Shown piece after piece: positions 1 through 46,580 of a stretch of 46,580 nucleotides of DNA (the stretch's first letter is position 1; each line of letters starts with the position of its first letter). This stretch comes from Spirochaetaceae bacterium (GTDB lineage Bacteria; Spirochaetota; Spirochaetia; DSM-27196; SLST01). The translations under genes were made by a program, and so were the position numbers. The notes beneath the pieces were generated by a model. That model saw only the letters and a list, made by a program, of their open reading frames with translations, was not told the origin of the DNA and made no database searches. The DNA lies in the NCBI GenBank assembly GCA_007118855.1, contig SKQU01000122.1, positions 1 through 46,580 on the forward strand, given 5' to 3'.

Positions 1-1119
1 CGTCGCCTCCACCGGTCCGTTGGCTACGAAGTCCCAGACGCGCTCAATGGCGTGCAGCACCCCTTCGGACCGACGTCCACCGTCCCCGTCCGGCCGCCCG
101 AGCACGATGTCCGCCACAAACCGGATATGCCAGTTGTAGCGATACTCTTCGTCGACGATGGCACGCGATGCGTTCAGCGCCTCGAGCTCCAGTATCACCT
201 CACCGGCTTCGAGCACCGTGCGGTAGACATCCGTAACCTGCCGCAACCGGGGCAGGTAGTCGGCGATCTGCCCCTGCGCGTCATCGAAGTCGCCGGCTGT
301 GAACGAGTCGATCATGACCTGCGTCTGGTCCTGCGACGGCGAGGCGATCGTCGTGAAGCTGTCCGGCGCCGGCGAGACGGTGCGACCACGGATCGTGTCG
401 CGAGCGGTAGCGAACCGGGGCCCGGTCAGCTCGTAGTCGGCCGGGTTGAAACTGCCGATCTGGATCGCAATGCCGTCAGTTTCGAGCAGCGCCGCGATCT
501 GGGCCTGCCCGTCGGCGACCGCATCGTCGCCCGACGCGCCTGCGAGCTCAAACCCGTACTCGCCGAGCCCGTCGACATAGATCTCGACGGCACGCACGTA
601 GTTCGCCGAGTCGAGCTCCTCGGAGGCCGCACGCATCAGCGCATCAAAGCGTCTTCGATCGATCGTGAGCAGGACGCGGCTCTGCAGCTCGGTAATGAGC
701 TCGCGCTCTTCCGGATTCGGGAACGGGAGAATGTCGGTCATCTCGGCGATCAGACGCAGCGCCTCGAATGCCGTCGGTATGACCATCTGCGGCCCGATGT
801 CCCCGGCAATCAGCTCCCGCAGCTCGGCTTCGACCTCTCTGCCCTTCGCGATGTATGCGAGGCGTGCCTGGCGGATCTGCTCAAAGCGAACCTCCGCCGC
901 AGGAAGCTGATCGTCGTCCGCCCGGACCGCGTCGACGAGCCGGGGGATCGCATCGTCATACCGCTGCCCGCGAATGCTCTCGTCGGCCTGCGTCAGACTT
1001 TCTTCCGGACGGGGCAGCCCTCGTCCGGCATCGCCGGACTCCCGGGCTCCGGTCGCCGACACCGGGACCGCCACCGTCACGAGCGCGAGGAGAAGTACTA
1101 CGATAGACAGTCTTGACAC
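1..1119 (-). CDS. secreted protein of unknown function, 3' end cut by window edge
   Basis: Reads from a GTG start at 1119 to the left edge with no stop, so at least 373 residues are present and the C-terminus is missing. The N-terminus is a clear Sec signal: one basic residue, a hydrophobic run (residues 5-20) and a likely cleavage after VSA near residue 22. There is no lipobox cysteine. The mature part is helical and acidic, with segments such as YDDAIPRLVDAV and NYVRAVEIYVDG that look like degenerate TPR-type helices, so it is probably periplasmic. An opposite-strand frame over the same region is open in the same codon phase but has no signal or domain. A sigma-70-like promoter lies at 1152-1180. 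Function unknown. Confidence 0.75.
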   Translation of the reverse strand, partial: MSRLSIVVLLLALVTVAVPVSATGARESGDAGRGLPRPEESLTQADESIRGQRYDDAIPRLVDAVRADDDQLPAAEVRFEQIRQARLAYIAKGREVEAELRELIAGDIGPQMVIPTAFEALRLIAEMTDILPFPNPEERELITELQSRVLLTIDRRRFDALMRAASEELDSANYVRAVEIYVDGLGEYGFELAGASGDDAVADGQAQIAALLETDGIAIQIGSFNPADYELTGPRFATARDTIRGRTVSPAPDSFTTIASPSQDQTQVMIDSFTAGDFDDAQGQIADYLPRLRQVTDVYRTVLEAGEVILELEALNASRAIVDEEYRYNWHIRFVADIVLGRPDGDGGRRSEGVLHAIERVWDFVANGPVEAT

Positions 1120-1151
1120 GACTATTCCTGAACCGAGCAGAGCTCCCCTCA

Positions 1152-1180
1152 CCTATAGATACTACTACAGGTATCGACAA
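1152..1180 (-). promoter_or_regulatory. sigma-70-like promoter with a dyad in the spacer
   Basis: On the minus strand TTGTCG (1180-1175), a 17-base spacer, then TATAGG (1157-1152). It would drive the secreted-protein gene starting at 1119. The spacer consists almost entirely of the inverted repeat GATAC-N8-GTATC (1158-1175), a good place for a repressor to sit. The dyad is visible; the regulator is unknown. Confidence 0.5.
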
Positions 1181-1257
1181 AAACCACGCCCCCGTGGAGG
1201 GCGAGCTGCGGTCCGAACCGGGCTCCAGGGCCTGCCGGGGGGCCGAAGGTTGCGCGA

Positions 1258-1293
1258 TGGATAAACAGGGCGACTGGAAGTATACTGGGAGCG
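1258..1293 (+). promoter_or_regulatory. promoter ending at the start codon (leaderless type)
   Basis: TGGATA (1258-1263), 17-base spacer, TATACT (1281-1286), then 7 bases to the ATG at 1294. Transcription would begin at or within 1-2 bases of the start codon. Confidence 0.5.
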
Positions 1294-2571
1294 ATGCGCC
1301 GACTGGTTCGCGGCCCCTTCGCGGCCTCACTACTCATGGGACTCCTGTTCGTCGTCGGTCCGCTGGAGGCCGTCGAGTTTTCGGACATCTACGCGAGTAT
1401 TGGCGCCGGTTCCGAGGATCGCCTGGCCAACGTCGGTCTCACGATCTTCCCTACCCTGATCATCCCCGTCGGTGGTCAATTCGAGGCGATGGGCCAGGCG
1501 TACACCGCCGTCGCGAGCGACGCCAGCTTCTTCGACGCGAATCCGGCCGCGAGCTCGACGCTCGAGTACACGGAGCTGACCTTCGTCCACAACAACTGGA
1601 TCGCCGACACCTCGATCGAGGGACTCGTATACACCCGCCGCATCTCGAACCTCGGTCTGGCGGTGGGCGGCAAGTTCCTCCACGTACCTTTCACCCGGTA
1701 CGACACGGCGAGCCGTCAGGTTGCGGGCGGCAGGTACAGCGAAGGCACCGTCGGTGTCAATGTATCGTACAACTTCCTGCGCTCCTACTCCTTCCCCGGT
1801 GTCGCCGTCGGCGCGACCGTCAAGACCGCCTACCGGCACGTACCGCAGGAAATCGCGCCCAACCAGTCCGCGGTCGGCTTCGCGGCGGACATTGGAGTGC
1901 TGTCGCGGTTCGACCTCCTGAAAAGGTTCTCCGCCCGCGCTCCGAACTTCGCCGTCGGCGTCGCGGCCCGGAACTTCGGCCCGCCGGTGGAAGGTGAGCC
2001 GCTGCCGTCCCAGATCACCGGCGGGATCGCCTACCGACCCGTACGACCCGTCATCGTCGCGACCGATCTCATCGTCCCCCTCTCTCTCGCGCCCGACGTC
2101 CCCGCCCCGCCGATCGGTGGCGCGGTTGGCGCGTCGGTACGCATCACACCCTTCTTCTCCGCCCAGACCGGGATGCTGCTGCGCCCGGGGGGCTCTCGTA
2201 TCTCCATGGGCGCCACCTTGACCCTCGCCGATATCAGCGTCGACGTGAACTACAACCTCGATCTCGCCACCCAGTTCAAGAACCTCGACCGGTTCAGCAT
2301 CCAGGCACGACTCAACTTCGGAGACGAAGGCCGGCGAGCGCTGCGCGAGCTCGTCGACCAGTACTACCTCGAGGCATGGCGAGCCTCGGCAGCCGGCGAG
2401 CTCGATACGGCGATCGAGTACTCGCAGCGCGCCCTCGATCTGGACCCGACCTTCACCCCGGCGGCGCGTCTTCTGGAGATCACTCTCGCGACCCGGGAGC
2501 TGCAGCGCGATCTGCGCGCGATCGATCTGGAGGGCCTTGGCGAAACCACCGATGATGAGCCCGCCTTCTAG
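1294..2571 (+). CDS. UPF0164 family outer-membrane protein
   Basis: 425 residues with a signal peptide (cleavage near GPLEA, residue 26). The mature protein opens with a glycine- and alanine-rich stretch (GGQFEAMGQAYTAVASD, then DANPAAS) followed by repeated amphipathic beta strands. This is the pattern of the spirochaete UPF0164 / PorV-FadL-like beta-barrels. The last 80 residues are helical and contain a single TPR-like unit (AAGELDTAIEYSQRALDLDP). Likely an outer-membrane barrel with a periplasmic tail; transport of hydrophobic compounds is an inference from the family. The stop codon shares the palindrome CTAG with the convergent gene at 2568. Confidence 0.85.
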   Translation: MRRLVRGPFAASLLMGLLFVVGPLEAVEFSDIYASIGAGSEDRLANVGLTIFPTLIIPVGGQFEAMGQAYTAVASDASFFDANPAASSTLEYTELTFVHNNWIADTSIEGLVYTRRISNLGLAVGGKFLHVPFTRYDTASRQVAGGRYSEGTVGVNVSYNFLRSYSFPGVAVGATVKTAYRHVPQEIAPNQSAVGFAADIGVLSRFDLLKRFSARAPNFAVGVAARNFGPPVEGEPLPSQITGGIAYRPVRPVIVATDLIVPLSLAPDVPAPPIGGAVGASVRITPFFSAQTGMLLRPGGSRISMGATLTLADISVDVNYNLDLATQFKNLDRFSIQARLNFGDEGRRALRELVDQYYLEAWRASAAGELDTAIEYSQRALDLDPTFTPAARLLEITLATRELQRDLRAIDLEGLGETTDDEPAF

Positions 2572-3350
2572 ACCCCCGTGCGGGTCCTGCGCTTGAGATC
2601 CATGTAGAGCGACAGCAGAGGAACGTCGACCTTGGTCGACTCGAGCCACTTGCGCATGATGTCGTGCCGGTAGGCAGTGTCCTCGCGCTCCATTCTCTTG
2701 AGCCGTTTTTCCGTCTTCCTGAAGCTGTGCGAGTGAAACATGGCATCAAGGTACTCGACCATCTGTGTCGCTTCCTGCTCGTGATCTGCCACGGCGAGGT
2801 CCTTGTCAGCGTCGACGAGCTCTCGTACAAGCTGGTCCGGCTTCCGGCCCTCGCGCGCGATCAGCTCGGCTTCGACGCGCTTGACGAAGTCGTTCTCCGT
2901 GAAGACGATCGCGTCCACCTTCGTACGCAGCGCGATGCGGCGCTTCAGGGCGCCTTCCGACTGCATGTCCTTTTTCCCGAGCAGGATGTAGGTCAGGATC
3001 GACAGTCCGAGCGAGATCGCCAGCTCGTCGAGGACCGGGATGGGGGTCAGCATGACGAAGGAGAGGAAGAGGAACGACACGAGAAAGACCGCTGAGGAGA
3101 TCAGAAATCGGGGAAGAAACCGCGAATCAGAGACCCACCCCTTCACCTCCTGTTCGACGAGCCGGTAGAGCTCATTGCGGAAGAGGGTGAGCGACTCCAC
3201 TCGGGGCTCGCTACCGTAGTGTCCCCTGACATCCGATCTCTCGAGCAGAGCGTACAGCCTGTCAACCCTGCGAAAGGGATGAAGGAAGACCGCCGTGCCG
3301 TCCTTGCGGTACAGGTGGAAGATATGCACGGCTTCGTTCCGTCTGCCCAT
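2568..3350 (-). CDS. two-TM membrane protein of unknown function
   Basis: 260 residues. A soluble N-terminal part (residues 1-75) is followed by two adjacent hydrophobic segments (about 81-105 and 110-127) forming a hairpin anchor, then a long basic helical C-terminal region rich in K/R/E. I recognise no family. It overlaps the UPF0164 gene tail-to-tail by 4 bases. The start ATG at 3350 has no Shine-Dalgarno; a -10 box ends 8 bases before it. Confidence 0.7.
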   Translation of the reverse strand: MGRRNEAVHIFHLYRKDGTAVFLHPFRRVDRLYALLERSDVRGHYGSEPRVESLTLFRNELYRLVEQEVKGWVSDSRFLPRFLISSAVFLVSFLFLSFVMLTPIPVLDELAISLGLSILTYILLGKKDMQSEGALKRRIALRTKVDAIVFTENDFVKRVEAELIAREGRKPDQLVRELVDADKDLAVADHEQEATQMVEYLDAMFHSHSFRKTEKRLKRMEREDTAYRHDIMRKWLESTKVDVPLLSLYMDLKRRTRTGV

Positions 3351-3387
3351 ATGGCTGAAACATAACCGCGCCCCCCCTCGACGTCAA
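3351..3387 (-). promoter_or_regulatory. promoter ending near the start codon (leaderless type)
   Basis: Minus strand: TTGACG (3387-3382), 17-base spacer, TATGTT (3364-3359), then 8 bases to the ATG at 3350. No ribosome binding site can fit in the predicted transcript. Confidence 0.55.
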
Positions 3388-3419
3388 GGACACCTGTCAG
3401 CCCGGACATGCTTCTTGCC

Positions 3420-3454
3420 TTGACACCGGACGATCGAGGGTCCACCATCGGTCC
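3420..3454 (+). promoter_or_regulatory. promoter ending at the start codon (leaderless type)
   Basis: Perfect TTGACA (3420-3425), 17-base spacer, CACCAT (3443-3448), 6 bases, then ATG at 3455. It is divergent from the promoter at 3351-3387, and the two -35 boxes face each other 32 bases apart. Confidence 0.55.
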
Positions 3455-4288
3455 ATGCGCATCAACGGAGTTCCCGCTTCGACCACAATCCACGAGCTCG
3501 GACGGCGGATCGAGCTTCCGGGGGGGCCGCGGGCGGTTCTCCTGCTTCACGGATGGACCGGGTGGCCCGGCCGCCTCGCCCCGCTCGCCTGTCGGCTCCA
3601 CGAAGCCGGCTTCACCGTCGTGGTGCCCCGTCTGCCCGGCCACGGGACCAATATGCGGGACATGCTGCAGACCGACGCGGAAACGTGGCTGCGATGCGCG
3701 ATCGACGAGTATCTCGAACTGGCATCCGACTACCAGAGCGTCGGAATCGCAGGAACCTCAATGGGGGCCATCCTCGCGGCGATGGTCGCAGCGAAATTCG
3801 ACGTCCCGAAGGCGGTGCTGCTCGCCCCGGCCTACCGGAATACCAGGCGCCTCATCGTGCTCGCCCCCCTGTTCCGACGCATCATCCCCCGCATTCGGGG
3901 CGATTGGAGCGAGGAGCAGGAGCCAGACCCGCGAGCCAGGGAGATCGGGCGCGAATACGCGACGTTCAACTACACGGCGATGGCCGCGGAGCTGTACCGC
4001 CTCCAACGCAGGGGTACGCGGGCGCTCAGCGGACTGCGTTCCGAGACCCTCATCGTCGTCTCTCGCAAGGACGCCACGGTGCCCCTGGAGGTCGCAGACC
4101 TGATCCGTCGCCGGTGCAGCGCTTCGCGCTGCGAGACACTCGTCGTGGAGAACAGCAATCATCACCTTGCCGAACACGTCGATCGCGAGCTGGTGGCCGA
4201 GGCCGTGGTGCGCTGGTTTGCATCAGAGCCTGCGGCCGCGGGGCCTGCGGCCGCGGGGCCTCCGGCCTGGAGGCCTCCGGCCTCCTGA
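3455..4288 (+). CDS. alpha/beta hydrolase, carboxylesterase/monoacylglycerol lipase-like
   Basis: 277 residues. The fold is marked by LLLHGWTG (oxyanion region, about residues 28-36), a nucleophile elbow GTSMGA (Ser near residue 99), a late Asp in SRKDATVP and the catalytic His in NSNHHL. The family hydrolyses short esters or monoglycerides in the cytoplasm; the substrate here is unknown. The C-terminal 20 residues come from a 15-bp tandem repeat (4228-4287) and are low-complexity Pro/Ala/Gly, probably a recent extension. No Shine-Dalgarno; start chosen from the promoter at 3420-3454. Confidence 0.85.
   Translation: MRINGVPASTTIHELGRRIELPGGPRAVLLLHGWTGWPGRLAPLACRLHEAGFTVVVPRLPGHGTNMRDMLQTDAETWLRCAIDEYLELASDYQSVGIAGTSMGAILAAMVAAKFDVPKAVLLAPAYRNTRRLIVLAPLFRRIIPRIRGDWSEEQEPDPRAREIGREYATFNYTAMAAELYRLQRRGTRALSGLRSETLIVVSRKDATVPLEVADLIRRRCSASRCETLVVENSNHHLAEHVDRELVAEAVVRWFASEPAAAGPAAAGPPAWRPPAS
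4228..4287 (+). repeat. four 15-bp tandem units at the 3' end of the hydrolase gene
   Basis: Two identical units (GCCTGCGGCCGCGGG at 4228 and 4243) are followed by two diverged units starting GCCTCCGGCCT (4258 and 4273). Since 15 is a multiple of three the reading frame is kept, giving PAAAG-PAAAG-PPAWR-PPAS before the stop. Units 3 and 4 are also strongly palindromic (GGCCTCC/GGAGGCC) and could fold into a GC hairpin. Confidence 0.9.
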
Positions 4289-4319
4289 CAACCGCCTTGA
4301 TTCTTCATATATTGACCCG
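4285..4319 (+). promoter_or_regulatory. promoter ending at the start codon (leaderless type)
   Basis: CTGACA (4285-4290), 17-base spacer, TATATT (4308-4313), 6 bases, ATG at 4320. The -35 box contains the stop codon of the upstream hydrolase gene. Confidence 0.6.
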
Positions 4320-5096
4320 ATGCTGTCATTCATGGTGAAGAAAGCCTTCTTCGACATGTGGGATCACTTTCTCGGTGTGGTGATCATGAACCTCGGATTC
4401 ATCCTGCTTCTGACCGTTCCGCTCCTGCTGCCGTCAACGCTGGTTGAGTTCAGCGTCGCCGCGGCAATCGCGTCCCAGGTGATCGGCGGGATCCTCGTGA
4501 TCGTCTATATGGGTGCGATCTCCATGGCCGCGCGAGATATCGCCAACTACGACCGGCCCGAGTTCGGGCGCGTCTTCGCGTACCTGAAGGAGACCTGGCG
4601 CTGCAGTCTCCTGTTCGGCATTCTGTGGCTCATCGTGGTCCTCGTTGCGGTCGTGGGCGTCCCGGTCTACGCCAACATGGGCAACATACTCGGGCTCATT
4701 GCGATCGTGTTCCTCTTCTGGGCAATCGTCATCTGGACGCTTGCGAGCCAGTTCTACTTTCCCATTCGCGCCCAGCTGGACTCGAAGTTCAGCAAGATCA
4801 TCCGGAAGTGCTTCATCATCTTCTTCGACAACACCTTCTTCGCCATCGTGCTCGCGATCGGGAGCGTAGCGATCATGGCCGGCTCGGTGTTCACCGCGCT
4901 CCTGCTTCCGGGTATCACCGGGCTTCTCATCTGGCATCAGGTGGGACTCAAGCTGCGGCTGCTGAAGTACGACTATCTGGAGGAGAATCCGGAGGCCAAG
5001 CGCAGGAGCATCCCGTGGGATGCCCTGCTTATCGACGAACGCGAACGAGTCGGAAAGCGCACGTTGCGCGGGATGATCTTCCCCTGGAAGGAGTGA
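4320..5096 (+). CDS. polytopic membrane protein, possibly DUF624/YesL-like
   Basis: 258 residues from the ATG at 4320, with five to six hydrophobic segments (about residues 18-36, 42-65, 97-120, 123-146, 180-215). Loop features such as YMGAISMAARD and FAYLKETWR resemble DUF624-type membrane proteins; this match is tentative. The C-terminus is soluble and charged. The frame is open further upstream inside the hydrolase gene, but the promoter at 4285-4319 places the start at 4320; an alternative start is ATG 4332. Function unknown. Confidence 0.75.
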   Translation: MLSFMVKKAFFDMWDHFLGVVIMNLGFILLLTVPLLLPSTLVEFSVAAAIASQVIGGILVIVYMGAISMAARDIANYDRPEFGRVFAYLKETWRCSLLFGILWLIVVLVAVVGVPVYANMGNILGLIAIVFLFWAIVIWTLASQFYFPIRAQLDSKFSKIIRKCFIIFFDNTFFAIVLAIGSVAIMAGSVFTALLLPGITGLLIWHQVGLKLRLLKYDYLEENPEAKRRSIPWDALLIDERERVGKRTLRGMIFPWKE

Positions 5097-5097
5097 C

Positions 5098-6936
5098 TCA
5101 GCCGGCGGCTGCCCTCATGCGCCCGAGATTACCAAAGTAGATCGCTCCAACCGCCTGGCCGAACTGCGCGACGGTGTAGTGCGGATCGCCGTCGAGCTCC
5201 TTCATCAACGGAGTGTAGGCCATTTCGCTGTCGGCCGCGATGAGCTCAACCGCCTCGCGCCGTGCCGCGCCCTCCTTGATCAGCTCGAAGCACCGCGCGA
5301 CCTTCACGAACCGACCGAACAGAAACCGCTGACGCAGGCCGGTGCCCAACAGATACTCGGTCTCCGCGTAGACAACTGCCATGTACTCGCCGATCGTGCG
5401 GAACACCTCGGCGACCTCCTCCGAGGTTTCGGCGAGACCCATCAGGTACGCGAGGTAGGGCTTGCGCATGTCTACCGGTGATTCCGGCACGCGGCGCATC
5501 AGCCGTGCGCCCTCTTCGACGACAAAGCCGCGTCGCTCGATCTCCTCTACCAGGTCAGGGCGGGACTCGCAGAGGGCGGCATCGGCAAGACGGAAGGTGC
5601 CGGCCTGGCTCGCAAGCTTCTGCGGCGTGCCGGAAATGCCGGTATTGGTGTTGGCAAGACTGCGCAGATCCTCAGGGGGAAAGTCGCGAGCCGAGTCGCT
5701 GCCGAGATCGAGGATCAGGTTGTAGACCTCGAGCGGGATCTCAGGGATCGTTCCGTCGGCACAGACGAGCCCCGTGCCGAGATCGGTCCCCAGGGAGTGA
5801 GCGAACACGCCGTGGGCGCAGAGATCCGGAGTCGCCGACGCAGCGAGCTCGACCGCGGCGGTAAACGCCGCCATCGGTCCGTCGTTCGTGTTCATGACCA
5901 CCCCGCCTGCGCGACAGAGCGTTCTCAGTTCCGCGTCGAGCGCGCTCAGCTTCGCAAACTGCTCCTCGAAGTCCCGCTGCGTGTTCCGCCGCATACCCCG
6001 GGTCTTGGGCACCTCGCCGCCGACGATCCTGTTCCGTATCACGACATCCGGGAAACAGAGCCCGATCGCATCGAACGAGCGCAGGCGTTCCCCAAGCGCC
6101 GTCTCCACGTCGTCGGCCGCCCGTTCCATGGACTCGACCGTGGCGTGCGGATCGAGAGCGGCCGCGACGGCCTTCGAGAGCCGGTCCGAGGTCGCGGCAT
6201 CGAGCCCCGCAGGTGCCTCGAGAGCGGCTCGCGCCCGCAGGAGCCGTGCGATCGTGACGATCGGGATGATGATCTGCTCGACATCGGCATAGCTCGCAGG
6301 GTTCCAGTCGTACTCCTTGAGGGCAACGAGCCGTCCGTCCACCTCGAGCGCACCCTTGACGTCGGTCCCGCCGATGTCGAGTCCGCAGATGATGGAGTCC
6401 GACAGCCCGCTGGTGACTTCACGGAACACGCCGCTCGGCTGAGCGGAGAAGGTGACGGATGCAAGCGGCGGCGTGCACTTGTCAAGATCGCACAGGGCGA
6501 TCGTAAACCGACGCTCGTCAGGTTCCAGATGAGGATGAAGCGCTTCGTTGATGCGGTCCAGCATGTTCACGATGCGACCGTACTCGGTCCGCTCGGCGCG
6601 CGGCCGATCGATCTGAAAGGCTTCGACGACCTGTGCCACGAGCTCCGCGACCCGACTCCTGCCGCGGTCGAAGCAGAGTGTCAGCGAGTAGCCACCGAGC
6701 GTGGCGAGATGGTTGTAGATCTCCGCAGTCAGGTAGTCCAGCACGAGTTCGCGCCCGCGATCGTCGAGTTCACCCGGATCCGGGAGCGCAACGGAGAATC
6801 GCCTGGTCGACTCGCCGTCCGGCAGGACAAGGATTCCCTCTACTAGTGTATCGGACTCTGCCTGCAGCGCTCGCCGCACGTCCGTGACGAAAACCGGCCG
6901 GCCAAGCTCGGCCGCCTCAATGAACTGAGATATCAC
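5098..6936 (-). CDS. ROK-like / ASKHA kinase with long N-terminal extension
   Basis: 612 residues, about twice a usual ROK kinase. The first 190 residues are an extension without a recognised motif. The phosphate-1 motif GLDIGGTDVKGAL then opens the actin-like kinase fold at about residue 185. Downstream candidates for the catalytic and phosphate-2 regions are IGLCFPDVV, NTNDGPMAAF and HSLGTDLGTGLV. The family phosphorylates sugars; the substrate cannot be told. It lacks the usual ROK CXCGXXGC zinc motif. GTG start with a good ribosome binding site (GGAGG, 5 bases upstream). It ends 2 bases after the convergent membrane-protein gene. Confidence 0.7.
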   Translation of the reverse strand: MISQFIEAAELGRPVFVTDVRRALQAESDTLVEGILVLPDGESTRRFSVALPDPGELDDRGRELVLDYLTAEIYNHLATLGGYSLTLCFDRGRSRVAELVAQVVEAFQIDRPRAERTEYGRIVNMLDRINEALHPHLEPDERRFTIALCDLDKCTPPLASVTFSAQPSGVFREVTSGLSDSIICGLDIGGTDVKGALEVDGRLVALKEYDWNPASYADVEQIIIPIVTIARLLRARAALEAPAGLDAATSDRLSKAVAAALDPHATVESMERAADDVETALGERLRSFDAIGLCFPDVVIRNRIVGGEVPKTRGMRRNTQRDFEEQFAKLSALDAELRTLCRAGGVVMNTNDGPMAAFTAAVELAASATPDLCAHGVFAHSLGTDLGTGLVCADGTIPEIPLEVYNLILDLGSDSARDFPPEDLRSLANTNTGISGTPQKLASQAGTFRLADAALCESRPDLVEEIERRGFVVEEGARLMRRVPESPVDMRKPYLAYLMGLAETSEEVAEVFRTIGEYMAVVYAETEYLLGTGLRQRFLFGRFVKVARCFELIKEGAARREAVELIAADSEMAYTPLMKELDGDPHYTVAQFGQAVGAIYFGNLGRMRAAAG

Positions 6937-6988
6937 ACGCCCTCCAGTCCCATAGATTCACCATACCATGACAGACCGACGCATGCCA

Positions 6989-7009
6989 GCGCATGAGTCG
7001 CTCATGCGC
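6989..7009. other. perfect 9-bp inverted repeat
   Basis: GCGCATGAG-TCG-CTCATGCGC lies between the 3' end of the transporter gene (7040) and the start of the kinase gene (6936). Neither strand has a T-run after it, so it is not a standard terminator. It could be an operator for the kinase gene or an mRNA 3'-end hairpin. Confidence 0.6.
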
Positions 7010-7039
7010 CGTTCACCGCAGCGGCCGGTCCTTCCCGAA

Positions 7040-7732
7040 TCACACATCCCCGGAGACGACTCCCTTGCGGTGCCAGCGGCTTGCGACATACACGAGCGGA
7101 GTGTCGGCCGCCGCTACGATCGCCTTCAGCAGGTAGGTGGTGACTACGATTTCCAGAAGCACTGCCCACGGCACCGTACCGTAGAAGGCCGCAAGGGTGA
7201 ACACGACGCTGTCGATGAGCTGACTGACCAGCGTGCTCAGATTGTTGCGGATCCAGATGCGACGCGTGCCGGGCAGCTTCTTCCGCCAGAAGTTGTACGC
7301 CCACACGTCGTGGTACTGGCTGACAAGGTATGCGACCAGACTCGCCAGAGCGATCCGCGGCATGAGCGTGAATATCGCGCTCAGATGCGGATGAGCCTGG
7401 TCGCTCGCGTGCGGCTCGAAGAGCAGCGCGAGGTTCATCAGGACGACCATCGCAATCAGCGATGCGAATCCGACAGCGACGGCTCGACGGGCCTCCCTGC
7501 GCCCGTAGTTCTCGGAGAGGATGTCGGTCACGAGAAACGATGATGCGTACACAATGTTACCGAGTGTCGCGGTGACTCCCAGCAGCTCGACATACTTGAC
7601 GACCTGGATGTTCGCGACGATCGCCGCGATGGGGATCCAGACGTAGAGCCCGAGCCTGCCAAAGATACGGTACACGAGCAGAATGGCGGCGAAGTTCGTC
7701 ACGAGCATCGCCAGCCACAGCAGTTCATTCAC
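7040..7732 (-). CDS. yhhQ: queuosine precursor transporter, YhhQ/DUF165 family
   Basis: 230 residues with about six membrane helices. Family marks are the segment YASSFLVTDILSENYG near residues 63-78 and QYHDVWAYNFWRKK followed by RNNLSTLVSQLIDSVVF (about 143-178), typical of the YhhQ/QPTR family that imports preQ0, preQ1 or queuine for tRNA queuosine modification. GTG start with GGAG 8 bases upstream. The leader is short (about 16 bases from the promoter at 7756-7784), so no preQ1 riboswitch fits before the start. Confidence 0.9.
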   Translation of the reverse strand: MNELLWLAMLVTNFAAILLVYRIFGRLGLYVWIPIAAIVANIQVVKYVELLGVTATLGNIVYASSFLVTDILSENYGRREARRAVAVGFASLIAMVVLMNLALLFEPHASDQAHPHLSAIFTLMPRIALASLVAYLVSQYHDVWAYNFWRKKLPGTRRIWIRNNLSTLVSQLIDSVVFTLAAFYGTVPWAVLLEIVVTTYLLKAIVAAADTPLVYVASRWHRKGVVSGDV

Positions 7733-7755
7733 TGATCGGCTCCATGCAGAGGCAA

Positions 7756-7784
7756 ACGGTAGCGCCGGCCGCGGGGCATGTCAA
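7756..7784 (-). promoter_or_regulatory. sigma-70-like promoter for the transporter gene
   Basis: Minus strand: perfect TTGACA (7784-7779), 17-base spacer, TACCGT (7761-7756). The expected start of transcription is about 16 bases before the GTG at 7732. Confidence 0.5.
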
Positions 7785-7835
7785 GGGAACTCCTGCAGGG
7801 TCAGTGACATACCGCACCACATGGACGGGAGCTGG

Positions 7836-7847
7836 TATAGTTGGACA
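7836..7847 (+). promoter_or_regulatory. -10 box 6 bases before the start codon
   Basis: TATAGT (7836-7841), then 6 bases, then ATG at 7848. No convincing -35 is seen at 17 bases, but the -10 match is strong and the geometry repeats that of other genes in the window. Confidence 0.4.
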
Positions 7848-8522
7848 ATGATCGACTTCCTCCACCACGGAGAACCTCCGTTCACCGTCATCCTCTGCCA
7901 CGGCTTCGGCGCCGACATGCACGACCTGATCCCGATCACCGACTCCATGCAGATGACCGGACCCCTGCGCTGGGTGTTCCCGCAGGCTCCGGTTCCGCTT
8001 CCTGGCTATCCCTCCGGTCGCGCGTGGTTTCCGCGGACGGCCCCGGAGCTCGAGGCGTTCGCATCGGGTGCGTCGTTTCACGACCTGTCGCAGACCGATC
8101 CTCCCGGCCTCCGCGATTCGGCCGAGGAAGTGCATGAGCTGCTCGAGCATCTCGCCGTCGACCATTCGCGGTGCATTCTCGGAGGCTTCAGTCAGGGGGC
8201 GATGGTAGCGGTGGAGACCGCACTCACGGCCGGCGGCCGCTTCGCGGGAATCGCGATTCTCTCGGGGAGCCTCATCGCGGCCGATCGCTGGACCCGTCTC
8301 GCCCACGGGCTGCGCGGTACTCCGGTGTTTCAGAGCCACGGCCGCGGCGACCCGCTTCTCCCCTACTCCCAGGCGAGACGGCTGTATGAGGTGCTGACCG
8401 GGGCCGGTGCCGAGGTGGCGTTCACCGCCTTTGACGGGGGGCACGGGATTCCTGCCCCTGCGATGACCGGGCTGGCTGCCTTCATCCGCGAGCGGTCCTT
8501 TCTGCCCCCTTCGACTGCCTGA
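7848..8522 (+). CDS. phospholipase/carboxylesterase-type alpha/beta hydrolase
   Basis: 224 residues. Catalytic triad candidates are Ser in GGFSQGAM (near residue 112), Asp in SHGRGDPLLPYSQAR and His in DGGHGIP, with the oxyanion motif LCHGFGAD near residue 18. This is the small esterase family (Abhydrolase_2, YpfH / acyl-protein thioesterase-like). The frame is open further upstream, but the sequence before 7848 lacks family similarity, and a -10 box sits 6 bases before this ATG. It ends 7 bases from the convergent sufU. Confidence 0.85.
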   Translation: MIDFLHHGEPPFTVILCHGFGADMHDLIPITDSMQMTGPLRWVFPQAPVPLPGYPSGRAWFPRTAPELEAFASGASFHDLSQTDPPGLRDSAEEVHELLEHLAVDHSRCILGGFSQGAMVAVETALTAGGRFAGIAILSGSLIAADRWTRLAHGLRGTPVFQSHGRGDPLLPYSQARRLYEVLTGAGAEVAFTAFDGGHGIPAPAMTGLAAFIRERSFLPPSTA

Positions 8523-8529
8523 GGCGCTC

Positions 8530-8982
8530 TCAATCGCCGGATCGCGCCTGCGAACGCACCTCGTCAAGAAGCTGGTGGAGCGTATTCCACGAAAGGAGCG
8601 CACACTTGATGCGCACGGGGTACTTTGCGACGCCCTGGATAGCCTCCAGGTCCTCGGCGCCGTCGGGAAACTCCGGCGTCTCGTTCCGCGTGAGCATCCC
8701 CTTGACCCGCTCAACGAGCTCTTCGGCCTGGGTCACCTCCATGCCCTTGATCGCGTTGCATAGCATGTTGGCGCTCGCAATGCAGATCGAGCAGCCGACC
8801 CCTTCAAACGAAGCGTCGGTGATCTGCTCGCCGTCCGACTTGAGGTAGAGCTCAATGTCGTCGCCGCATGAGGGATTCACGCCCTCCTGCCTGAAGGCCG
8901 GTGACTCGAGCGCCCTGCGGTTCCTCGTGCTCTTGTAGTTGTCGAGAATGATCTCGCGATACAGATCGTCGCCGAGGTTCAT
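8530..8982 (-). CDS. sufU: Fe-S cluster assembly sulfurtransferase/scaffold SufU
   Basis: 150 residues of the IscU/SufU family, which takes sulfur from SufS through a zinc site and passes it to SufBCD. Conserved ligands are visible: NPSCGD (Cys39, Asp41), GVGCSICIAS (Cys64) and RIKCALLSW (Cys127). The insertion between the second and third cysteines fits SufU rather than IscU. The ATG overlaps the sufS stop as ATGA (8979-8982), so translation is probably coupled. sufB, sufC and sufD are not in the window. Confidence 0.95.
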   Translation of the reverse strand: MNLGDDLYREIILDNYKSTRNRRALESPAFRQEGVNPSCGDDIELYLKSDGEQITDASFEGVGCSICIASANMLCNAIKGMEVTQAEELVERVKGMLTRNETPEFPDGAEDLEAIQGVAKYPVRIKCALLSWNTLHQLLDEVRSQARSGD

Positions 8983-10223
8983 CCGAACACCTCCTGAACG
9001 CGCCCGAGGGCCGTGACGAGCCGATCCACATCCTCGCGCGTATTGTAGAGATAGAAGCTCGCCCGAACCGTACCGTGAATGCCCAGATGCCGCATGAACG
9101 GCTGAGCGCAGTGGAATCCGGTCCGCACTGCTATGCCTTCGCCATCGAGGACGCTGCCCACGTCGTGGGTATGCACCTGACCCAGGTTGAAGCTTATGAT
9201 ACCGCCGCAACGCCCCTCGCGGGGTCCGTACAGCGTGATCCCGTCCACCTCTGCGAGCCGCTCGAGCGCGTACTCGAGCAGGTGCTCCTCGTGCTCGGCA
9301 ATCGCTTCCATGCCGATTTCCTCGAGATACTCGATCGCGGCGCCGAGCGCGATCACGCCGGAGATATTCGGCGTCCCGGTCTCGAACCGGTCCGGGGCTT
9401 CCTTGTATTCGGCACGGTCGCGGTACACCCGCACGATCATGTCTCCACCGTAGAGGAGAGGGTCCATGTTGTTCAGAAGCGCACGACGACCGTAGAGCAC
9501 ACCGACGCCGGTTGGTCCGCACATCTTGTGTCCGCTCCACACGAGGAAATCGACGTCGAGCTCCTCGACGTTGACCGGGTGGTGACTGACCAGCTGCGCC
9601 CCGTCGACGATCACGATCGCGCCTCTCTTGTGGGCGAGCCGGGAGATCTGTGCCACCGGCGGCATGAATCCGGTCACGTTGGACATCCCGGTGATCGCGA
9701 CGATCCTCGTCCGCTCGGTCAGAGCCGCCTCAACCGACGCGGCGGTGATGATGCCGCCCGGCCCGAGCTCCACGAACCGGAGATGCGCTCCGGTCTGGCG
9801 CGCCACCTCCTGCCAGGGTATGAGGTTCGCGTGGTGCTCGACTTCGGTCGTCAGAATCTCGTCGCCAGGTTTCAGAAATTTGCGCCCCCAGGAGAAGGCA
9901 ACGATGTTCACCGCCTCGGTCGCGCTCTTGGTGAAGACGGCCTCCCCATCCGAAGGCGCACCGATGAACCGCTTCGCCTTCTCTCTCGCCTCGTCGTAGA
10001 GCACCGTCGCCTGCTCGCTGAGTTCATAGACACCGCGATGGATGTTGGCGCTGATATCGCGCAGGTAGGAGACCTCCGCGTCGATCACCGGCCGCGGTTT
10101 CAGCGATGTCGCGCCGTTGTCCAGATAGGCGAGCGGTTTTCCGCGCATCTTCCGAGTGAGGATCGGGAAGTCCGCGCGAACCCGCTCGAGATCGTATCTC
10201 GTGTGGGCCGATGTGGTGCTCAA
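8979..10223 (-). CDS. sufS: cysteine desulfurase SufS
   Basis: 414 residues, PLP-dependent group II cysteine desulfurase. The PLP lysine is in SGHKMCGP (Lys233), the pyridoxal-phosphate His in EVEHHAN, and the persulfide cysteine in RTGFHCAQP (Cys372). The start is a TTG at 10223 with GGAG 7 bases upstream; it overlaps the stop of the upstream rrf2 gene as TTGA (10220-10223). This start fits SufS N-termini, with YDLERVRADFPIL shortly after it. It forms an operon with rrf2 and sufU. Confidence 0.95.
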   Translation of the reverse strand: MSTTSAHTRYDLERVRADFPILTRKMRGKPLAYLDNGATSLKPRPVIDAEVSYLRDISANIHRGVYELSEQATVLYDEAREKAKRFIGAPSDGEAVFTKSATEAVNIVAFSWGRKFLKPGDEILTTEVEHHANLIPWQEVARQTGAHLRFVELGPGGIITAASVEAALTERTRIVAITGMSNVTGFMPPVAQISRLAHKRGAIVIVDGAQLVSHHPVNVEELDVDFLVWSGHKMCGPTGVGVLYGRRALLNNMDPLLYGGDMIVRVYRDRAEYKEAPDRFETGTPNISGVIALGAAIEYLEEIGMEAIAEHEEHLLEYALERLAEVDGITLYGPREGRCGGIISFNLGQVHTHDVGSVLDGEGIAVRTGFHCAQPFMRHLGIHGTVRASFYLYNTREDVDRLVTALGRVQEVFG

Positions 10224-10648
10224 CGGTGTGCTCCTTGAACTGGGTTCGACCTGAGGAGTGATCCGACCGTGGTATCGGCGAGCAGACCGACGATGCGCGC
10301 ACCGAGCGAGTGGACCGGTCCGGCAACCGTACACACGTCGCCGCGATCACAACTGCCTGTGCCCTCGACGTCGCACGCGGAGAGGCGCATCCGCCCCTCA
10401 ACCGCCTCCGAGAGCTCGAGAAAACTGAGCTCATCGGGATCGCGGACGAGCCGGTATCCTCCGCCGGCTCCCTGCTCGCTTTCCAGCACGCCGGCTGCCG
10501 CAAGACGCTGCAGGATCTTCGCGATCAGTCCGGACGGAAGCGCCAGGGTCTCGCACAGGTCCCGCGCGCTCACCAGGCGTTCCGGTTCGCGCGCCATGAA
10601 CTGCACGGCGATGAGCGCATACTCCACGCGCTTCGATATGCGTACCAT
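10220..10648 (-). CDS. Rrf2-family Fe-S regulator, IscR-like
   Basis: 142 residues. A winged-helix N-terminus with the Rrf2 pattern YALIAVQFMA and LALPSGLIAKILQRLAAAGVLES is followed by the wing GGYRLVR. Three cysteines (Cys92, Cys100, Cys106) sit where IscR binds its cluster, spaced CX7C-X5-C instead of CX5C-X5-C, with His in PVHSLG close behind. It heads the sufS-sufU operon and probably senses Fe-S status to control it. A 25-bp palindrome between its -10 box and start codon is the likely autoregulatory operator. Confidence 0.9.
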   Translation of the reverse strand: MVRISKRVEYALIAVQFMAREPERLVSARDLCETLALPSGLIAKILQRLAAAGVLESEQGAGGGYRLVRDPDELSFLELSEAVEGRMRLSACDVEGTGSCDRGDVCTVAGPVHSLGARIVGLLADTTVGSLLRSNPVQGAHR

Positions 10649-10673
10649 AAATCGGACTCCATTGGTCCTATTT
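10649..10673. promoter_or_regulatory. Rrf2/IscR-type operator
   Basis: On the minus strand AAATAGGAC-N7-GTCCGATTT, a 9-7-9 inverted repeat with 8 of 9 arm bases matching. It begins directly after the -10 box (10674-10679) and ends one base before the rrf2 ATG, so a bound regulator would cover the transcription start. Confidence 0.7.
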
Positions 10674-10702
10674 AACGTACCGGAACCACTCCCCGCTGTC
10701 AA
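10674..10702 (-). promoter_or_regulatory. promoter of the rrf2-sufS-sufU operon
   Basis: Minus strand: perfect TTGACA (10702-10697), 17-base spacer, TACGTT (10679-10674). The -35 lies 21 bases downstream of the sod stop codon. Confidence 0.65.
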
Positions 10703-10722
10703 ACGTCCTTCGGCTGCTGCGC

Positions 10723-11331
10723 TCAGCTCGCCGCGTCGTAGTTCTTCTGCACCTGCTGCCAGTTGATGAGATTGAAGAAGGCGCTGATGTACTCCGGACG
10801 CCGGTTCTGGTACTTGAGGTAGTACGCGTGCTCCCACACGTCGAGTCCGAGGACGGGAGTATCGCCGCTGGTAATCGGGCTGTCCTGGTTCGCGGTACTG
10901 CAGATCGCGAGTCTGCCGTCGTTTCGAACAACGAGCCACGCCCATCCGCTTCCAAACCGTCCGGCGGCCTCGTTTGCGAACTGCTCCTTGAACGAGTCGT
11001 GGCCCCCGAAGGCCGAATCGATCGCCTCCGCAAGGCTCCCCGACGGGACACCTCCGCCCGAAGGAGAAAGGATCTGCCAGAACAGCGAATGATTGGCGTG
11101 CCCTCCTCCATTGTTCCTCACGGCAGTGCGAATCGTCTCAGGAAGATCACTGAGCTTCGCGAGCAGTTCGTCAATGCTCCAGCCGGCGTACTCGCTGCCC
11201 TCGACCGCAGCGTTCAGCTTCGACGTATAGCCTGCATGGTGCTTGCCATGGTGCAGTCGCATCGTCTGCTCATCAATATGCGGCTCAAGCGCATCGTAAC
11301 CGTACGGCAAGTCAGGTGTCGGAAAAGCCAT
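10723..11331 (-). CDS. sod: Fe/Mn superoxide dismutase
   Basis: 202 residues of the iron/manganese family. The four metal ligands are His27 (LHHGKHH), His81 (HANHSLFW), Asp164 and His168 (LDVWEHAYY). It converts superoxide to hydrogen peroxide and oxygen. Metal preference cannot be decided by eye. The start ATG has a strong ribosome binding site (GAGGAGG, 5 bases). It is divergent from the superoxide reductase gene and just upstream of the rrf2-suf operon. Confidence 0.95.
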
Positions 11332-11401
11332 ACATTCCTCCTCATAGATTTATGATCAATATACTCAGCTAAGGCCCGGGCGCATAGCTACCCCAGATCG
11401 T

Positions 11402-11420
11402 CCACAAGTGGTGCCACAAG
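11402..11420 (+). repeat. direct repeat upstream of the superoxide reductase promoter
   Basis: CCACAAG at 11402-11408 is repeated at 11414-11420, a 12-base period, ending 5 bases before the -35 box at 11426. Position and spacing suit a regulator binding to one face of the helix. The regulator is unknown. Confidence 0.4.
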
Positions 11421-11425
11421 CAGTG

Positions 11426-11454
11426 CTGACACCACCTTACCGAGCTGCTATGAT
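11426..11454 (+). promoter_or_regulatory. promoter of the superoxide reductase gene
   Basis: CTGACA (11426-11431), 17-base spacer, TATGAT (11449-11454). The predicted leader is about 10 bases and consists mainly of the AGGAGG ribosome binding site. Confidence 0.65.
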
Positions 11455-11470
11455 TGCGGTAGGAGGAGTT

Positions 11471-11866
11471 ATGGGAACTTTTGGTGAACTGCTGCAGAGC
11501 GCAGACTGGAAGAACGAGAAGCATGCGCCGGTGATCGAGGCGCCTGCGGGCGCAAAGGCCGACGAGCCGTTTGAGATTGCCGCTCTCGTCGGGAAGGAGA
11601 TTGCCCACCCGAACACGACCGAGCATCACATCGTCTGGATCGAGCTCCACTTCAAGCCGGACAGCGACAAATTCTCGCATCAGCTGTCCGTCAACCGGTT
11701 CACGGCTCACGGAGAGTCGGTGAAGGGGGCCAACGAAGGGGCCGCCTATACCGAGCCCGCGTGTCGCACGACGGTGAAGCTCAAGGAGTCGGGAACCATC
11801 TACGCAACGAGTTACTGCAACATCCACGGTCTCTGGGAGAGCGAGCAACGCATCGAGGTGAAATAG
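11471..11866 (+). CDS. sor: superoxide reductase, neelaredoxin (1Fe) type
   Basis: 131 residues, only the catalytic domain; the rubredoxin-like desulforedoxin domain of 2Fe-SOR is absent. Ligands of the Fe(His)4Cys centre are His18 (in EKHAP, with the conserved Glu-Lys), His46 and His52 (AHPNTTEHH), Cys116 and His119 (YCNIHG). It reduces superoxide to peroxide without releasing oxygen, taking electrons from rubredoxin or a similar donor. Start chosen for AGGAGG 4 bases upstream. The flavoenzyme at 12824-14011 could be part of the electron chain. Confidence 0.95.
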   Translation: MGTFGELLQSADWKNEKHAPVIEAPAGAKADEPFEIAALVGKEIAHPNTTEHHIVWIELHFKPDSDKFSHQLSVNRFTAHGESVKGANEGAAYTEPACRTTVKLKESGTIYATSYCNIHGLWESEQRIEVK

Positions 11867-11883
11867 CGCCTGGAGCGCAGGGC

Positions 11884-12807
11884 TCACTCGCCGTAGAAGG
11901 CGGGCGGCGGAAGCTGCCCGCCCACGCTCGCGGGTTCGAAGTCGTGGAGGATCTCGTAGAACCGCTCGAGCGCGGGGCGGCTCTCCCGTGCGCTCTCGAC
12001 GCGAAGATTGAGCCGAGGCAGGCTCGATCTGGCGGTCTGTTCATCGAGTCCGATTCCGAGCTCGGCGACCAGTCTCCCGGTGCGCTCTTCGTCGGCAAGC
12101 ACATCCGTCACGCTGTCGCGCAGAAGCTCGGCAATCCCGGCGGCCATAGGATCACCGGGACGCACCACGAGAACCGTCTGCGGCACACCGGAATCCGCAT
12201 GCGCCTCGAAACGTTCCTGGAGGTCGGCCACGATGCTGAGCTCAGGGTTTTCACGCAGCACCCGAGTCACGAACGGCTCGGGCAGCACGCCGGCGTTCAC
12301 CCGCCCCGCGATCATCAGCTGCGAAAGCTCGACCTGGGCGTACCCGTACTCGACGCGTATACGATCGGTCAGTCCCTCCTGCTCGAGTATGTAGCGCAGG
12401 ATGATGTCCGGACTGGCACCCCGTCCTATGGAGTGGACCGGCCCGCGCAGATCGGCGAGCTGGGTACCGGCCGGCCCCACGAGGTAGAGCACGCCCCATA
12501 TAAAGGCCGCGGCGACTTCCACGCCTACGCCCCTGCCGGAGAGTTGGGCGGCGGCGTTGCTCGGCAGAGTCGCCGAGTCGACCTCACGGCCGATGAAGGC
12601 GGCGATGAGCGCGGGCGGGTCCGGATAGGCGACAACCTCGACCGCCCGGCCATCGACCCTACGCATGGAGCCATGGATCATCGGCGCGAAGGCTACCGCG
12701 GTCGGCCCGCGAAGCACGCCGATGCGGTAAGGCGCTTCGGCGAACACGGGCGTCACGGACGAAATCGCGAGAAGCACTGTCAGAAGCAACCTTGGACACC
12801 CGTACAC
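11884..12807 (-). CDS. orphan ABC-type solute-binding protein, NMT1/SsuA-like
   Basis: 307 residues from GTG 12807 (GGAGG 6 bases upstream), with a signal peptide ending VFAEA near residue 24. The mature protein begins YRIGVLRGPTAVAFAPM and has FIGREVDSATLPSNAAAQL, RGPVHSIGRGASPDIILRYILEQEGL and AGRVNAGVLPEPFV. This is the layout of periplasmic binding proteins for sulfonates, nitrate or thiamine/riboflavin precursors. No permease or ATPase gene lies nearby. It follows the flavoenzyme gene by 16 bases and is probably co-transcribed with it. Ligand unknown. Confidence 0.8.
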   Translation of the reverse strand: MYGCPRLLLTVLLAISSVTPVFAEAPYRIGVLRGPTAVAFAPMIHGSMRRVDGRAVEVVAYPDPPALIAAFIGREVDSATLPSNAAAQLSGRGVGVEVAAAFIWGVLYLVGPAGTQLADLRGPVHSIGRGASPDIILRYILEQEGLTDRIRVEYGYAQVELSQLMIAGRVNAGVLPEPFVTRVLRENPELSIVADLQERFEAHADSGVPQTVLVVRPGDPMAAGIAELLRDSVTDVLADEERTGRLVAELGIGLDEQTARSSLPRLNLRVESARESRPALERFYEILHDFEPASVGGQLPPPAFYGE

Positions 12808-12823
12808 GCGAACCTCCGCGCCC

Positions 12824-14011
12824 TCAACCCTCGATGAACCAGGCGATGACCCGTTCGCGATCCCATCGCTCACGCACCGCCGTCTCGTACTCCTTCGCCC
12901 GGTCCTTGTCGTTCACCATGATGGCGCCGCACAGCTCCTCATCGTCGAAGTAGAAGCACTGGTAGCGCGAACCCGTCTCCCGCTCCTCGATCCCGTACTC
13001 GAGCGGCGACCTCGGCTTGTTGACGCTGAAGAAGTACGAACCGAACACCTCGCACTTGAGGCGGAAGGCCGGATCATCGAACGCCGTGGAGACACCGAGC
13101 GCGTTTTTCGCCGCGATCATCCCCTGGTACTCGGCCGCGTGCCACAGATCTGTGACGTGCCCGCCGGCGTGCTCCGCGCAGTCGCCGGCCGCGTAGATCG
13201 AAGGATCGCTCGTCCGCAGATACTCGTCCACCACGACGCCGAGTCCCACCTCCAGGCCTGCGGCCTTCGCGAGCTCCACCTGCGGTGCGACCCCTATGCA
13301 GAATACGATCATGTCGTAGGGGCCGGTCTCCCGTATCATCGCCACCGTGTAGCCGCCCTTCTTCCGAGGCTCGAAGGAGAGGATCTCCTCCTGGAACCGC
13401 AGCTTTACACCGTTCGCGGTCAGGAGCTCCTCCATGATCTCGCCGGCCCGCGTGTTCAGGTGCCGCGGCATGACCTGAGGCGTTGCTCCCACGAGGGTCA
13501 CCTGCTTCTTCAGCTCGCGCAGTTCGGCTGCGACCTCCACGGCGAGCACGCCCATGCCGTCAATGAGGATCTGCTTCGCCTTCCGGACCGCCTTCGTGAG
13601 CCGCTCGATGTCGATCTCGGATCGGACCACGAAGAATGAGTCGTTCTCGTGAGGGCGGACGGTCTGCGGGTACAGGGGCTCTGACCCCGTGGCGAGGATC
13701 AACGACTCGTAGCGGTGCTCGCTGCCGTCGGAGAGACGGATCCTCCTGTCGCCTGGCATGATCTCGTCCACGGTTGCTCCGGTGCGAATCGTGATCCCGT
13801 GTTCCTCATACCATGCGGCCGGCTCGAGCTGGGACTCGGCCGGGGAGAAACCCTTCGCGATCTGCTTGCTGAGCCTGGTGCGCTTGTACGGCAGATTCCG
13901 TTCGCCGTTGACCAGCAGCACGCGCCTGTCGCCGTCCTGCTCTGCCAGGGTGCGAACCGCAGAGACTCCCGCGATACCTGCTCCAACTACCACAATGTCC
14001 CATGTATCCAT
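12824..14011 (-). CDS. FAD-dependent pyridine-nucleotide oxidoreductase, rubredoxin-reductase-like
   Basis: 395 residues from ATG 14011. The FAD Rossmann motif is VVVGAGIAGVSAVRTL; ATGSEP closes the first FAD part, the NAD(P)H domain contains ILIDGMGVLAVEVAAEL, and the second FAD motif is IYAAGDCAEH. No redox-active CXXC is seen, so it is of the rubredoxin-reductase / nitrite-reductase-flavin type. A C-terminal domain of about 70 residues follows. Reduction of a rubredoxin that feeds the superoxide reductase is an inference from neighbourhood. The frame extends to 14077, but the motif starts right after the internal ATG, which has an upstream GAGG. Confidence 0.85.
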   Translation of the reverse strand: MDTWDIVVVGAGIAGVSAVRTLAEQDGDRRVLLVNGERNLPYKRTRLSKQIAKGFSPAESQLEPAAWYEEHGITIRTGATVDEIMPGDRRIRLSDGSEHRYESLILATGSEPLYPQTVRPHENDSFFVVRSEIDIERLTKAVRKAKQILIDGMGVLAVEVAAELRELKKQVTLVGATPQVMPRHLNTRAGEIMEELLTANGVKLRFQEEILSFEPRKKGGYTVAMIRETGPYDMIVFCIGVAPQVELAKAAGLEVGLGVVVDEYLRTSDPSIYAAGDCAEHAGGHVTDLWHAAEYQGMIAAKNALGVSTAFDDPAFRLKCEVFGSYFFSVNKPRSPLEYGIEERETGSRYQCFYFDDEELCGAIMVNDKDRAKEYETAVRERWDRERVIAWFIEG

Positions 14012-14024
14012 CCGGGCGCCTCGC

Positions 14025-14053
14025 TTGCTGCACGATGACTCATCATCTATACT
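14025..14053 (+). promoter_or_regulatory. promoter for the DHOD-like gene
   Basis: TTGCTG (14025-14030), 17-base spacer, TATACT (14048-14053), with a leader of about 50 bases carrying GGCAGGAG before ATG 14110. The leader contains the perfect palindrome GGTTAACC. Confidence 0.4.
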
Positions 14054-14109
14054 GCGGTTAACCATACAGAATTCCACTCCGACTTTCTACAGACCAAAGG
14101 CAGGAGATC

Positions 14110-15090
14110 ATGGCGACGACCACCGTACGATACCTCGGTCTCGAGCTCACGAGCCCGGTCATTCTCGCGAGCTCGGGGTTCACCTCATCGGTCGACGGAG
14201 CTCGTCGCGCCGAAGACGCGGGAGCGGGCGCCGTCGTACTGAAGTCGCTCTTCGAGGAGCAGATTGCCGCCGAATCGAGCTTGAGCGAGGAGGAGGCCGA
14301 CTACTCGATCCATCCTGAGGCCGAACAGTATATCCGGGAAATGGGGATGCACCTGGGCCCCGACGACTACCTCAGGCTCATCACCGCAACGAAGGAGAGT
14401 GTCGCCATTCCGGTCATCGCCAGCGTCAACTGCATCAGCCCCCGCTGGTGGGAGAGCTACGGCAGGCAGATCGCCACGACCGGCGCCGACGCGCTGGAGC
14501 TGAATATCGCGCTGATGCCGCGAGAGTCCACACTGGATCGCGACATCGAGGCCGCCTACTGCCGGATCATCGAGCAGGTACGGTCCCGGGTCGACCTGCC
14601 GCTTGCGGTCAAGATCGGGCCGTACTTCACCGATCTGCCCGCATTCACTTCGCGCCTCCAGAAAGCCGGGGCGGACGCGCTGGTCCTCTTCAACCGGTTC
14701 TACCAGCTCGATATCGACGTGAACGCGTTGGAGCTCGCGCCCGGGTACCGTTTTTCCACGCCGGCCGAGCTGCACACCCCGCTGCGGTGGATAAGCATCC
14801 TGTCCGGGGTGCTCGACACGGATCTCGCCGCGTCGACCGGCGTGCATTCGGGAGCGGATGTCGCGAAGATGCTGCTCGCGGGCGCTGCGGTCGCCCAGGT
14901 GTGCTCAGCTGTTTACCAGCATGGGCATGAACGGATCTCGGCCATGAACGCGGATCTGGCCGGATGGATGGACGCGCACGGCTTTGCCTCTATTGGGGAT
15001 TTCCGTGGGCGTCTCAGCCAGACCGCAACCGGCGAACCGGAGGCCCATGAGCGGCTGCAGTACATCAGGGCGCTCACGGGGATCTCGTAG
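14110..15090 (+). CDS. dihydroorotate dehydrogenase-like flavoprotein
   Basis: 326 residues, TIM-barrel FMN enzyme of the PyrD superfamily. Visible elements are LGLELTSPVILASSGFTSS at the N-terminus, PVIASVNCIS, GADALELNIALMP, LPLAVKIGPYFTD (FMN-contact lysine) and the C-terminal GVHSGADVAKMLLAGAAVAQVCSAVY. The subgroup is usually annotated as DHOD-like and not shown to be the biosynthetic enzyme; no other pyr gene is near. It overlaps the convergent carboxypeptidase gene by 17 bases. Confidence 0.8.
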   Translation: MATTTVRYLGLELTSPVILASSGFTSSVDGARRAEDAGAGAVVLKSLFEEQIAAESSLSEEEADYSIHPEAEQYIREMGMHLGPDDYLRLITATKESVAIPVIASVNCISPRWWESYGRQIATTGADALELNIALMPRESTLDRDIEAAYCRIIEQVRSRVDLPLAVKIGPYFTDLPAFTSRLQKAGADALVLFNRFYQLDIDVNALELAPGYRFSTPAELHTPLRWISILSGVLDTDLAASTGVHSGADVAKMLLAGAAVAQVCSAVYQHGHERISAMNADLAGWMDAHGFASIGDFRGRLSQTATGEPEAHERLQYIRALTGIS

Positions 15091-16369
15091 GCCGTTCTCG
15101 CCCCGCCACGCGATCGGCCAGCTCTCGGAAGAAGAGCAGAACACCGTCACGTATTCTGCGCCAGATCCCTCCCAGCTCCTGTTCCGGCAGGTAGAGCCGC
15201 TCAGAGGCAAGCTCAACCCCGTCGAGGCGCACCCCGACACGGCCGATGGGCATTGCCGGCAGCGGGGCGACGACGGCCTCCGCCTGCTCCCGGAAACCGA
15301 CGATGCGATCGCGTTGCCCCGCGGGAACTGCCAGCACCAGCTCGGCCGGCCCCACAGGCTCGACGCGGGAAGCCTGCCCGCGAAACACCCGCACCGGGTC
15401 CGGAGGCGGATAGCCGAGCCGCAACCGTTCGAAGGACCGGAAACCATACTCCAGGAACGCAGCCGCCTCAGCCGCTCTCATCGTTCCTCCCAGCGCGTGT
15501 GAGTCTGCATCGAGGCCCAGGACAAGAACGAGCAGTCGTCGACCGTCCCTCTCGGCAGTTGCCGCGAGATGATACCCGGACGCCCCGATATAGCCGGTCT
15601 TCAGTCCGTCGACCCCGTCGAAGTCCCACAGCAGGAGATTCCGGTTGGCCTGCGTGACAGGGGTCCGCGCGGCAGGCGATACCCGATGACGCGCCTGCGG
15701 GTAGGTGTAGGTCTGCCGGGCGTAGTACCGCCCGGTCACCTCCGGAAAGGCGGCGAGGTGAGCGAGCAGGAACCTCGCGAAGCTCCTGGCGGTAACGGAG
15801 TTCTGCGGGCTCAGACCGCTCGGTTCGACGAAGAAGAGGTCAACGAGCCCGAGCTCCTGCATCCTCGCGTTCATCCGCTCGGCGAACGCCGGTACGCTGC
15901 CGTCGAGTATCGTCGCAAGCGCAACGGCCGCATCATTGCCCGAGGGAACGGCGAGCCCGGTGAGCAGATCATCGAGGCTCAGCTCCTGTCCGGGGCCAAG
16001 GAACATCAACGACGAGCCGGCAGGTTGTCGCTCGGCCCATGAGACCTCCGGGGGCACGAAGGTCGTCTCGAGCGAGAATTCTCCCCGCGCCGCGGCCACG
16101 AGCGCAACGTCGATCGCAACCAGCTTGGTCAGACTTGCCGGCGGCAGCACGAGGTCCGGGTTGCTGGCGTACAGAACCGTACGCGAGTCCACATCGACCA
16201 GTATGACCGAGCGCGCCGAATGCGCCGGGGGTGCCTCGACTCCGCTTACTCGCGACCAGTCGGGCTCCCGCAGGCGGGGAGCCGTCCGGGCGTCGGCATG
16301 CTGCACCCACGCGAGAAGCAGCGCGAACGCGAGCAAGATCCGGGGGCCACGACGGAGTACCTGCCTCAT
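15074..16369 (-). CDS. dacF: D-alanyl-D-alanine carboxypeptidase, DacF/PBP5 family
   Basis: 431 residues with a signal peptide (about residues 1-27). The penicillin-binding triad is complete: ASLTK (Ser79, Lys82), SGN (143-145) and KTG (257-259). A C-terminal beta-rich PBP5 domain follows, then a helical basic tail that may anchor it to the outer face of the inner membrane. It trims the terminal D-Ala of peptidoglycan stem peptides. The start has no Shine-Dalgarno; its -10 box ends 8 bases upstream. An ATG further upstream in frame lacks a signal sequence and was not used. Confidence 0.9.
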   Translation of the reverse strand: MRQVLRRGPRILLAFALLLAWVQHADARTAPRLREPDWSRVSGVEAPPAHSARSVILVDVDSRTVLYASNPDLVLPPASLTKLVAIDVALVAAARGEFSLETTFVPPEVSWAERQPAGSSLMFLGPGQELSLDDLLTGLAVPSGNDAAVALATILDGSVPAFAERMNARMQELGLVDLFFVEPSGLSPQNSVTARSFARFLLAHLAAFPEVTGRYYARQTYTYPQARHRVSPAARTPVTQANRNLLLWDFDGVDGLKTGYIGASGYHLAATAERDGRRLLVLVLGLDADSHALGGTMRAAEAAAFLEYGFRSFERLRLGYPPPDPVRVFRGQASRVEPVGPAELVLAVPAGQRDRIVGFREQAEAVVAPLPAMPIGRVGVRLDGVELASERLYLPEQELGGIWRRIRDGVLLFFRELADRVAGRERPTRSP

Positions 16370-16406
16370 GGCGCGGCAGTATGACCGATCTGCCGTGCTG
16401 CGACAA
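16370..16406 (-). promoter_or_regulatory. promoter ending near the start codon (leaderless type)
   Basis: Minus strand: TTGTCG (16406-16401), 17-base spacer, CATACT (16383-16378), 8 bases, ATG at 16369. Confidence 0.5.
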
Positions 16407-16428
16407 CCGTGGACTCGCGGATGTGGAC

Positions 16429-16457
16429 TTGCGAAAAACGGCCGCGCGCCATAGAGT
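16429..16457 (+). promoter_or_regulatory. possible promoter of nrdR
   Basis: TTGCGA (16429-16434), 17-base spacer, TAGAGT (16452-16457), 18 bases before ATG 16476. Both boxes match consensus at four of six positions. No NrdR box is recognised. Confidence 0.35.
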
Positions 16458-16475
16458 GTCGCAGCAGGTACCACG

Positions 16476-16982
16476 ATGCGATGCCCACGTTGCCACGGTC
16501 TTGACGACAGAGTAGTAGAATCTCGCACGCTCGCCGAAGGCACGAGCATTCGCCGCCGGCGCGAGTGCACCGGGTGCGGTTACCGGTACACCTCCTACGA
16601 GCGGGTCGAGGAGCAGCCGCTGATGGTGATCAAATCGAGCGGCGCACGCGAACCATTCGACCGGGAGAAACTCGAGCGCGGGATCCGGCAGGCTATCCGC
16701 AAGCGACCGGTCGGCCGAGAGCGGGTTGAAGAAATCCTCAACCAGATCGAGGACGAGTCGATGCTGGTGAGCCGGGCCAACCACGAAATCCCGTCGCAGC
16801 GGCTCGGAGAGATGGTCCTGGGCAAGCTCTACGAGCTCGACCGCGTTGCCTACGTGCGGTTTGCCTCGGTCTACCGAAACTATGAGGGTGTCGACGAGTT
16901 TGTGAGCGAGATTGAGCGGCTGAAGGGTGCAACGGTTCACCCGGGCACAAAAAAACGACCACCCGCAGGCGGCCGTTCATGA
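16476..16982 (+). CDS. nrdR: transcriptional repressor NrdR
   Basis: 168 residues. The N-terminal zinc ribbon has Cys3, Cys6, Cys31 and Cys34 (MRCPRC and CTGCGYRYTSYE); the ATP-cone domain follows from about residue 48 (MVIKSSGAREPFDREKLERGI). NrdR binds ATP/dATP and represses ribonucleotide reductase genes, none of which is in the window. The last ten codons contain the terminator of the convergent flaA genes, so the C-terminal KKRPPAGG is encoded by a hairpin. Confidence 0.95.
   Translation: MRCPRCHGLDDRVVESRTLAEGTSIRRRRECTGCGYRYTSYERVEEQPLMVIKSSGAREPFDREKLERGIRQAIRKRPVGRERVEEILNQIEDESMLVSRANHEIPSQRLGEMVLGKLYELDRVAYVRFASVYRNYEGVDEFVSEIERLKGATVHPGTKKRPPAGGRS
16949..16977 (-). terminator. 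rho-independent terminator of the flaA genes, inside nrdR
   Basis: Minus strand: 10-bp stem AACGGCCGCC / GGTGGTCGTT (all pairs formed, two G-U), loop TGCG, followed by seven T. It lies 25-53 bases after the flaA stop at 17002 and inside the last codons of nrdR. Confidence 0.8.
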
Positions 16983-17001
16983 GCGCTATTGGCGGTGAGG
17001 C

Positions 17002-17709
17002 CTACCAGGAATCGACCATGTCGTCAGGATCGCGGCTGTCTTCGGCGAACAGGTCGGTCAACGCGGTCAGTCCGTCGAAATAGACGTAGTAGGTCCCGTA
17101 CGTCTCCATCAGCTCGGGTTCGATCATGAAACCGAGAATCTGCACCCCCATCCGGTCGCTGTAGTGGAAGTCGCGCTGTACAAGCGTGGGTGGAACCGCG
17201 GTGGTAAGCTGCTTCCAACCGGAAAAATTGAGGCGCCCCATCCGAAGCACGTTGACGTTCCCGAAGTAGTCGGCGACGACAACTGAGAGCAGGTGGTTGT
17301 TGTTACGGCCGACCACCCAGACGCTGATGGTCTTGGTGATGCCGGGGATCTGCAGCGGACGAATCGGCTGGATGTAGATCTCCGAGTTCTGCCGCCGGAA
17401 GAACGAGGCCTTCACGCCCAGCACATAGCGGTCCGGCGTGGCGATCCCAATCGCCTCCTCCTCGGCAAGCGGTTGCTTCGCAAGCGGCCCGCCCTCGAAT
17501 CTCCGCGCCTCGATGACCCCCTGGTCGATCGGCATGTAGACGCGCCAGAATCCGGAGTCTTCGAACTTCGATACCGAGATCTCCTGCAGCTTTTGCTGCG
17601 CGGTGTCTCTGCCGAGATTCGCCGCAACGGTCTGATTAGTGTCCTGTTGCGCGGTCACGAGCGCGGATGCGCTGAGGACCAACAGGGTGCACAGCAGTAT
17701 TCGCTTCAT
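17002..17709 (-). CDS. flaA2: flagellar filament outer-layer protein FlaA (second copy)
   Basis: 235 residues with a signal peptide ending near VTA (residue 19). FlaA is exported by Sec and forms the sheath around the FlaB core of spirochaete periplasmic flagella. Recognisable family segments are YVLGVKASFFRR, ITKTISVWVVGRNNNHLLSVVVAD, GRLNFSGWKQL and the C-terminal YYVYFDGLTALTDLF. It follows flaA1 by 9 bases with AGGAGAG before the ATG, and is only distantly similar to it, so the two are likely different sheath subunits. A strong terminator follows. Confidence 0.9.
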   Translation of the reverse strand: MKRILLCTLLVLSASALVTAQQDTNQTVAANLGRDTAQQKLQEISVSKFEDSGFWRVYMPIDQGVIEARRFEGGPLAKQPLAEEEAIGIATPDRYVLGVKASFFRRQNSEIYIQPIRPLQIPGITKTISVWVVGRNNNHLLSVVVADYFGNVNVLRMGRLNFSGWKQLTTAVPPTLVQRDFHYSDRMGVQILGFMIEPELMETYGTYYVYFDGLTALTDLFAEDSRDPDDMVDSW

Positions 17710-17718
17710 TGGTCTCTC

Positions 17719-18468
17719 CTACTGTCTCTGCTCGACGCCCCAGACTTCCTGGACGAAATCAGGACTGGCAAGGCGTTCGCCGTCGAAGGGGGTTTCGAAC
17801 ATGTCCGTCAGAACCTTGATCTGATCGAGGTAGAAATGGAAGCCTGCCACCGATTCATCCGGCCGGGTCCACAACACGAGCTTGACGAGATCCATGCGCC
17901 GTCGCGCAGGGACGAACCGCACGGCTCGCGGGATGTAGTTGGGGATGTCCGCACGGAGATTCCTCCAGCCGGCGAACCCCAGGTCTCCGAGCTTCAGCGT
18001 ATGAACGATCCCGCGATAATCACGCACCTGGGCTTCCAGGTAGTAACTGTAGTTCGAACCCCATGCCCAGACGTCTATCGCCAGGGGCCTTCCGGGAATC
18101 GTGATGGGACGCGGAACGGGATTGCCGTCCTCGTCGTCCTCGGCCTCCACGGGGATGAACTCCAGATAGTTGTACCCGCGACGGGTGAACGACGCCTGAA
18201 CACCGAGGACCGCGGGATTCTCGGCGTCGGGCCGCCCCATCGCCTCAGGCCATACGCCCTCGACCAACTGGTAGCGGAAGGGGAAGTCGAACCGACCATT
18301 CTCCTCGTCAACCGCGAGAAACTTGCCGCCGCGCACGATCCATCGGCTCTCTCCGTCGTTGAAGTCTTCGAGGATGATGGACTGCAGGTTGACCGTTACC
18401 TCGTTTGCAGCGGCCGCTGCGGAGAGCAACACGATCAGCAGTATCGAGACTACCGTGCCTCGTTTCAT
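17719..18468 (-). CDS. flaA1: flagellar filament outer-layer protein FlaA (first copy)
   Basis: 249 residues, signal peptide ending AAAA near residue 21. The mature N-terminus (VTVNLQSIILEDFNDGESRWIVRGGKF) and the segments VLGVQASFTRRGYNYLEFIPV, RPLAIDVWAWGSNYSYYLEAQVRDY and GFHFYLDQIKVLTDMFETPFDGE are typical of spirochaete FlaA. It is first in a two-gene operon and has a strong sigma-70 promoter (18521-18549) and AAAGGAGC before the ATG. No GGA-loop hairpin is seen in its leader, unlike the flaB genes. Confidence 0.95.
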   Translation of the reverse strand: MKRGTVVSILLIVLLSAAAAANEVTVNLQSIILEDFNDGESRWIVRGGKFLAVDEENGRFDFPFRYQLVEGVWPEAMGRPDAENPAVLGVQASFTRRGYNYLEFIPVEAEDDEDGNPVPRPITIPGRPLAIDVWAWGSNYSYYLEAQVRDYRGIVHTLKLGDLGFAGWRNLRADIPNYIPRAVRFVPARRRMDLVKLVLWTRPDESVAGFHFYLDQIKVLTDMFETPFDGERLASPDFVQEVWGVEQRQ

Positions 18469-18520
18469 GCTTCAGCTCCTTTACCGTTCGAAAAAGCGGC
18501 TTCATGCCCAGACTCTTCCG

Positions 18521-18549
18521 AGTATATTTCCCGCCCAATGGCATGTCAA
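18521..18549 (-). promoter_or_regulatory. strong sigma-70 promoter of the flaA operon
   Basis: Minus strand: TTGACA (18549-18544), 17-base spacer, TATACT (18526-18521). The leader is about 46 bases with a ribosome binding site. No sigma-28 motif is seen here. Confidence 0.8.
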
Positions 18550-18580
18550 ACACTTTTCCGTGAGGAACCCACAGGGCTGC

Positions 18581-19396
18581 CTACCGGCGGCGAACGACCG
18601 ACGGGACCAAGACGCGCGGCCCATCGGCCCGAAACGCTGCCGACAGGCCGACTGCCAGGTCGTCCTGTACGGAGTAGAGCACCTGACCGGGATGAGCCGG
18701 AATAGTCGCGTGGCGTAGCACCAGTTTCACGTCCTCGTCGCGGGCCGCCTCGAGCGCCCACCCGGTCGCGCTGCCCAGCATCAGCACGAGCGCACGGTCG
18801 TTCTCAGCCGCGGCGGCTCGCACACGGCCGCGCACGTCCTCCCGGGTGGGCGCGGCCGAGAAGGCAACCCTCTCCAGTCCGACCTCCGCCCCTGACTCGT
18901 ACCCGGCGATCAGCGATGCGGCTTCCTCCTTCGCCGTCGGGCTCGACTCGTCGACGAACGCCACCACGCGGCGCCCGGGGCGGGCGAAGACCCACTCGGC
19001 AAGCAGCCGGCCGACCTCGCGCAGCGCCGGATCAGGGTCGAAGTCAATCCACGTGACGTTCGGCAGTTCCGCCGCCCCGTAGTACCCGAAGAAGGAGCGG
19101 CCCGGAAACCGTGACGAAAACTCGTGGGCCGTCAGCGAGAGGTACGGACTGAGGACGATCACCTGCGCATCGTGCTGCTCGATCGCGCCGATCGCGTCGA
19201 TCGTCTCGAGCGAGGGCTGCGGCGGCCAGAAGAACCGGGCTCGGTATCCGGCCCGCTCGGCCACCCGGTCGACACTGCGCTCGAAGGCGTCGAGGTCGAA
19301 GAGTGATGCTGCAAGCACCGGGTCTCCCACAAAGAGCAGCGTCGGTCCGCACCCGGTCAGCAGGGCCGCAGCGAGTAGCAGCGCGAACCCGCGCAT
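18581..19396 (-). CDS. putative periplasmic lipoprotein with binding-protein-like fold
   Basis: 271 residues from ATG 19396. The N-terminus has a lipoprotein signal with lipobox LLTGC (Cys at about residue 15). The mature sequence alternates strands and helices (LLFVGDPVLAASLFD, QVIVLSPYLSLTAHEF, RRVVAFVDESSPTAKEEAASLIAGYES, RALVLMLGSATGWAL), resembling LacI/BMP-type periplasmic binding folds, but I cannot name a ligand. It follows a membrane-protein gene by 55 bases on the same strand. An upstream in-frame start lacks a signal and is less likely. Confidence 0.65.
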   Translation of the reverse strand: MRGFALLLAAALLTGCGPTLLFVGDPVLAASLFDLDAFERSVDRVAERAGYRARFFWPPQPSLETIDAIGAIEQHDAQVIVLSPYLSLTAHEFSSRFPGRSFFGYYGAAELPNVTWIDFDPDPALREVGRLLAEWVFARPGRRVVAFVDESSPTAKEEAASLIAGYESGAEVGLERVAFSAAPTREDVRGRVRAAAAENDRALVLMLGSATGWALEAARDEDVKLVLRHATIPAHPGQVLYSVQDDLAVGLSAAFRADGPRVLVPSVVRRR

Positions 19397-19451
19397 AAGC
19401 CGCTTCCGGATCAGGTCCGTCGCGACGGACCTACGGGCACGAGTCGGACCG

Positions 19452-20105
19452 TCACCGGAGACGGTAGCGATTGGGTCCTCCGGCCGCAAGAATCGCGATC
19501 GTCCAGCCGCCAAGGAAGAGTGCCACGGTCAGAAGGATCGCGGCAGAGTGCAGGTACATGGAGGAGAGCGACGGAACAACCGCGATCGCAAAAGGAGCCA
19601 CGGCCATCAGCGCCAGATACAGGTAGCGAAGCCAGAAGGTCTCACAGCTGAACTGGTAGTAGAGCGTGGGCAGGATCAGCAGGAGCGCGATGCGAAGCGA
19701 CGGAAGCATGAACAGCTCGTACGGGCCATGGTAGTCGGCGCGAAGAAAGAGGTCCAGGACGCCCGCGAACGCGAACGCCCCGGCGAAGAACGATACGAGC
19801 GAGAGGAATCGCTCATCCGGGGTGAGTCCGCCGACGTCGCGTGTGAATCGCAGGTAGAGCACGAAGAGCAGCAGCGCGGGCAACACGTAGTCGTAGGTCG
19901 CCACGTACAGATAGAGACCCGTACCGTCGAACGGCCGATCGATGAACCTGTTCATCAGAAGCAGTGGTATGAGGACGATGAGGTAGGCCAGGAGTCCCTT
20001 CAGGGCCGGGACGGCCGTCATCGCGGAGGTCCGCCCGGTCTGTTCGCGCAACACGAGGAAATAGACGTATGCCAGCGGCACCGACAGGATCATGAATATG
20101 TGCAC
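19452..20105 (-). CDS. polytopic membrane protein of unknown function
   Basis: 217 residues, mostly hydrophobic, with about seven predicted membrane segments. The N-terminal segment (MHIFMILSVPLAYVYFLVL) runs straight into the membrane. I recognise no family. GTG start with no Shine-Dalgarno; the -10 box ends 9 bases upstream. It is divergent from metX and may be co-transcribed with the lipoprotein gene downstream. Confidence 0.7.
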   Translation of the reverse strand: MHIFMILSVPLAYVYFLVLREQTGRTSAMTAVPALKGLLAYLIVLIPLLLMNRFIDRPFDGTGLYLYVATYDYVLPALLLFVLYLRFTRDVGGLTPDERFLSLVSFFAGAFAFAGVLDLFLRADYHGPYELFMLPSLRIALLLILPTLYYQFSCETFWLRYLYLALMAVAPFAIAVVPSLSSMYLHSAAILLTVALFLGGWTIAILAAGGPNRYRLR

Positions 20106-20143
20106 AGCGAGAGCATGGTAGCACGTCTGCCTGCTTGCATCAA
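20106..20143 (-). promoter_or_regulatory. promoter ending near the start codon (leaderless type)
   Basis: Minus strand: TTGATG (20143-20138), 17-base spacer, TACCAT (20120-20115), 9 bases, GTG at 20105. Confidence 0.5.
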
Positions 20144-20157
20144 ATCATCCGGAGCCA

Positions 20158-20191
20158 TTGACACCGTTTCGATCGTACGTACCATGGCCGC
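20158..20191 (+). promoter_or_regulatory. promoter ending at the start codon of metX (leaderless type)
   Basis: Perfect TTGACA (20158-20163), 16-base spacer, TACCAT (20180-20185), 6 bases, ATG at 20192. It stands back-to-back with the promoter at 20106-20143. No S-box or other methionine riboswitch can fit. Confidence 0.6.
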
Positions 20192-21331
20192 ATGGAGAGT
20201 TCGGGCGTCGGGTTCGTCACGCCCCGGGACGTGACCTTTGCCGGAGCCGAGGACGAGCCGCTGCTTCTCGAAAGCGGCCGACGCTTCGGCCCGGTCACCG
20301 TTCGGTATGAGTCGTACGGTTCACTCAACGCTGATCGGACCAACGCGATCCTGATCCTCCATGCTTTCAGCGGCGATGCCCACGCCGCCGGTCGTCACGG
20401 CGAGACCGATCGCAGACCCGGCTGGTGGGATGCGATGATAGGCCCCGGCCGGCCCTTCGACACCGACCGCTACTGCGTGATCTGTTCGAACGTGCTCGGC
20501 GGGTGCCAGGGCACCACGGGTCCCGGTTCGCTCGACCCGACGACCGGCAGACCGTACGGTCTGGCATTCCCCGTCGTCACGATCGAAGACATGGTGAACG
20601 TGCAGTACCGCCTCGTTCGCCATCTGGGCATCGAACGCCTGCTCGCGGCGGCCGGCGGGTCGATGGGAGGGATGCAGGCGCTCCAGTGGACCATCAGTTA
20701 TCCGGAGGCGGTCGCGGGCGCAATCGTTCTTGCCTCCACCGCACGGCTCAGCGCCCAGGGGATCGCGTTCAACGCGGTGGGACGCAACGCGATCATGTCC
20801 GACGCACAATGGAACAATGGTGAGTATTACGGGAAGGCTGCGCCGGCGCGGGGACTGGCGATCGCCAGGATGGTGGGCCATATCACCTATCTCTCGGACG
20901 CCTCGATGCACACGAAGTTCGGACGTCGGCTCCAGGAACGGGAACAGTTCGGGTTCGACTTCTCGGATCAGTTCGAAGTGGAGAGTTACCTTGAGTACCA
21001 GGGGGGAACCTTCGTCGACCGCTTTGACGCCAACACGTACATCTACCTGTCCAAGGCGATCGACTACTTCGACCTGGGAGGCAAGTACGGATCACTCGAG
21101 GCCGCCTTTGAGAAGACCACGAGCAAGTTTCTCCTCGTCAGCTACACCTCGGACTGGCTCTACCCGAGCTACCAGGGGAAGGAGATCGTCGTGGCGTTGA
21201 TGCGAAGAGGCAAGGACGTGAGCTACACCGAGCTCGACTGCCCGTACGGACACGATTCGTTTCTGCTGGAGACCGAACGACAGGGAGCGCTCATCGCGTC
21301 GTTTCTCCAGACGGTGAACCGTCATGCGTGA
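20192..21331 (+). CDS. metX: homoserine O-acetyltransferase MetX
   Basis: 379 residues, alpha/beta hydrolase fold. The nucleophile elbow is AGGSMGGMQ (Ser157), preceded by the family motif GTTGPGSLDP and followed by late Asp (YTSDWLYP) and His (YGHDSFLLE). It makes O-acyl-homoserine in methionine synthesis; acetyl as donor is the family default. It overlaps metW by 8 bases, a common metX-metW pairing. Start fixed by the promoter 6 bases upstream. Confidence 0.92.
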   Translation: MESSGVGFVTPRDVTFAGAEDEPLLLESGRRFGPVTVRYESYGSLNADRTNAILILHAFSGDAHAAGRHGETDRRPGWWDAMIGPGRPFDTDRYCVICSNVLGGCQGTTGPGSLDPTTGRPYGLAFPVVTIEDMVNVQYRLVRHLGIERLLAAAGGSMGGMQALQWTISYPEAVAGAIVLASTARLSAQGIAFNAVGRNAIMSDAQWNNGEYYGKAAPARGLAIARMVGHITYLSDASMHTKFGRRLQEREQFGFDFSDQFEVESYLEYQGGTFVDRFDANTYIYLSKAIDYFDLGGKYGSLEAAFEKTTSKFLLVSYTSDWLYPSYQGKEIVVALMRRGKDVSYTELDCPYGHDSFLLETERQGALIASFLQTVNRHA

Positions 21332-21926
21332 CGAAGCGCCACGATTCAGCTACGACGAGATCGTCGGCTTGATAGAACCGCGGAGCACGGTGCTCGATCT
21401 CGGGTGCGGCGGCGGGGAGCTGCTGCACCGGCTCATCCTGACCCGGGGTGTGCGCGGCCGCGGTGTGGAGATCCAGGAGGCGAAGATCCGCGAGTGCCTC
21501 GCCAAGGGAATCAGTGTGTTCCAGGGGGATCTCGATGAGGGGCTGAAGGAGTATGCGACCGGCAGCTACGACTACGTCATCCTCAACGAGACCCTGCAGG
21601 CGCTCCACGAGCCGGTGATGCTGCTGCGCGAGATGCTCAGAGTCGGACGGCGTGCGATCGTCAACTTTCCGAACTTCGGGTACCTGGTGAACCGCGCGCA
21701 GCTCCTTCTCTCGGGTCGGATGCCGGTTAACAGGGACCTGCCCTACCAGTGGTACGACACGCCGAACATCCACTTCTGTACGCGGCGCGACTTCCTGGAT
21801 CTGTGTCGGCGGCTCGAGGTTCCCATTCTCAGGACCATCGATCTCAGGCACGAACGTCACGTGCCGCCGTGGTCCGCAAATCTCTTTGCCACCGAGTGTT
21901 GCTTCCTTCTACAGGGCTCGCTTTGA
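21324..21926 (+). CDS. metW: methionine biosynthesis protein MetW
   Basis: 200 residues, class I methyltransferase-like fold: VLDLGCGGGELLHRL (motif I, about residues 18-32), GVEIQEAKIREC, QGDLDEGLKEY, YDYVILNETLQAL and PNFGYLVNRAQLL, all typical of MetW. MetW works together with MetX; its precise biochemical role is less clear. The gene overlaps metX by 8 bases, which suggests translational coupling. Confidence 0.92.
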   Translation: MRDEAPRFSYDEIVGLIEPRSTVLDLGCGGGELLHRLILTRGVRGRGVEIQEAKIRECLAKGISVFQGDLDEGLKEYATGSYDYVILNETLQALHEPVMLLREMLRVGRRAIVNFPNFGYLVNRAQLLLSGRMPVNRDLPYQWYDTPNIHFCTRRDFLDLCRRLEVPILRTIDLRHERHVPPWSANLFATECCFLLQGSL

Positions 21927-21938
21927 TCACGAGAGCGT

Positions 21939-21967
21939 TTGACTCTGAGAACGCGCGATGGTATTCT
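21939..21967 (+). promoter_or_regulatory. promoter of infC-rpmI-rplT
   Basis: TTGACT (21939-21944), 17-base spacer, TATTCT (21962-21967), starting 12 bases after the metW stop. The predicted leader is about 30 bases. Confidence 0.65.
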
Positions 21968-22004
21968 GTAGCCTCCGGAAGGGAATAGAAGAAGAGGGGG
22001 TTGA

Positions 22005-22526
22005 TTGGCTACAAAGGACTTACGGGTCAACGATCTGATCCGGGTGCGTGAGGTGCGCCTGATCGATGAGGACAACAATCAGCTCGGGATCGTACCGACG
22101 CCTGAAGCCCGGCAGATGGCCGAGGAGCGAGGCGTGGATCTCGTGGAGATTGCACCGAACGCAAATCCTCCGGTGTGTCGACTGCTTGACTACGGAAAGT
22201 ACAAGTTCGACCTGGAGAAGAAGAACCGGGAGAACAAGAGGAAGCAGAAGCAACAGGAGCTGAAGGAGATCCGCATGCAGCCGAAGATCGACACGCACGA
22301 TCTGGAGTTCAAGGCGAAGCATGTGGCGGAGTTCCTGGACAAGGGCGCCAAGGTCAAGGTGACCATCCGGTTCCGCGGACGTGAGCTTGCGCACACGGAG
22401 CGCGGAAAGGTCGTCCTCGGCAGAGTGCTCGAGATGCTCGACCGTGAGGTCGTCGTCGACCGTCCCCCCGCGATGGAAGGGCGGTTCATGTCGATGATCA
22501 TCAGCCCCAAGTCCAAAAAGGCCTGA
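22005..22526 (+). CDS. infC: translation initiation factor IF-3
   Basis: 173 residues. The N-domain ([24 protein letters not shown], about residues 5-28) and the C-domain ([40 protein letters not shown]) are intact. The start is TTG at 22005 because an in-frame TGA (22002-22004) stands immediately before it and AGGGGG lies just upstream. A non-ATG infC start is usual and in E. coli lets IF-3 control its own synthesis. First gene of the infC-rpmI-rplT operon. Confidence 0.95.
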
Positions 22527-22538
22527 CCTTCAGGTCAG
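22523..22538 (+). other. hairpin covering the infC stop codon
   Basis: CTGACC-TTCA-GGTCAG, a 6-bp stem with the infC TGA in its left arm, 18 bases before the rpmI start. No T-run, so not a terminator. It may affect coupling of rpmI translation. Confidence 0.45.
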
Positions 22539-22555
22539 CAAGCCATGGAGTACAT

Positions 22556-22753
22556 ATGCCGAAGATGAAGACGCGCCGTGCCGCCGCGAAGCGGTACAAG
22601 AAGACGGCCACGGGAAAGATCAAGTACAAGAAGCAGGGTCTGCGCCACATCCTGACGAAGAAGGGCGCGAAGCGGAAGCGACACCTGCGCAAGGCCGGGA
22701 TTCTCAGCCATGCCGAGCAGAAACGCGCAAAGGCCCTGCTTCCCTACGATTGA
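22556..22753 (+). CDS. rpmI: ribosomal protein bL35
   Basis: 65 residues, highly basic. The family pattern [23 protein letters not shown] at the N-terminus and [17 protein letters not shown] in the centre is complete. It sits between infC and rplT in the standard order, with GGAG before the ATG. Confidence 0.97.
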
Positions 22754-22781
22754 CCCCGGACCTCAGGAAGGAGCTTAAGAG

Positions 22782-23138
22782 ATGCCACGCGCAGTTGACG
22801 GAACCAAACGGAAGGACCACCGCAAGAAGATTCTCAGACAGGCGAAGGGCTACTGGGGCCGCCGAAGCAAGCTCTACCGCACCGCAAAAGACGCGGTCGC
22901 GAAGAGTCTGACCTACGCGTACCGGGACCGGAAGAATCGCAAGCGCGACTTCCGCTCACTCTGGATCACGAGGATTTCGGCAGGATGCCGGGCTGAGGGG
23001 ATGTCCTACAGCAGGTTCATGCACGGACTGAAGCGTGCGAACGTGCAGATGAACCGAAAGGCGCTCTCCAATCTGGCCATAGAGGACCGAGAGGCGTTCC
23101 GCGAGCTCGTGGGACGCGCGAAGAGCGCCCTCGAGTAG
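22782..23138 (+). CDS. rplT: ribosomal protein bL20
   Basis: 118 residues: PRAVDG at the start, RKKILRQAKGYWGRRSKLYRTAKDAV, and DFRSLWITRISAGCR near residue 60. It is an early assembly protein of the large subunit. In other bacteria L20 represses this operon through a long infC leader; here the infC leader is too short for that, so control may differ. AGGAAGGAG precedes the start. Confidence 0.97.
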   Translation: MPRAVDGTKRKDHRKKILRQAKGYWGRRSKLYRTAKDAVAKSLTYAYRDRKNRKRDFRSLWITRISAGCRAEGMSYSRFMHGLKRANVQMNRKALSNLAIEDREAFRELVGRAKSALE

Positions 23139-23144
23139 GTCAGG

Positions 23145-23573
23145 ATGATCAGTCTCGAGCAGATCCGAAGCCTGCAGGAGAGAGTTCACACGGCGGTCTC
23201 ACGCATCCGAACCCTCTCCGCCGAGAACGCCACGCTCAAGGAGCGACTGGAGAGCAACGAGAAACGGATCTCCGAGCTTGAGACGCTCATCTCCGCGTTC
23301 AAGAGCGATCAGGAAGAGATCGAGGCGGGTATCGTCGCCGCGCTCAGGCATCTCGACGAACTCGAGGACAGCGTGAGCGAACCGTCGGCGCTCTCCGCGG
23401 ATACTCCCGCCGAGGCACCGGCGGACGATTGGCCGGCGCAGCCCGCCGGAGCAGACGAGCCGGTCGCGGTCGACAACGGAGCCGAGGACATCGGAGCCGA
23501 GGGGGGCGAGAGCGGCGACGTCGATATTGACGAGGAGGACTCCGGTCCGGAGCCCGAGCTCGACATCTTCTGA
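23145..23573 (+). CDS. coiled-coil protein, possible ZapB-like division factor
   Basis: 142 residues. Residues 1-80 form a heptad-rich coiled coil (IRSLQERVHTAVSRIRTLSAENATLKERLESNEKRIS); the rest is an acidic, low-complexity tail rich in A, D, E and P that ends in DIF. It lies 6 bases after rplT and 2 bases before zapA. A ZapB-like role with ZapA at the FtsZ ring is an inference from the coiled coil and the position. Confidence 0.7.
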   Translation: MISLEQIRSLQERVHTAVSRIRTLSAENATLKERLESNEKRISELETLISAFKSDQEEIEAGIVAALRHLDELEDSVSEPSALSADTPAEAPADDWPAQPAGADEPVAVDNGAEDIGAEGGESGDVDIDEEDSGPEPELDIF

Positions 23574-23575
23574 CG

Positions 23576-23863
23576 ATGCAGATTCAGCTGCTTGGGACAT
23601 CGTTTCGTGTGCAGACCGACGAGGATCCCGAGTACTTCCGCGAAGTGGTCGAACACTTCCGAGCCAAAGTCGACGAGATCGAGCGATCAGTTTCGACGTC
23701 GGACCCACTGAAAATCGCCATCCTGGCCGGGATTCTCGCCTCGGACGACTTTCTCAAACTGAACGGTGCCTGCCGCCGGGAGGAGTCGGAGGCGCGCAGA
23801 ATCACGGAGTCAATGATCCGGGAGCTCGAAACCGCGCTCTCTTCGGACACGCCGCCTCACTGA
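23576..23863 (+). CDS. zapA: cell division protein ZapA
   Basis: 95 residues. The N-terminal globular part IQLLGTSFRVQTDEDPEYFREVVEHF and the helical part LKIAILAGILASDDFLKL (about residues 45-62) are the ZapA pattern; a coiled-coil tail follows. ZapA crosslinks FtsZ filaments. It overlaps the convergent gene at 23857 by 7 bases. Confidence 0.88.
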   Translation: MQIQLLGTSFRVQTDEDPEYFREVVEHFRAKVDEIERSVSTSDPLKIAILAGILASDDFLKLNGACRREESEARRITESMIRELETALSSDTPPH

Positions 23864-24237
23864 TCGGAGCGTCCGGACATCGCATGCAGTTTTTCGCAGA
23901 CGAACGAGCGCACGCGGGAATCGATCTCGCGAGCTTCGCGCGCGAAGCGCTCGGCGAGGCGCATCGCATCGAGCGAGCCGTCCTCCACAAGCATGGGAGT
24001 CTGCTTGGACGCGCCCTCCCTGCCGGCCTCTCCGTCGTCAACCCGCGCATGACTGTGTCCCCTGTCGGAGAGCCAGGTCAGCGCGTGCTGTGCGCTCTGC
24101 TTCCCGTAGCAGAGCTGGAACCCGCGTATCGAGCCGTCATCCCGGTACCAGACGATCAGGTCCATATCCTCGTCGGCGAACCATCGTCGGGGCCCCTCTT
24201 CCGGCCGTTGCCGAACACCCTTCCATTCGCGTAGCAT
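23857..24237 (-). CDS. conserved cytosolic protein of unknown function
   Basis: 126 residues from ATG 24237 (GGAGGGG upstream). It begins with a compact beta-rich part, RRWFADEDMDLIVWYRDDGSIRGFQLCYGKQ (about residues 17-47), continues with a variable charged loop and ends in a long helix (DAMRLAERFAREAREIDSRVRSFVCEKLHAM). No signal, membrane segment or catalytic motif. It follows the PfkB kinase gene by 18 bases and is probably in its operon. I have no function to offer. Confidence 0.7.
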   Translation of the reverse strand: MLREWKGVRQRPEEGPRRWFADEDMDLIVWYRDDGSIRGFQLCYGKQSAQHALTWLSDRGHSHARVDDGEAGREGASKQTPMLVEDGSLDAMRLAERFAREAREIDSRVRSFVCEKLHAMSGRSDQ

Positions 24238-24255
24238 GCGCCCCTCCCGCTCCAC

Positions 24256-25290
24256 TCAGCGCGTATCTGCGACCAAAACCCGCTCGATCGCCGGCCGCAT
24301 ACGCTCGACCGGGAGAGCATCGTAATTGCAGCCGTCCACCGACACGATCCCCCCGGCCACGATGTTGGCCGCAGCCGCACATCCGGCCGCCTCAAGACCA
24401 TACAGAAGCCCGAACAGGTACCCGGCCGCGAACGCATCGCCTGCGCCCGTCGTGTCGACGCGTTCGGCCGGATGCGCCGCACAGCGGTACACGGTTCCGC
24501 GATGCATGACGGCGCAGCCGCGTGCACCGGTCTTCATCGCGACGGTAGGGGCGAGGTCGGCTGCCGCGCGCAGGGTAGCCTGCTCATCGCCGTGCCGCCC
24601 CGTGAGCTCCTGCAGCTCCTCCTGATTCGCGAACAGTACGTCCACGTTGCCGGGGATCCACTGCAGCAGTGACTCCCGGTAACGTTTGACGACGAACGGA
24701 TCGGCGACGTCGAAGGATACCAGCGTACGAGCGGCGCGCGCGGTGGTCACCGCCGACCGCGCTGCACGCTCCTGGTTTTCGGTGTCCCACATGTAGCCGG
24801 TCGTGTGGAGTATGCTCGCCTCCCGGATTCGCACTCGATCGAGGTCCGCCTCCTCGAGCTCGCGGCAGGCGCCAAGATAGGTGAACATCGTGCGTTGCGA
24901 ATCCGGAGTCACGAGGATCACCGAGCTACCGGTCGGCGTACGCTTTCGCGCGAGAAGCGGGATGACGCCCTCCGTTTCGAGCAGCGCCTCAAAACCCTGC
25001 CCGTCACGGTCCCGCCCGACGGCTCCGGTATAGGCGGCGGTCAAGAGTGTGCCGGCGGCGTGCGAATACCGCTGCTCCCGCAGCCAGCGCAGCCAGCGCA
25101 CCCCGCGCACCGTGTTCGCACAGCTGCCTCCCGGCAGTTGCCTGACGACCACTCCCGCGTTCAACGCCTCCTGCTGGCGTTCGTAGTCAACGAGGTTCAT
25201 GCTCCCGGCCGCAACACCGAGCCGGGCGATCGCCTCGTGAGGAACTCGAACGATGATATCCATCAGCGGATTTCCGAATCCGTACAGCAA
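24256..25290 (-). CDS. PfkB-family carbohydrate/nucleoside kinase
   Basis: 344 residues. The N-terminal GFGNPLMDIIVRV, the substrate glycines PGGSCANTVRGVRWL and the catalytic DTTGAGDAFAAGYLFGLL (PfkB signature 2) are all present, with NQEEL marking the central fold. The overall pattern is closest to adenosine-kinase-like PfkB enzymes, but the substrate is not decidable. TTG start at 25290 with GAGGGGA upstream; a promoter for the divergent PilZ gene begins 14 bases away. Confidence 0.85.
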   Translation of the reverse strand: MLYGFGNPLMDIIVRVPHEAIARLGVAAGSMNLVDYERQQEALNAGVVVRQLPGGSCANTVRGVRWLRWLREQRYSHAAGTLLTAAYTGAVGRDRDGQGFEALLETEGVIPLLARKRTPTGSSVILVTPDSQRTMFTYLGACRELEEADLDRVRIREASILHTTGYMWDTENQERAARSAVTTARAARTLVSFDVADPFVVKRYRESLLQWIPGNVDVLFANQEELQELTGRHGDEQATLRAAADLAPTVAMKTGARGCAVMHRGTVYRCAAHPAERVDTTGAGDAFAAGYLFGLLYGLEAAGCAAAANIVAGGIVSVDGCNYDALPVERMRPAIERVLVADTR

Positions 25291-25303
25291 ACCGTCCCCT
25301 CAG

Positions 25304-25332
25304 TTGACATCGGGTAGCAGTTGCTCTACCCT
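25304..25332 (+). promoter_or_regulatory. promoter of the PilZ-TPR operon
   Basis: Perfect TTGACA (25304-25309), 17-base spacer, TACCCT (25327-25332), 12 bases before ATG 25345. The leader would be about five bases. Confidence 0.55.
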
Positions 25333-25344
25333 TTTTTTGCCGAG

Positions 25345-26169
25345 ATGCCCGTCACAACAAGTCAGCAGATCACACGCTACTTCCAGCAGTTCTCCCAGGC
25401 GGAGATCACCTTCACGAAAGAAGTAGTGCAGACCATCAATCTGAACAGCAAACAGGTCTATCTGAAATGCCTCGGCTCTCAGTGGCCCTGCATCGTGTAC
25501 GCTGCCTCCATGACGACAGCCAAGATTATAGCAAACATGCGCAGCGGCCTCAACGAAAGCATCAAGAAGGCCAATAACCTCGTCCAGCTGCGTTTCAGCT
25601 TCGCCGAGGTCGACAAGCCGGACCCCATCACCTTCTTCGTACCCGCGCGCGTCGCGGCCGTCACACCGTACGGCGAACAGAACAAGGATCTGTTCTTTGC
25701 GAACCTGGAGTTTTCCCAGCGCCCCCCGGATGACCTCATCCAGATTCTTGGCCAGCTGCTCGAGGCGAACGTCAATGCGAAGCGCCGAACCGAGGAACGT
25801 ATACCGCTCTCGCCCCACAGCATCAACCAGCTCGGCCTCGTGGTCGGCCAGTGCTCGCTGGCCGTCGACGGAGTGCCGCGCCGCGCGATCTTCCGCGACC
25901 TCTCCTTTTCCGGCTGCAAGGCGGTCCTCATGGGGGTCCCCAAGCTGCTCGTCAACAAACCGACGACCGTTCGGATCGCCTTTGACGATCCCGAGCAGGT
26001 CCACGAGATCCCCGGAACGATCTGCCGGTCGGATCCGGTGGAGGGCCGTGACGACATCGCCGCCTTCGGCATACAGTTCGACGAGGAGAAGGTTCCCATG
26101 GCCTACAAGATGCGGATCAACTCGGCCCTCAAGCAGTTCCGCTCGAAGGCGGCGACGGGCGAACCATGA
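25345..26169 (+). CDS. PilZ-domain protein, YcgR/PlzA-like
   Basis: 274 residues. An N-terminal PilZN-like domain (about 1-135) precedes a PilZ domain whose c-di-GMP contacts are visible: the arginine pair in KRRTEERIPLS (about residue 148) and DLSFSGC (D-x-S-x-x-G, about 185-190). Proteins of this shape bind c-di-GMP and affect flagellar motor or gene output; Borrelia PlzA is the known spirochaete case. A TTG at 25321 is also in frame but overlaps the spacer and -10 box of the promoter. Overlaps the TPR gene as ATGA. Confidence 0.85.
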   Translation: MPVTTSQQITRYFQQFSQAEITFTKEVVQTINLNSKQVYLKCLGSQWPCIVYAASMTTAKIIANMRSGLNESIKKANNLVQLRFSFAEVDKPDPITFFVPARVAAVTPYGEQNKDLFFANLEFSQRPPDDLIQILGQLLEANVNAKRRTEERIPLSPHSINQLGLVVGQCSLAVDGVPRRAIFRDLSFSGCKAVLMGVPKLLVNKPTTVRIAFDDPEQVHEIPGTICRSDPVEGRDDIAAFGIQFDEEKVPMAYKMRINSALKQFRSKAATGEP

Positions 26170-27269
26170 TCGAGAAGCTCTCAAACATCATCTTCATCAG
26201 CGTCCCCGATCACCTGGACCGCCAGATCGGGTCGTTCCGGATAGACCCGCAGCGGATGCTTCCGGTGGAGATGACCAGCGGAGGCGATCGGCACGATATC
26301 CACGATCTCGCCTGGGAACAGATCGTCGCGGCGATGCTGAAGATCCTCGCGTACGCCCCGGAGCACGAGGACGCGCCGTACTACCGCGACTTCGTGCTGG
26401 CGGTCACACCGGACCTGATCGCCGACCTCACCGAGACGGCGATCGTCAAGACGAACAACGGTGACTACGAGCTCGCCGAGGAGATATTCCTCGCGCTGCG
26501 CGGGCTGCAGCCCGGCGACCAGCCCGCGCTCGTCAACCTCGCGCTGCTCTACGAGCAGCGCGCAGAGACGGCGTCGCGAGCCGGAAACCAGCCCGAACAG
26601 CAGGAGTACCTCGAGCGCGCTGCCGAGGTCTACCAGGAGTTGCTCGCGGCCGACGAGCCGATACCCGAGGCTCATCTGAACGCCGGCCTCTACTACTATC
26701 GCCGCAGAGACTACGAACAGGCCCGGCCGCATCTTCGGGTCTATACGGAGCGAGGAGACGATGAGGAGCGTAAGGGTGAAGCCGAAGACATCCTCAGGGA
26801 GATCGAGTCGCAGGACCTCACCCATTCGCTCTTTCGCGAAGCGTATGAGTGCATTCAGAACGGCGAGGAACTACGGGGGATCGAGCTGATCGAGAGATTC
26901 CTCGAGTCGCACCCTGACGTCTGGAACGGATGGTTCCTGCTCGGATGGGGACATCGACGTCTGCGCGATTTCGCCGAGGCTAAGTCAGCATTCGAGAAGG
27001 CTCTGGAGCTTGGGCCGCGGAAGCCGGACACGCTGAACGAGCTCGCAATCTGTCATCTCGAGCTCGATGATACGATGGGCGCTCGGGCGCTCCTGACCGA
27101 AGCGCTCGCCTCGGATCCGGAGAACACGAAGATCATCGCCAACCTGGGTATTCTCGCTCTCAAGGAAGGAGATCCGGCGGAAGCGGCCGGCTACTTCCGA
27201 ACCGTGCTCGAGATCGAGCCCGACGACCGCATCGCCCAGGCCTACCTGAACCAGATCGCGGACGAGTAG
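26166..27269 (+). CDS. TPR protein
   Basis: 367 residues. An N-terminal region of about 85 residues without repeats is followed by TPR units at about 91-150, 160-200 and 225-360, with clear examples GWGHRRLRDFAEAKSAFEKALELGP and LGILALKEGDPAEAAGYFRTVLEIEP. No signal peptide, so a cytoplasmic scaffold is likely. It is translationally coupled to the PilZ gene (4-base overlap) and lies upstream of flaB1, which suggests a link with flagellar output. Function unknown. Confidence 0.85.
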   Translation: MIEKLSNIIFISVPDHLDRQIGSFRIDPQRMLPVEMTSGGDRHDIHDLAWEQIVAAMLKILAYAPEHEDAPYYRDFVLAVTPDLIADLTETAIVKTNNGDYELAEEIFLALRGLQPGDQPALVNLALLYEQRAETASRAGNQPEQQEYLERAAEVYQELLAADEPIPEAHLNAGLYYYRRRDYEQARPHLRVYTERGDDEERKGEAEDILREIESQDLTHSLFREAYECIQNGEELRGIELIERFLESHPDVWNGWFLLGWGHRRLRDFAEAKSAFEKALELGPRKPDTLNELAICHLELDDTMGARALLTEALASDPENTKIIANLGILALKEGDPAEAAGYFRTVLEIEPDDRIAQAYLNQIADE

Positions 27270-27321
27270 AGCAATCTCTTCAAGTTTATGAGTGTTCTCG
27301 CCGATTGTCGGGACAGGGTCG

Positions 27322-27349
27322 GTTCGCCCGGCTCAGGCCCTGGGCGAAC
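27322..27349 (+). other. hairpin downstream of the PilZ-TPR operon
   Basis: GTTCGCCC-N12-GGGCGAAC, a perfect 8-bp stem, followed by a pyrimidine-rich stretch without a clean T-run. Probably an imperfect terminator or 3'-end stabiliser. The gene-free stretch 27270-27577 also holds the flaB1 promoter candidates and the GGA hairpin described separately. Confidence 0.5.
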
Positions 27350-27395
27350 TCTCCCTACTCTCTTACTTTATCGGCCGTTCTGAACGCCGGTTGAG

Positions 27396-27422
27396 TAAAG
27401 ACTGAAAAAAAAGAAGCGATCG
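27396..27422 (+). promoter_or_regulatory. candidate sigma-28 promoter of flaB1
   Basis: TAAAGACT starting at 27396, then 11 bases, then AGCGATCG, which shares the central CGAT (27417-27420) with the sigma-28 consensus TAAA-N15-GCCGATAA. It would give a leader of about 150 bases. A second candidate is GAAA (27472-27475) with GCCGATTC (27492-27499), which would start transcription only about five bases before the GGA hairpin. Confidence 0.45.
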
Positions 27423-27510
27423 GCGCGGGGCGCCCGCTGCGGAAGGCTTCTTGAGGGAGGTGCGCGAAAAAGAAACCGGCCCGAAAGGGCAGCCGATTCA
27501 GGCGTGAAGC

Positions 27511-27524
27511 GGGCACGGATGCCC
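27511..27524 (+). promoter_or_regulatory. GGA-loop hairpin in the flaB1 leader, probable CsrA site
   Basis: GGGC-ACGGAT-GCCC: a GC stem (extendable by one A-T pair) with GGA in the loop, 51 bases upstream of the GGA in the ribosome binding site (ACGGAGGATT, 27566-27575). A paired hairpin-loop GGA plus Shine-Dalgarno GGA is how CsrA contacts known targets. Confidence 0.6.
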
Positions 27525-27577
27525 CTTCATCCCGCTGCGGCATGGGGTCGCGGCGGCAGAGATCCACGGAGGATTAG

Positions 27578-28435
27578 ATGATCATCAATCACAACTTGAG
27601 CGCGATGTTTGCGCAGCGCGAGCGCGGGGTCGTAGCCGGAAGGCTCGACAAGAACATCGAGAAGCTCTCGTCCGGTCTGCGGATTAACCGCGCGGGCGAC
27701 GATCCGGCAGGTCTCGCGGTGAGCGAGAAGATGCGGTCGCAGATTCGGGGCCTCAACCAGGCTTCGCGGAACGCTTCCGACGGCATCTCGTTCATTCAGA
27801 CCACGGAAGGGTATCTCCAGGAAAGCCAGAACATCATGCAACGCATTCGCGAGCTTTCCGTCCAGGCATCCAACGGCATCTACACCGCTGAAGATCGCAT
27901 GCAGATCCAGGTCGAGATCTCCCAGCTCGTTGATGAGGTTGACCGAATAGCCAGCCATGCCCAGTTCAACGGCATGAACATGCTGACCGGTCGATTCGCA
28001 CGGGACACGGGGGAAAACGTCGTCACGGCGAGCATGTGGTTCCACATCGGTGCGAACATGGACCAGCGCACGCAGGTGTACGTCGGCACGATGACTGCTC
28101 GTGGTCTCGGAGTACGCTTCGAGGACAACAGCATCATCTCGCTCTCGACGCCCGAAAACGCGAACCGGACCATCGGTGTTGTGGATGCGGCTCTGCGAAA
28201 GGTGAACAAGCAGCGCGCCGACCTCGGCGCCTACCAGAACCGCCTGGAGCATACCATCCGCGGCCTTGACGTCGGTGCGGAGAACCTGCAGGCCTCGGAG
28301 TCCCGGATCCGGGATTCCGACATGGCGCACGAAGTCGTACGCTATACCACGAACCAGATCCTGCTGCAGAGCTCGACGGCGATGCTCGCGCAGGCCAACC
28401 TGGCGACCCAGTCAGTGTTGCAATTGCTGGGGTAA
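27578..28435 (+). CDS. flaB1: flagellin, periplasmic filament core protein FlaB
   Basis: 285 residues, the short two-domain flagellin without D2/D3. The conserved N-terminal D0-D1 ([35 protein letters not shown]-rich helix [27 protein letters not shown]) and C-terminal D1-D0 ([33 protein letters not shown], ending VLQLLG) are complete. There is no Sec signal, so it is exported by the flagellar type III system. It has its own leader with a GGA hairpin and a strong ribosome binding site. Confidence 0.97.
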
Positions 28436-28453
28436 GGTAGTATCCTTGAATTT

Positions 28454-28478
28454 GGGGTTGTCCCGTCGGGGCAGCCCC
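28454..28478 (+). terminator. terminator-like hairpin between flaB1 and flaB2
   Basis: GGGGTTGTCCC-GTC-GGGGCAGCCCC: an 11-bp stem (two G-U pairs) with a 3-base loop, 19 bases after the flaB1 stop. It is followed by TCTGATCTTT, a weak T-tract, so termination may be partial and some transcription may continue into flaB2, which has no clear promoter of its own. Confidence 0.6.
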
Positions 28479-28646
28479 TCTGATCTTTGACAAAAACCCT
28501 TCGTGATGCCCGGTCAGCTGCCCGGTGCCGCTCGAGGTGGTGTCCCTGCCGGAGCGACCGCTCCATCGATGATGGGCGGGTCCTTCCGCAAGCGCGATGA
28601 ACGGAGCAGAAGGAGCGCGATTCACCTTCTGACGCGTGCAGGAAGT

Positions 28647-28665
28647 GAGGGCAAGGATTGCCCTC
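28647..28665 (+). promoter_or_regulatory. GGA-loop hairpin in the flaB2 leader, probable CsrA site
   Basis: GAGGGCAA-GGA-TTGCCCTC: a perfect 8-bp inverted repeat presenting AAGGAT, which matches the CsrA core ARGGAU exactly. The second GGA lies in the Shine-Dalgarno AAGGAGGGT (28677-28685), 24 bases downstream. Confidence 0.7.
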
Positions 28666-28688
28666 GGTGACACATCAAGGAGGGTCAT

Positions 28689-29543
28689 ATGATCATCAAT
28701 CACAACACGAGTGCCGCATTCGCCTCTCGCACCCTGAACTACCGACAGGATTCGATTCAGGGGAACATCGAAAAGCTTTCGAGCGGAATGCGCATCAACC
28801 GGGCCGGAGACGACGCATCTGGACTCGCGGTCAGTGAAAAGCTTCGGAGTCAGATCCGCGGCTTGAACCAGGCCGAACGGAACATCCAGAACGCGGTCAG
28901 CTTCATCCAGACGAGCGAAGGATACCTGCAGAACACGCAGGACATCCTCCACCGGATCCGCGAGCTCTCGGTTCAGAGTGCCAACGGCATCTACACCGCA
29001 GAGGATCGCATGCAGATCCAGGTTGAGGTATCCCAGCTCGTGGACGAGGTGAACCGCATCGCATCCCACGCACAGTTCAACGGGATGAACATGCTGACCG
29101 GCGCCTTCGCACGCGATTCCGCCGTGGGTCAGATCATGCAGTTCCAGGTGGGAGCGAACATGGACCAGAGCAAGCAGGTGTTCATTGGTACGATGACGGC
29201 CCGGGCACTCGGTCTGGAGGACTTCCAGGGCGAAGGCGGGATCGTCTCGATCTCTACTCCGGACCTTGCCAATCGGACGATCGGCATCGTGGACTCGGCA
29301 CTGAGGCAGGTAAGCCGGCAACGCGCCGACCTCGGCGCCTATCAGAACCGGTTCGAGATCGCCCAGCAGGGTGTCGCCATTGCGAGCGAAAACCTTGCGG
29401 CGGCCGAGAGCCGGATCCGTGACACCGACATGGCTCGCCAGGTAGTTGACTTCGTCAAGAACCAGATTCTGGTTCAGGCCAATACGGCGATGCTCGCCCA
29501 GGCAAACACCCAGCCACAGTCGGTCTTGCAGCTATTGGGTTAG
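28689..29543 (+). CDS. flaB2: flagellin, periplasmic filament core protein FlaB (second copy)
   Basis: 284 residues with the same two-domain layout as flaB1: [54 protein letters not shown] and a C-terminus [33 protein letters not shown] ending VLQLLG. The variable centre differs from FlaB1, so the filament is probably a mixture. Unlike flaB1 no sigma-28 candidate is clear; expression may depend on read-through from flaB1. Confidence 0.97.
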
Positions 29544-29566
29544 TTTCCGATTCACTCCGTTCCTGA

Positions 29567-29587
29567 CAGTTGACCTCGAGGCAACTG
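29567..29587 (+). other. hairpin after flaB2
   Basis: CAGTTG-A-CC-TCGA-GG-CAACTG, an 8-bp stem with a bulged A, 24 bases after the flaB2 stop. There is no T-run. A second GC-rich hairpin, GGGGAGG-N12-CCTCCCC, lies at 29637-29662. They may set the 3' end of the flaB2 mRNA or reduce read-through to flaG. Confidence 0.5.
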
Positions 29588-29678
29588 TGCAAGCCTGAGA
29601 GATCACTGGACGTCATCTCTTGGGGACCAAAATGAGGGGGAGGGGTTCGCGCTCTCCTCCCCGCTCTCCTCAGACGGC

Positions 29679-29698
29679 ATCTTACACGGAGGTAAGAT
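29679..29698 (+). promoter_or_regulatory. GGA-loop hairpin holding the flaG ribosome binding site
   Basis: ATCTTAC-ACGGAG-GTAAGAT: a perfect 7-bp stem with a six-base loop that contains the GGAG of the Shine-Dalgarno; the ATG follows at 29700. This is the classical form of a CsrA site that blocks ribosome binding. Confidence 0.7.
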
Positions 29699-29699
29699 T

Positions 29700-30065
29700 A
29701 TGTCTATGGAAATAGCCGGGATTGTCGGTCGCACCATGACGCCGGGAGTGCTTCCCGGACAGACGCGTGCGCCGCGAATGCCAACGCTGGCCGAACAGGC
29801 AGCCCAGCTGCCTGCACGCGAGCTCCCGTCGGCAAGCGCTGACGACGTACCACTCGAGTCCCTCGTCCGGGATCTGCAGATCGTCGCATCCACGCTCGAC
29901 CGTCGTCTCCAGTTCAGTATCAACCGCGACCTCAATGAGGTGGTCGTCAAGGTCGTTGACCGGCAGACCGATAAGGTGATCAAGGAGCTTCCGCCCAGGG
30001 AGATACAGCGGCTGCACGTGCGCCTGCGGGAGGCAATCGGCTTGCTCATCGACGAGCAGATCTGA
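29700..30065 (+). CDS. flaG: flagellar protein FlaG
   Basis: 121 residues. A variable Pro/Ala-rich N-terminal half is followed by the FlaG domain: LQFSINRDLNEVVVKVVDRQTDKVIKELPPREIQRLH (about residues 70-106). FlaG is linked to filament length control and sits between flagellin and fliD in many bacteria. The ribosome binding site is inside a hairpin loop. Confidence 0.9.
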   Translation: MSMEIAGIVGRTMTPGVLPGQTRAPRMPTLAEQAAQLPARELPSASADDVPLESLVRDLQIVASTLDRRLQFSINRDLNEVVVKVVDRQTDKVIKELPPREIQRLHVRLREAIGLLIDEQI

Positions 30066-30122
30066 GGCCTGCGCATAGAAACAGAGCCCGCGTCGCGCTA
30101 CCTTCTCTACAGGGGCGGCCGC

Positions 30123-30137
30123 GATACGGGAGGTATC
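30123..30137 (+). promoter_or_regulatory. GGA-loop hairpin holding the fliD ribosome binding site
   Basis: GATAC-GGGAG-GTATC: a perfect 5-bp stem with the Shine-Dalgarno GGGAGG in and next to the loop, immediately before the TTG start at 30138. Same arrangement as in flaG. Confidence 0.6.
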
Positions 30138-32150
30138 TTGTCCGACATCATGATACCCGGGATCACCAGTTCCGGAATCGACACGGAGTCCATGGTCGAC
30201 TCGATCATGGAGGCGGAACGCTCGACCGTGACCCGAATGGAGCAGCGAATCGACGCGGCCGAGGAGGAACGGCAGGCGTGGCTCGAAGTCGGCCGACGCA
30301 TCTCCAACCTTCAAGCGGCATCCCGTCTGCTCTTTGGATTCGAGAACCCCTTCCACGAAAGAGTCGCCCACTCCTCGGACGAGGCAGCGCTCATCGCAAC
30401 GGCAAACAGGAATGCCCCTGAGGGTACGACCCGCGTCGCGGTCCGCCAACTCGCTGAGGCCGACCGTTTCATCTCACGGAATCTGCCGGCCGACTTTCAG
30501 GTCGACCGCGGACGATACGGATTCCGCGTCGGCGAGAGCGAGGTCTTCTTCACCTTTCAGGGGGGATCGCTCGAGGCCTTTGCCCAGACCGTCAACCAGC
30601 GGGCAGGCGATCTGGTGTCAGCCCGGGTCGTGCGCAACACCGCAAACACGAGGGTGATCCTGATCGAGGCGAAGCAGACCGGCGCCGATTTCCCCCTCTC
30701 CTTCCTCCAAGACGCGCGCCCCTTCGCGCTTGAGGCCGGCATACTGAAGGAGGTGCGCGACAGCGTCGTGCGCCCGCCCATACAGGCGAGTACGGTCACC
30801 GGCACGACCCCCGCGGACAGCCGCACCGTTTCCGAAGGGACTCTGACGGTGGCCCCGGGCGGCAACGCCGCTATTCGTCTACCGGTACCGGTACCGTCAA
30901 CCGAGTCGATGGTCATGGAGCTGGAGATCAATGTCCGCGACCTCTATGAGCCATGGACTCCCCCTGAGCGACCGCCGGGACCCCGCGTCCCCGACCCGGA
31001 TGGAGTGACCCTCGGCGACGTAACCGTGGAGAGCGCTCCGAGCACCGTGCCGCTTCCCGAGTGGGAAGAGCCGCCGCCGCCGGAGGTGCGCGAGGACCTC
31101 GAGTTGCTTTACCTGCGGGCCGGACAGACGAGCGTGGCACTGCCCGAGCTCCGCGACACCGACGGATTCCAGACGCTCCGCGTGCCGCTCGCCGAGCATG
31201 TTGGCCGACTCGATGCGATTGAGATCCGAAATCGCAACACGCATCGCGAGATCTCGGTCCGCGGTATCACGGTCTACGACCCCCGCGCGCGGGAAGACGT
31301 AGCGCCGCTCAACCCGATCAGCACCGCGAGCGATGCCATCGTCGAGATCGACGGCATCGAGGTCATCCGCCCGACGAACTCGATCGATGACCTTATCGAC
31401 GGCGTGACCCTCACGCTTCGAAGACCCACGGTTCAACCGGTCGAACTCCTCGTCGAGCCGGACCGTGAGCAGGTCACCGACGCGCTCATCCAGTTCCTCT
31501 TCTACTACAATGAGCTGATGCGTGAGATCAACATACTCACGAGGTCCGACACCACGATCGTGGACGAGTTGACGAACTACACGAGAGAGGAGCGTGAGGA
31601 AGCGCTCGCCAGACTCGGTCTGCTCCAGGGCAATCTCGCGCTCAACTCGCTGAAGTCGCGCATGCAGACGGTCATGATGAACCCCTACCCTACCGACGCG
31701 GGAAACCAGCTTTCGCTGCTCGCGCAGGTCGGAATATCGACCAACCAGTCGGGCCCCGGAAGCGGCTTCGAGGCCGGGCGCATGCGCGGGTACATGGAAA
31801 TGAGTCCTCGAGAGGTGGGCGCGGCCCTGCGAACGCAGTTCATCGCGGTCCGGCAGCTGTTCGGCAACGACACGGACGGTGACCGGGCAATCGACAGCGG
31901 CGTCGCGTTCGAGCTTGAACGCAGCCTGCGGCCCTATACGCAGACCGGCGGTTTGATCGCAACGCGCACCGGCGGCATCAGCCGCAGCATTTCGGACACC
32001 CGCAGTCGCATCGAACGCGAAGAGGCTCGCCTCGCGCAGGTCGAGGCGAGGTATCGCGCCGACTTTGCGAGGATGGAAGCCGCCCTGCGCCAGATGCGCG
32101 ACAGCGAACAGTCGCTCGAGACGCTTCGGTCCCAGACCGGCAACAGGTAG
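30138..32150 (+). CDS. fliD: flagellar filament cap protein FliD
   Basis: 670 residues. The N-terminal FliD_N pattern is clear (SDIMIPGITSSGIDTESMVDSIMEAERSTVTRMEQRI), a large variable middle contains a Pro-rich linker (about 275-335), and the C-terminal FliD domain (NELMREINILT, MQTVMMNPYP, GQ-like ISTNQSGPGSG, then a coiled coil ending at 665) closes it. It caps the filament and folds flagellin subunits. The TTG start fits the family N-terminus and the hairpin-held ribosome binding site; ATG 30150 is the alternative. Confidence 0.93.
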   Translation: MSDIMIPGITSSGIDTESMVDSIMEAERSTVTRMEQRIDAAEEERQAWLEVGRRISNLQAASRLLFGFENPFHERVAHSSDEAALIATANRNAPEGTTRVAVRQLAEADRFISRNLPADFQVDRGRYGFRVGESEVFFTFQGGSLEAFAQTVNQRAGDLVSARVVRNTANTRVILIEAKQTGADFPLSFLQDARPFALEAGILKEVRDSVVRPPIQASTVTGTTPADSRTVSEGTLTVAPGGNAAIRLPVPVPSTESMVMELEINVRDLYEPWTPPERPPGPRVPDPDGVTLGDVTVESAPSTVPLPEWEEPPPPEVREDLELLYLRAGQTSVALPELRDTDGFQTLRVPLAEHVGRLDAIEIRNRNTHREISVRGITVYDPRAREDVAPLNPISTASDAIVEIDGIEVIRPTNSIDDLIDGVTLTLRRPTVQPVELLVEPDREQVTDALIQFLFYYNELMREINILTRSDTTIVDELTNYTREEREEALARLGLLQGNLALNSLKSRMQTVMMNPYPTDAGNQLSLLAQVGISTNQSGPGSGFEAGRMRGYMEMSPREVGAALRTQFIAVRQLFGNDTDGDRAIDSGVAFELERSLRPYTQTGGLIATRTGGISRSISDTRSRIEREEARLAQVEARYRADFARMEAALRQMRDSEQSLETLRSQTGNR

Positions 32151-32222
32151 TCGCGCCGTCCCGACCTCTGCGGCGCAACTCACGTGACCGAGCATCCGTG
32201 CCGACATTCTAGGGGAGGCGCT

Positions 32223-33110
32223 ATGGAGATTCTCGTCAACCGCGAACCGCTTGATTTCAGCCTCGAAGACGAGTCGTCGCTCGGTGAGGTGATCGATGAG
32301 CTTGCCGAGTGGCTGCGAACCGGACGCTTCGCCATCACGTCGCTCGATGTCAACGACCGCACGTACGCGATCCATGACCGTGACTCGTGGGCGGATATCG
32401 CGCTGCACAAAGTGAAAGAGATCAGCGTGGAGGCACTTCCCCTGTCGCAGGCTGATCACGCGACGCTGATCGCGCTCGACGAGTACTTCTCACTGCTCGC
32501 CCGGGCCCTTGAGGCCCGCGATGACGCGCCGATCGGCGAGCTCGCAGAAGAGCTGCCCTACGTACGGGCCCGGCTCGCCGGGTACTTCCCTTCTCTGCTC
32601 GACGCCGACGGGCGGGTGGGTGTCTGCGCAAACCGGGAGCTCGAGACCGGTCGTCTGCCCGAACCCGTCGCCGCTGAGGCGCTTCTCGCCCAAATCGCGG
32701 ACGTCCGGACGATCCTCCAGACCCGGGAGCGAGAGTACCAGGATCCCGAGCGTGAGCTCGCTCTCTCGCTCGGGCAACTCGCCGCCACCGCCGGGCAGCT
32801 CGTTGATGTTCCGGTGCAGCTTCAGACCGGAGACGAGGCGACGGCGATGCAGACGGTCATCCGGCTCACCGAGCTGCTGACCCGGGTCATGCGGCTCGTA
32901 CCCCTCGTTGATGCCTCGACACCGCGACCGGGAATCGACATTGGCGGGGTGCGCCGGTTCGCCGAGGAAGTCTCGCCGCAGCTGATCGAGCTCAAGGACG
33001 CCTTCGAGGCGCAGGACAGTGTCCTGATTGGCGACCTGCTCGAGTACGAGATTGCACCGCGACTCGCACGGCTCGGGCAGCTGCTCCCGGAAGCGGGTGG
33101 GGACACATGA
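32223..33110 (+). CDS. protein of unknown function in the fliD operon
   Basis: 295 residues from ATG 32223 (GGGGAGG 5 bases upstream). It begins with a short beta-rich module (MEILVNREPLDFSLEDESSLGEVIDELAEWL; VNDRTYAIHDRDSWADIAL) and then turns wholly helical (residues 85-295), rich in Leu, Ala and Glu, with no signal or membrane segment. It overlaps the downstream membrane PilZ gene as ATGA. The position argues for a role in filament assembly or chaperoning; the sequence alone does not show it. Confidence 0.75.
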   Translation: MEILVNREPLDFSLEDESSLGEVIDELAEWLRTGRFAITSLDVNDRTYAIHDRDSWADIALHKVKEISVEALPLSQADHATLIALDEYFSLLARALEARDDAPIGELAEELPYVRARLAGYFPSLLDADGRVGVCANRELETGRLPEPVAAEALLAQIADVRTILQTREREYQDPERELALSLGQLAATAGQLVDVPVQLQTGDEATAMQTVIRLTELLTRVMRLVPLVDASTPRPGIDIGGVRRFAEEVSPQLIELKDAFEAQDSVLIGDLLEYEIAPRLARLGQLLPEAGGDT

Positions 33111-34186
33111 TCGGGGTGCTCCTGCAGCAGGAGATCCAGTTTTTCGCCCAGCCGGATCCTGCCCAGACCCGGATCACGCTCATCGTGTTCGGCGCTCTCG
33201 TAGTCATCGGCATAGCCGCCGCGATCCTGAACAGCCGTCGAGGCGCCGGCACATCCGGCCGGGCCATGGGACTCGGCAGGCAGGCCAGGAAGATCGGGCT
33301 CGACCCCGAGCAACGACGCGCGCTGAGGGATCTCGTACGCACGCTCGGGCTCCAGAACCCGCAGCGGCTGCTGACAAACGCGCCTTACCTCAACCACGCG
33401 CTGAGACGGAGGATGGACCAGATCGACCTCGCCGATCTCCCCGAACCCGACCGCGAACGACAGAAGGCCCTGCTCTTTTCCGTGAAGCGCACGATCGAGA
33501 ACGCGGCGGCCGACGTCAAGGTGCTTCCCTCCTCGCGGCACGTACGCGTCGGGCAACCCGTTCAGGTCATATCCGCGGAGGGAACCCGCCACGATTCCAT
33601 GGTGGCGTCCAACGTTCACAACGGTCTCGGGATTGAGATGCCGTACGAGCGGCGCGGGCCGAGCATGAGCTACAAGAAGGGAACCGTCCTGCAGGTGAGC
33701 TTCGTCGACGATCACGACCGCATGTACGCTTTCAGAACGAGGGTGATCGGGTTCAACAATGTGCGCGGCGCCTCCATCATGTTCGTCGAACACGCGTCGA
33801 ACATCAGCCAGACGCAGAAGCGCCGGTCTCCGCGGCGCGCATATGATCGTCCCTGCTACTTCTATCCGGTCACCGTGCTGACCACCGGCCGCGGGCGGAA
33901 ACAGAAGACTCAGGCCTTCGTCAACAAGAACCGGCGGATCTTCGGCCGCTTCGAGGATCTCTCCGCCGGCGGATGCGCGATTCGCACGCAGGTCGCTCTG
34001 CCCAAAGGCGACATCCTCAAGGTGGATTTCGAGAGCACCGACGGCACACCTCTCTCGGTGTACGGAATGGTTCGAGCCGTGGAGCATCAGCGCTCGCGTG
34101 GAAGACTCATGCATATAAAGTTCACCCGCGTATCGCGCAAGAACCTCAACCAGATCCAGAGCTACGTGTACGGACTCACCGAGTAG
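33107..34186 (+). CDS. membrane-anchored PilZ protein
   Basis: 359 residues. One N-terminal membrane helix (about residues 22-41: ITLIVFGALVVIGIAAAIL) leads into a helical region, a PilZN-like beta domain (about 135-240) and a C-terminal PilZ domain with KRRSPRRAYDRPC (about 240) and DLSAGGCAIR (about 285-294), the two c-di-GMP binding motifs. It is probably an inner-membrane c-di-GMP receptor near the flagellar base. Coupled to the preceding gene by a 4-base overlap. Confidence 0.85.
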   Translation: MIGVLLQQEIQFFAQPDPAQTRITLIVFGALVVIGIAAAILNSRRGAGTSGRAMGLGRQARKIGLDPEQRRALRDLVRTLGLQNPQRLLTNAPYLNHALRRRMDQIDLADLPEPDRERQKALLFSVKRTIENAAADVKVLPSSRHVRVGQPVQVISAEGTRHDSMVASNVHNGLGIEMPYERRGPSMSYKKGTVLQVSFVDDHDRMYAFRTRVIGFNNVRGASIMFVEHASNISQTQKRRSPRRAYDRPCYFYPVTVLTTGRGRKQKTQAFVNKNRRIFGRFEDLSAGGCAIRTQVALPKGDILKVDFESTDGTPLSVYGMVRAVEHQRSRGRLMHIKFTRVSRKNLNQIQSYVYGLTE

Positions 34187-34223
34187 CTCCGCCGCGCCGC
34201 GCCGCACCGCCGGAGAGCGCACC

Positions 34224-34259
34224 TTGACCGCGCCGGCAGGCTGGATTACGATTCCGGTG
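34224..34259 (+). promoter_or_regulatory. promoter ending at the start codon (leaderless type)
   Basis: TTGACC (34224-34229), 17-base spacer, TACGAT (34247-34252), 7 bases, ATG at 34260. The TTG of the -35 could be mistaken for a start codon of the same frame. Confidence 0.6.
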
Positions 34260-34523
34260 ATGAGAGTTCTGGAGCTGACGAACATCTCGCGGCGCAAGAC
34301 ACCGCTCTTGTACCGCAGGACCTACACCGCAACGGCGGTCCTCGCGCACGGTCCTACCGGCCGATCCTCGGGTCGGGTAGAGTTCGTCCTCGAGCATTCC
34401 CCGCTCGGCGCCGTAGACATCCGTGTTCACTTTCTCGACGAGATCGACTGCCCGATACTCCCGGCCGTGACCGCCCTGAGAGCTCACATCGCCAGGCTCG
34501 AGCAGAACGGAGAGCTGCCCTGA
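34260..34523 (+). CDS. small conserved-type protein of unknown function
   Basis: 87 residues from ATG 34260. It is beta-rich in the first half (MRVLELTNISRRKTPLLYRRTYTATAVLAHG; GRVEFVLEHSPLGAVDIRVHFLD) and ends in a helix. No signal or metal motif. It has its own promoter and precedes tsaE, whose likely CTG start overlaps its stop (CTGA). Function unknown. Confidence 0.65.
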   Translation: MRVLELTNISRRKTPLLYRRTYTATAVLAHGPTGRSSGRVEFVLEHSPLGAVDIRVHFLDEIDCPILPAVTALRAHIARLEQNGELP

Positions 34524-34954
34524 GAGTCACGACCCGTTCCTCCGATGAGACGAGGGAGTTCGGCGAACGGATGGGTAGACGGCTTTCGGCCGGTGCGGTC
34601 ATCCTGCTCGACGGGCCGCTCGCCGCCGGGAAGACGACAATGACGCAGGGAATTGCCCGCGGTCTCGGCGTGGTCGAGACCGTCACGAGCCCCACGTATA
34701 CGATCGTCAGCGAATACGCCGGACGGCTCATCCTCTACCACATCGATCTCTACCGGATCACCGGTGAAGAAGAGTTTCTGCAGCTCGGACTCGAGGAGGT
34801 CCTCGACGGCGACGGGGTGTGCATCGTCGAATGGCCCGAACGCGCGTGGTCGCAGCTGCCGGAGGCGGCGATGACCGTACGGCTGCGCGTCAACGGGGAC
34901 GGGAGCAGGACGCTCTGCCTCCCGGAGAGCCTGGTCGGCGGCAGGAACGGGTAA
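34520..34954 (+). CDS. tsaE: tRNA t6A synthesis ATPase TsaE
   Basis: 144 residues if it starts at the CTG 34520, or 127 from ATG 34571. The P-loop GPLAAGKTT, SPTYTIVSEY (switch region), LYHIDLYRI and VEWPER are all TsaE signatures. The residues before ATG 34571 (RVTTRSSDETREFGERM) match the usual N-terminal strand and helix of TsaE, so the longer form is very likely. The CTG overlaps the preceding stop as CTGA and has GGAG 8 bases upstream. TsaE works with TsaB and TsaD in t6A37 modification of tRNA. Confidence 0.88.
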   Translation: MRVTTRSSDETREFGERMGRRLSAGAVILLDGPLAAGKTTMTQGIARGLGVVETVTSPTYTIVSEYAGRLILYHIDLYRITGEEEFLQLGLEEVLDGDGVCIVEWPERAWSQLPEAAMTVRLRVNGDGSRTLCLPESLVGGRNG

Positions 34955-35677
34955 GTGAATCATCTTGCGATCGACACCGCGACGGAAGTCCTTTCGGTCG
35001 CGCTTCGCGTAGACGGCGCGCTATCGCGCGCGTTCCATGAAGTGCGTGACGAGGGGCTGCGTCACGCCCGCCTGCTCATGCCGATCGTCGACGACCTGCT
35101 CAGGCAGGCTGCGCTCGGGCCGGACCAGCTCGACCTTGTCTCCTGCATGCGCGGACCCGGATCATTCACCGGCCTGCGGATAGGAATGGCCACGGCAAAG
35201 GGTCTCGCGTCGGCAATCGCCGCCCTCGATGCTCTGCCCCGCCCTCCGGTAGTCTCGGTCGCGACGCTCGACGTCATGGCGGCCGCCTCCGGCCCTGCGG
35301 ACGTAATCGTGGCGCTGATCGACGCCCGCAAGGGACGCTACTACGCGGCGGTCTACCGCGACGGGAGGCGGTTGAGCGCGGATCTCGACGTCGATCCGGC
35401 CGGTCTGCTTCTCTACCTGGGGAGGATCCTCCCGGGCATCGACACGAAGGAGGTCCTTCTGTGCGGACCTCACGTGTCAGGGTTCATGAACAATGTCGAG
35501 TGCAGGGAGCTCCCCGACGGGGTGCGCTTCGTGGCCGGTCCGGATTACCGGGGCGGCTATGCCCCCGTGCTGCTCGATCTCGCCGAGCGACGCCTGCAGG
35601 CGACCGGGTACGACCCGGTGGATCAGGGACCCGTCTACGTGAGGCGCAGCGACGCGGAGCTGTCGCGCGAGACCTGA
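34955..35677 (+). CDS. tsaB: tRNA t6A synthesis protein TsaB
   Basis: 240 residues, actin-like fold without catalytic metal site: HLAIDTATEVLSVAL at the start, HARLLMPIVDDLL, and the hallmark MRGPGSFTGLRIGMATAKGLA near residues 66-86, then VVALIDARKGRYYAAVY-type strands. TsaB is the partner of TsaD. The GTG start follows the tsaE TAA directly, so the two are coupled. tsaD and tsaC are not in the window. Confidence 0.93.
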   Translation: MNHLAIDTATEVLSVALRVDGALSRAFHEVRDEGLRHARLLMPIVDDLLRQAALGPDQLDLVSCMRGPGSFTGLRIGMATAKGLASAIAALDALPRPPVVSVATLDVMAAASGPADVIVALIDARKGRYYAAVYRDGRRLSADLDVDPAGLLLYLGRILPGIDTKEVLLCGPHVSGFMNNVECRELPDGVRFVAGPDYRGGYAPVLLDLAERRLQATGYDPVDQGPVYVRRSDAELSRET

Positions 35678-35695
35678 CGCCGGCGGAAGGCGGCG
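35678..35695. other. short hairpin between the convergent tsaB and csrA ends
   Basis: CGCCG-N8-CGGCG in the 22-base gap between the two stop codons. No T-run on either strand, so termination is uncertain. Confidence 0.3.
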
Positions 35696-35699
35696 CCGT

Positions 35700-35948
35700 T
35701 CACTCATCGTCGTCCGGTTTGCGCGTGAGTGAAGGCAGTGATGCGTCGGAGGTGCGCATCCGCGCGCTCCTGGCCGCCTCCCGGTTCTCCTCCTGGATCG
35801 CCTCGTAGACCTCCTGCCGGTAGACCTTGACCTGCCGCGGCGCATCGATGCCGAGCTTCACCTGGTCGCCCTTGATATCGACGACCGAGACGTGAATCGA
35901 GTCGCCTATGACGATGCTCTCGTTGACTCTCCGCGCGAGGATGAGCAT
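35700..35948 (-). CDS. csrA: carbon storage regulator CsrA
   Basis: 82 residues; 60 residues of core plus a charged C-terminal extension ([21 protein letters not shown]). The RNA-binding residues are in place: [10 protein letters not shown] (Leu4, Arg6, Arg7) and [10 protein letters not shown] (Arg44). CsrA dimers bind GGA in hairpin loops and ribosome binding sites. It is last in the flgN-flgK-flgL-fliW-csrA row, 2 bases after fliW. Candidate targets in this window are flaB1, flaB2, flaG and fliD. Confidence 0.96.
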
Positions 35949-35950
35949 CT

Positions 35951-36394
35951 TCAGCGCCCCCTGGTTTCGGCAAGCTCTTCGAGGATGAGGTGCTTGGTCC
36001 TCCAGCGAGAGTCAAGGGAGATCGACTGGCGACCGAGCTGTGCGACACGGTTGATGACGATGGGACCCTGGAGGTTCGCGCTGATCTTCGTCTCGTCATC
36101 CGGAATGGTCACGATCGCAAAGACCAAGATATCCTCGTCGTCCTCGTATCCTATGGACTCGAGGTCTTCGTCCGGCACATCAAGCACATAGTCAGGCCTG
36201 AGGTCGTACGGGTTGAGCAGGATGAACGCGATCTCCGGGTCCTCGAGACTCTGCAACCAGTAGAACCCCGCCTGCACCGCGTCGAGCAGGGCGTATCGCT
36301 GCAGATGCCCGAATCCGAAGATCCCCACCGGGAAGGTGATCACCTGGCGCTCGCTGATCTGAAGCGGCCCGTATGGCTTCGAATCGATCTGCAT
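35951..36394 (-). CDS. fliW: flagellar assembly factor FliW
   Basis: 147 residues: [40 protein letters not shown] and [26 protein letters not shown] are family marks. In Bacillus FliW binds CsrA when flagellin is exported and frees flagellin mRNA; when flagellin accumulates it binds FliW instead. The same partner switch is expected here because csrA follows by 2 bases. Confidence 0.95.
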
Positions 36395-36396
36395 AC

Positions 36397-37644
36397 CTAC
36401 CTCAGGAAGTCGAGCAGCGTCGGCTGAATGATGCGGGCCGCGGCCCCGAGAGCCGCGCGATGGGTGTGCTCGAGCATTCGCAGGTCGGTGATCGCCTCGG
36501 CCATGTCGACGTCGACTTCGTTCGAGTACCGCGCGGTGATCTGCGGTATGGTGCTTCGGGTTCGCTGGAAGGCCAGCTGCAACCGCTCGTCGAAGGAGCC
36601 GAGCGTCCCGAGACGGCCGAGCAGATTGTCGAGCGCGCTGTCGATGCCGCCGAGCGCCCTGCCCCCCGTGTTGATGGTATCCCCGGCGGCGAGCCTGTCC
36701 CGCAGGTTGATCAAGGTGTCGAACATGGAGCCGCCGAAGACCCGTGCAGAGGAGGCGATGTTCAGCGGTGGGGCGCCCCTGCGCTCGCTGAGTATGCCCA
36801 GGTCCCGCAGAACCCGGCTGTCCTCGCCCTCATCGAGCCAGAGTTGGTGAGGGGACGTGCTCTCGATCACCAGCGAGTTCTGCACAGGATCGAGCCTCGC
36901 ACGCACCGGCGCGCCGGAGTCGTTGATCTTCGCGATGATCGCGGAGATGCTGTCTCCGGAGCGCAGTTGGACCTCCTGGCCGTCCACGAAAATGACCGTG
37001 TCCTCCTGGACGAGGTAGCCTGTTGCGTCCACGCTGCTGTAGACCTGCTGATTCTCGGCCCAGAAGACTTTGTTCCCGGCGAAGTTGAGCGGTATGTAAC
37101 TGCCCTCCGCGATCTCAGTCCTGTTTTCGCTGATCGTGCCAAGGTACTGCACCTGGGCGACGACCGGCTCCCCGAACCCTTCGACGCGACCGGTGATCGC
37201 GCGAAACGGAGCAGACTGCGTGCGATCGCCGGCGAAGAGCATCGCGCCGTCTCCCCCCTTGGCGTTCGCCGACTCGAGGAGCTGGTTGAGCAACTGGTTC
37301 ACCTCAGCCGCCATCGCGCGCGTGTCTTCCCTCGTGTACGTCCCCTGCGCGCCCTGCAGCGCGAGCTCGCGCACCCGCTGCAGGATGGACGCCGCCTCCT
37401 GCATGTACACTTCGCTCTCACGGTGACGCAGCTGGGCCGTCTCTATGTTCTTCGAGTACCGGTTCAGCCGGTACAGGTAGCTCGAGTGACGCGTCGCGTG
37501 CGCCGCCGCGGCCGGATCGTCGCGAAGCTGCTGAAGCCGGTTCTGGCTTGCGATCTGGTTCTGCGTGTTGAGCAGCCGACTCTCTCGCTGGCGGGCGTAG
37601 TACTGCATGTCGTCATTGGACATGTTCGTGCTGACCCTTTGCAT
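36397..37644 (-). CDS. flgL: flagellar hook-filament junction protein FlgL
   Basis: 415 residues, flagellin-like ends: an N-terminal coiled coil (MQYYARQRESRLLNTQNQIASQNRLQQLRDDP; ETAQLRHRESEVYMQEAASILQRVRELALQGAQGTYTREDTRAMAAEVNQLL) and a C-terminal helix that closes with HTHRAALGAAARIIQPTLLDFLR. The middle is a variable beta domain. It joins FlgK to the flagellin filament. Gap of 3 bases to flgK and 2 to fliW. Confidence 0.93.
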   Translation of the reverse strand: MQRVSTNMSNDDMQYYARQRESRLLNTQNQIASQNRLQQLRDDPAAAAHATRHSSYLYRLNRYSKNIETAQLRHRESEVYMQEAASILQRVRELALQGAQGTYTREDTRAMAAEVNQLLNQLLESANAKGGDGAMLFAGDRTQSAPFRAITGRVEGFGEPVVAQVQYLGTISENRTEIAEGSYIPLNFAGNKVFWAENQQVYSSVDATGYLVQEDTVIFVDGQEVQLRSGDSISAIIAKINDSGAPVRARLDPVQNSLVIESTSPHQLWLDEGEDSRVLRDLGILSERRGAPPLNIASSARVFGGSMFDTLINLRDRLAAGDTINTGGRALGGIDSALDNLLGRLGTLGSFDERLQLAFQRTRSTIPQITARYSNEVDVDMAEAITDLRMLEHTHRAALGAAARIIQPTLLDFLR

Positions 37645-37647
37645 CGC

Positions 37648-39522
37648 TTACACTCCCATCCTGTTGATAATCGTGTCGAGCATCCGGTCGACTTCAGAGA
37701 TGAACCGCGCAGCCGCCGCGTACCCGTGCTGGAACTTGATCATCTGCGCGATCTCCTCGTCGATGTTGACCCCGCTGATGCTTTCCCTCGTGTCCCGAAG
37801 GTCCTTCATGATGGCATTCTGCGTGGCGAGCGCGAGAGCCGCCTCTTCGCCTCGCAGGGCGACCCCGGCAACCGAATCCGCGAAGTAATCGTCAAAGCTC
37901 CTGATCTGACCCACCTGCACCGGCTGGTTGCGAATCGCGGCGATCTGCAGGGCGGCGCTGCCGTCGCCCGGGTTGCCCGGCCGACCGGCGACCCCATGGC
38001 TCGCGGCGACCGCGGCCGGCTGACGGAGGAGGTCCTGGTTGACGCCGATCCATCCGGACGGATGCGCGAGCGGCGCCACCGCGTAGTCGACCTCCGCACG
38101 CAGCAAGAGCACGGCGTCGGCCTGGTCCCAGGCGTATGCATTGTCGGGGCCCGGTCCCTGCAAGATCCCGGCGTAGCCGGCGAAAAACTGCCCCGAGTCC
38201 TCGAGATACCGGATGACGAAGTCCGGGTCGGCGAGGGCCTCTGCCGGCGTCGCCTTGAGGCTCAGTCGTCCTTCGTGGTCCAGGCGGGCGACGACTTCAC
38301 TCGGCGAGTGGTTGATCCGGTTCACGAGGTCCGAGACGGTGTCGGTCGCGGCGTAATCGATCGCCACGAGACCGGACGGGCCCGAGAGGGTCAGGGTCCC
38401 GGAGAGCCCTATCTGTTCCTGCGGATCGAGACGGTTGGCCCCGGTGATCCTGAAGACATAGGTCGAGTCGAACTGCCCGTCCCCACTGCGATCGTAGTTG
38501 CCCAGGGCATTGTTCACGAAGGGATACTCGACGAAGAAGTCGTTTCCCGTTGAACCGTCGAGGCCGTACGCCCGTCGGTGTACTTCGTTGACCAGATCGA
38601 TGAAGTTCACCGCCATGGTGTCCAGACCCTGGATCTCGCCGCGCACGTCGACGTCCCTGAGCTCGAGAAGCGCCGCGAGTCGCCCGGTGCGGAAGGTCGC
38701 TTCCTCCCCGCCCTGCGCCCATACGACGCGGGAGAAGCCTTCGTTCTCGAGGCTTCGCTCGGTCGCGAACCGCAGCGCGACCGATCCCTGGACGAGCTGG
38801 TACCCGCCGGTGTGAATGTTGAACTCGTCGGGGTCGCTCGTGTCGATCGTGATGTTTATCAACTTGGAGAGCTGCTCGACGCGCAGGTCGCGCTGGTCGA
38901 GCCAGTCGTTCGGATTGTCGCCGGCGGCTTCGACCTTGACGATTTCTTCATTGAGCGCGGCGATCTCGCGGGTGAGGTGGTTGACCTGCGAGGTGGTGAT
39001 CCGTATCTCGTCCTCGAGCATCGACCGGATCTGCTCGAGACTCTGGTAGCGCAGCTGGATGCTCTCCACGAGCGCCTGCCCGCGAGTCAGAACCTGCTGC
39101 CTGGCCGACGTCTGCTCCGGAAAGGCACTGAGCTCCTGCCAGGAGTCCCAGAACTTGTCCATCTGGGTGCGGACCGACACGTCGACCGGCTCGTTGTAGA
39201 TTTGTTCGAGCATCCGAACGTACTTGTCACGGCTCTCCCAGTAGCCCTCTCCGCCGGCCTGTCCGACGATTCGGCGCTCGAGCAGCATGTCCCTGATCCG
39301 CTCGACCCGGGCAATATCGACGCCCTGGCCGATCTGCCCCGGTCTCTCGGCCCGGTTGAGCTGGGGCCGGTAGAGCGGGTCGGTGGGCGAGAACTCGACG
39401 CGCTGGCGGCTGTACCCGTCTACCGAGGCGTTGGAGAGGTTGTGCCCCACCGTCTGGAGCCCCCGGTTCTGCGCGAAGAGACTGCGTTTGCCGAGCTCGA
39501 TTCCCGAAAAAGTCGACTGCAT
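37648..39522 (-). CDS. flgK: flagellar hook-associated protein FlgK
   Basis: 624 residues. The N-terminus has the rod/hook motif GLQTVGHNLSNASVDGYSRQRVEF (about residues 22-45); the C-terminus has DEEIAQMIKFQHGYAAAARFISEVDRMLDTIINRMGV. A long variable centre includes DNPNDWLDQRDLRVEQLSKL. It forms the first junction zone between hook and filament. AGGAGGATCC precedes the ATG. Confidence 0.96.
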   Translation of the reverse strand: MQSTFSGIELGKRSLFAQNRGLQTVGHNLSNASVDGYSRQRVEFSPTDPLYRPQLNRAERPGQIGQGVDIARVERIRDMLLERRIVGQAGGEGYWESRDKYVRMLEQIYNEPVDVSVRTQMDKFWDSWQELSAFPEQTSARQQVLTRGQALVESIQLRYQSLEQIRSMLEDEIRITTSQVNHLTREIAALNEEIVKVEAAGDNPNDWLDQRDLRVEQLSKLINITIDTSDPDEFNIHTGGYQLVQGSVALRFATERSLENEGFSRVVWAQGGEEATFRTGRLAALLELRDVDVRGEIQGLDTMAVNFIDLVNEVHRRAYGLDGSTGNDFFVEYPFVNNALGNYDRSGDGQFDSTYVFRITGANRLDPQEQIGLSGTLTLSGPSGLVAIDYAATDTVSDLVNRINHSPSEVVARLDHEGRLSLKATPAEALADPDFVIRYLEDSGQFFAGYAGILQGPGPDNAYAWDQADAVLLLRAEVDYAVAPLAHPSGWIGVNQDLLRQPAAVAASHGVAGRPGNPGDGSAALQIAAIRNQPVQVGQIRSFDDYFADSVAGVALRGEEAALALATQNAIMKDLRDTRESISGVNIDEEIAQMIKFQHGYAAAARFISEVDRMLDTIINRMGV

Positions 39523-39531
39523 CGGATCCTC

Positions 39532-40020
39532 CTACAGGTGCCGGTCGACGACCATCGCGCGCCCGTCGGCGTGTGTTCGTCGTCCCTTCCGCGAGTAGAG
39601 CGTGCCCTTGCGCTCAGGGAACACCTCACCAAGCACGTCCTGGGCCGCTCGGAGACTGCCGCGGACGTAGGTGTCGATGCCCCGGGTCACGCTCTTCACC
39701 TTGAGCACCGAGACCTGCAGCGTCCGGAACCCCGCGATCAGATCACGACGGTCCGGCTCGGGAACATGATCGACGAGCTCGCCGAAAGAGGCCTCTGCGC
39801 GAAGCCCGAGGTCGACCTTCGCGGCAACTACCAGCTCGTGTCTCCGCTCGTCGAGCCGGGCGAACCGTCGGCTCTGCTCTTCCATCGTCATGACGAGCGC
39901 ATCGACGGCGGGCCAATCGCGGCGAAGGACGGCATCCTGCAGATCCTGCTCCCGTTCGCCGAACTCCGTCATCAGCTCGGCCTCATGGGTCAACATGGCC
40001 TTGATCTCTTCGAGTCTCAC
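39532..40020 (-). CDS. flgN: FlgN-type export chaperone
   Basis: 162 residues from GTG 40020 (GGGAGG 5 bases upstream), almost wholly helical (RLEEIKAMLTHEAELMTEFGEREQDLQDAVLRRDWPAVDALVMTMEEQ...). Size, fold and place directly before flgK fit FlgN (FlbF in Borrelia), the chaperone that delivers FlgK and FlgL to the export gate. First gene of the flgN-csrA row. A TTG further upstream is in frame but lies before the ribosome binding site. Confidence 0.82.
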   Translation of the reverse strand: MRLEEIKAMLTHEAELMTEFGEREQDLQDAVLRRDWPAVDALVMTMEEQSRRFARLDERRHELVVAAKVDLGLRAEASFGELVDHVPEPDRRDLIAGFRTLQVSVLKVKSVTRGIDTYVRGSLRAAQDVLGEVFPERKGTLYSRKGRRTHADGRAMVVDRHL

Positions 40021-40068
40021 CGCTTCCTCCCGAGGACAGGTACTCCTTTTGATTGTCGGCGGGATCAA

Positions 40069-40106
40069 TTGCGCAGATGAGCGGTGGCTTGCTATAGTCG
40101 AGACCG
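40069..40106 (+). promoter_or_regulatory. promoter ending at the nagZ start codon (leaderless type)
   Basis: TTGCGC (40069-40074), 18-base spacer, TATAGT (40093-40098), 8 bases, GTG at 40107. An ATG in the same frame follows at 40116. Confidence 0.45.
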
Positions 40107-41855
40107 GTGCGAACCATGAGAGGACCGTTACATTCCAGAATCGCCCCGCTCGTCGTCGTGCTCCTGGTCGCCGTGCAGACTGCCGCCGTCCCGGGCGGCA
40201 CCGAAGCGAGCGATCCGGTCTCGTTCTGGGATGATCTTCCCGGCCACGTGCTCCGGGAGCGCCTGCTCGACGCGATGACGCGCGAGGAGCTCATAGGCCA
40301 GACGCTCATGATCGGATGGGTCGGGCAGGACGCGAGTCGCGAGGCGCTCGAATGGGTGCGCACGACGAACCTGGGGGGGGTCAAGGTATTCGGGTGGAAC
40401 GGAGGCGATCTCGTGCGGCTCGCTCGGGCGCTTGGAACGATGCAGGAGCTCGCTGCTTCGCACCGACTCGGTATTCCCCTGTTCACGGCGACCGACCAGG
40501 AAGGCGGATGGGTCCGGCACGTCAAGGGCGGCGGAGACCTCACGACGATGATCACGCCGGGCAATATGGCGATCGGCGCGTCGAATCTGCCCTACGACGC
40601 GTATCGCAGCGCTTACTACATCGGCATGGAGCTGCGGGCGCTGGGGATCAACATGAACTTCGCACCCACGGTTGACGTCTACGTCAACCCGGAGGCGCAT
40701 GTGATCGGCCCGCGGGCCTTTTCCGACGACCCGGTTCAGAGCGGCCTGCTCGGCGCCGCCTTCTTCCACGGTCTTGACGAGACCCGCGTCATCGCGACCG
40801 CCAAGCACTTCCCCGGACACGGCAATGCGTCCGAGGATTCGCACGGCGTGCTGCCGGTCATCGCGGACAGCCTGGAGGAGCTCGCGGCACGTGATCTCGT
40901 TCCGTTTCGCTTTCTCATTCACGAGGGCGTGCCGGCCATCCTCTCAGGCCATCTGAGATTCCCGAACATCTGGGACGACGGTCGCCCCGCGTCGCTGTCC
41001 GCCTACTTCAAGCGCCGGCTCCTGCGAGAGGAGCTCGGCTTTGAGGGGTTGATCATCACCGACGACCTCTACATGGCCGGGGCGTGGGAGTACGGCGCGG
41101 ACCGGAACTGGGGCATCGAGGAGATCGTCGAGGAGGCGCTTCGCGCCGGAAACGATCTCGTAATGCTCTCCCGAACACCCGCTCCCGGTGGATCGCTCTA
41201 CCGGCACCTGCTGTCTACCTACGAATCCGACCCGGACTTCCGGCAGGTCATCAGGGAGGCGGCCGGGCGAGTGATCGACCTCAAGCTCGAATACCTGAAG
41301 CCGGACGACCGTGTCCCACTCGTCCCGGACCCCGAACGGATAGCACAGGCCATGCGCGAACAGGGAAGCATGGACTTCCTCCGCGATCAGGCGGCCCGCA
41401 GCGTGACCGTCGTACGGGACGCATCCATGCCGTTCGTTCCCTCCGGTGGCGAGCGCATCCTGCTCGCAGGCAAGGATCAGGATTTCCTCGCGGTGGGCGC
41501 GGAGTTCTTCCCGCTCGCCGATCGCCAACGGATCTCCCCGGGGCGGTTCTTCTCCGCAGACCCGGCCGAGGTCCGACGCTTTCGCGCCCTCGTCGCCGAC
41601 TACGACACGGTCGTATTCTGCCTCTCGGACCCGCATACGCTGCAGATCGTCTCTGCGCTCGAGGATCTCGACGCGCAGATCGTTGTGATCTCGATCCTCA
41701 CGCCGATCTACCTCGCAGAGATCCCCTGGGTCGACACCGCGATCGCGGTCTATGGCTGGGGTGAGGAGTCGTTTCGAGCCGGCTTCTCCGCGCTTCTCGG
41801 ACGGATTTCGCCAACGGGCCGGCTACCCGTCTCCCTCGACCGGGACCCGCGGTAG
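40107..41855 (+). CDS. nagZ: beta-N-acetylhexosaminidase, NagZ family (GH3)
   Basis: 582 residues from GTG 40107 (or ATG 40116). A signal peptide (about residues 4-33) is followed by the GH3 barrel: GVKVFGW, ATDQEGGWVRH, NFAPTVDV, the NagZ-type loop KHFPGHGNASEDSH with the His general acid, and the nucleophile Asp in GLIITDDLYMAGA. A second alpha/beta domain follows from about residue 425. It removes GlcNAc from muropeptides or other beta-GlcNAc; a signal peptide suggests action in the periplasm. It starts an operon with the GNAT gene and glgA. Confidence 0.9.
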   Translation: MRTMRGPLHSRIAPLVVVLLVAVQTAAVPGGTEASDPVSFWDDLPGHVLRERLLDAMTREELIGQTLMIGWVGQDASREALEWVRTTNLGGVKVFGWNGGDLVRLARALGTMQELAASHRLGIPLFTATDQEGGWVRHVKGGGDLTTMITPGNMAIGASNLPYDAYRSAYYIGMELRALGINMNFAPTVDVYVNPEAHVIGPRAFSDDPVQSGLLGAAFFHGLDETRVIATAKHFPGHGNASEDSHGVLPVIADSLEELAARDLVPFRFLIHEGVPAILSGHLRFPNIWDDGRPASLSAYFKRRLLREELGFEGLIITDDLYMAGAWEYGADRNWGIEEIVEEALRAGNDLVMLSRTPAPGGSLYRHLLSTYESDPDFRQVIREAAGRVIDLKLEYLKPDDRVPLVPDPERIAQAMREQGSMDFLRDQAARSVTVVRDASMPFVPSGGERILLAGKDQDFLAVGAEFFPLADRQRISPGRFFSADPAEVRRFRALVADYDTVVFCLSDPHTLQIVSALEDLDAQIVVISILTPIYLAEIPWVDTAIAVYGWGEESFRAGFSALLGRISPTGRLPVSLDRDPR

Positions 41856-41857
41856 GC

Positions 41858-42712
41858 ATGCCCTGGGTGCGGCTCAGCGAGGAGCGGCTTGACCCGCTGT
41901 TGAGATTTCTCGGGCCAAGAGAGTCGGGCTGCGTCGCGTTCACCGAACGGCTTCACACGAACCGACGCCTGCACGTGCCCTCGCGCCGTCACTGCCAGGT
42001 CATCGTTCGCGAGGAGCGCGCCGAGACCATCACTGGAGCGATTCTGCAGGGCCTCAACGGCGTCTTCTACCCGGTTCTCGATCCGGCGAGACCGTGCGTG
42101 GAGCAGGAAGCAGCCGCGAGGCTGCTCGGTGTCAGTCGTCGGCTCTTCTCGATCCTCGGACGCTCGGTCGATGTCACCGCGCTCGAGGCGGTCCTTCCCC
42201 GCAGGCCTTCGCAGCAGCTCGACTATCATCTGATGAGCCAGTCCGATCCGCCGCCGGAGCCGGCCCTGCCGCGTCTGCCGCGGGGAATGGTCATCCGCGA
42301 GGTGGGCGAAGAGGCCGCACGCCATCTGTTTGACATTCAGAAGAAGTATGAGATAGAAGAGGTGTTGCTGCCGGGCAGTACCTTCAGCCCGGGGGCGACG
42401 CTGGAGCACCTGAAGCAGACACTGCGCGACCAGATCGTGCTCGTTGCAGAGGTTGAAGGAGTGCCGGTCGGGAAGGTGAACACGAATGCGCGGGGTATAT
42501 TCTACGATCAGGTAGGCGGGATGTTCACCGAACGGTCCCTGCGTTCGCGGGGCGTGGGCACGGCGCTCATGCTGCGGCTGCTGCAGCGGATTGCGGCCGA
42601 TCGCAAGACGGCGACTCTGTTCGTCAAGAAGGACAACGTGGCGGCGCTTCGCCTCTACGCGGGGATCGGCTTCTCCGTTGAGGATGAGTTCCGGATCACC
42701 TATTACAGGTAG
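41858..42712 (+). CDS. GNAT-family N-acetyltransferase, two-domain
   Basis: 284 residues. The C-terminal half (about 145-284) is a GNAT domain: QIVLVAEVEGVPVGKVNTNA, the acetyl-CoA loop ERSLRSRGVGTALMLRLLQR and NVAALRLYAGIGFSVEDEF. The N-terminal 140 residues may be a decayed GNAT-like domain. Substrate unknown. It begins 2 bases after the nagZ stop and ends 3 bases before glgA. Confidence 0.85.
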   Translation: MPWVRLSEERLDPLLRFLGPRESGCVAFTERLHTNRRLHVPSRRHCQVIVREERAETITGAILQGLNGVFYPVLDPARPCVEQEAAARLLGVSRRLFSILGRSVDVTALEAVLPRRPSQQLDYHLMSQSDPPPEPALPRLPRGMVIREVGEEAARHLFDIQKKYEIEEVLLPGSTFSPGATLEHLKQTLRDQIVLVAEVEGVPVGKVNTNARGIFYDQVGGMFTERSLRSRGVGTALMLRLLQRIAADRKTATLFVKKDNVAALRLYAGIGFSVEDEFRITYYR

Positions 42713-42715
42713 CAT

Positions 42716-44212
42716 ATGTTGAAGAGAAGACGAAGAACGAATCTTTCGGTGCTGATGATCACCAGTGAGGCGGTGCCATGGGCGAAGGCCGGGGGACTGG
42801 CCGACGCGGTATCCGCACTTGCGCAGGAGCTCGACCACAGCGGTCACGACGTGCGAATCCTCATGCCTCGATACCAGGGCATCCGTCGTGACAGCCTCTA
42901 CCGCTACCCGACACCCTTTACCGTTCGCGTGGGCGAGGAGATCTACACGACGGCCGTGTACGAGGGTCGCCTGGGAGATTCGTCGGTGGTCGTCTACTTC
43001 ATCGACTACGAAGAGCTCTACGCGCGCGAGGGGATCTACGGAGCCGGCGGCAGCGGATACCCGGACAACCTGCGCCGGTTCAGCCTGCTGAACCACGCGG
43101 CGTTCGCCATCGGCGCGTTCATCGGATGGGAGCCTGATGTCCTGCATTCGCATGACTGGCCCGCAGCCATCGTCCCGGTCATCGCCCAGCGGCGCAGAGC
43201 GATGGGGGCACCCGGACCCGCCACGGTGCTCACCATCCACAACGTCGGCTATCAGGGCACCTTTCCGGTGGGCGACCTCCCGCACAGCGGTTTGAGCTGG
43301 ATCGACCTCTCGGAGAGCCAGTTGCTCCACTACGACTCGCTGAACCTGCTGAAGGCGGGGATCGTCAACGCGGACATGGTCACGACCGTGTCGCCCCAGT
43401 ACGCGAACGAGATCCGTACGCCGCGGCGAGGCTTCTCGCTCGACAAGGTCCTCTCGGGCAAAGACGAGCGGTTCGTCGGTATACTCAACGGCGTAGACTA
43501 CGAAGTCTGGAATCCGGAGAAGGATCCCTATCTCGACGCAAAGTACACTCCGGAAACCGTGGCGCTCAAGGATCGGGCCAAACAGACGATACAGAGCGAG
43601 CTCGGGCTTCCCATCACCAACGATCTGCCGCTCATCGGCATGGTGTCGCGGCTCGTCGATCAAAAAGGATTCGAGGAGCTCTCAAGCCCCGGATTCGGCG
43701 CGCTACCGGACATCCTCGAGAGCGGCGAGACGCAGGTTGCGATTCTCGGCAGCGGCGATGAGCGCTACGAGTACTACCTGCGCACCCTCGCGCACCGGTA
43801 CCGCAACCTCTCGGTGGTCATCGGGTTCGACGATCGGCTCGCGCACCTGATCGAAGCCGCGTCCGACTTCTTCCTGATGCCTTCGCGCTATGAGCCGTGC
43901 GGCCTCAACCAGCTCTACTCGCTGCGCTACGGTACGCTGCCCATCGTGACGAGGTGCGGAGGGTTCGTGGACACGGTCGAACCCGTCTCTGCGCGGGGAG
44001 GCACCGGGTTCTTCATCGACGAAGCCTGCCCGTCGGCTATCGGCAGCACCGTCCTCGCCGCCGTCGGCATGTGGCATCGCGAGCGCGCGAGGATCGACAC
44101 CATGCGGCGCGCGGCGATGAAGATGCGCTTCGGATGGGAAAGGGCGGCGGCGGAGTATGTCTCGGTCTACGAGCGGGCCCTCGCCGCCGCACGCGGCGGA
44201 CCGGGCGCCTGA
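42716..44212 (+). CDS. glgA: glycogen synthase GlgA (GT5)
   Basis: 498 residues. The ADP-glucose site KAGGLADAVSAL starts at Lys24 and HSHDWPAAIVPV, GILNGVDYEVWNP and SRYEPCGLNQLYSLRYGTLPIV (with the catalytic E-x7-E region) follow in order. It elongates alpha-1,4-glucan from ADP-glucose. No other glg gene is in the window. The last 46 bases overlap the 3' end of the convergent mrfB-like gene. Confidence 0.95.
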   Translation: MLKRRRRTNLSVLMITSEAVPWAKAGGLADAVSALAQELDHSGHDVRILMPRYQGIRRDSLYRYPTPFTVRVGEEIYTTAVYEGRLGDSSVVVYFIDYEELYAREGIYGAGGSGYPDNLRRFSLLNHAAFAIGAFIGWEPDVLHSHDWPAAIVPVIAQRRRAMGAPGPATVLTIHNVGYQGTFPVGDLPHSGLSWIDLSESQLLHYDSLNLLKAGIVNADMVTTVSPQYANEIRTPRRGFSLDKVLSGKDERFVGILNGVDYEVWNPEKDPYLDAKYTPETVALKDRAKQTIQSELGLPITNDLPLIGMVSRLVDQKGFEELSSPGFGALPDILESGETQVAILGSGDERYEYYLRTLAHRYRNLSVVIGFDDRLAHLIEAASDFFLMPSRYEPCGLNQLYSLRYGTLPIVTRCGGFVDTVEPVSARGGTGFFIDEACPSAIGSTVLAAVGMWHRERARIDTMRRAAMKMRFGWERAAAEYVSVYERALAAARGGPGA

Positions 44213-45381
44213 TCCTCTTCGCCGGTCTTTCGAACAAGCCGCGCGAGACGGTGGGAGAGGAGGTCGCTCTCCTCGGCCGAACCCGTGCGTTCGAGAAAAG
44301 CCTCCACGACGCCGCGGGCCGCGGCTGCGTCGCGCAGGTCGTGTTCGTAGACCTTTGAGAGCTCCACGGTCACCGCAAGCGCGTCACCTGCCGGACACCC
44401 GGTCAGCGCCCGGATCGCCAGATCACTCCGGCCGGCGCGGCGGTACGCGCGAGAGAGCAGTACGGCCGCCTGGGCCGCTGCTTCTTCGCCCGCCCTCGCC
44501 TCGCGCTCGAGGAGCTCGAAGGCCGCCTCGTGGCCCCGGGCGAGCAACAGCCGACCAAGCCGGAAGAAATCGACCGATTCGTCGGAGAGCGGCGACGAGA
44601 GTACCGCCTCAATGCGGAAGAACAGATGAACGAGCGACACCATGTCGTGGTAGTGGTGCTCGAACACGGGCAGAAGCTCGGCGGGTTCACCCGTACGCAG
44701 ATAGCGGAAGTACCGTTCGGGAATCTCGATCCCCGGCACGTCGTCGACCCGATCGCGAGCGAGCACCTCGCGCTCGATGTCCGACAGCGCACAGGGGCCG
44801 ATCCGCCTGCGCCAGAGCCGTCGCGACCACGTCAACAGATCGAGGTGCTCGGCTTCCATAGGCGGCAGTCCGTTCATGAGAAATCGTGTCTCGAGCAGAC
44901 GGGCGTCGAACGCCTTCCCGTTGTAGCTCACCCACACCCCTCCGAGATCCGCCGAGAGCGCGCGCAGAAAGTCCGGCTCAGCCGGAAAGTCGCCGAGAAA
45001 AACCTGGCGGACGTGAAGCCCGCCGGCCGTCAGACGAGCGCTCCCGGCGAGGAAGACGGCCGTCCCGGCCCCTCCGGAAAGACCCGTGGTCTCGGTGTCC
45101 ATGAAGCGAAGCGATCGCAGGTCGACGCGCCTGCCGAGCGCGAGACTCTCGAATGCCGCGTCGGCCGCGGCGGCCGGGAGCTCCGGAAGCGCGAAGGGCT
45201 CTACCGTCTCGCGCTCGAAGACGTTCGGCGCGAGGACCCGCCAACCGGCCGGGGGCGAGGCGCCTCCGGACGCGACATGCGATCCCGCCGAGTCACGCCT
45301 CGCAGCGCCCGCGCTGGAACCGCGCGGAACCGCAGCGGTCCTCTTCAGATGCCTCAGCCTCTCGTACAGATCGCGGCTCAT
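44167..45381 (-). CDS. mrfB: RNase H-like exonuclease, YprB/MrfB family
   Basis: 404 residues from ATG 45381. The DEDDh-type motifs are FMDTETTGL (about residue 93), VSYNGKAFDARLLETRF and YHDMVSLVHLFF. An N-terminal low-complexity Ala/Gly/Arg linker precedes and a TPR-like helical tail follows. In Bacillus MrfB (YprB) is a 3'-5' exonuclease acting with the helicase MrfA in repair of mitomycin damage. The start overlaps the helicase stop as ATGA. The C-terminal 15 codons overlap glgA. Confidence 0.88.
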   Translation of the reverse strand: MSRDLYERLRHLKRTAAVPRGSSAGAARRDSAGSHVASGGASPPAGWRVLAPNVFERETVEPFALPELPAAAADAAFESLALGRRVDLRSLRFMDTETTGLSGGAGTAVFLAGSARLTAGGLHVRQVFLGDFPAEPDFLRALSADLGGVWVSYNGKAFDARLLETRFLMNGLPPMEAEHLDLLTWSRRLWRRRIGPCALSDIEREVLARDRVDDVPGIEIPERYFRYLRTGEPAELLPVFEHHYHDMVSLVHLFFRIEAVLSSPLSDESVDFFRLGRLLLARGHEAAFELLEREARAGEEAAAQAAVLLSRAYRRAGRSDLAIRALTGCPAGDALAVTVELSKVYEHDLRDAAAARGVVEAFLERTGSAEESDLLSHRLARLVRKTGEEDQAPGPPRAAARARS

Positions 45382-46580
45382 GCGTCCTCCAGCCATCCGG
45401 AGAGGAAGTGATCTACGGCCGACTTGGGATTCCCGTCGACCTCCTCCTCCGGATCCCGGGGACCCACGCACGAGGGGCACCCCTCGGCGCATGGACACCC
45501 ACGGAGCAGCTCGTGCCCCGCGGCGAGCACCTCCGCGACCCGGAACCGAAATGCCTCGCTCAGTCCGCTGCCGCCGGGATAGGAGTCGTAGACATAGAGG
45601 GCGGGAACGCCGAAGTGGGGATCACGCACGCGCTCGGCCACGCCGATGTCGCGTGGGTCGCAGAGCAGGAACACCGGCGCGACGTTGCGTATGAGCGTCC
45701 CGATCCGTGAGAGCGCCGGACCGATCTCCGCGGGTTCGAGCGCTTCGAGGGCCGACCCGGACCGACTCTCCGGGTCGAAGAGCATCACGATACTCCTCGT
45801 GTGCATCTCCTCTTCCGGAAGCGATATCTCACCGTAGCCGATGTTCTCGTGGGTCGAGAAACGAAGCTTCTTGAACTTGGCGACCTGGCTGCGAACGAGG
45901 ATGTCACCTACCACGACCCGGCATCCGGCGGCCGTGTGCTGCTCGTCCTCTTCGAGCACCTTGATGTCGCGCTTGACGAGCGCGTCGGTGAAGTAGTTCG
46001 CGTCGCTCTCCTCCACGGAGCAGCGTCGGTTCTCCAGATCAAGCTGCGTGACGACGTACTGGTTGCCCCGGTGGATGTAGATCGCATTGTCGAAGATCAG
46101 CTCTTTCGCCGACGGTCGGTCCATCTCCCCGATCACCTCATGGCGACCGCCGGTCGTATCCACGATGACGACGTTGTCGCTCGTCGCGCTTCGTAGCGAT
46201 ATCTGCTCCGCCGGGTAGGATCGGTCGGCCCAGTACCAGGCGTCGCCGGTTCGCCGCACGACACCGCTCTCCTCAAGGTAGTCGAGAATCGCCTCGCTGC
46301 CCTCCGGAAAGCCGCCCCGGTCGCGAAAGGGCAGCTCGAAGACGGCGCACTTCAGATGATCGGTGAGCACGTACATGTTGTCGGGGTCGACAAAACCATT
46401 CTCCGGCGAGCGTCCGAGGAAGTACTCCGGATGCTTGACGATATACTGGTCGATCGGGGCCGCGGAGGCGACGATGACCGCGAGGCTCACCGTGCTTCGC
46501 CGGCCCGCGCGTCCGGCCTGCTGCCAGGCAGAGGCGACCGATCCCGGGTACCCGCCGAGGACCGCCGCGTCGAGCCCCCC
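45378..46580 (-). CDS. mrfA: DEAD/DEAH-box helicase, YprA/MrfA family, 5' part cut by window edge
   Basis: The last 400 residues of a superfamily 2 helicase; the frame continues to the right edge with no start. Helicase motif VI is seen at the edge (WQQAGRAGRR, about 46498-46527), then SLAVIVASAAPIDQYIVKHPEYFLG, and a C-terminal DUF1998/MZB domain with the zinc cysteines GCPCAEGCPSCVGP. This is the YprA/MrfA architecture. Together with the coupled mrfB gene it forms the known MrfAB repair pair. Confidence 0.92.
   Translation of the reverse strand, partial: GGLDAAVLGGYPGSVASAWQQAGRAGRRSTVSLAVIVASAAPIDQYIVKHPEYFLGRSPENGFVDPDNMYVLTDHLKCAVFELPFRDRGGFPEGSEAILDYLEESGVVRRTGDAWYWADRSYPAEQISLRSATSDNVVIVDTTGGRHEVIGEMDRPSAKELIFDNAIYIHRGNQYVVTQLDLENRRCSVEESDANYFTDALVKRDIKVLEEDEQHTAAGCRVVVGDILVRSQVAKFKKLRFSTHENIGYGEISLPEEEMHTRSIVMLFDPESRSGSALEALEPAEIGPALSRIGTLIRNVAPVFLLCDPRDIGVAERVRDPHFGVPALYVYDSYPGGSGLSEAFRFRVAEVLAAGHELLRGCPCAEGCPSCVGPRDPEEEVDGNPKSAVDHFLSGWLEDA

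Follow-up and report, generated by a model that had tools for sequence, protein, structure and literature searches.

The rrf2-sufS-sufU operon and its promoter

The stretch of DNA analysed here (the window, 46.6 kb) is a single contig from a draft spirochaete genome of 3.9 Mb, designated G000 in our comparisons. The minus strand carries rrf2 (10220..10648), which encodes a 142-aa Rrf2-family regulator with cysteines at positions 92, 100 and 106 and a glutamate at position 9. The protein matches the Pfam model Rrf2 (PF02082) at 88.4 bits (cut-off 30) and TIGR00738 at 81.3 bits (cut-off 73.3). Downstream on the same strand are sufS (8979..10223; TIGR01979, 572.6 bits, cut-off 475.1), a cysteine desulfurase gene whose TTG start (10223) overlaps the rrf2 stop, and sufU (8530..8982; TIGR01994, 154.5 bits, cut-off 92.5), which encodes a sulfur transfer protein and overlaps sufS by ATGA. 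Upstream of rrf2 lies a gene for an Fe/Mn superoxide dismutase (SOD; 10723..11331, minus; Pfam Sod_Fe_N and Sod_Fe_C), which is given as context and is assigned no part in the switch proposed below. A SOD-like frame was also seen upstream, by eye, in the related genomes G006 and G007. Between 10723 and 14008, oxygen-defence genes adjoin the Fe-S operon: the SOD gene, a gene for a desulfoferrodoxin-domain protein (11471-11866, plus strand) and one for a pyridine nucleotide-disulphide oxidoreductase.

The promoter of the operon was read from the minus strand. A -35 box, TTGACA (10702-10697), stands 17 bp ahead of a -10 box, TACGTT (10679-10674), which occupies the same place in relatives. The -10 box directly abuts a 25-bp palindrome, AAATAGGAC-CAATGGA-GTCCGATTT (10673-10649), which ends at the ATG start codon of rrf2 (10648-10646) and is our predicted operator. 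Direct reading confirmed the 9-7-9 inverted repeat between -10 box and start codon that was described in the initial annotation. The same annotation counted one mismatch in each arm; a mismatch does exist, and it is a single mismatched pair in the whole palindrome, A10669 versus G10653. Beyond the arms, the outer pair T10674/A10648 is also matched. The range annotated earlier, 10649-10702, takes in everything from the -35 box to the last base of the palindrome, which itself measures 25 bp. The rrf2 promoter was missed by the promoter scan, since TACGTT agrees with TATAAT at 3/6 positions and the scan threshold was 4, and the palindrome was missed by the general repeat search of the window at the settings used. 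Judging from the position of the promoter, the transcription start of rrf2-sufS-sufU probably lies at the palindrome. The right half of the palindrome overlaps the letters GGAG (10660-10657), whose distance from rrf2 is that expected of a ribosome site.

Conservation of the palindrome and its association with rrf2

The shape of the palindrome by itself is weak evidence and only suggestive. It is not rare, because 18 palindromes of the 9-7-9 form with at least 8/9 pairs occur in the window, the operator included. Mononucleotide shuffles of the 103 nt ending at the rrf2 ATG gave P = 0.006 for G000. Taken one genome at a time, the palindrome was significant in G000, G003, G001 and G002 (P 0.014 or less) and not significant in G005 (P 0.13) and G006 (P 0.11), where 7/9 pairs match.

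For the family comparison, eight genomes including G000 were used, and rrf2 was detected at E <= 1e-15 in six of them. The site was found directly before rrf2 in all six rrf2-bearing genomes, which belong to two genera, and it is a perfect palindrome in G001 and G002, the two members of the other genus (g2). When the six promoters were aligned, invariant columns were observed at 15/18 positions of the arms, at 0/7 positions of the spacer and at 6/75 positions of the 75 bp upstream, the last six being in or beside the -35 and -10 boxes. By eye, TTGAC is present in 6/6 promoters, with a -35/-10 spacer of 17 in five and of 18 in one. In G002 the operator lies one base farther from the -10 box, and the operator and the ATG are two bases apart in both g2 genomes, indicating that the site is not merely the edge of the gene. 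A pattern search of the eight genomes placed every site with two mismatches or fewer at rrf2 (6/6), and the reversed-pattern control gave 0. At the level of sequence, conservation of the palindrome across relatives is strong.

Three further family sites carry 3 mismatches and are located away from rrf2. One is in G000 itself (G000:C395; L005:1501-1525). It differs from the window form by 2 mismatches and from the symmetric form by 3, and the gene whose start is close by resembles, by eye, one for a bifunctional nuclease; a pattern search found no counterpart in the other genomes of its genus (g1). The extra sites in G002 (L024 and L025, 3 mismatches each) are at genes that appear, by eye, to be unrelated. 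As operators, these copies were rejected and treated as chance, being confined to a single genome or placed at seemingly unrelated genes.

The genome G007, of the same genus as G000, has sufS and keeps the order SOD-sufS-sufU. A homology search of this genome gave no match to rrf2, none was found between SOD and sufS, and a pattern search of the genome gave no palindrome site. The interval from the SOD stop to the sufS ATG, roughly 55 bases, contains a TTGACC-N17-TAGCCT promoter followed by nine bases. We infer that this state reflects loss of rrf2 and the site rather than the original arrangement. G007 is a natural experiment in which the enzymes and promoter were kept and the regulator and operator are absent, and no second genome informs on such a joint absence. 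Searches of G004, which is 77% complete and so uninformative here, detected neither sufS nor rrf2.

A survey of the phylum covered 392 genomes of Spirochaetota, in which relatives of the window Rrf2 at E <= 1e-20 were detected at 12 places in 11 genomes, its own included. The palindrome with two mismatches or fewer occurred at 23 places in 20/392 genomes. With one mismatch or fewer there were four places (G000, G186, G094 and G051), each immediately before a relative of the window Rrf2. In family f9 (G186, G094 and G051; L050, L051 and L052), the site is one letter off and precedes rrf2-sufT-sufC-sufB; the frames next to rrf2 are sufT-, sufC- and sufB-like, and an ABC domain was found in the SufC of G186. 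The regulator in the f9 genomes is linked to the scaffold operon. Weaker sites were observed in G056 (14/18 letters), before rrf2 and then a sufB-like gene, and in G113 (13/18 letters), before rrf2 and then sufC- and sufB-like genes. At 6/12 Rrf2 matches (L030, L031 and L033-L036) no copy of the motif was found. Ahead of L030, another Rrf2 gene of G113, stands a 9-7-9 palindrome with one mismatch but other letters, some 46 to 22 bases from where the match begins; it is perhaps an operator of other specificity.

Phylum-wide, sites with two mismatches were not enriched over the reversed control, which by eye is matched in more than 20 genomes, so the remaining two-mismatch sites prove nothing. 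Gene neighbourhoods were inspected at 17/19 of the two-mismatch places (L038-L049, L053-L056 and L071), with the further hit in each of G389 and G333 left out. Palindromes of the same form were seen by eye before nifS-nifU-like (G418; L042:1501-1525), cydA-like (G116; L055:1501-1525) and iron-transporter-like (G080; L071:1775-1799) genes; these are suggestive by eye and as a set are not enriched over the control. Collectively, the family conservation, the joint absence in G007 and the distant rrf2-suf operons support the original proposal of an Rrf2-type operator at the start of rrf2-sufS-sufU.

Identity of the Rrf2 protein and its cysteines

From its sequence, the regulator is clearly a member of the Rrf2 superfamily. 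Its translation contains Cys92, Cys100 and Cys106 in the spacing CX7CX5C, as annotated, plus Cys32; the listed translation of rrf2 has one extra N-terminal residue compared to the numbering used here. The three cysteines, of the Fe-S type and located before the dimer helix, are kept in 5/5 rows of the Rrf2 alignment. The structure model has the Rrf2 fold, and a fold search with this model returned RsrR at ranks 1-10, with CymR, IscR and NsrR among 36 chains at E <= 0.001 and apo-NsrR at 0.0029. The pLDDT is <50 at residues 90-105, the Cys loop, and nothing was concluded from the model on the cluster.

The protein scores below the cut-off of every named equivalog model listed. The label IscR in the initial annotation did not hold: the TIGR02010 score is 42.9 bits versus a cut-off of 207.55, an alanine occupies the position of His107 (three residues past the third cysteine), and Ala43-Lys44, invariant in 5 alignment rows and aligned to the Glu-Gln of 4hf0, stand in place of Glu43-Gln44. 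The scores were also below the cut-offs for RirA (NF008886, 41.9 bits versus 193), NsrR (NF008240, 24.4 bits versus 182, with Glu9 for Asp8) and CymR (28.4 bits versus 195). The top-scoring equivalog, the SUF regulator TIGR02944 (Xanthomonas type), gave 81.9 bits, below its cut-off of 110.65. In a tree, the ten suf-linked proteins whose genes are preceded by the site, in full or in weaker form, cluster together with moderate support (84/89), and the IscR-like protein encoded elsewhere in the same genome falls outside this group. The tree took in Spirochaetota rows only, and comparison with RisR and its group IS6 was made by published description and motif.

The spacing CX7C had been proposed to alter the cluster or its stability. 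The first cysteine spacing is 7 in G000, G005 and G003, 5 in G006, G001 and G002, and CX4C or CX6C in far suf-linked relatives. The CX5C orthologues are 54-59% identical to the window Rrf2 and have the same operator. Since the spacing varies among close orthologues with no change of operator, the proposal is without support, and CX7C was rejected as the marker of a different cluster. The second spacing is X5 in all 17 rows having three cysteines. RirA has the spacing CX7CX5C (Cys91/99/105). At the position aligned, through L031, with Asp8 of NsrR, a glutamate is present in 10/10 suf-linked proteins, and a histidine three residues after the third cysteine is present in 0/10 suf-linked rows. Asp8 of NsrR is described as a cluster ligand from the partner subunit and His107 as a cluster ligand of IscR (PMC5411485), and the Asn8Asp change alone is reported to have stabilised the cluster of RirA (PMC10510648). 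This suggests that the fourth ligand position is a better candidate than the first cysteine spacing.

Predicted regulation of the suf genes

The closest known system is RisR of Myxococcus, rather than IscR of E. coli. RisR of Myxococcus xanthus (Rrf2 group IS6) has three cysteines, as does the window Rrf2, and controls Fe-S assembly operons; holo-RisR is described as repressing isc and suf via GAC-N7-GTC palindromes (PMC9973013). Its footprinted motif is given as T(t/g)GAC-N7-GTCC(t/a); at isc the footprint takes in the putative start site together with most of the -10 box (PMC9973013). In the window, too, the promoter of Fe-S assembly genes is overlain by a GAC-N7-GTC palindrome flanked by AT-rich sequence, here a binding site predicted from sequence. 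The second cysteine spacing is X5 in both proteins (Cys102 and Cys108 in RisR), whereas the first is CX9C in RisR (Cys92 and Cys102) and CX7C here. RisR also controls both isc and suf, whereas the rrf2 operon is the one place where the site was found here. IscR of E. coli and Pseudomonas shares the Rrf2 fold, three cysteines and a 25-bp GAC-N7-GTC site (PMC3899308), but the window Rrf2 is without His107 and Glu43-Gln44 and the operators match the type 1 consensus at only 13-15/25 positions. NsrR of Streptomyces coelicolor is described as a [4Fe-4S] Rrf2 repressor (PMC5411485) whose Asp8 aligns, through L031, with Glu9 of the window protein; the two differ in having Asp and Glu at this position, and the operon here is suf, not NO detoxification. 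RirA of Rhizobium shares Rrf2 membership and three cysteines and is reported to carry [4Fe-4S] (PMC5863699); in contrast to the window Rrf2, it has Asn8 (PMC10510648) and controls iron uptake.

The anatomy of the site, its conservation and its presence or absence together with rrf2 were observed directly, and comparison of the sequences makes it very likely that the Rrf2 protein encoded downstream regulates its own operon with the palindrome as operator. A cluster-loaded Rrf2 dimer would be predicted to bind two AAATAGGAC half-sites and to shield the DNA from the downstream edge of the -10 box, across the start site, to 15-20 bases into the transcribed region. The bound dimer would occlude RNA polymerase, and rrf2-sufS-sufU would be repressed. 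A shortage of Fe-S clusters, or damage to them, would cost the regulator its cluster and free the site, and cysteine desulfurase and sulfur acceptor would be made. Repression, rather than activation, is suggested by the position of the site, although activation is compatible with this position too. The presence of a cluster and the nature of the signal are suggested by the three cysteines, by Glu9 aligned with NsrR Asp8, by the operon content and by the RisR precedent. Promoter occlusion by the holo-dimer is the likeliest mechanism because the core, spacing, AT-rich flanks and place of the site match those of RisR sites.

A different regulator, for instance the IscR-like paralogue, might be the main protein at the palindrome, and the local Rrf2 might act at other sites. 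The genome does encode an IscR-like protein (G000:C282, L010) that has CX5CX5C and the His, and IscR type 1 sites are also described as having GAC-N7-GTC at their core (PMC3899308). However, G007 retains the IscR-like gene and has neither rrf2 nor the palindrome, and the 13-15/25 matches of the operators to the type 1 consensus compare with 18-19 in the sufT promoters of 6/7 genomes, which makes binding by another regulator unlikely. The overlap of the palindrome with the GGAG run would fit a leader RNA hairpin that masks the ribosome site with no DNA operator involved. This explanation was rejected as highly improbable: leader folding was no better than that of shuffles, with z 0.14 for the whole palindrome and z 1.21 from the likely start, the left arm is mostly at or before the likely start, and the mismatched pair remains unpaired in four g1 promoters. 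Least probable of all is a chance palindrome in an AT-rich promoter. The window contains 18 of equal grade, but the arms are conserved and the spacer and flanks are not, the perfect form is found in two genomes of another genus, and the site is absent together with rrf2 in G007.

The sufT-C-B-D genes are on a separate contig (G000:C19). It had been proposed that the palindrome be sought before sufBCD in particular; a pattern search and a 9-7-9 palindrome scan showed that it is absent before sufT-C-B-D in this genome. The initial annotation had named absence from other Fe-S genes as one half of a refuting result; the absence seen at sufT-C-B-D is not taken as refuting the operator, because the site tracks rrf2 and not sufBCD. 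The sufT-C-B-D promoter carries an IscR-type-1-like 25-mer over its -10 box (G000:C19:14213-14237; L008:6214-6238, minus), which agrees with the type 1 consensus of E. coli IscR at 18-19/25 positions in 6/7 family genomes and at 15 in G002. Shuffles gave P 0.002-0.015 in six genomes and 0.38 in G002. Across the 46.6-kb window the highest type 1 score is 18 and occurs once, and the two motifs before P. aeruginosa iscR are reported to have 68% and 76% identity to the type 1 consensus (PMC3899308). The 25-mer is present in G007 and G004, both without a detected rrf2. Its dyad symmetry ranges from 3 to 7 of 9 pairs, and overlap with the conserved -10 box could alone explain its conservation.

The IscR-like Rrf2 gene (L010:2984-3433, minus; G000:C282) is beside an efp-like gene, and its product has CX5CX5C plus His and the Glu-Gln recognition pair. 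The TIGR02010 score of this protein is 138.9 bits, below the cut-off of 207.55. The gene was found in 5/8 family genomes, all of which are drafts, and was not found in the draft genomes G003, G006 and G001. A third Rrf2 gene (L009:2205-2612, minus), beside a RecQ-type-helicase-like gene, encodes a protein without the three cysteines that is nearest to CymR among the named models. One possible arrangement, which we regard as doubtful and offer as a lead, is that in this spirochaete family SUF is split over two Rrf2 circuits, with sufS-sufU under the local RisR-like repressor (three cysteines plus Glu9 of the partner) and sufT-C-B-D under the IscR-like protein via the type-1-like -10 site. If this is true, sulfur supply and scaffold would be tuned by different cluster sensors.

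Together, the comparative evidence argues that the operator is real and of an ordinary kind, with predicted autoregulation of suf by a RisR-like Rrf2 protein in spirochaetes. Judged by title and abstract opening, no paper among those listed in a literature search deals with such a system in spirochaetes. If the cysteine comparison holds, the first cysteine spacing in Rrf2 regulators would say little about cluster type, and a better feature to test would be the residue at the fourth ligand position, which is His, Asp, Glu or Asn among the compared proteins. If the proposed operator function is correct, RisR-like autoregulated control of suf with a GAC-N7-GTC operator would extend to Spirochaetota.
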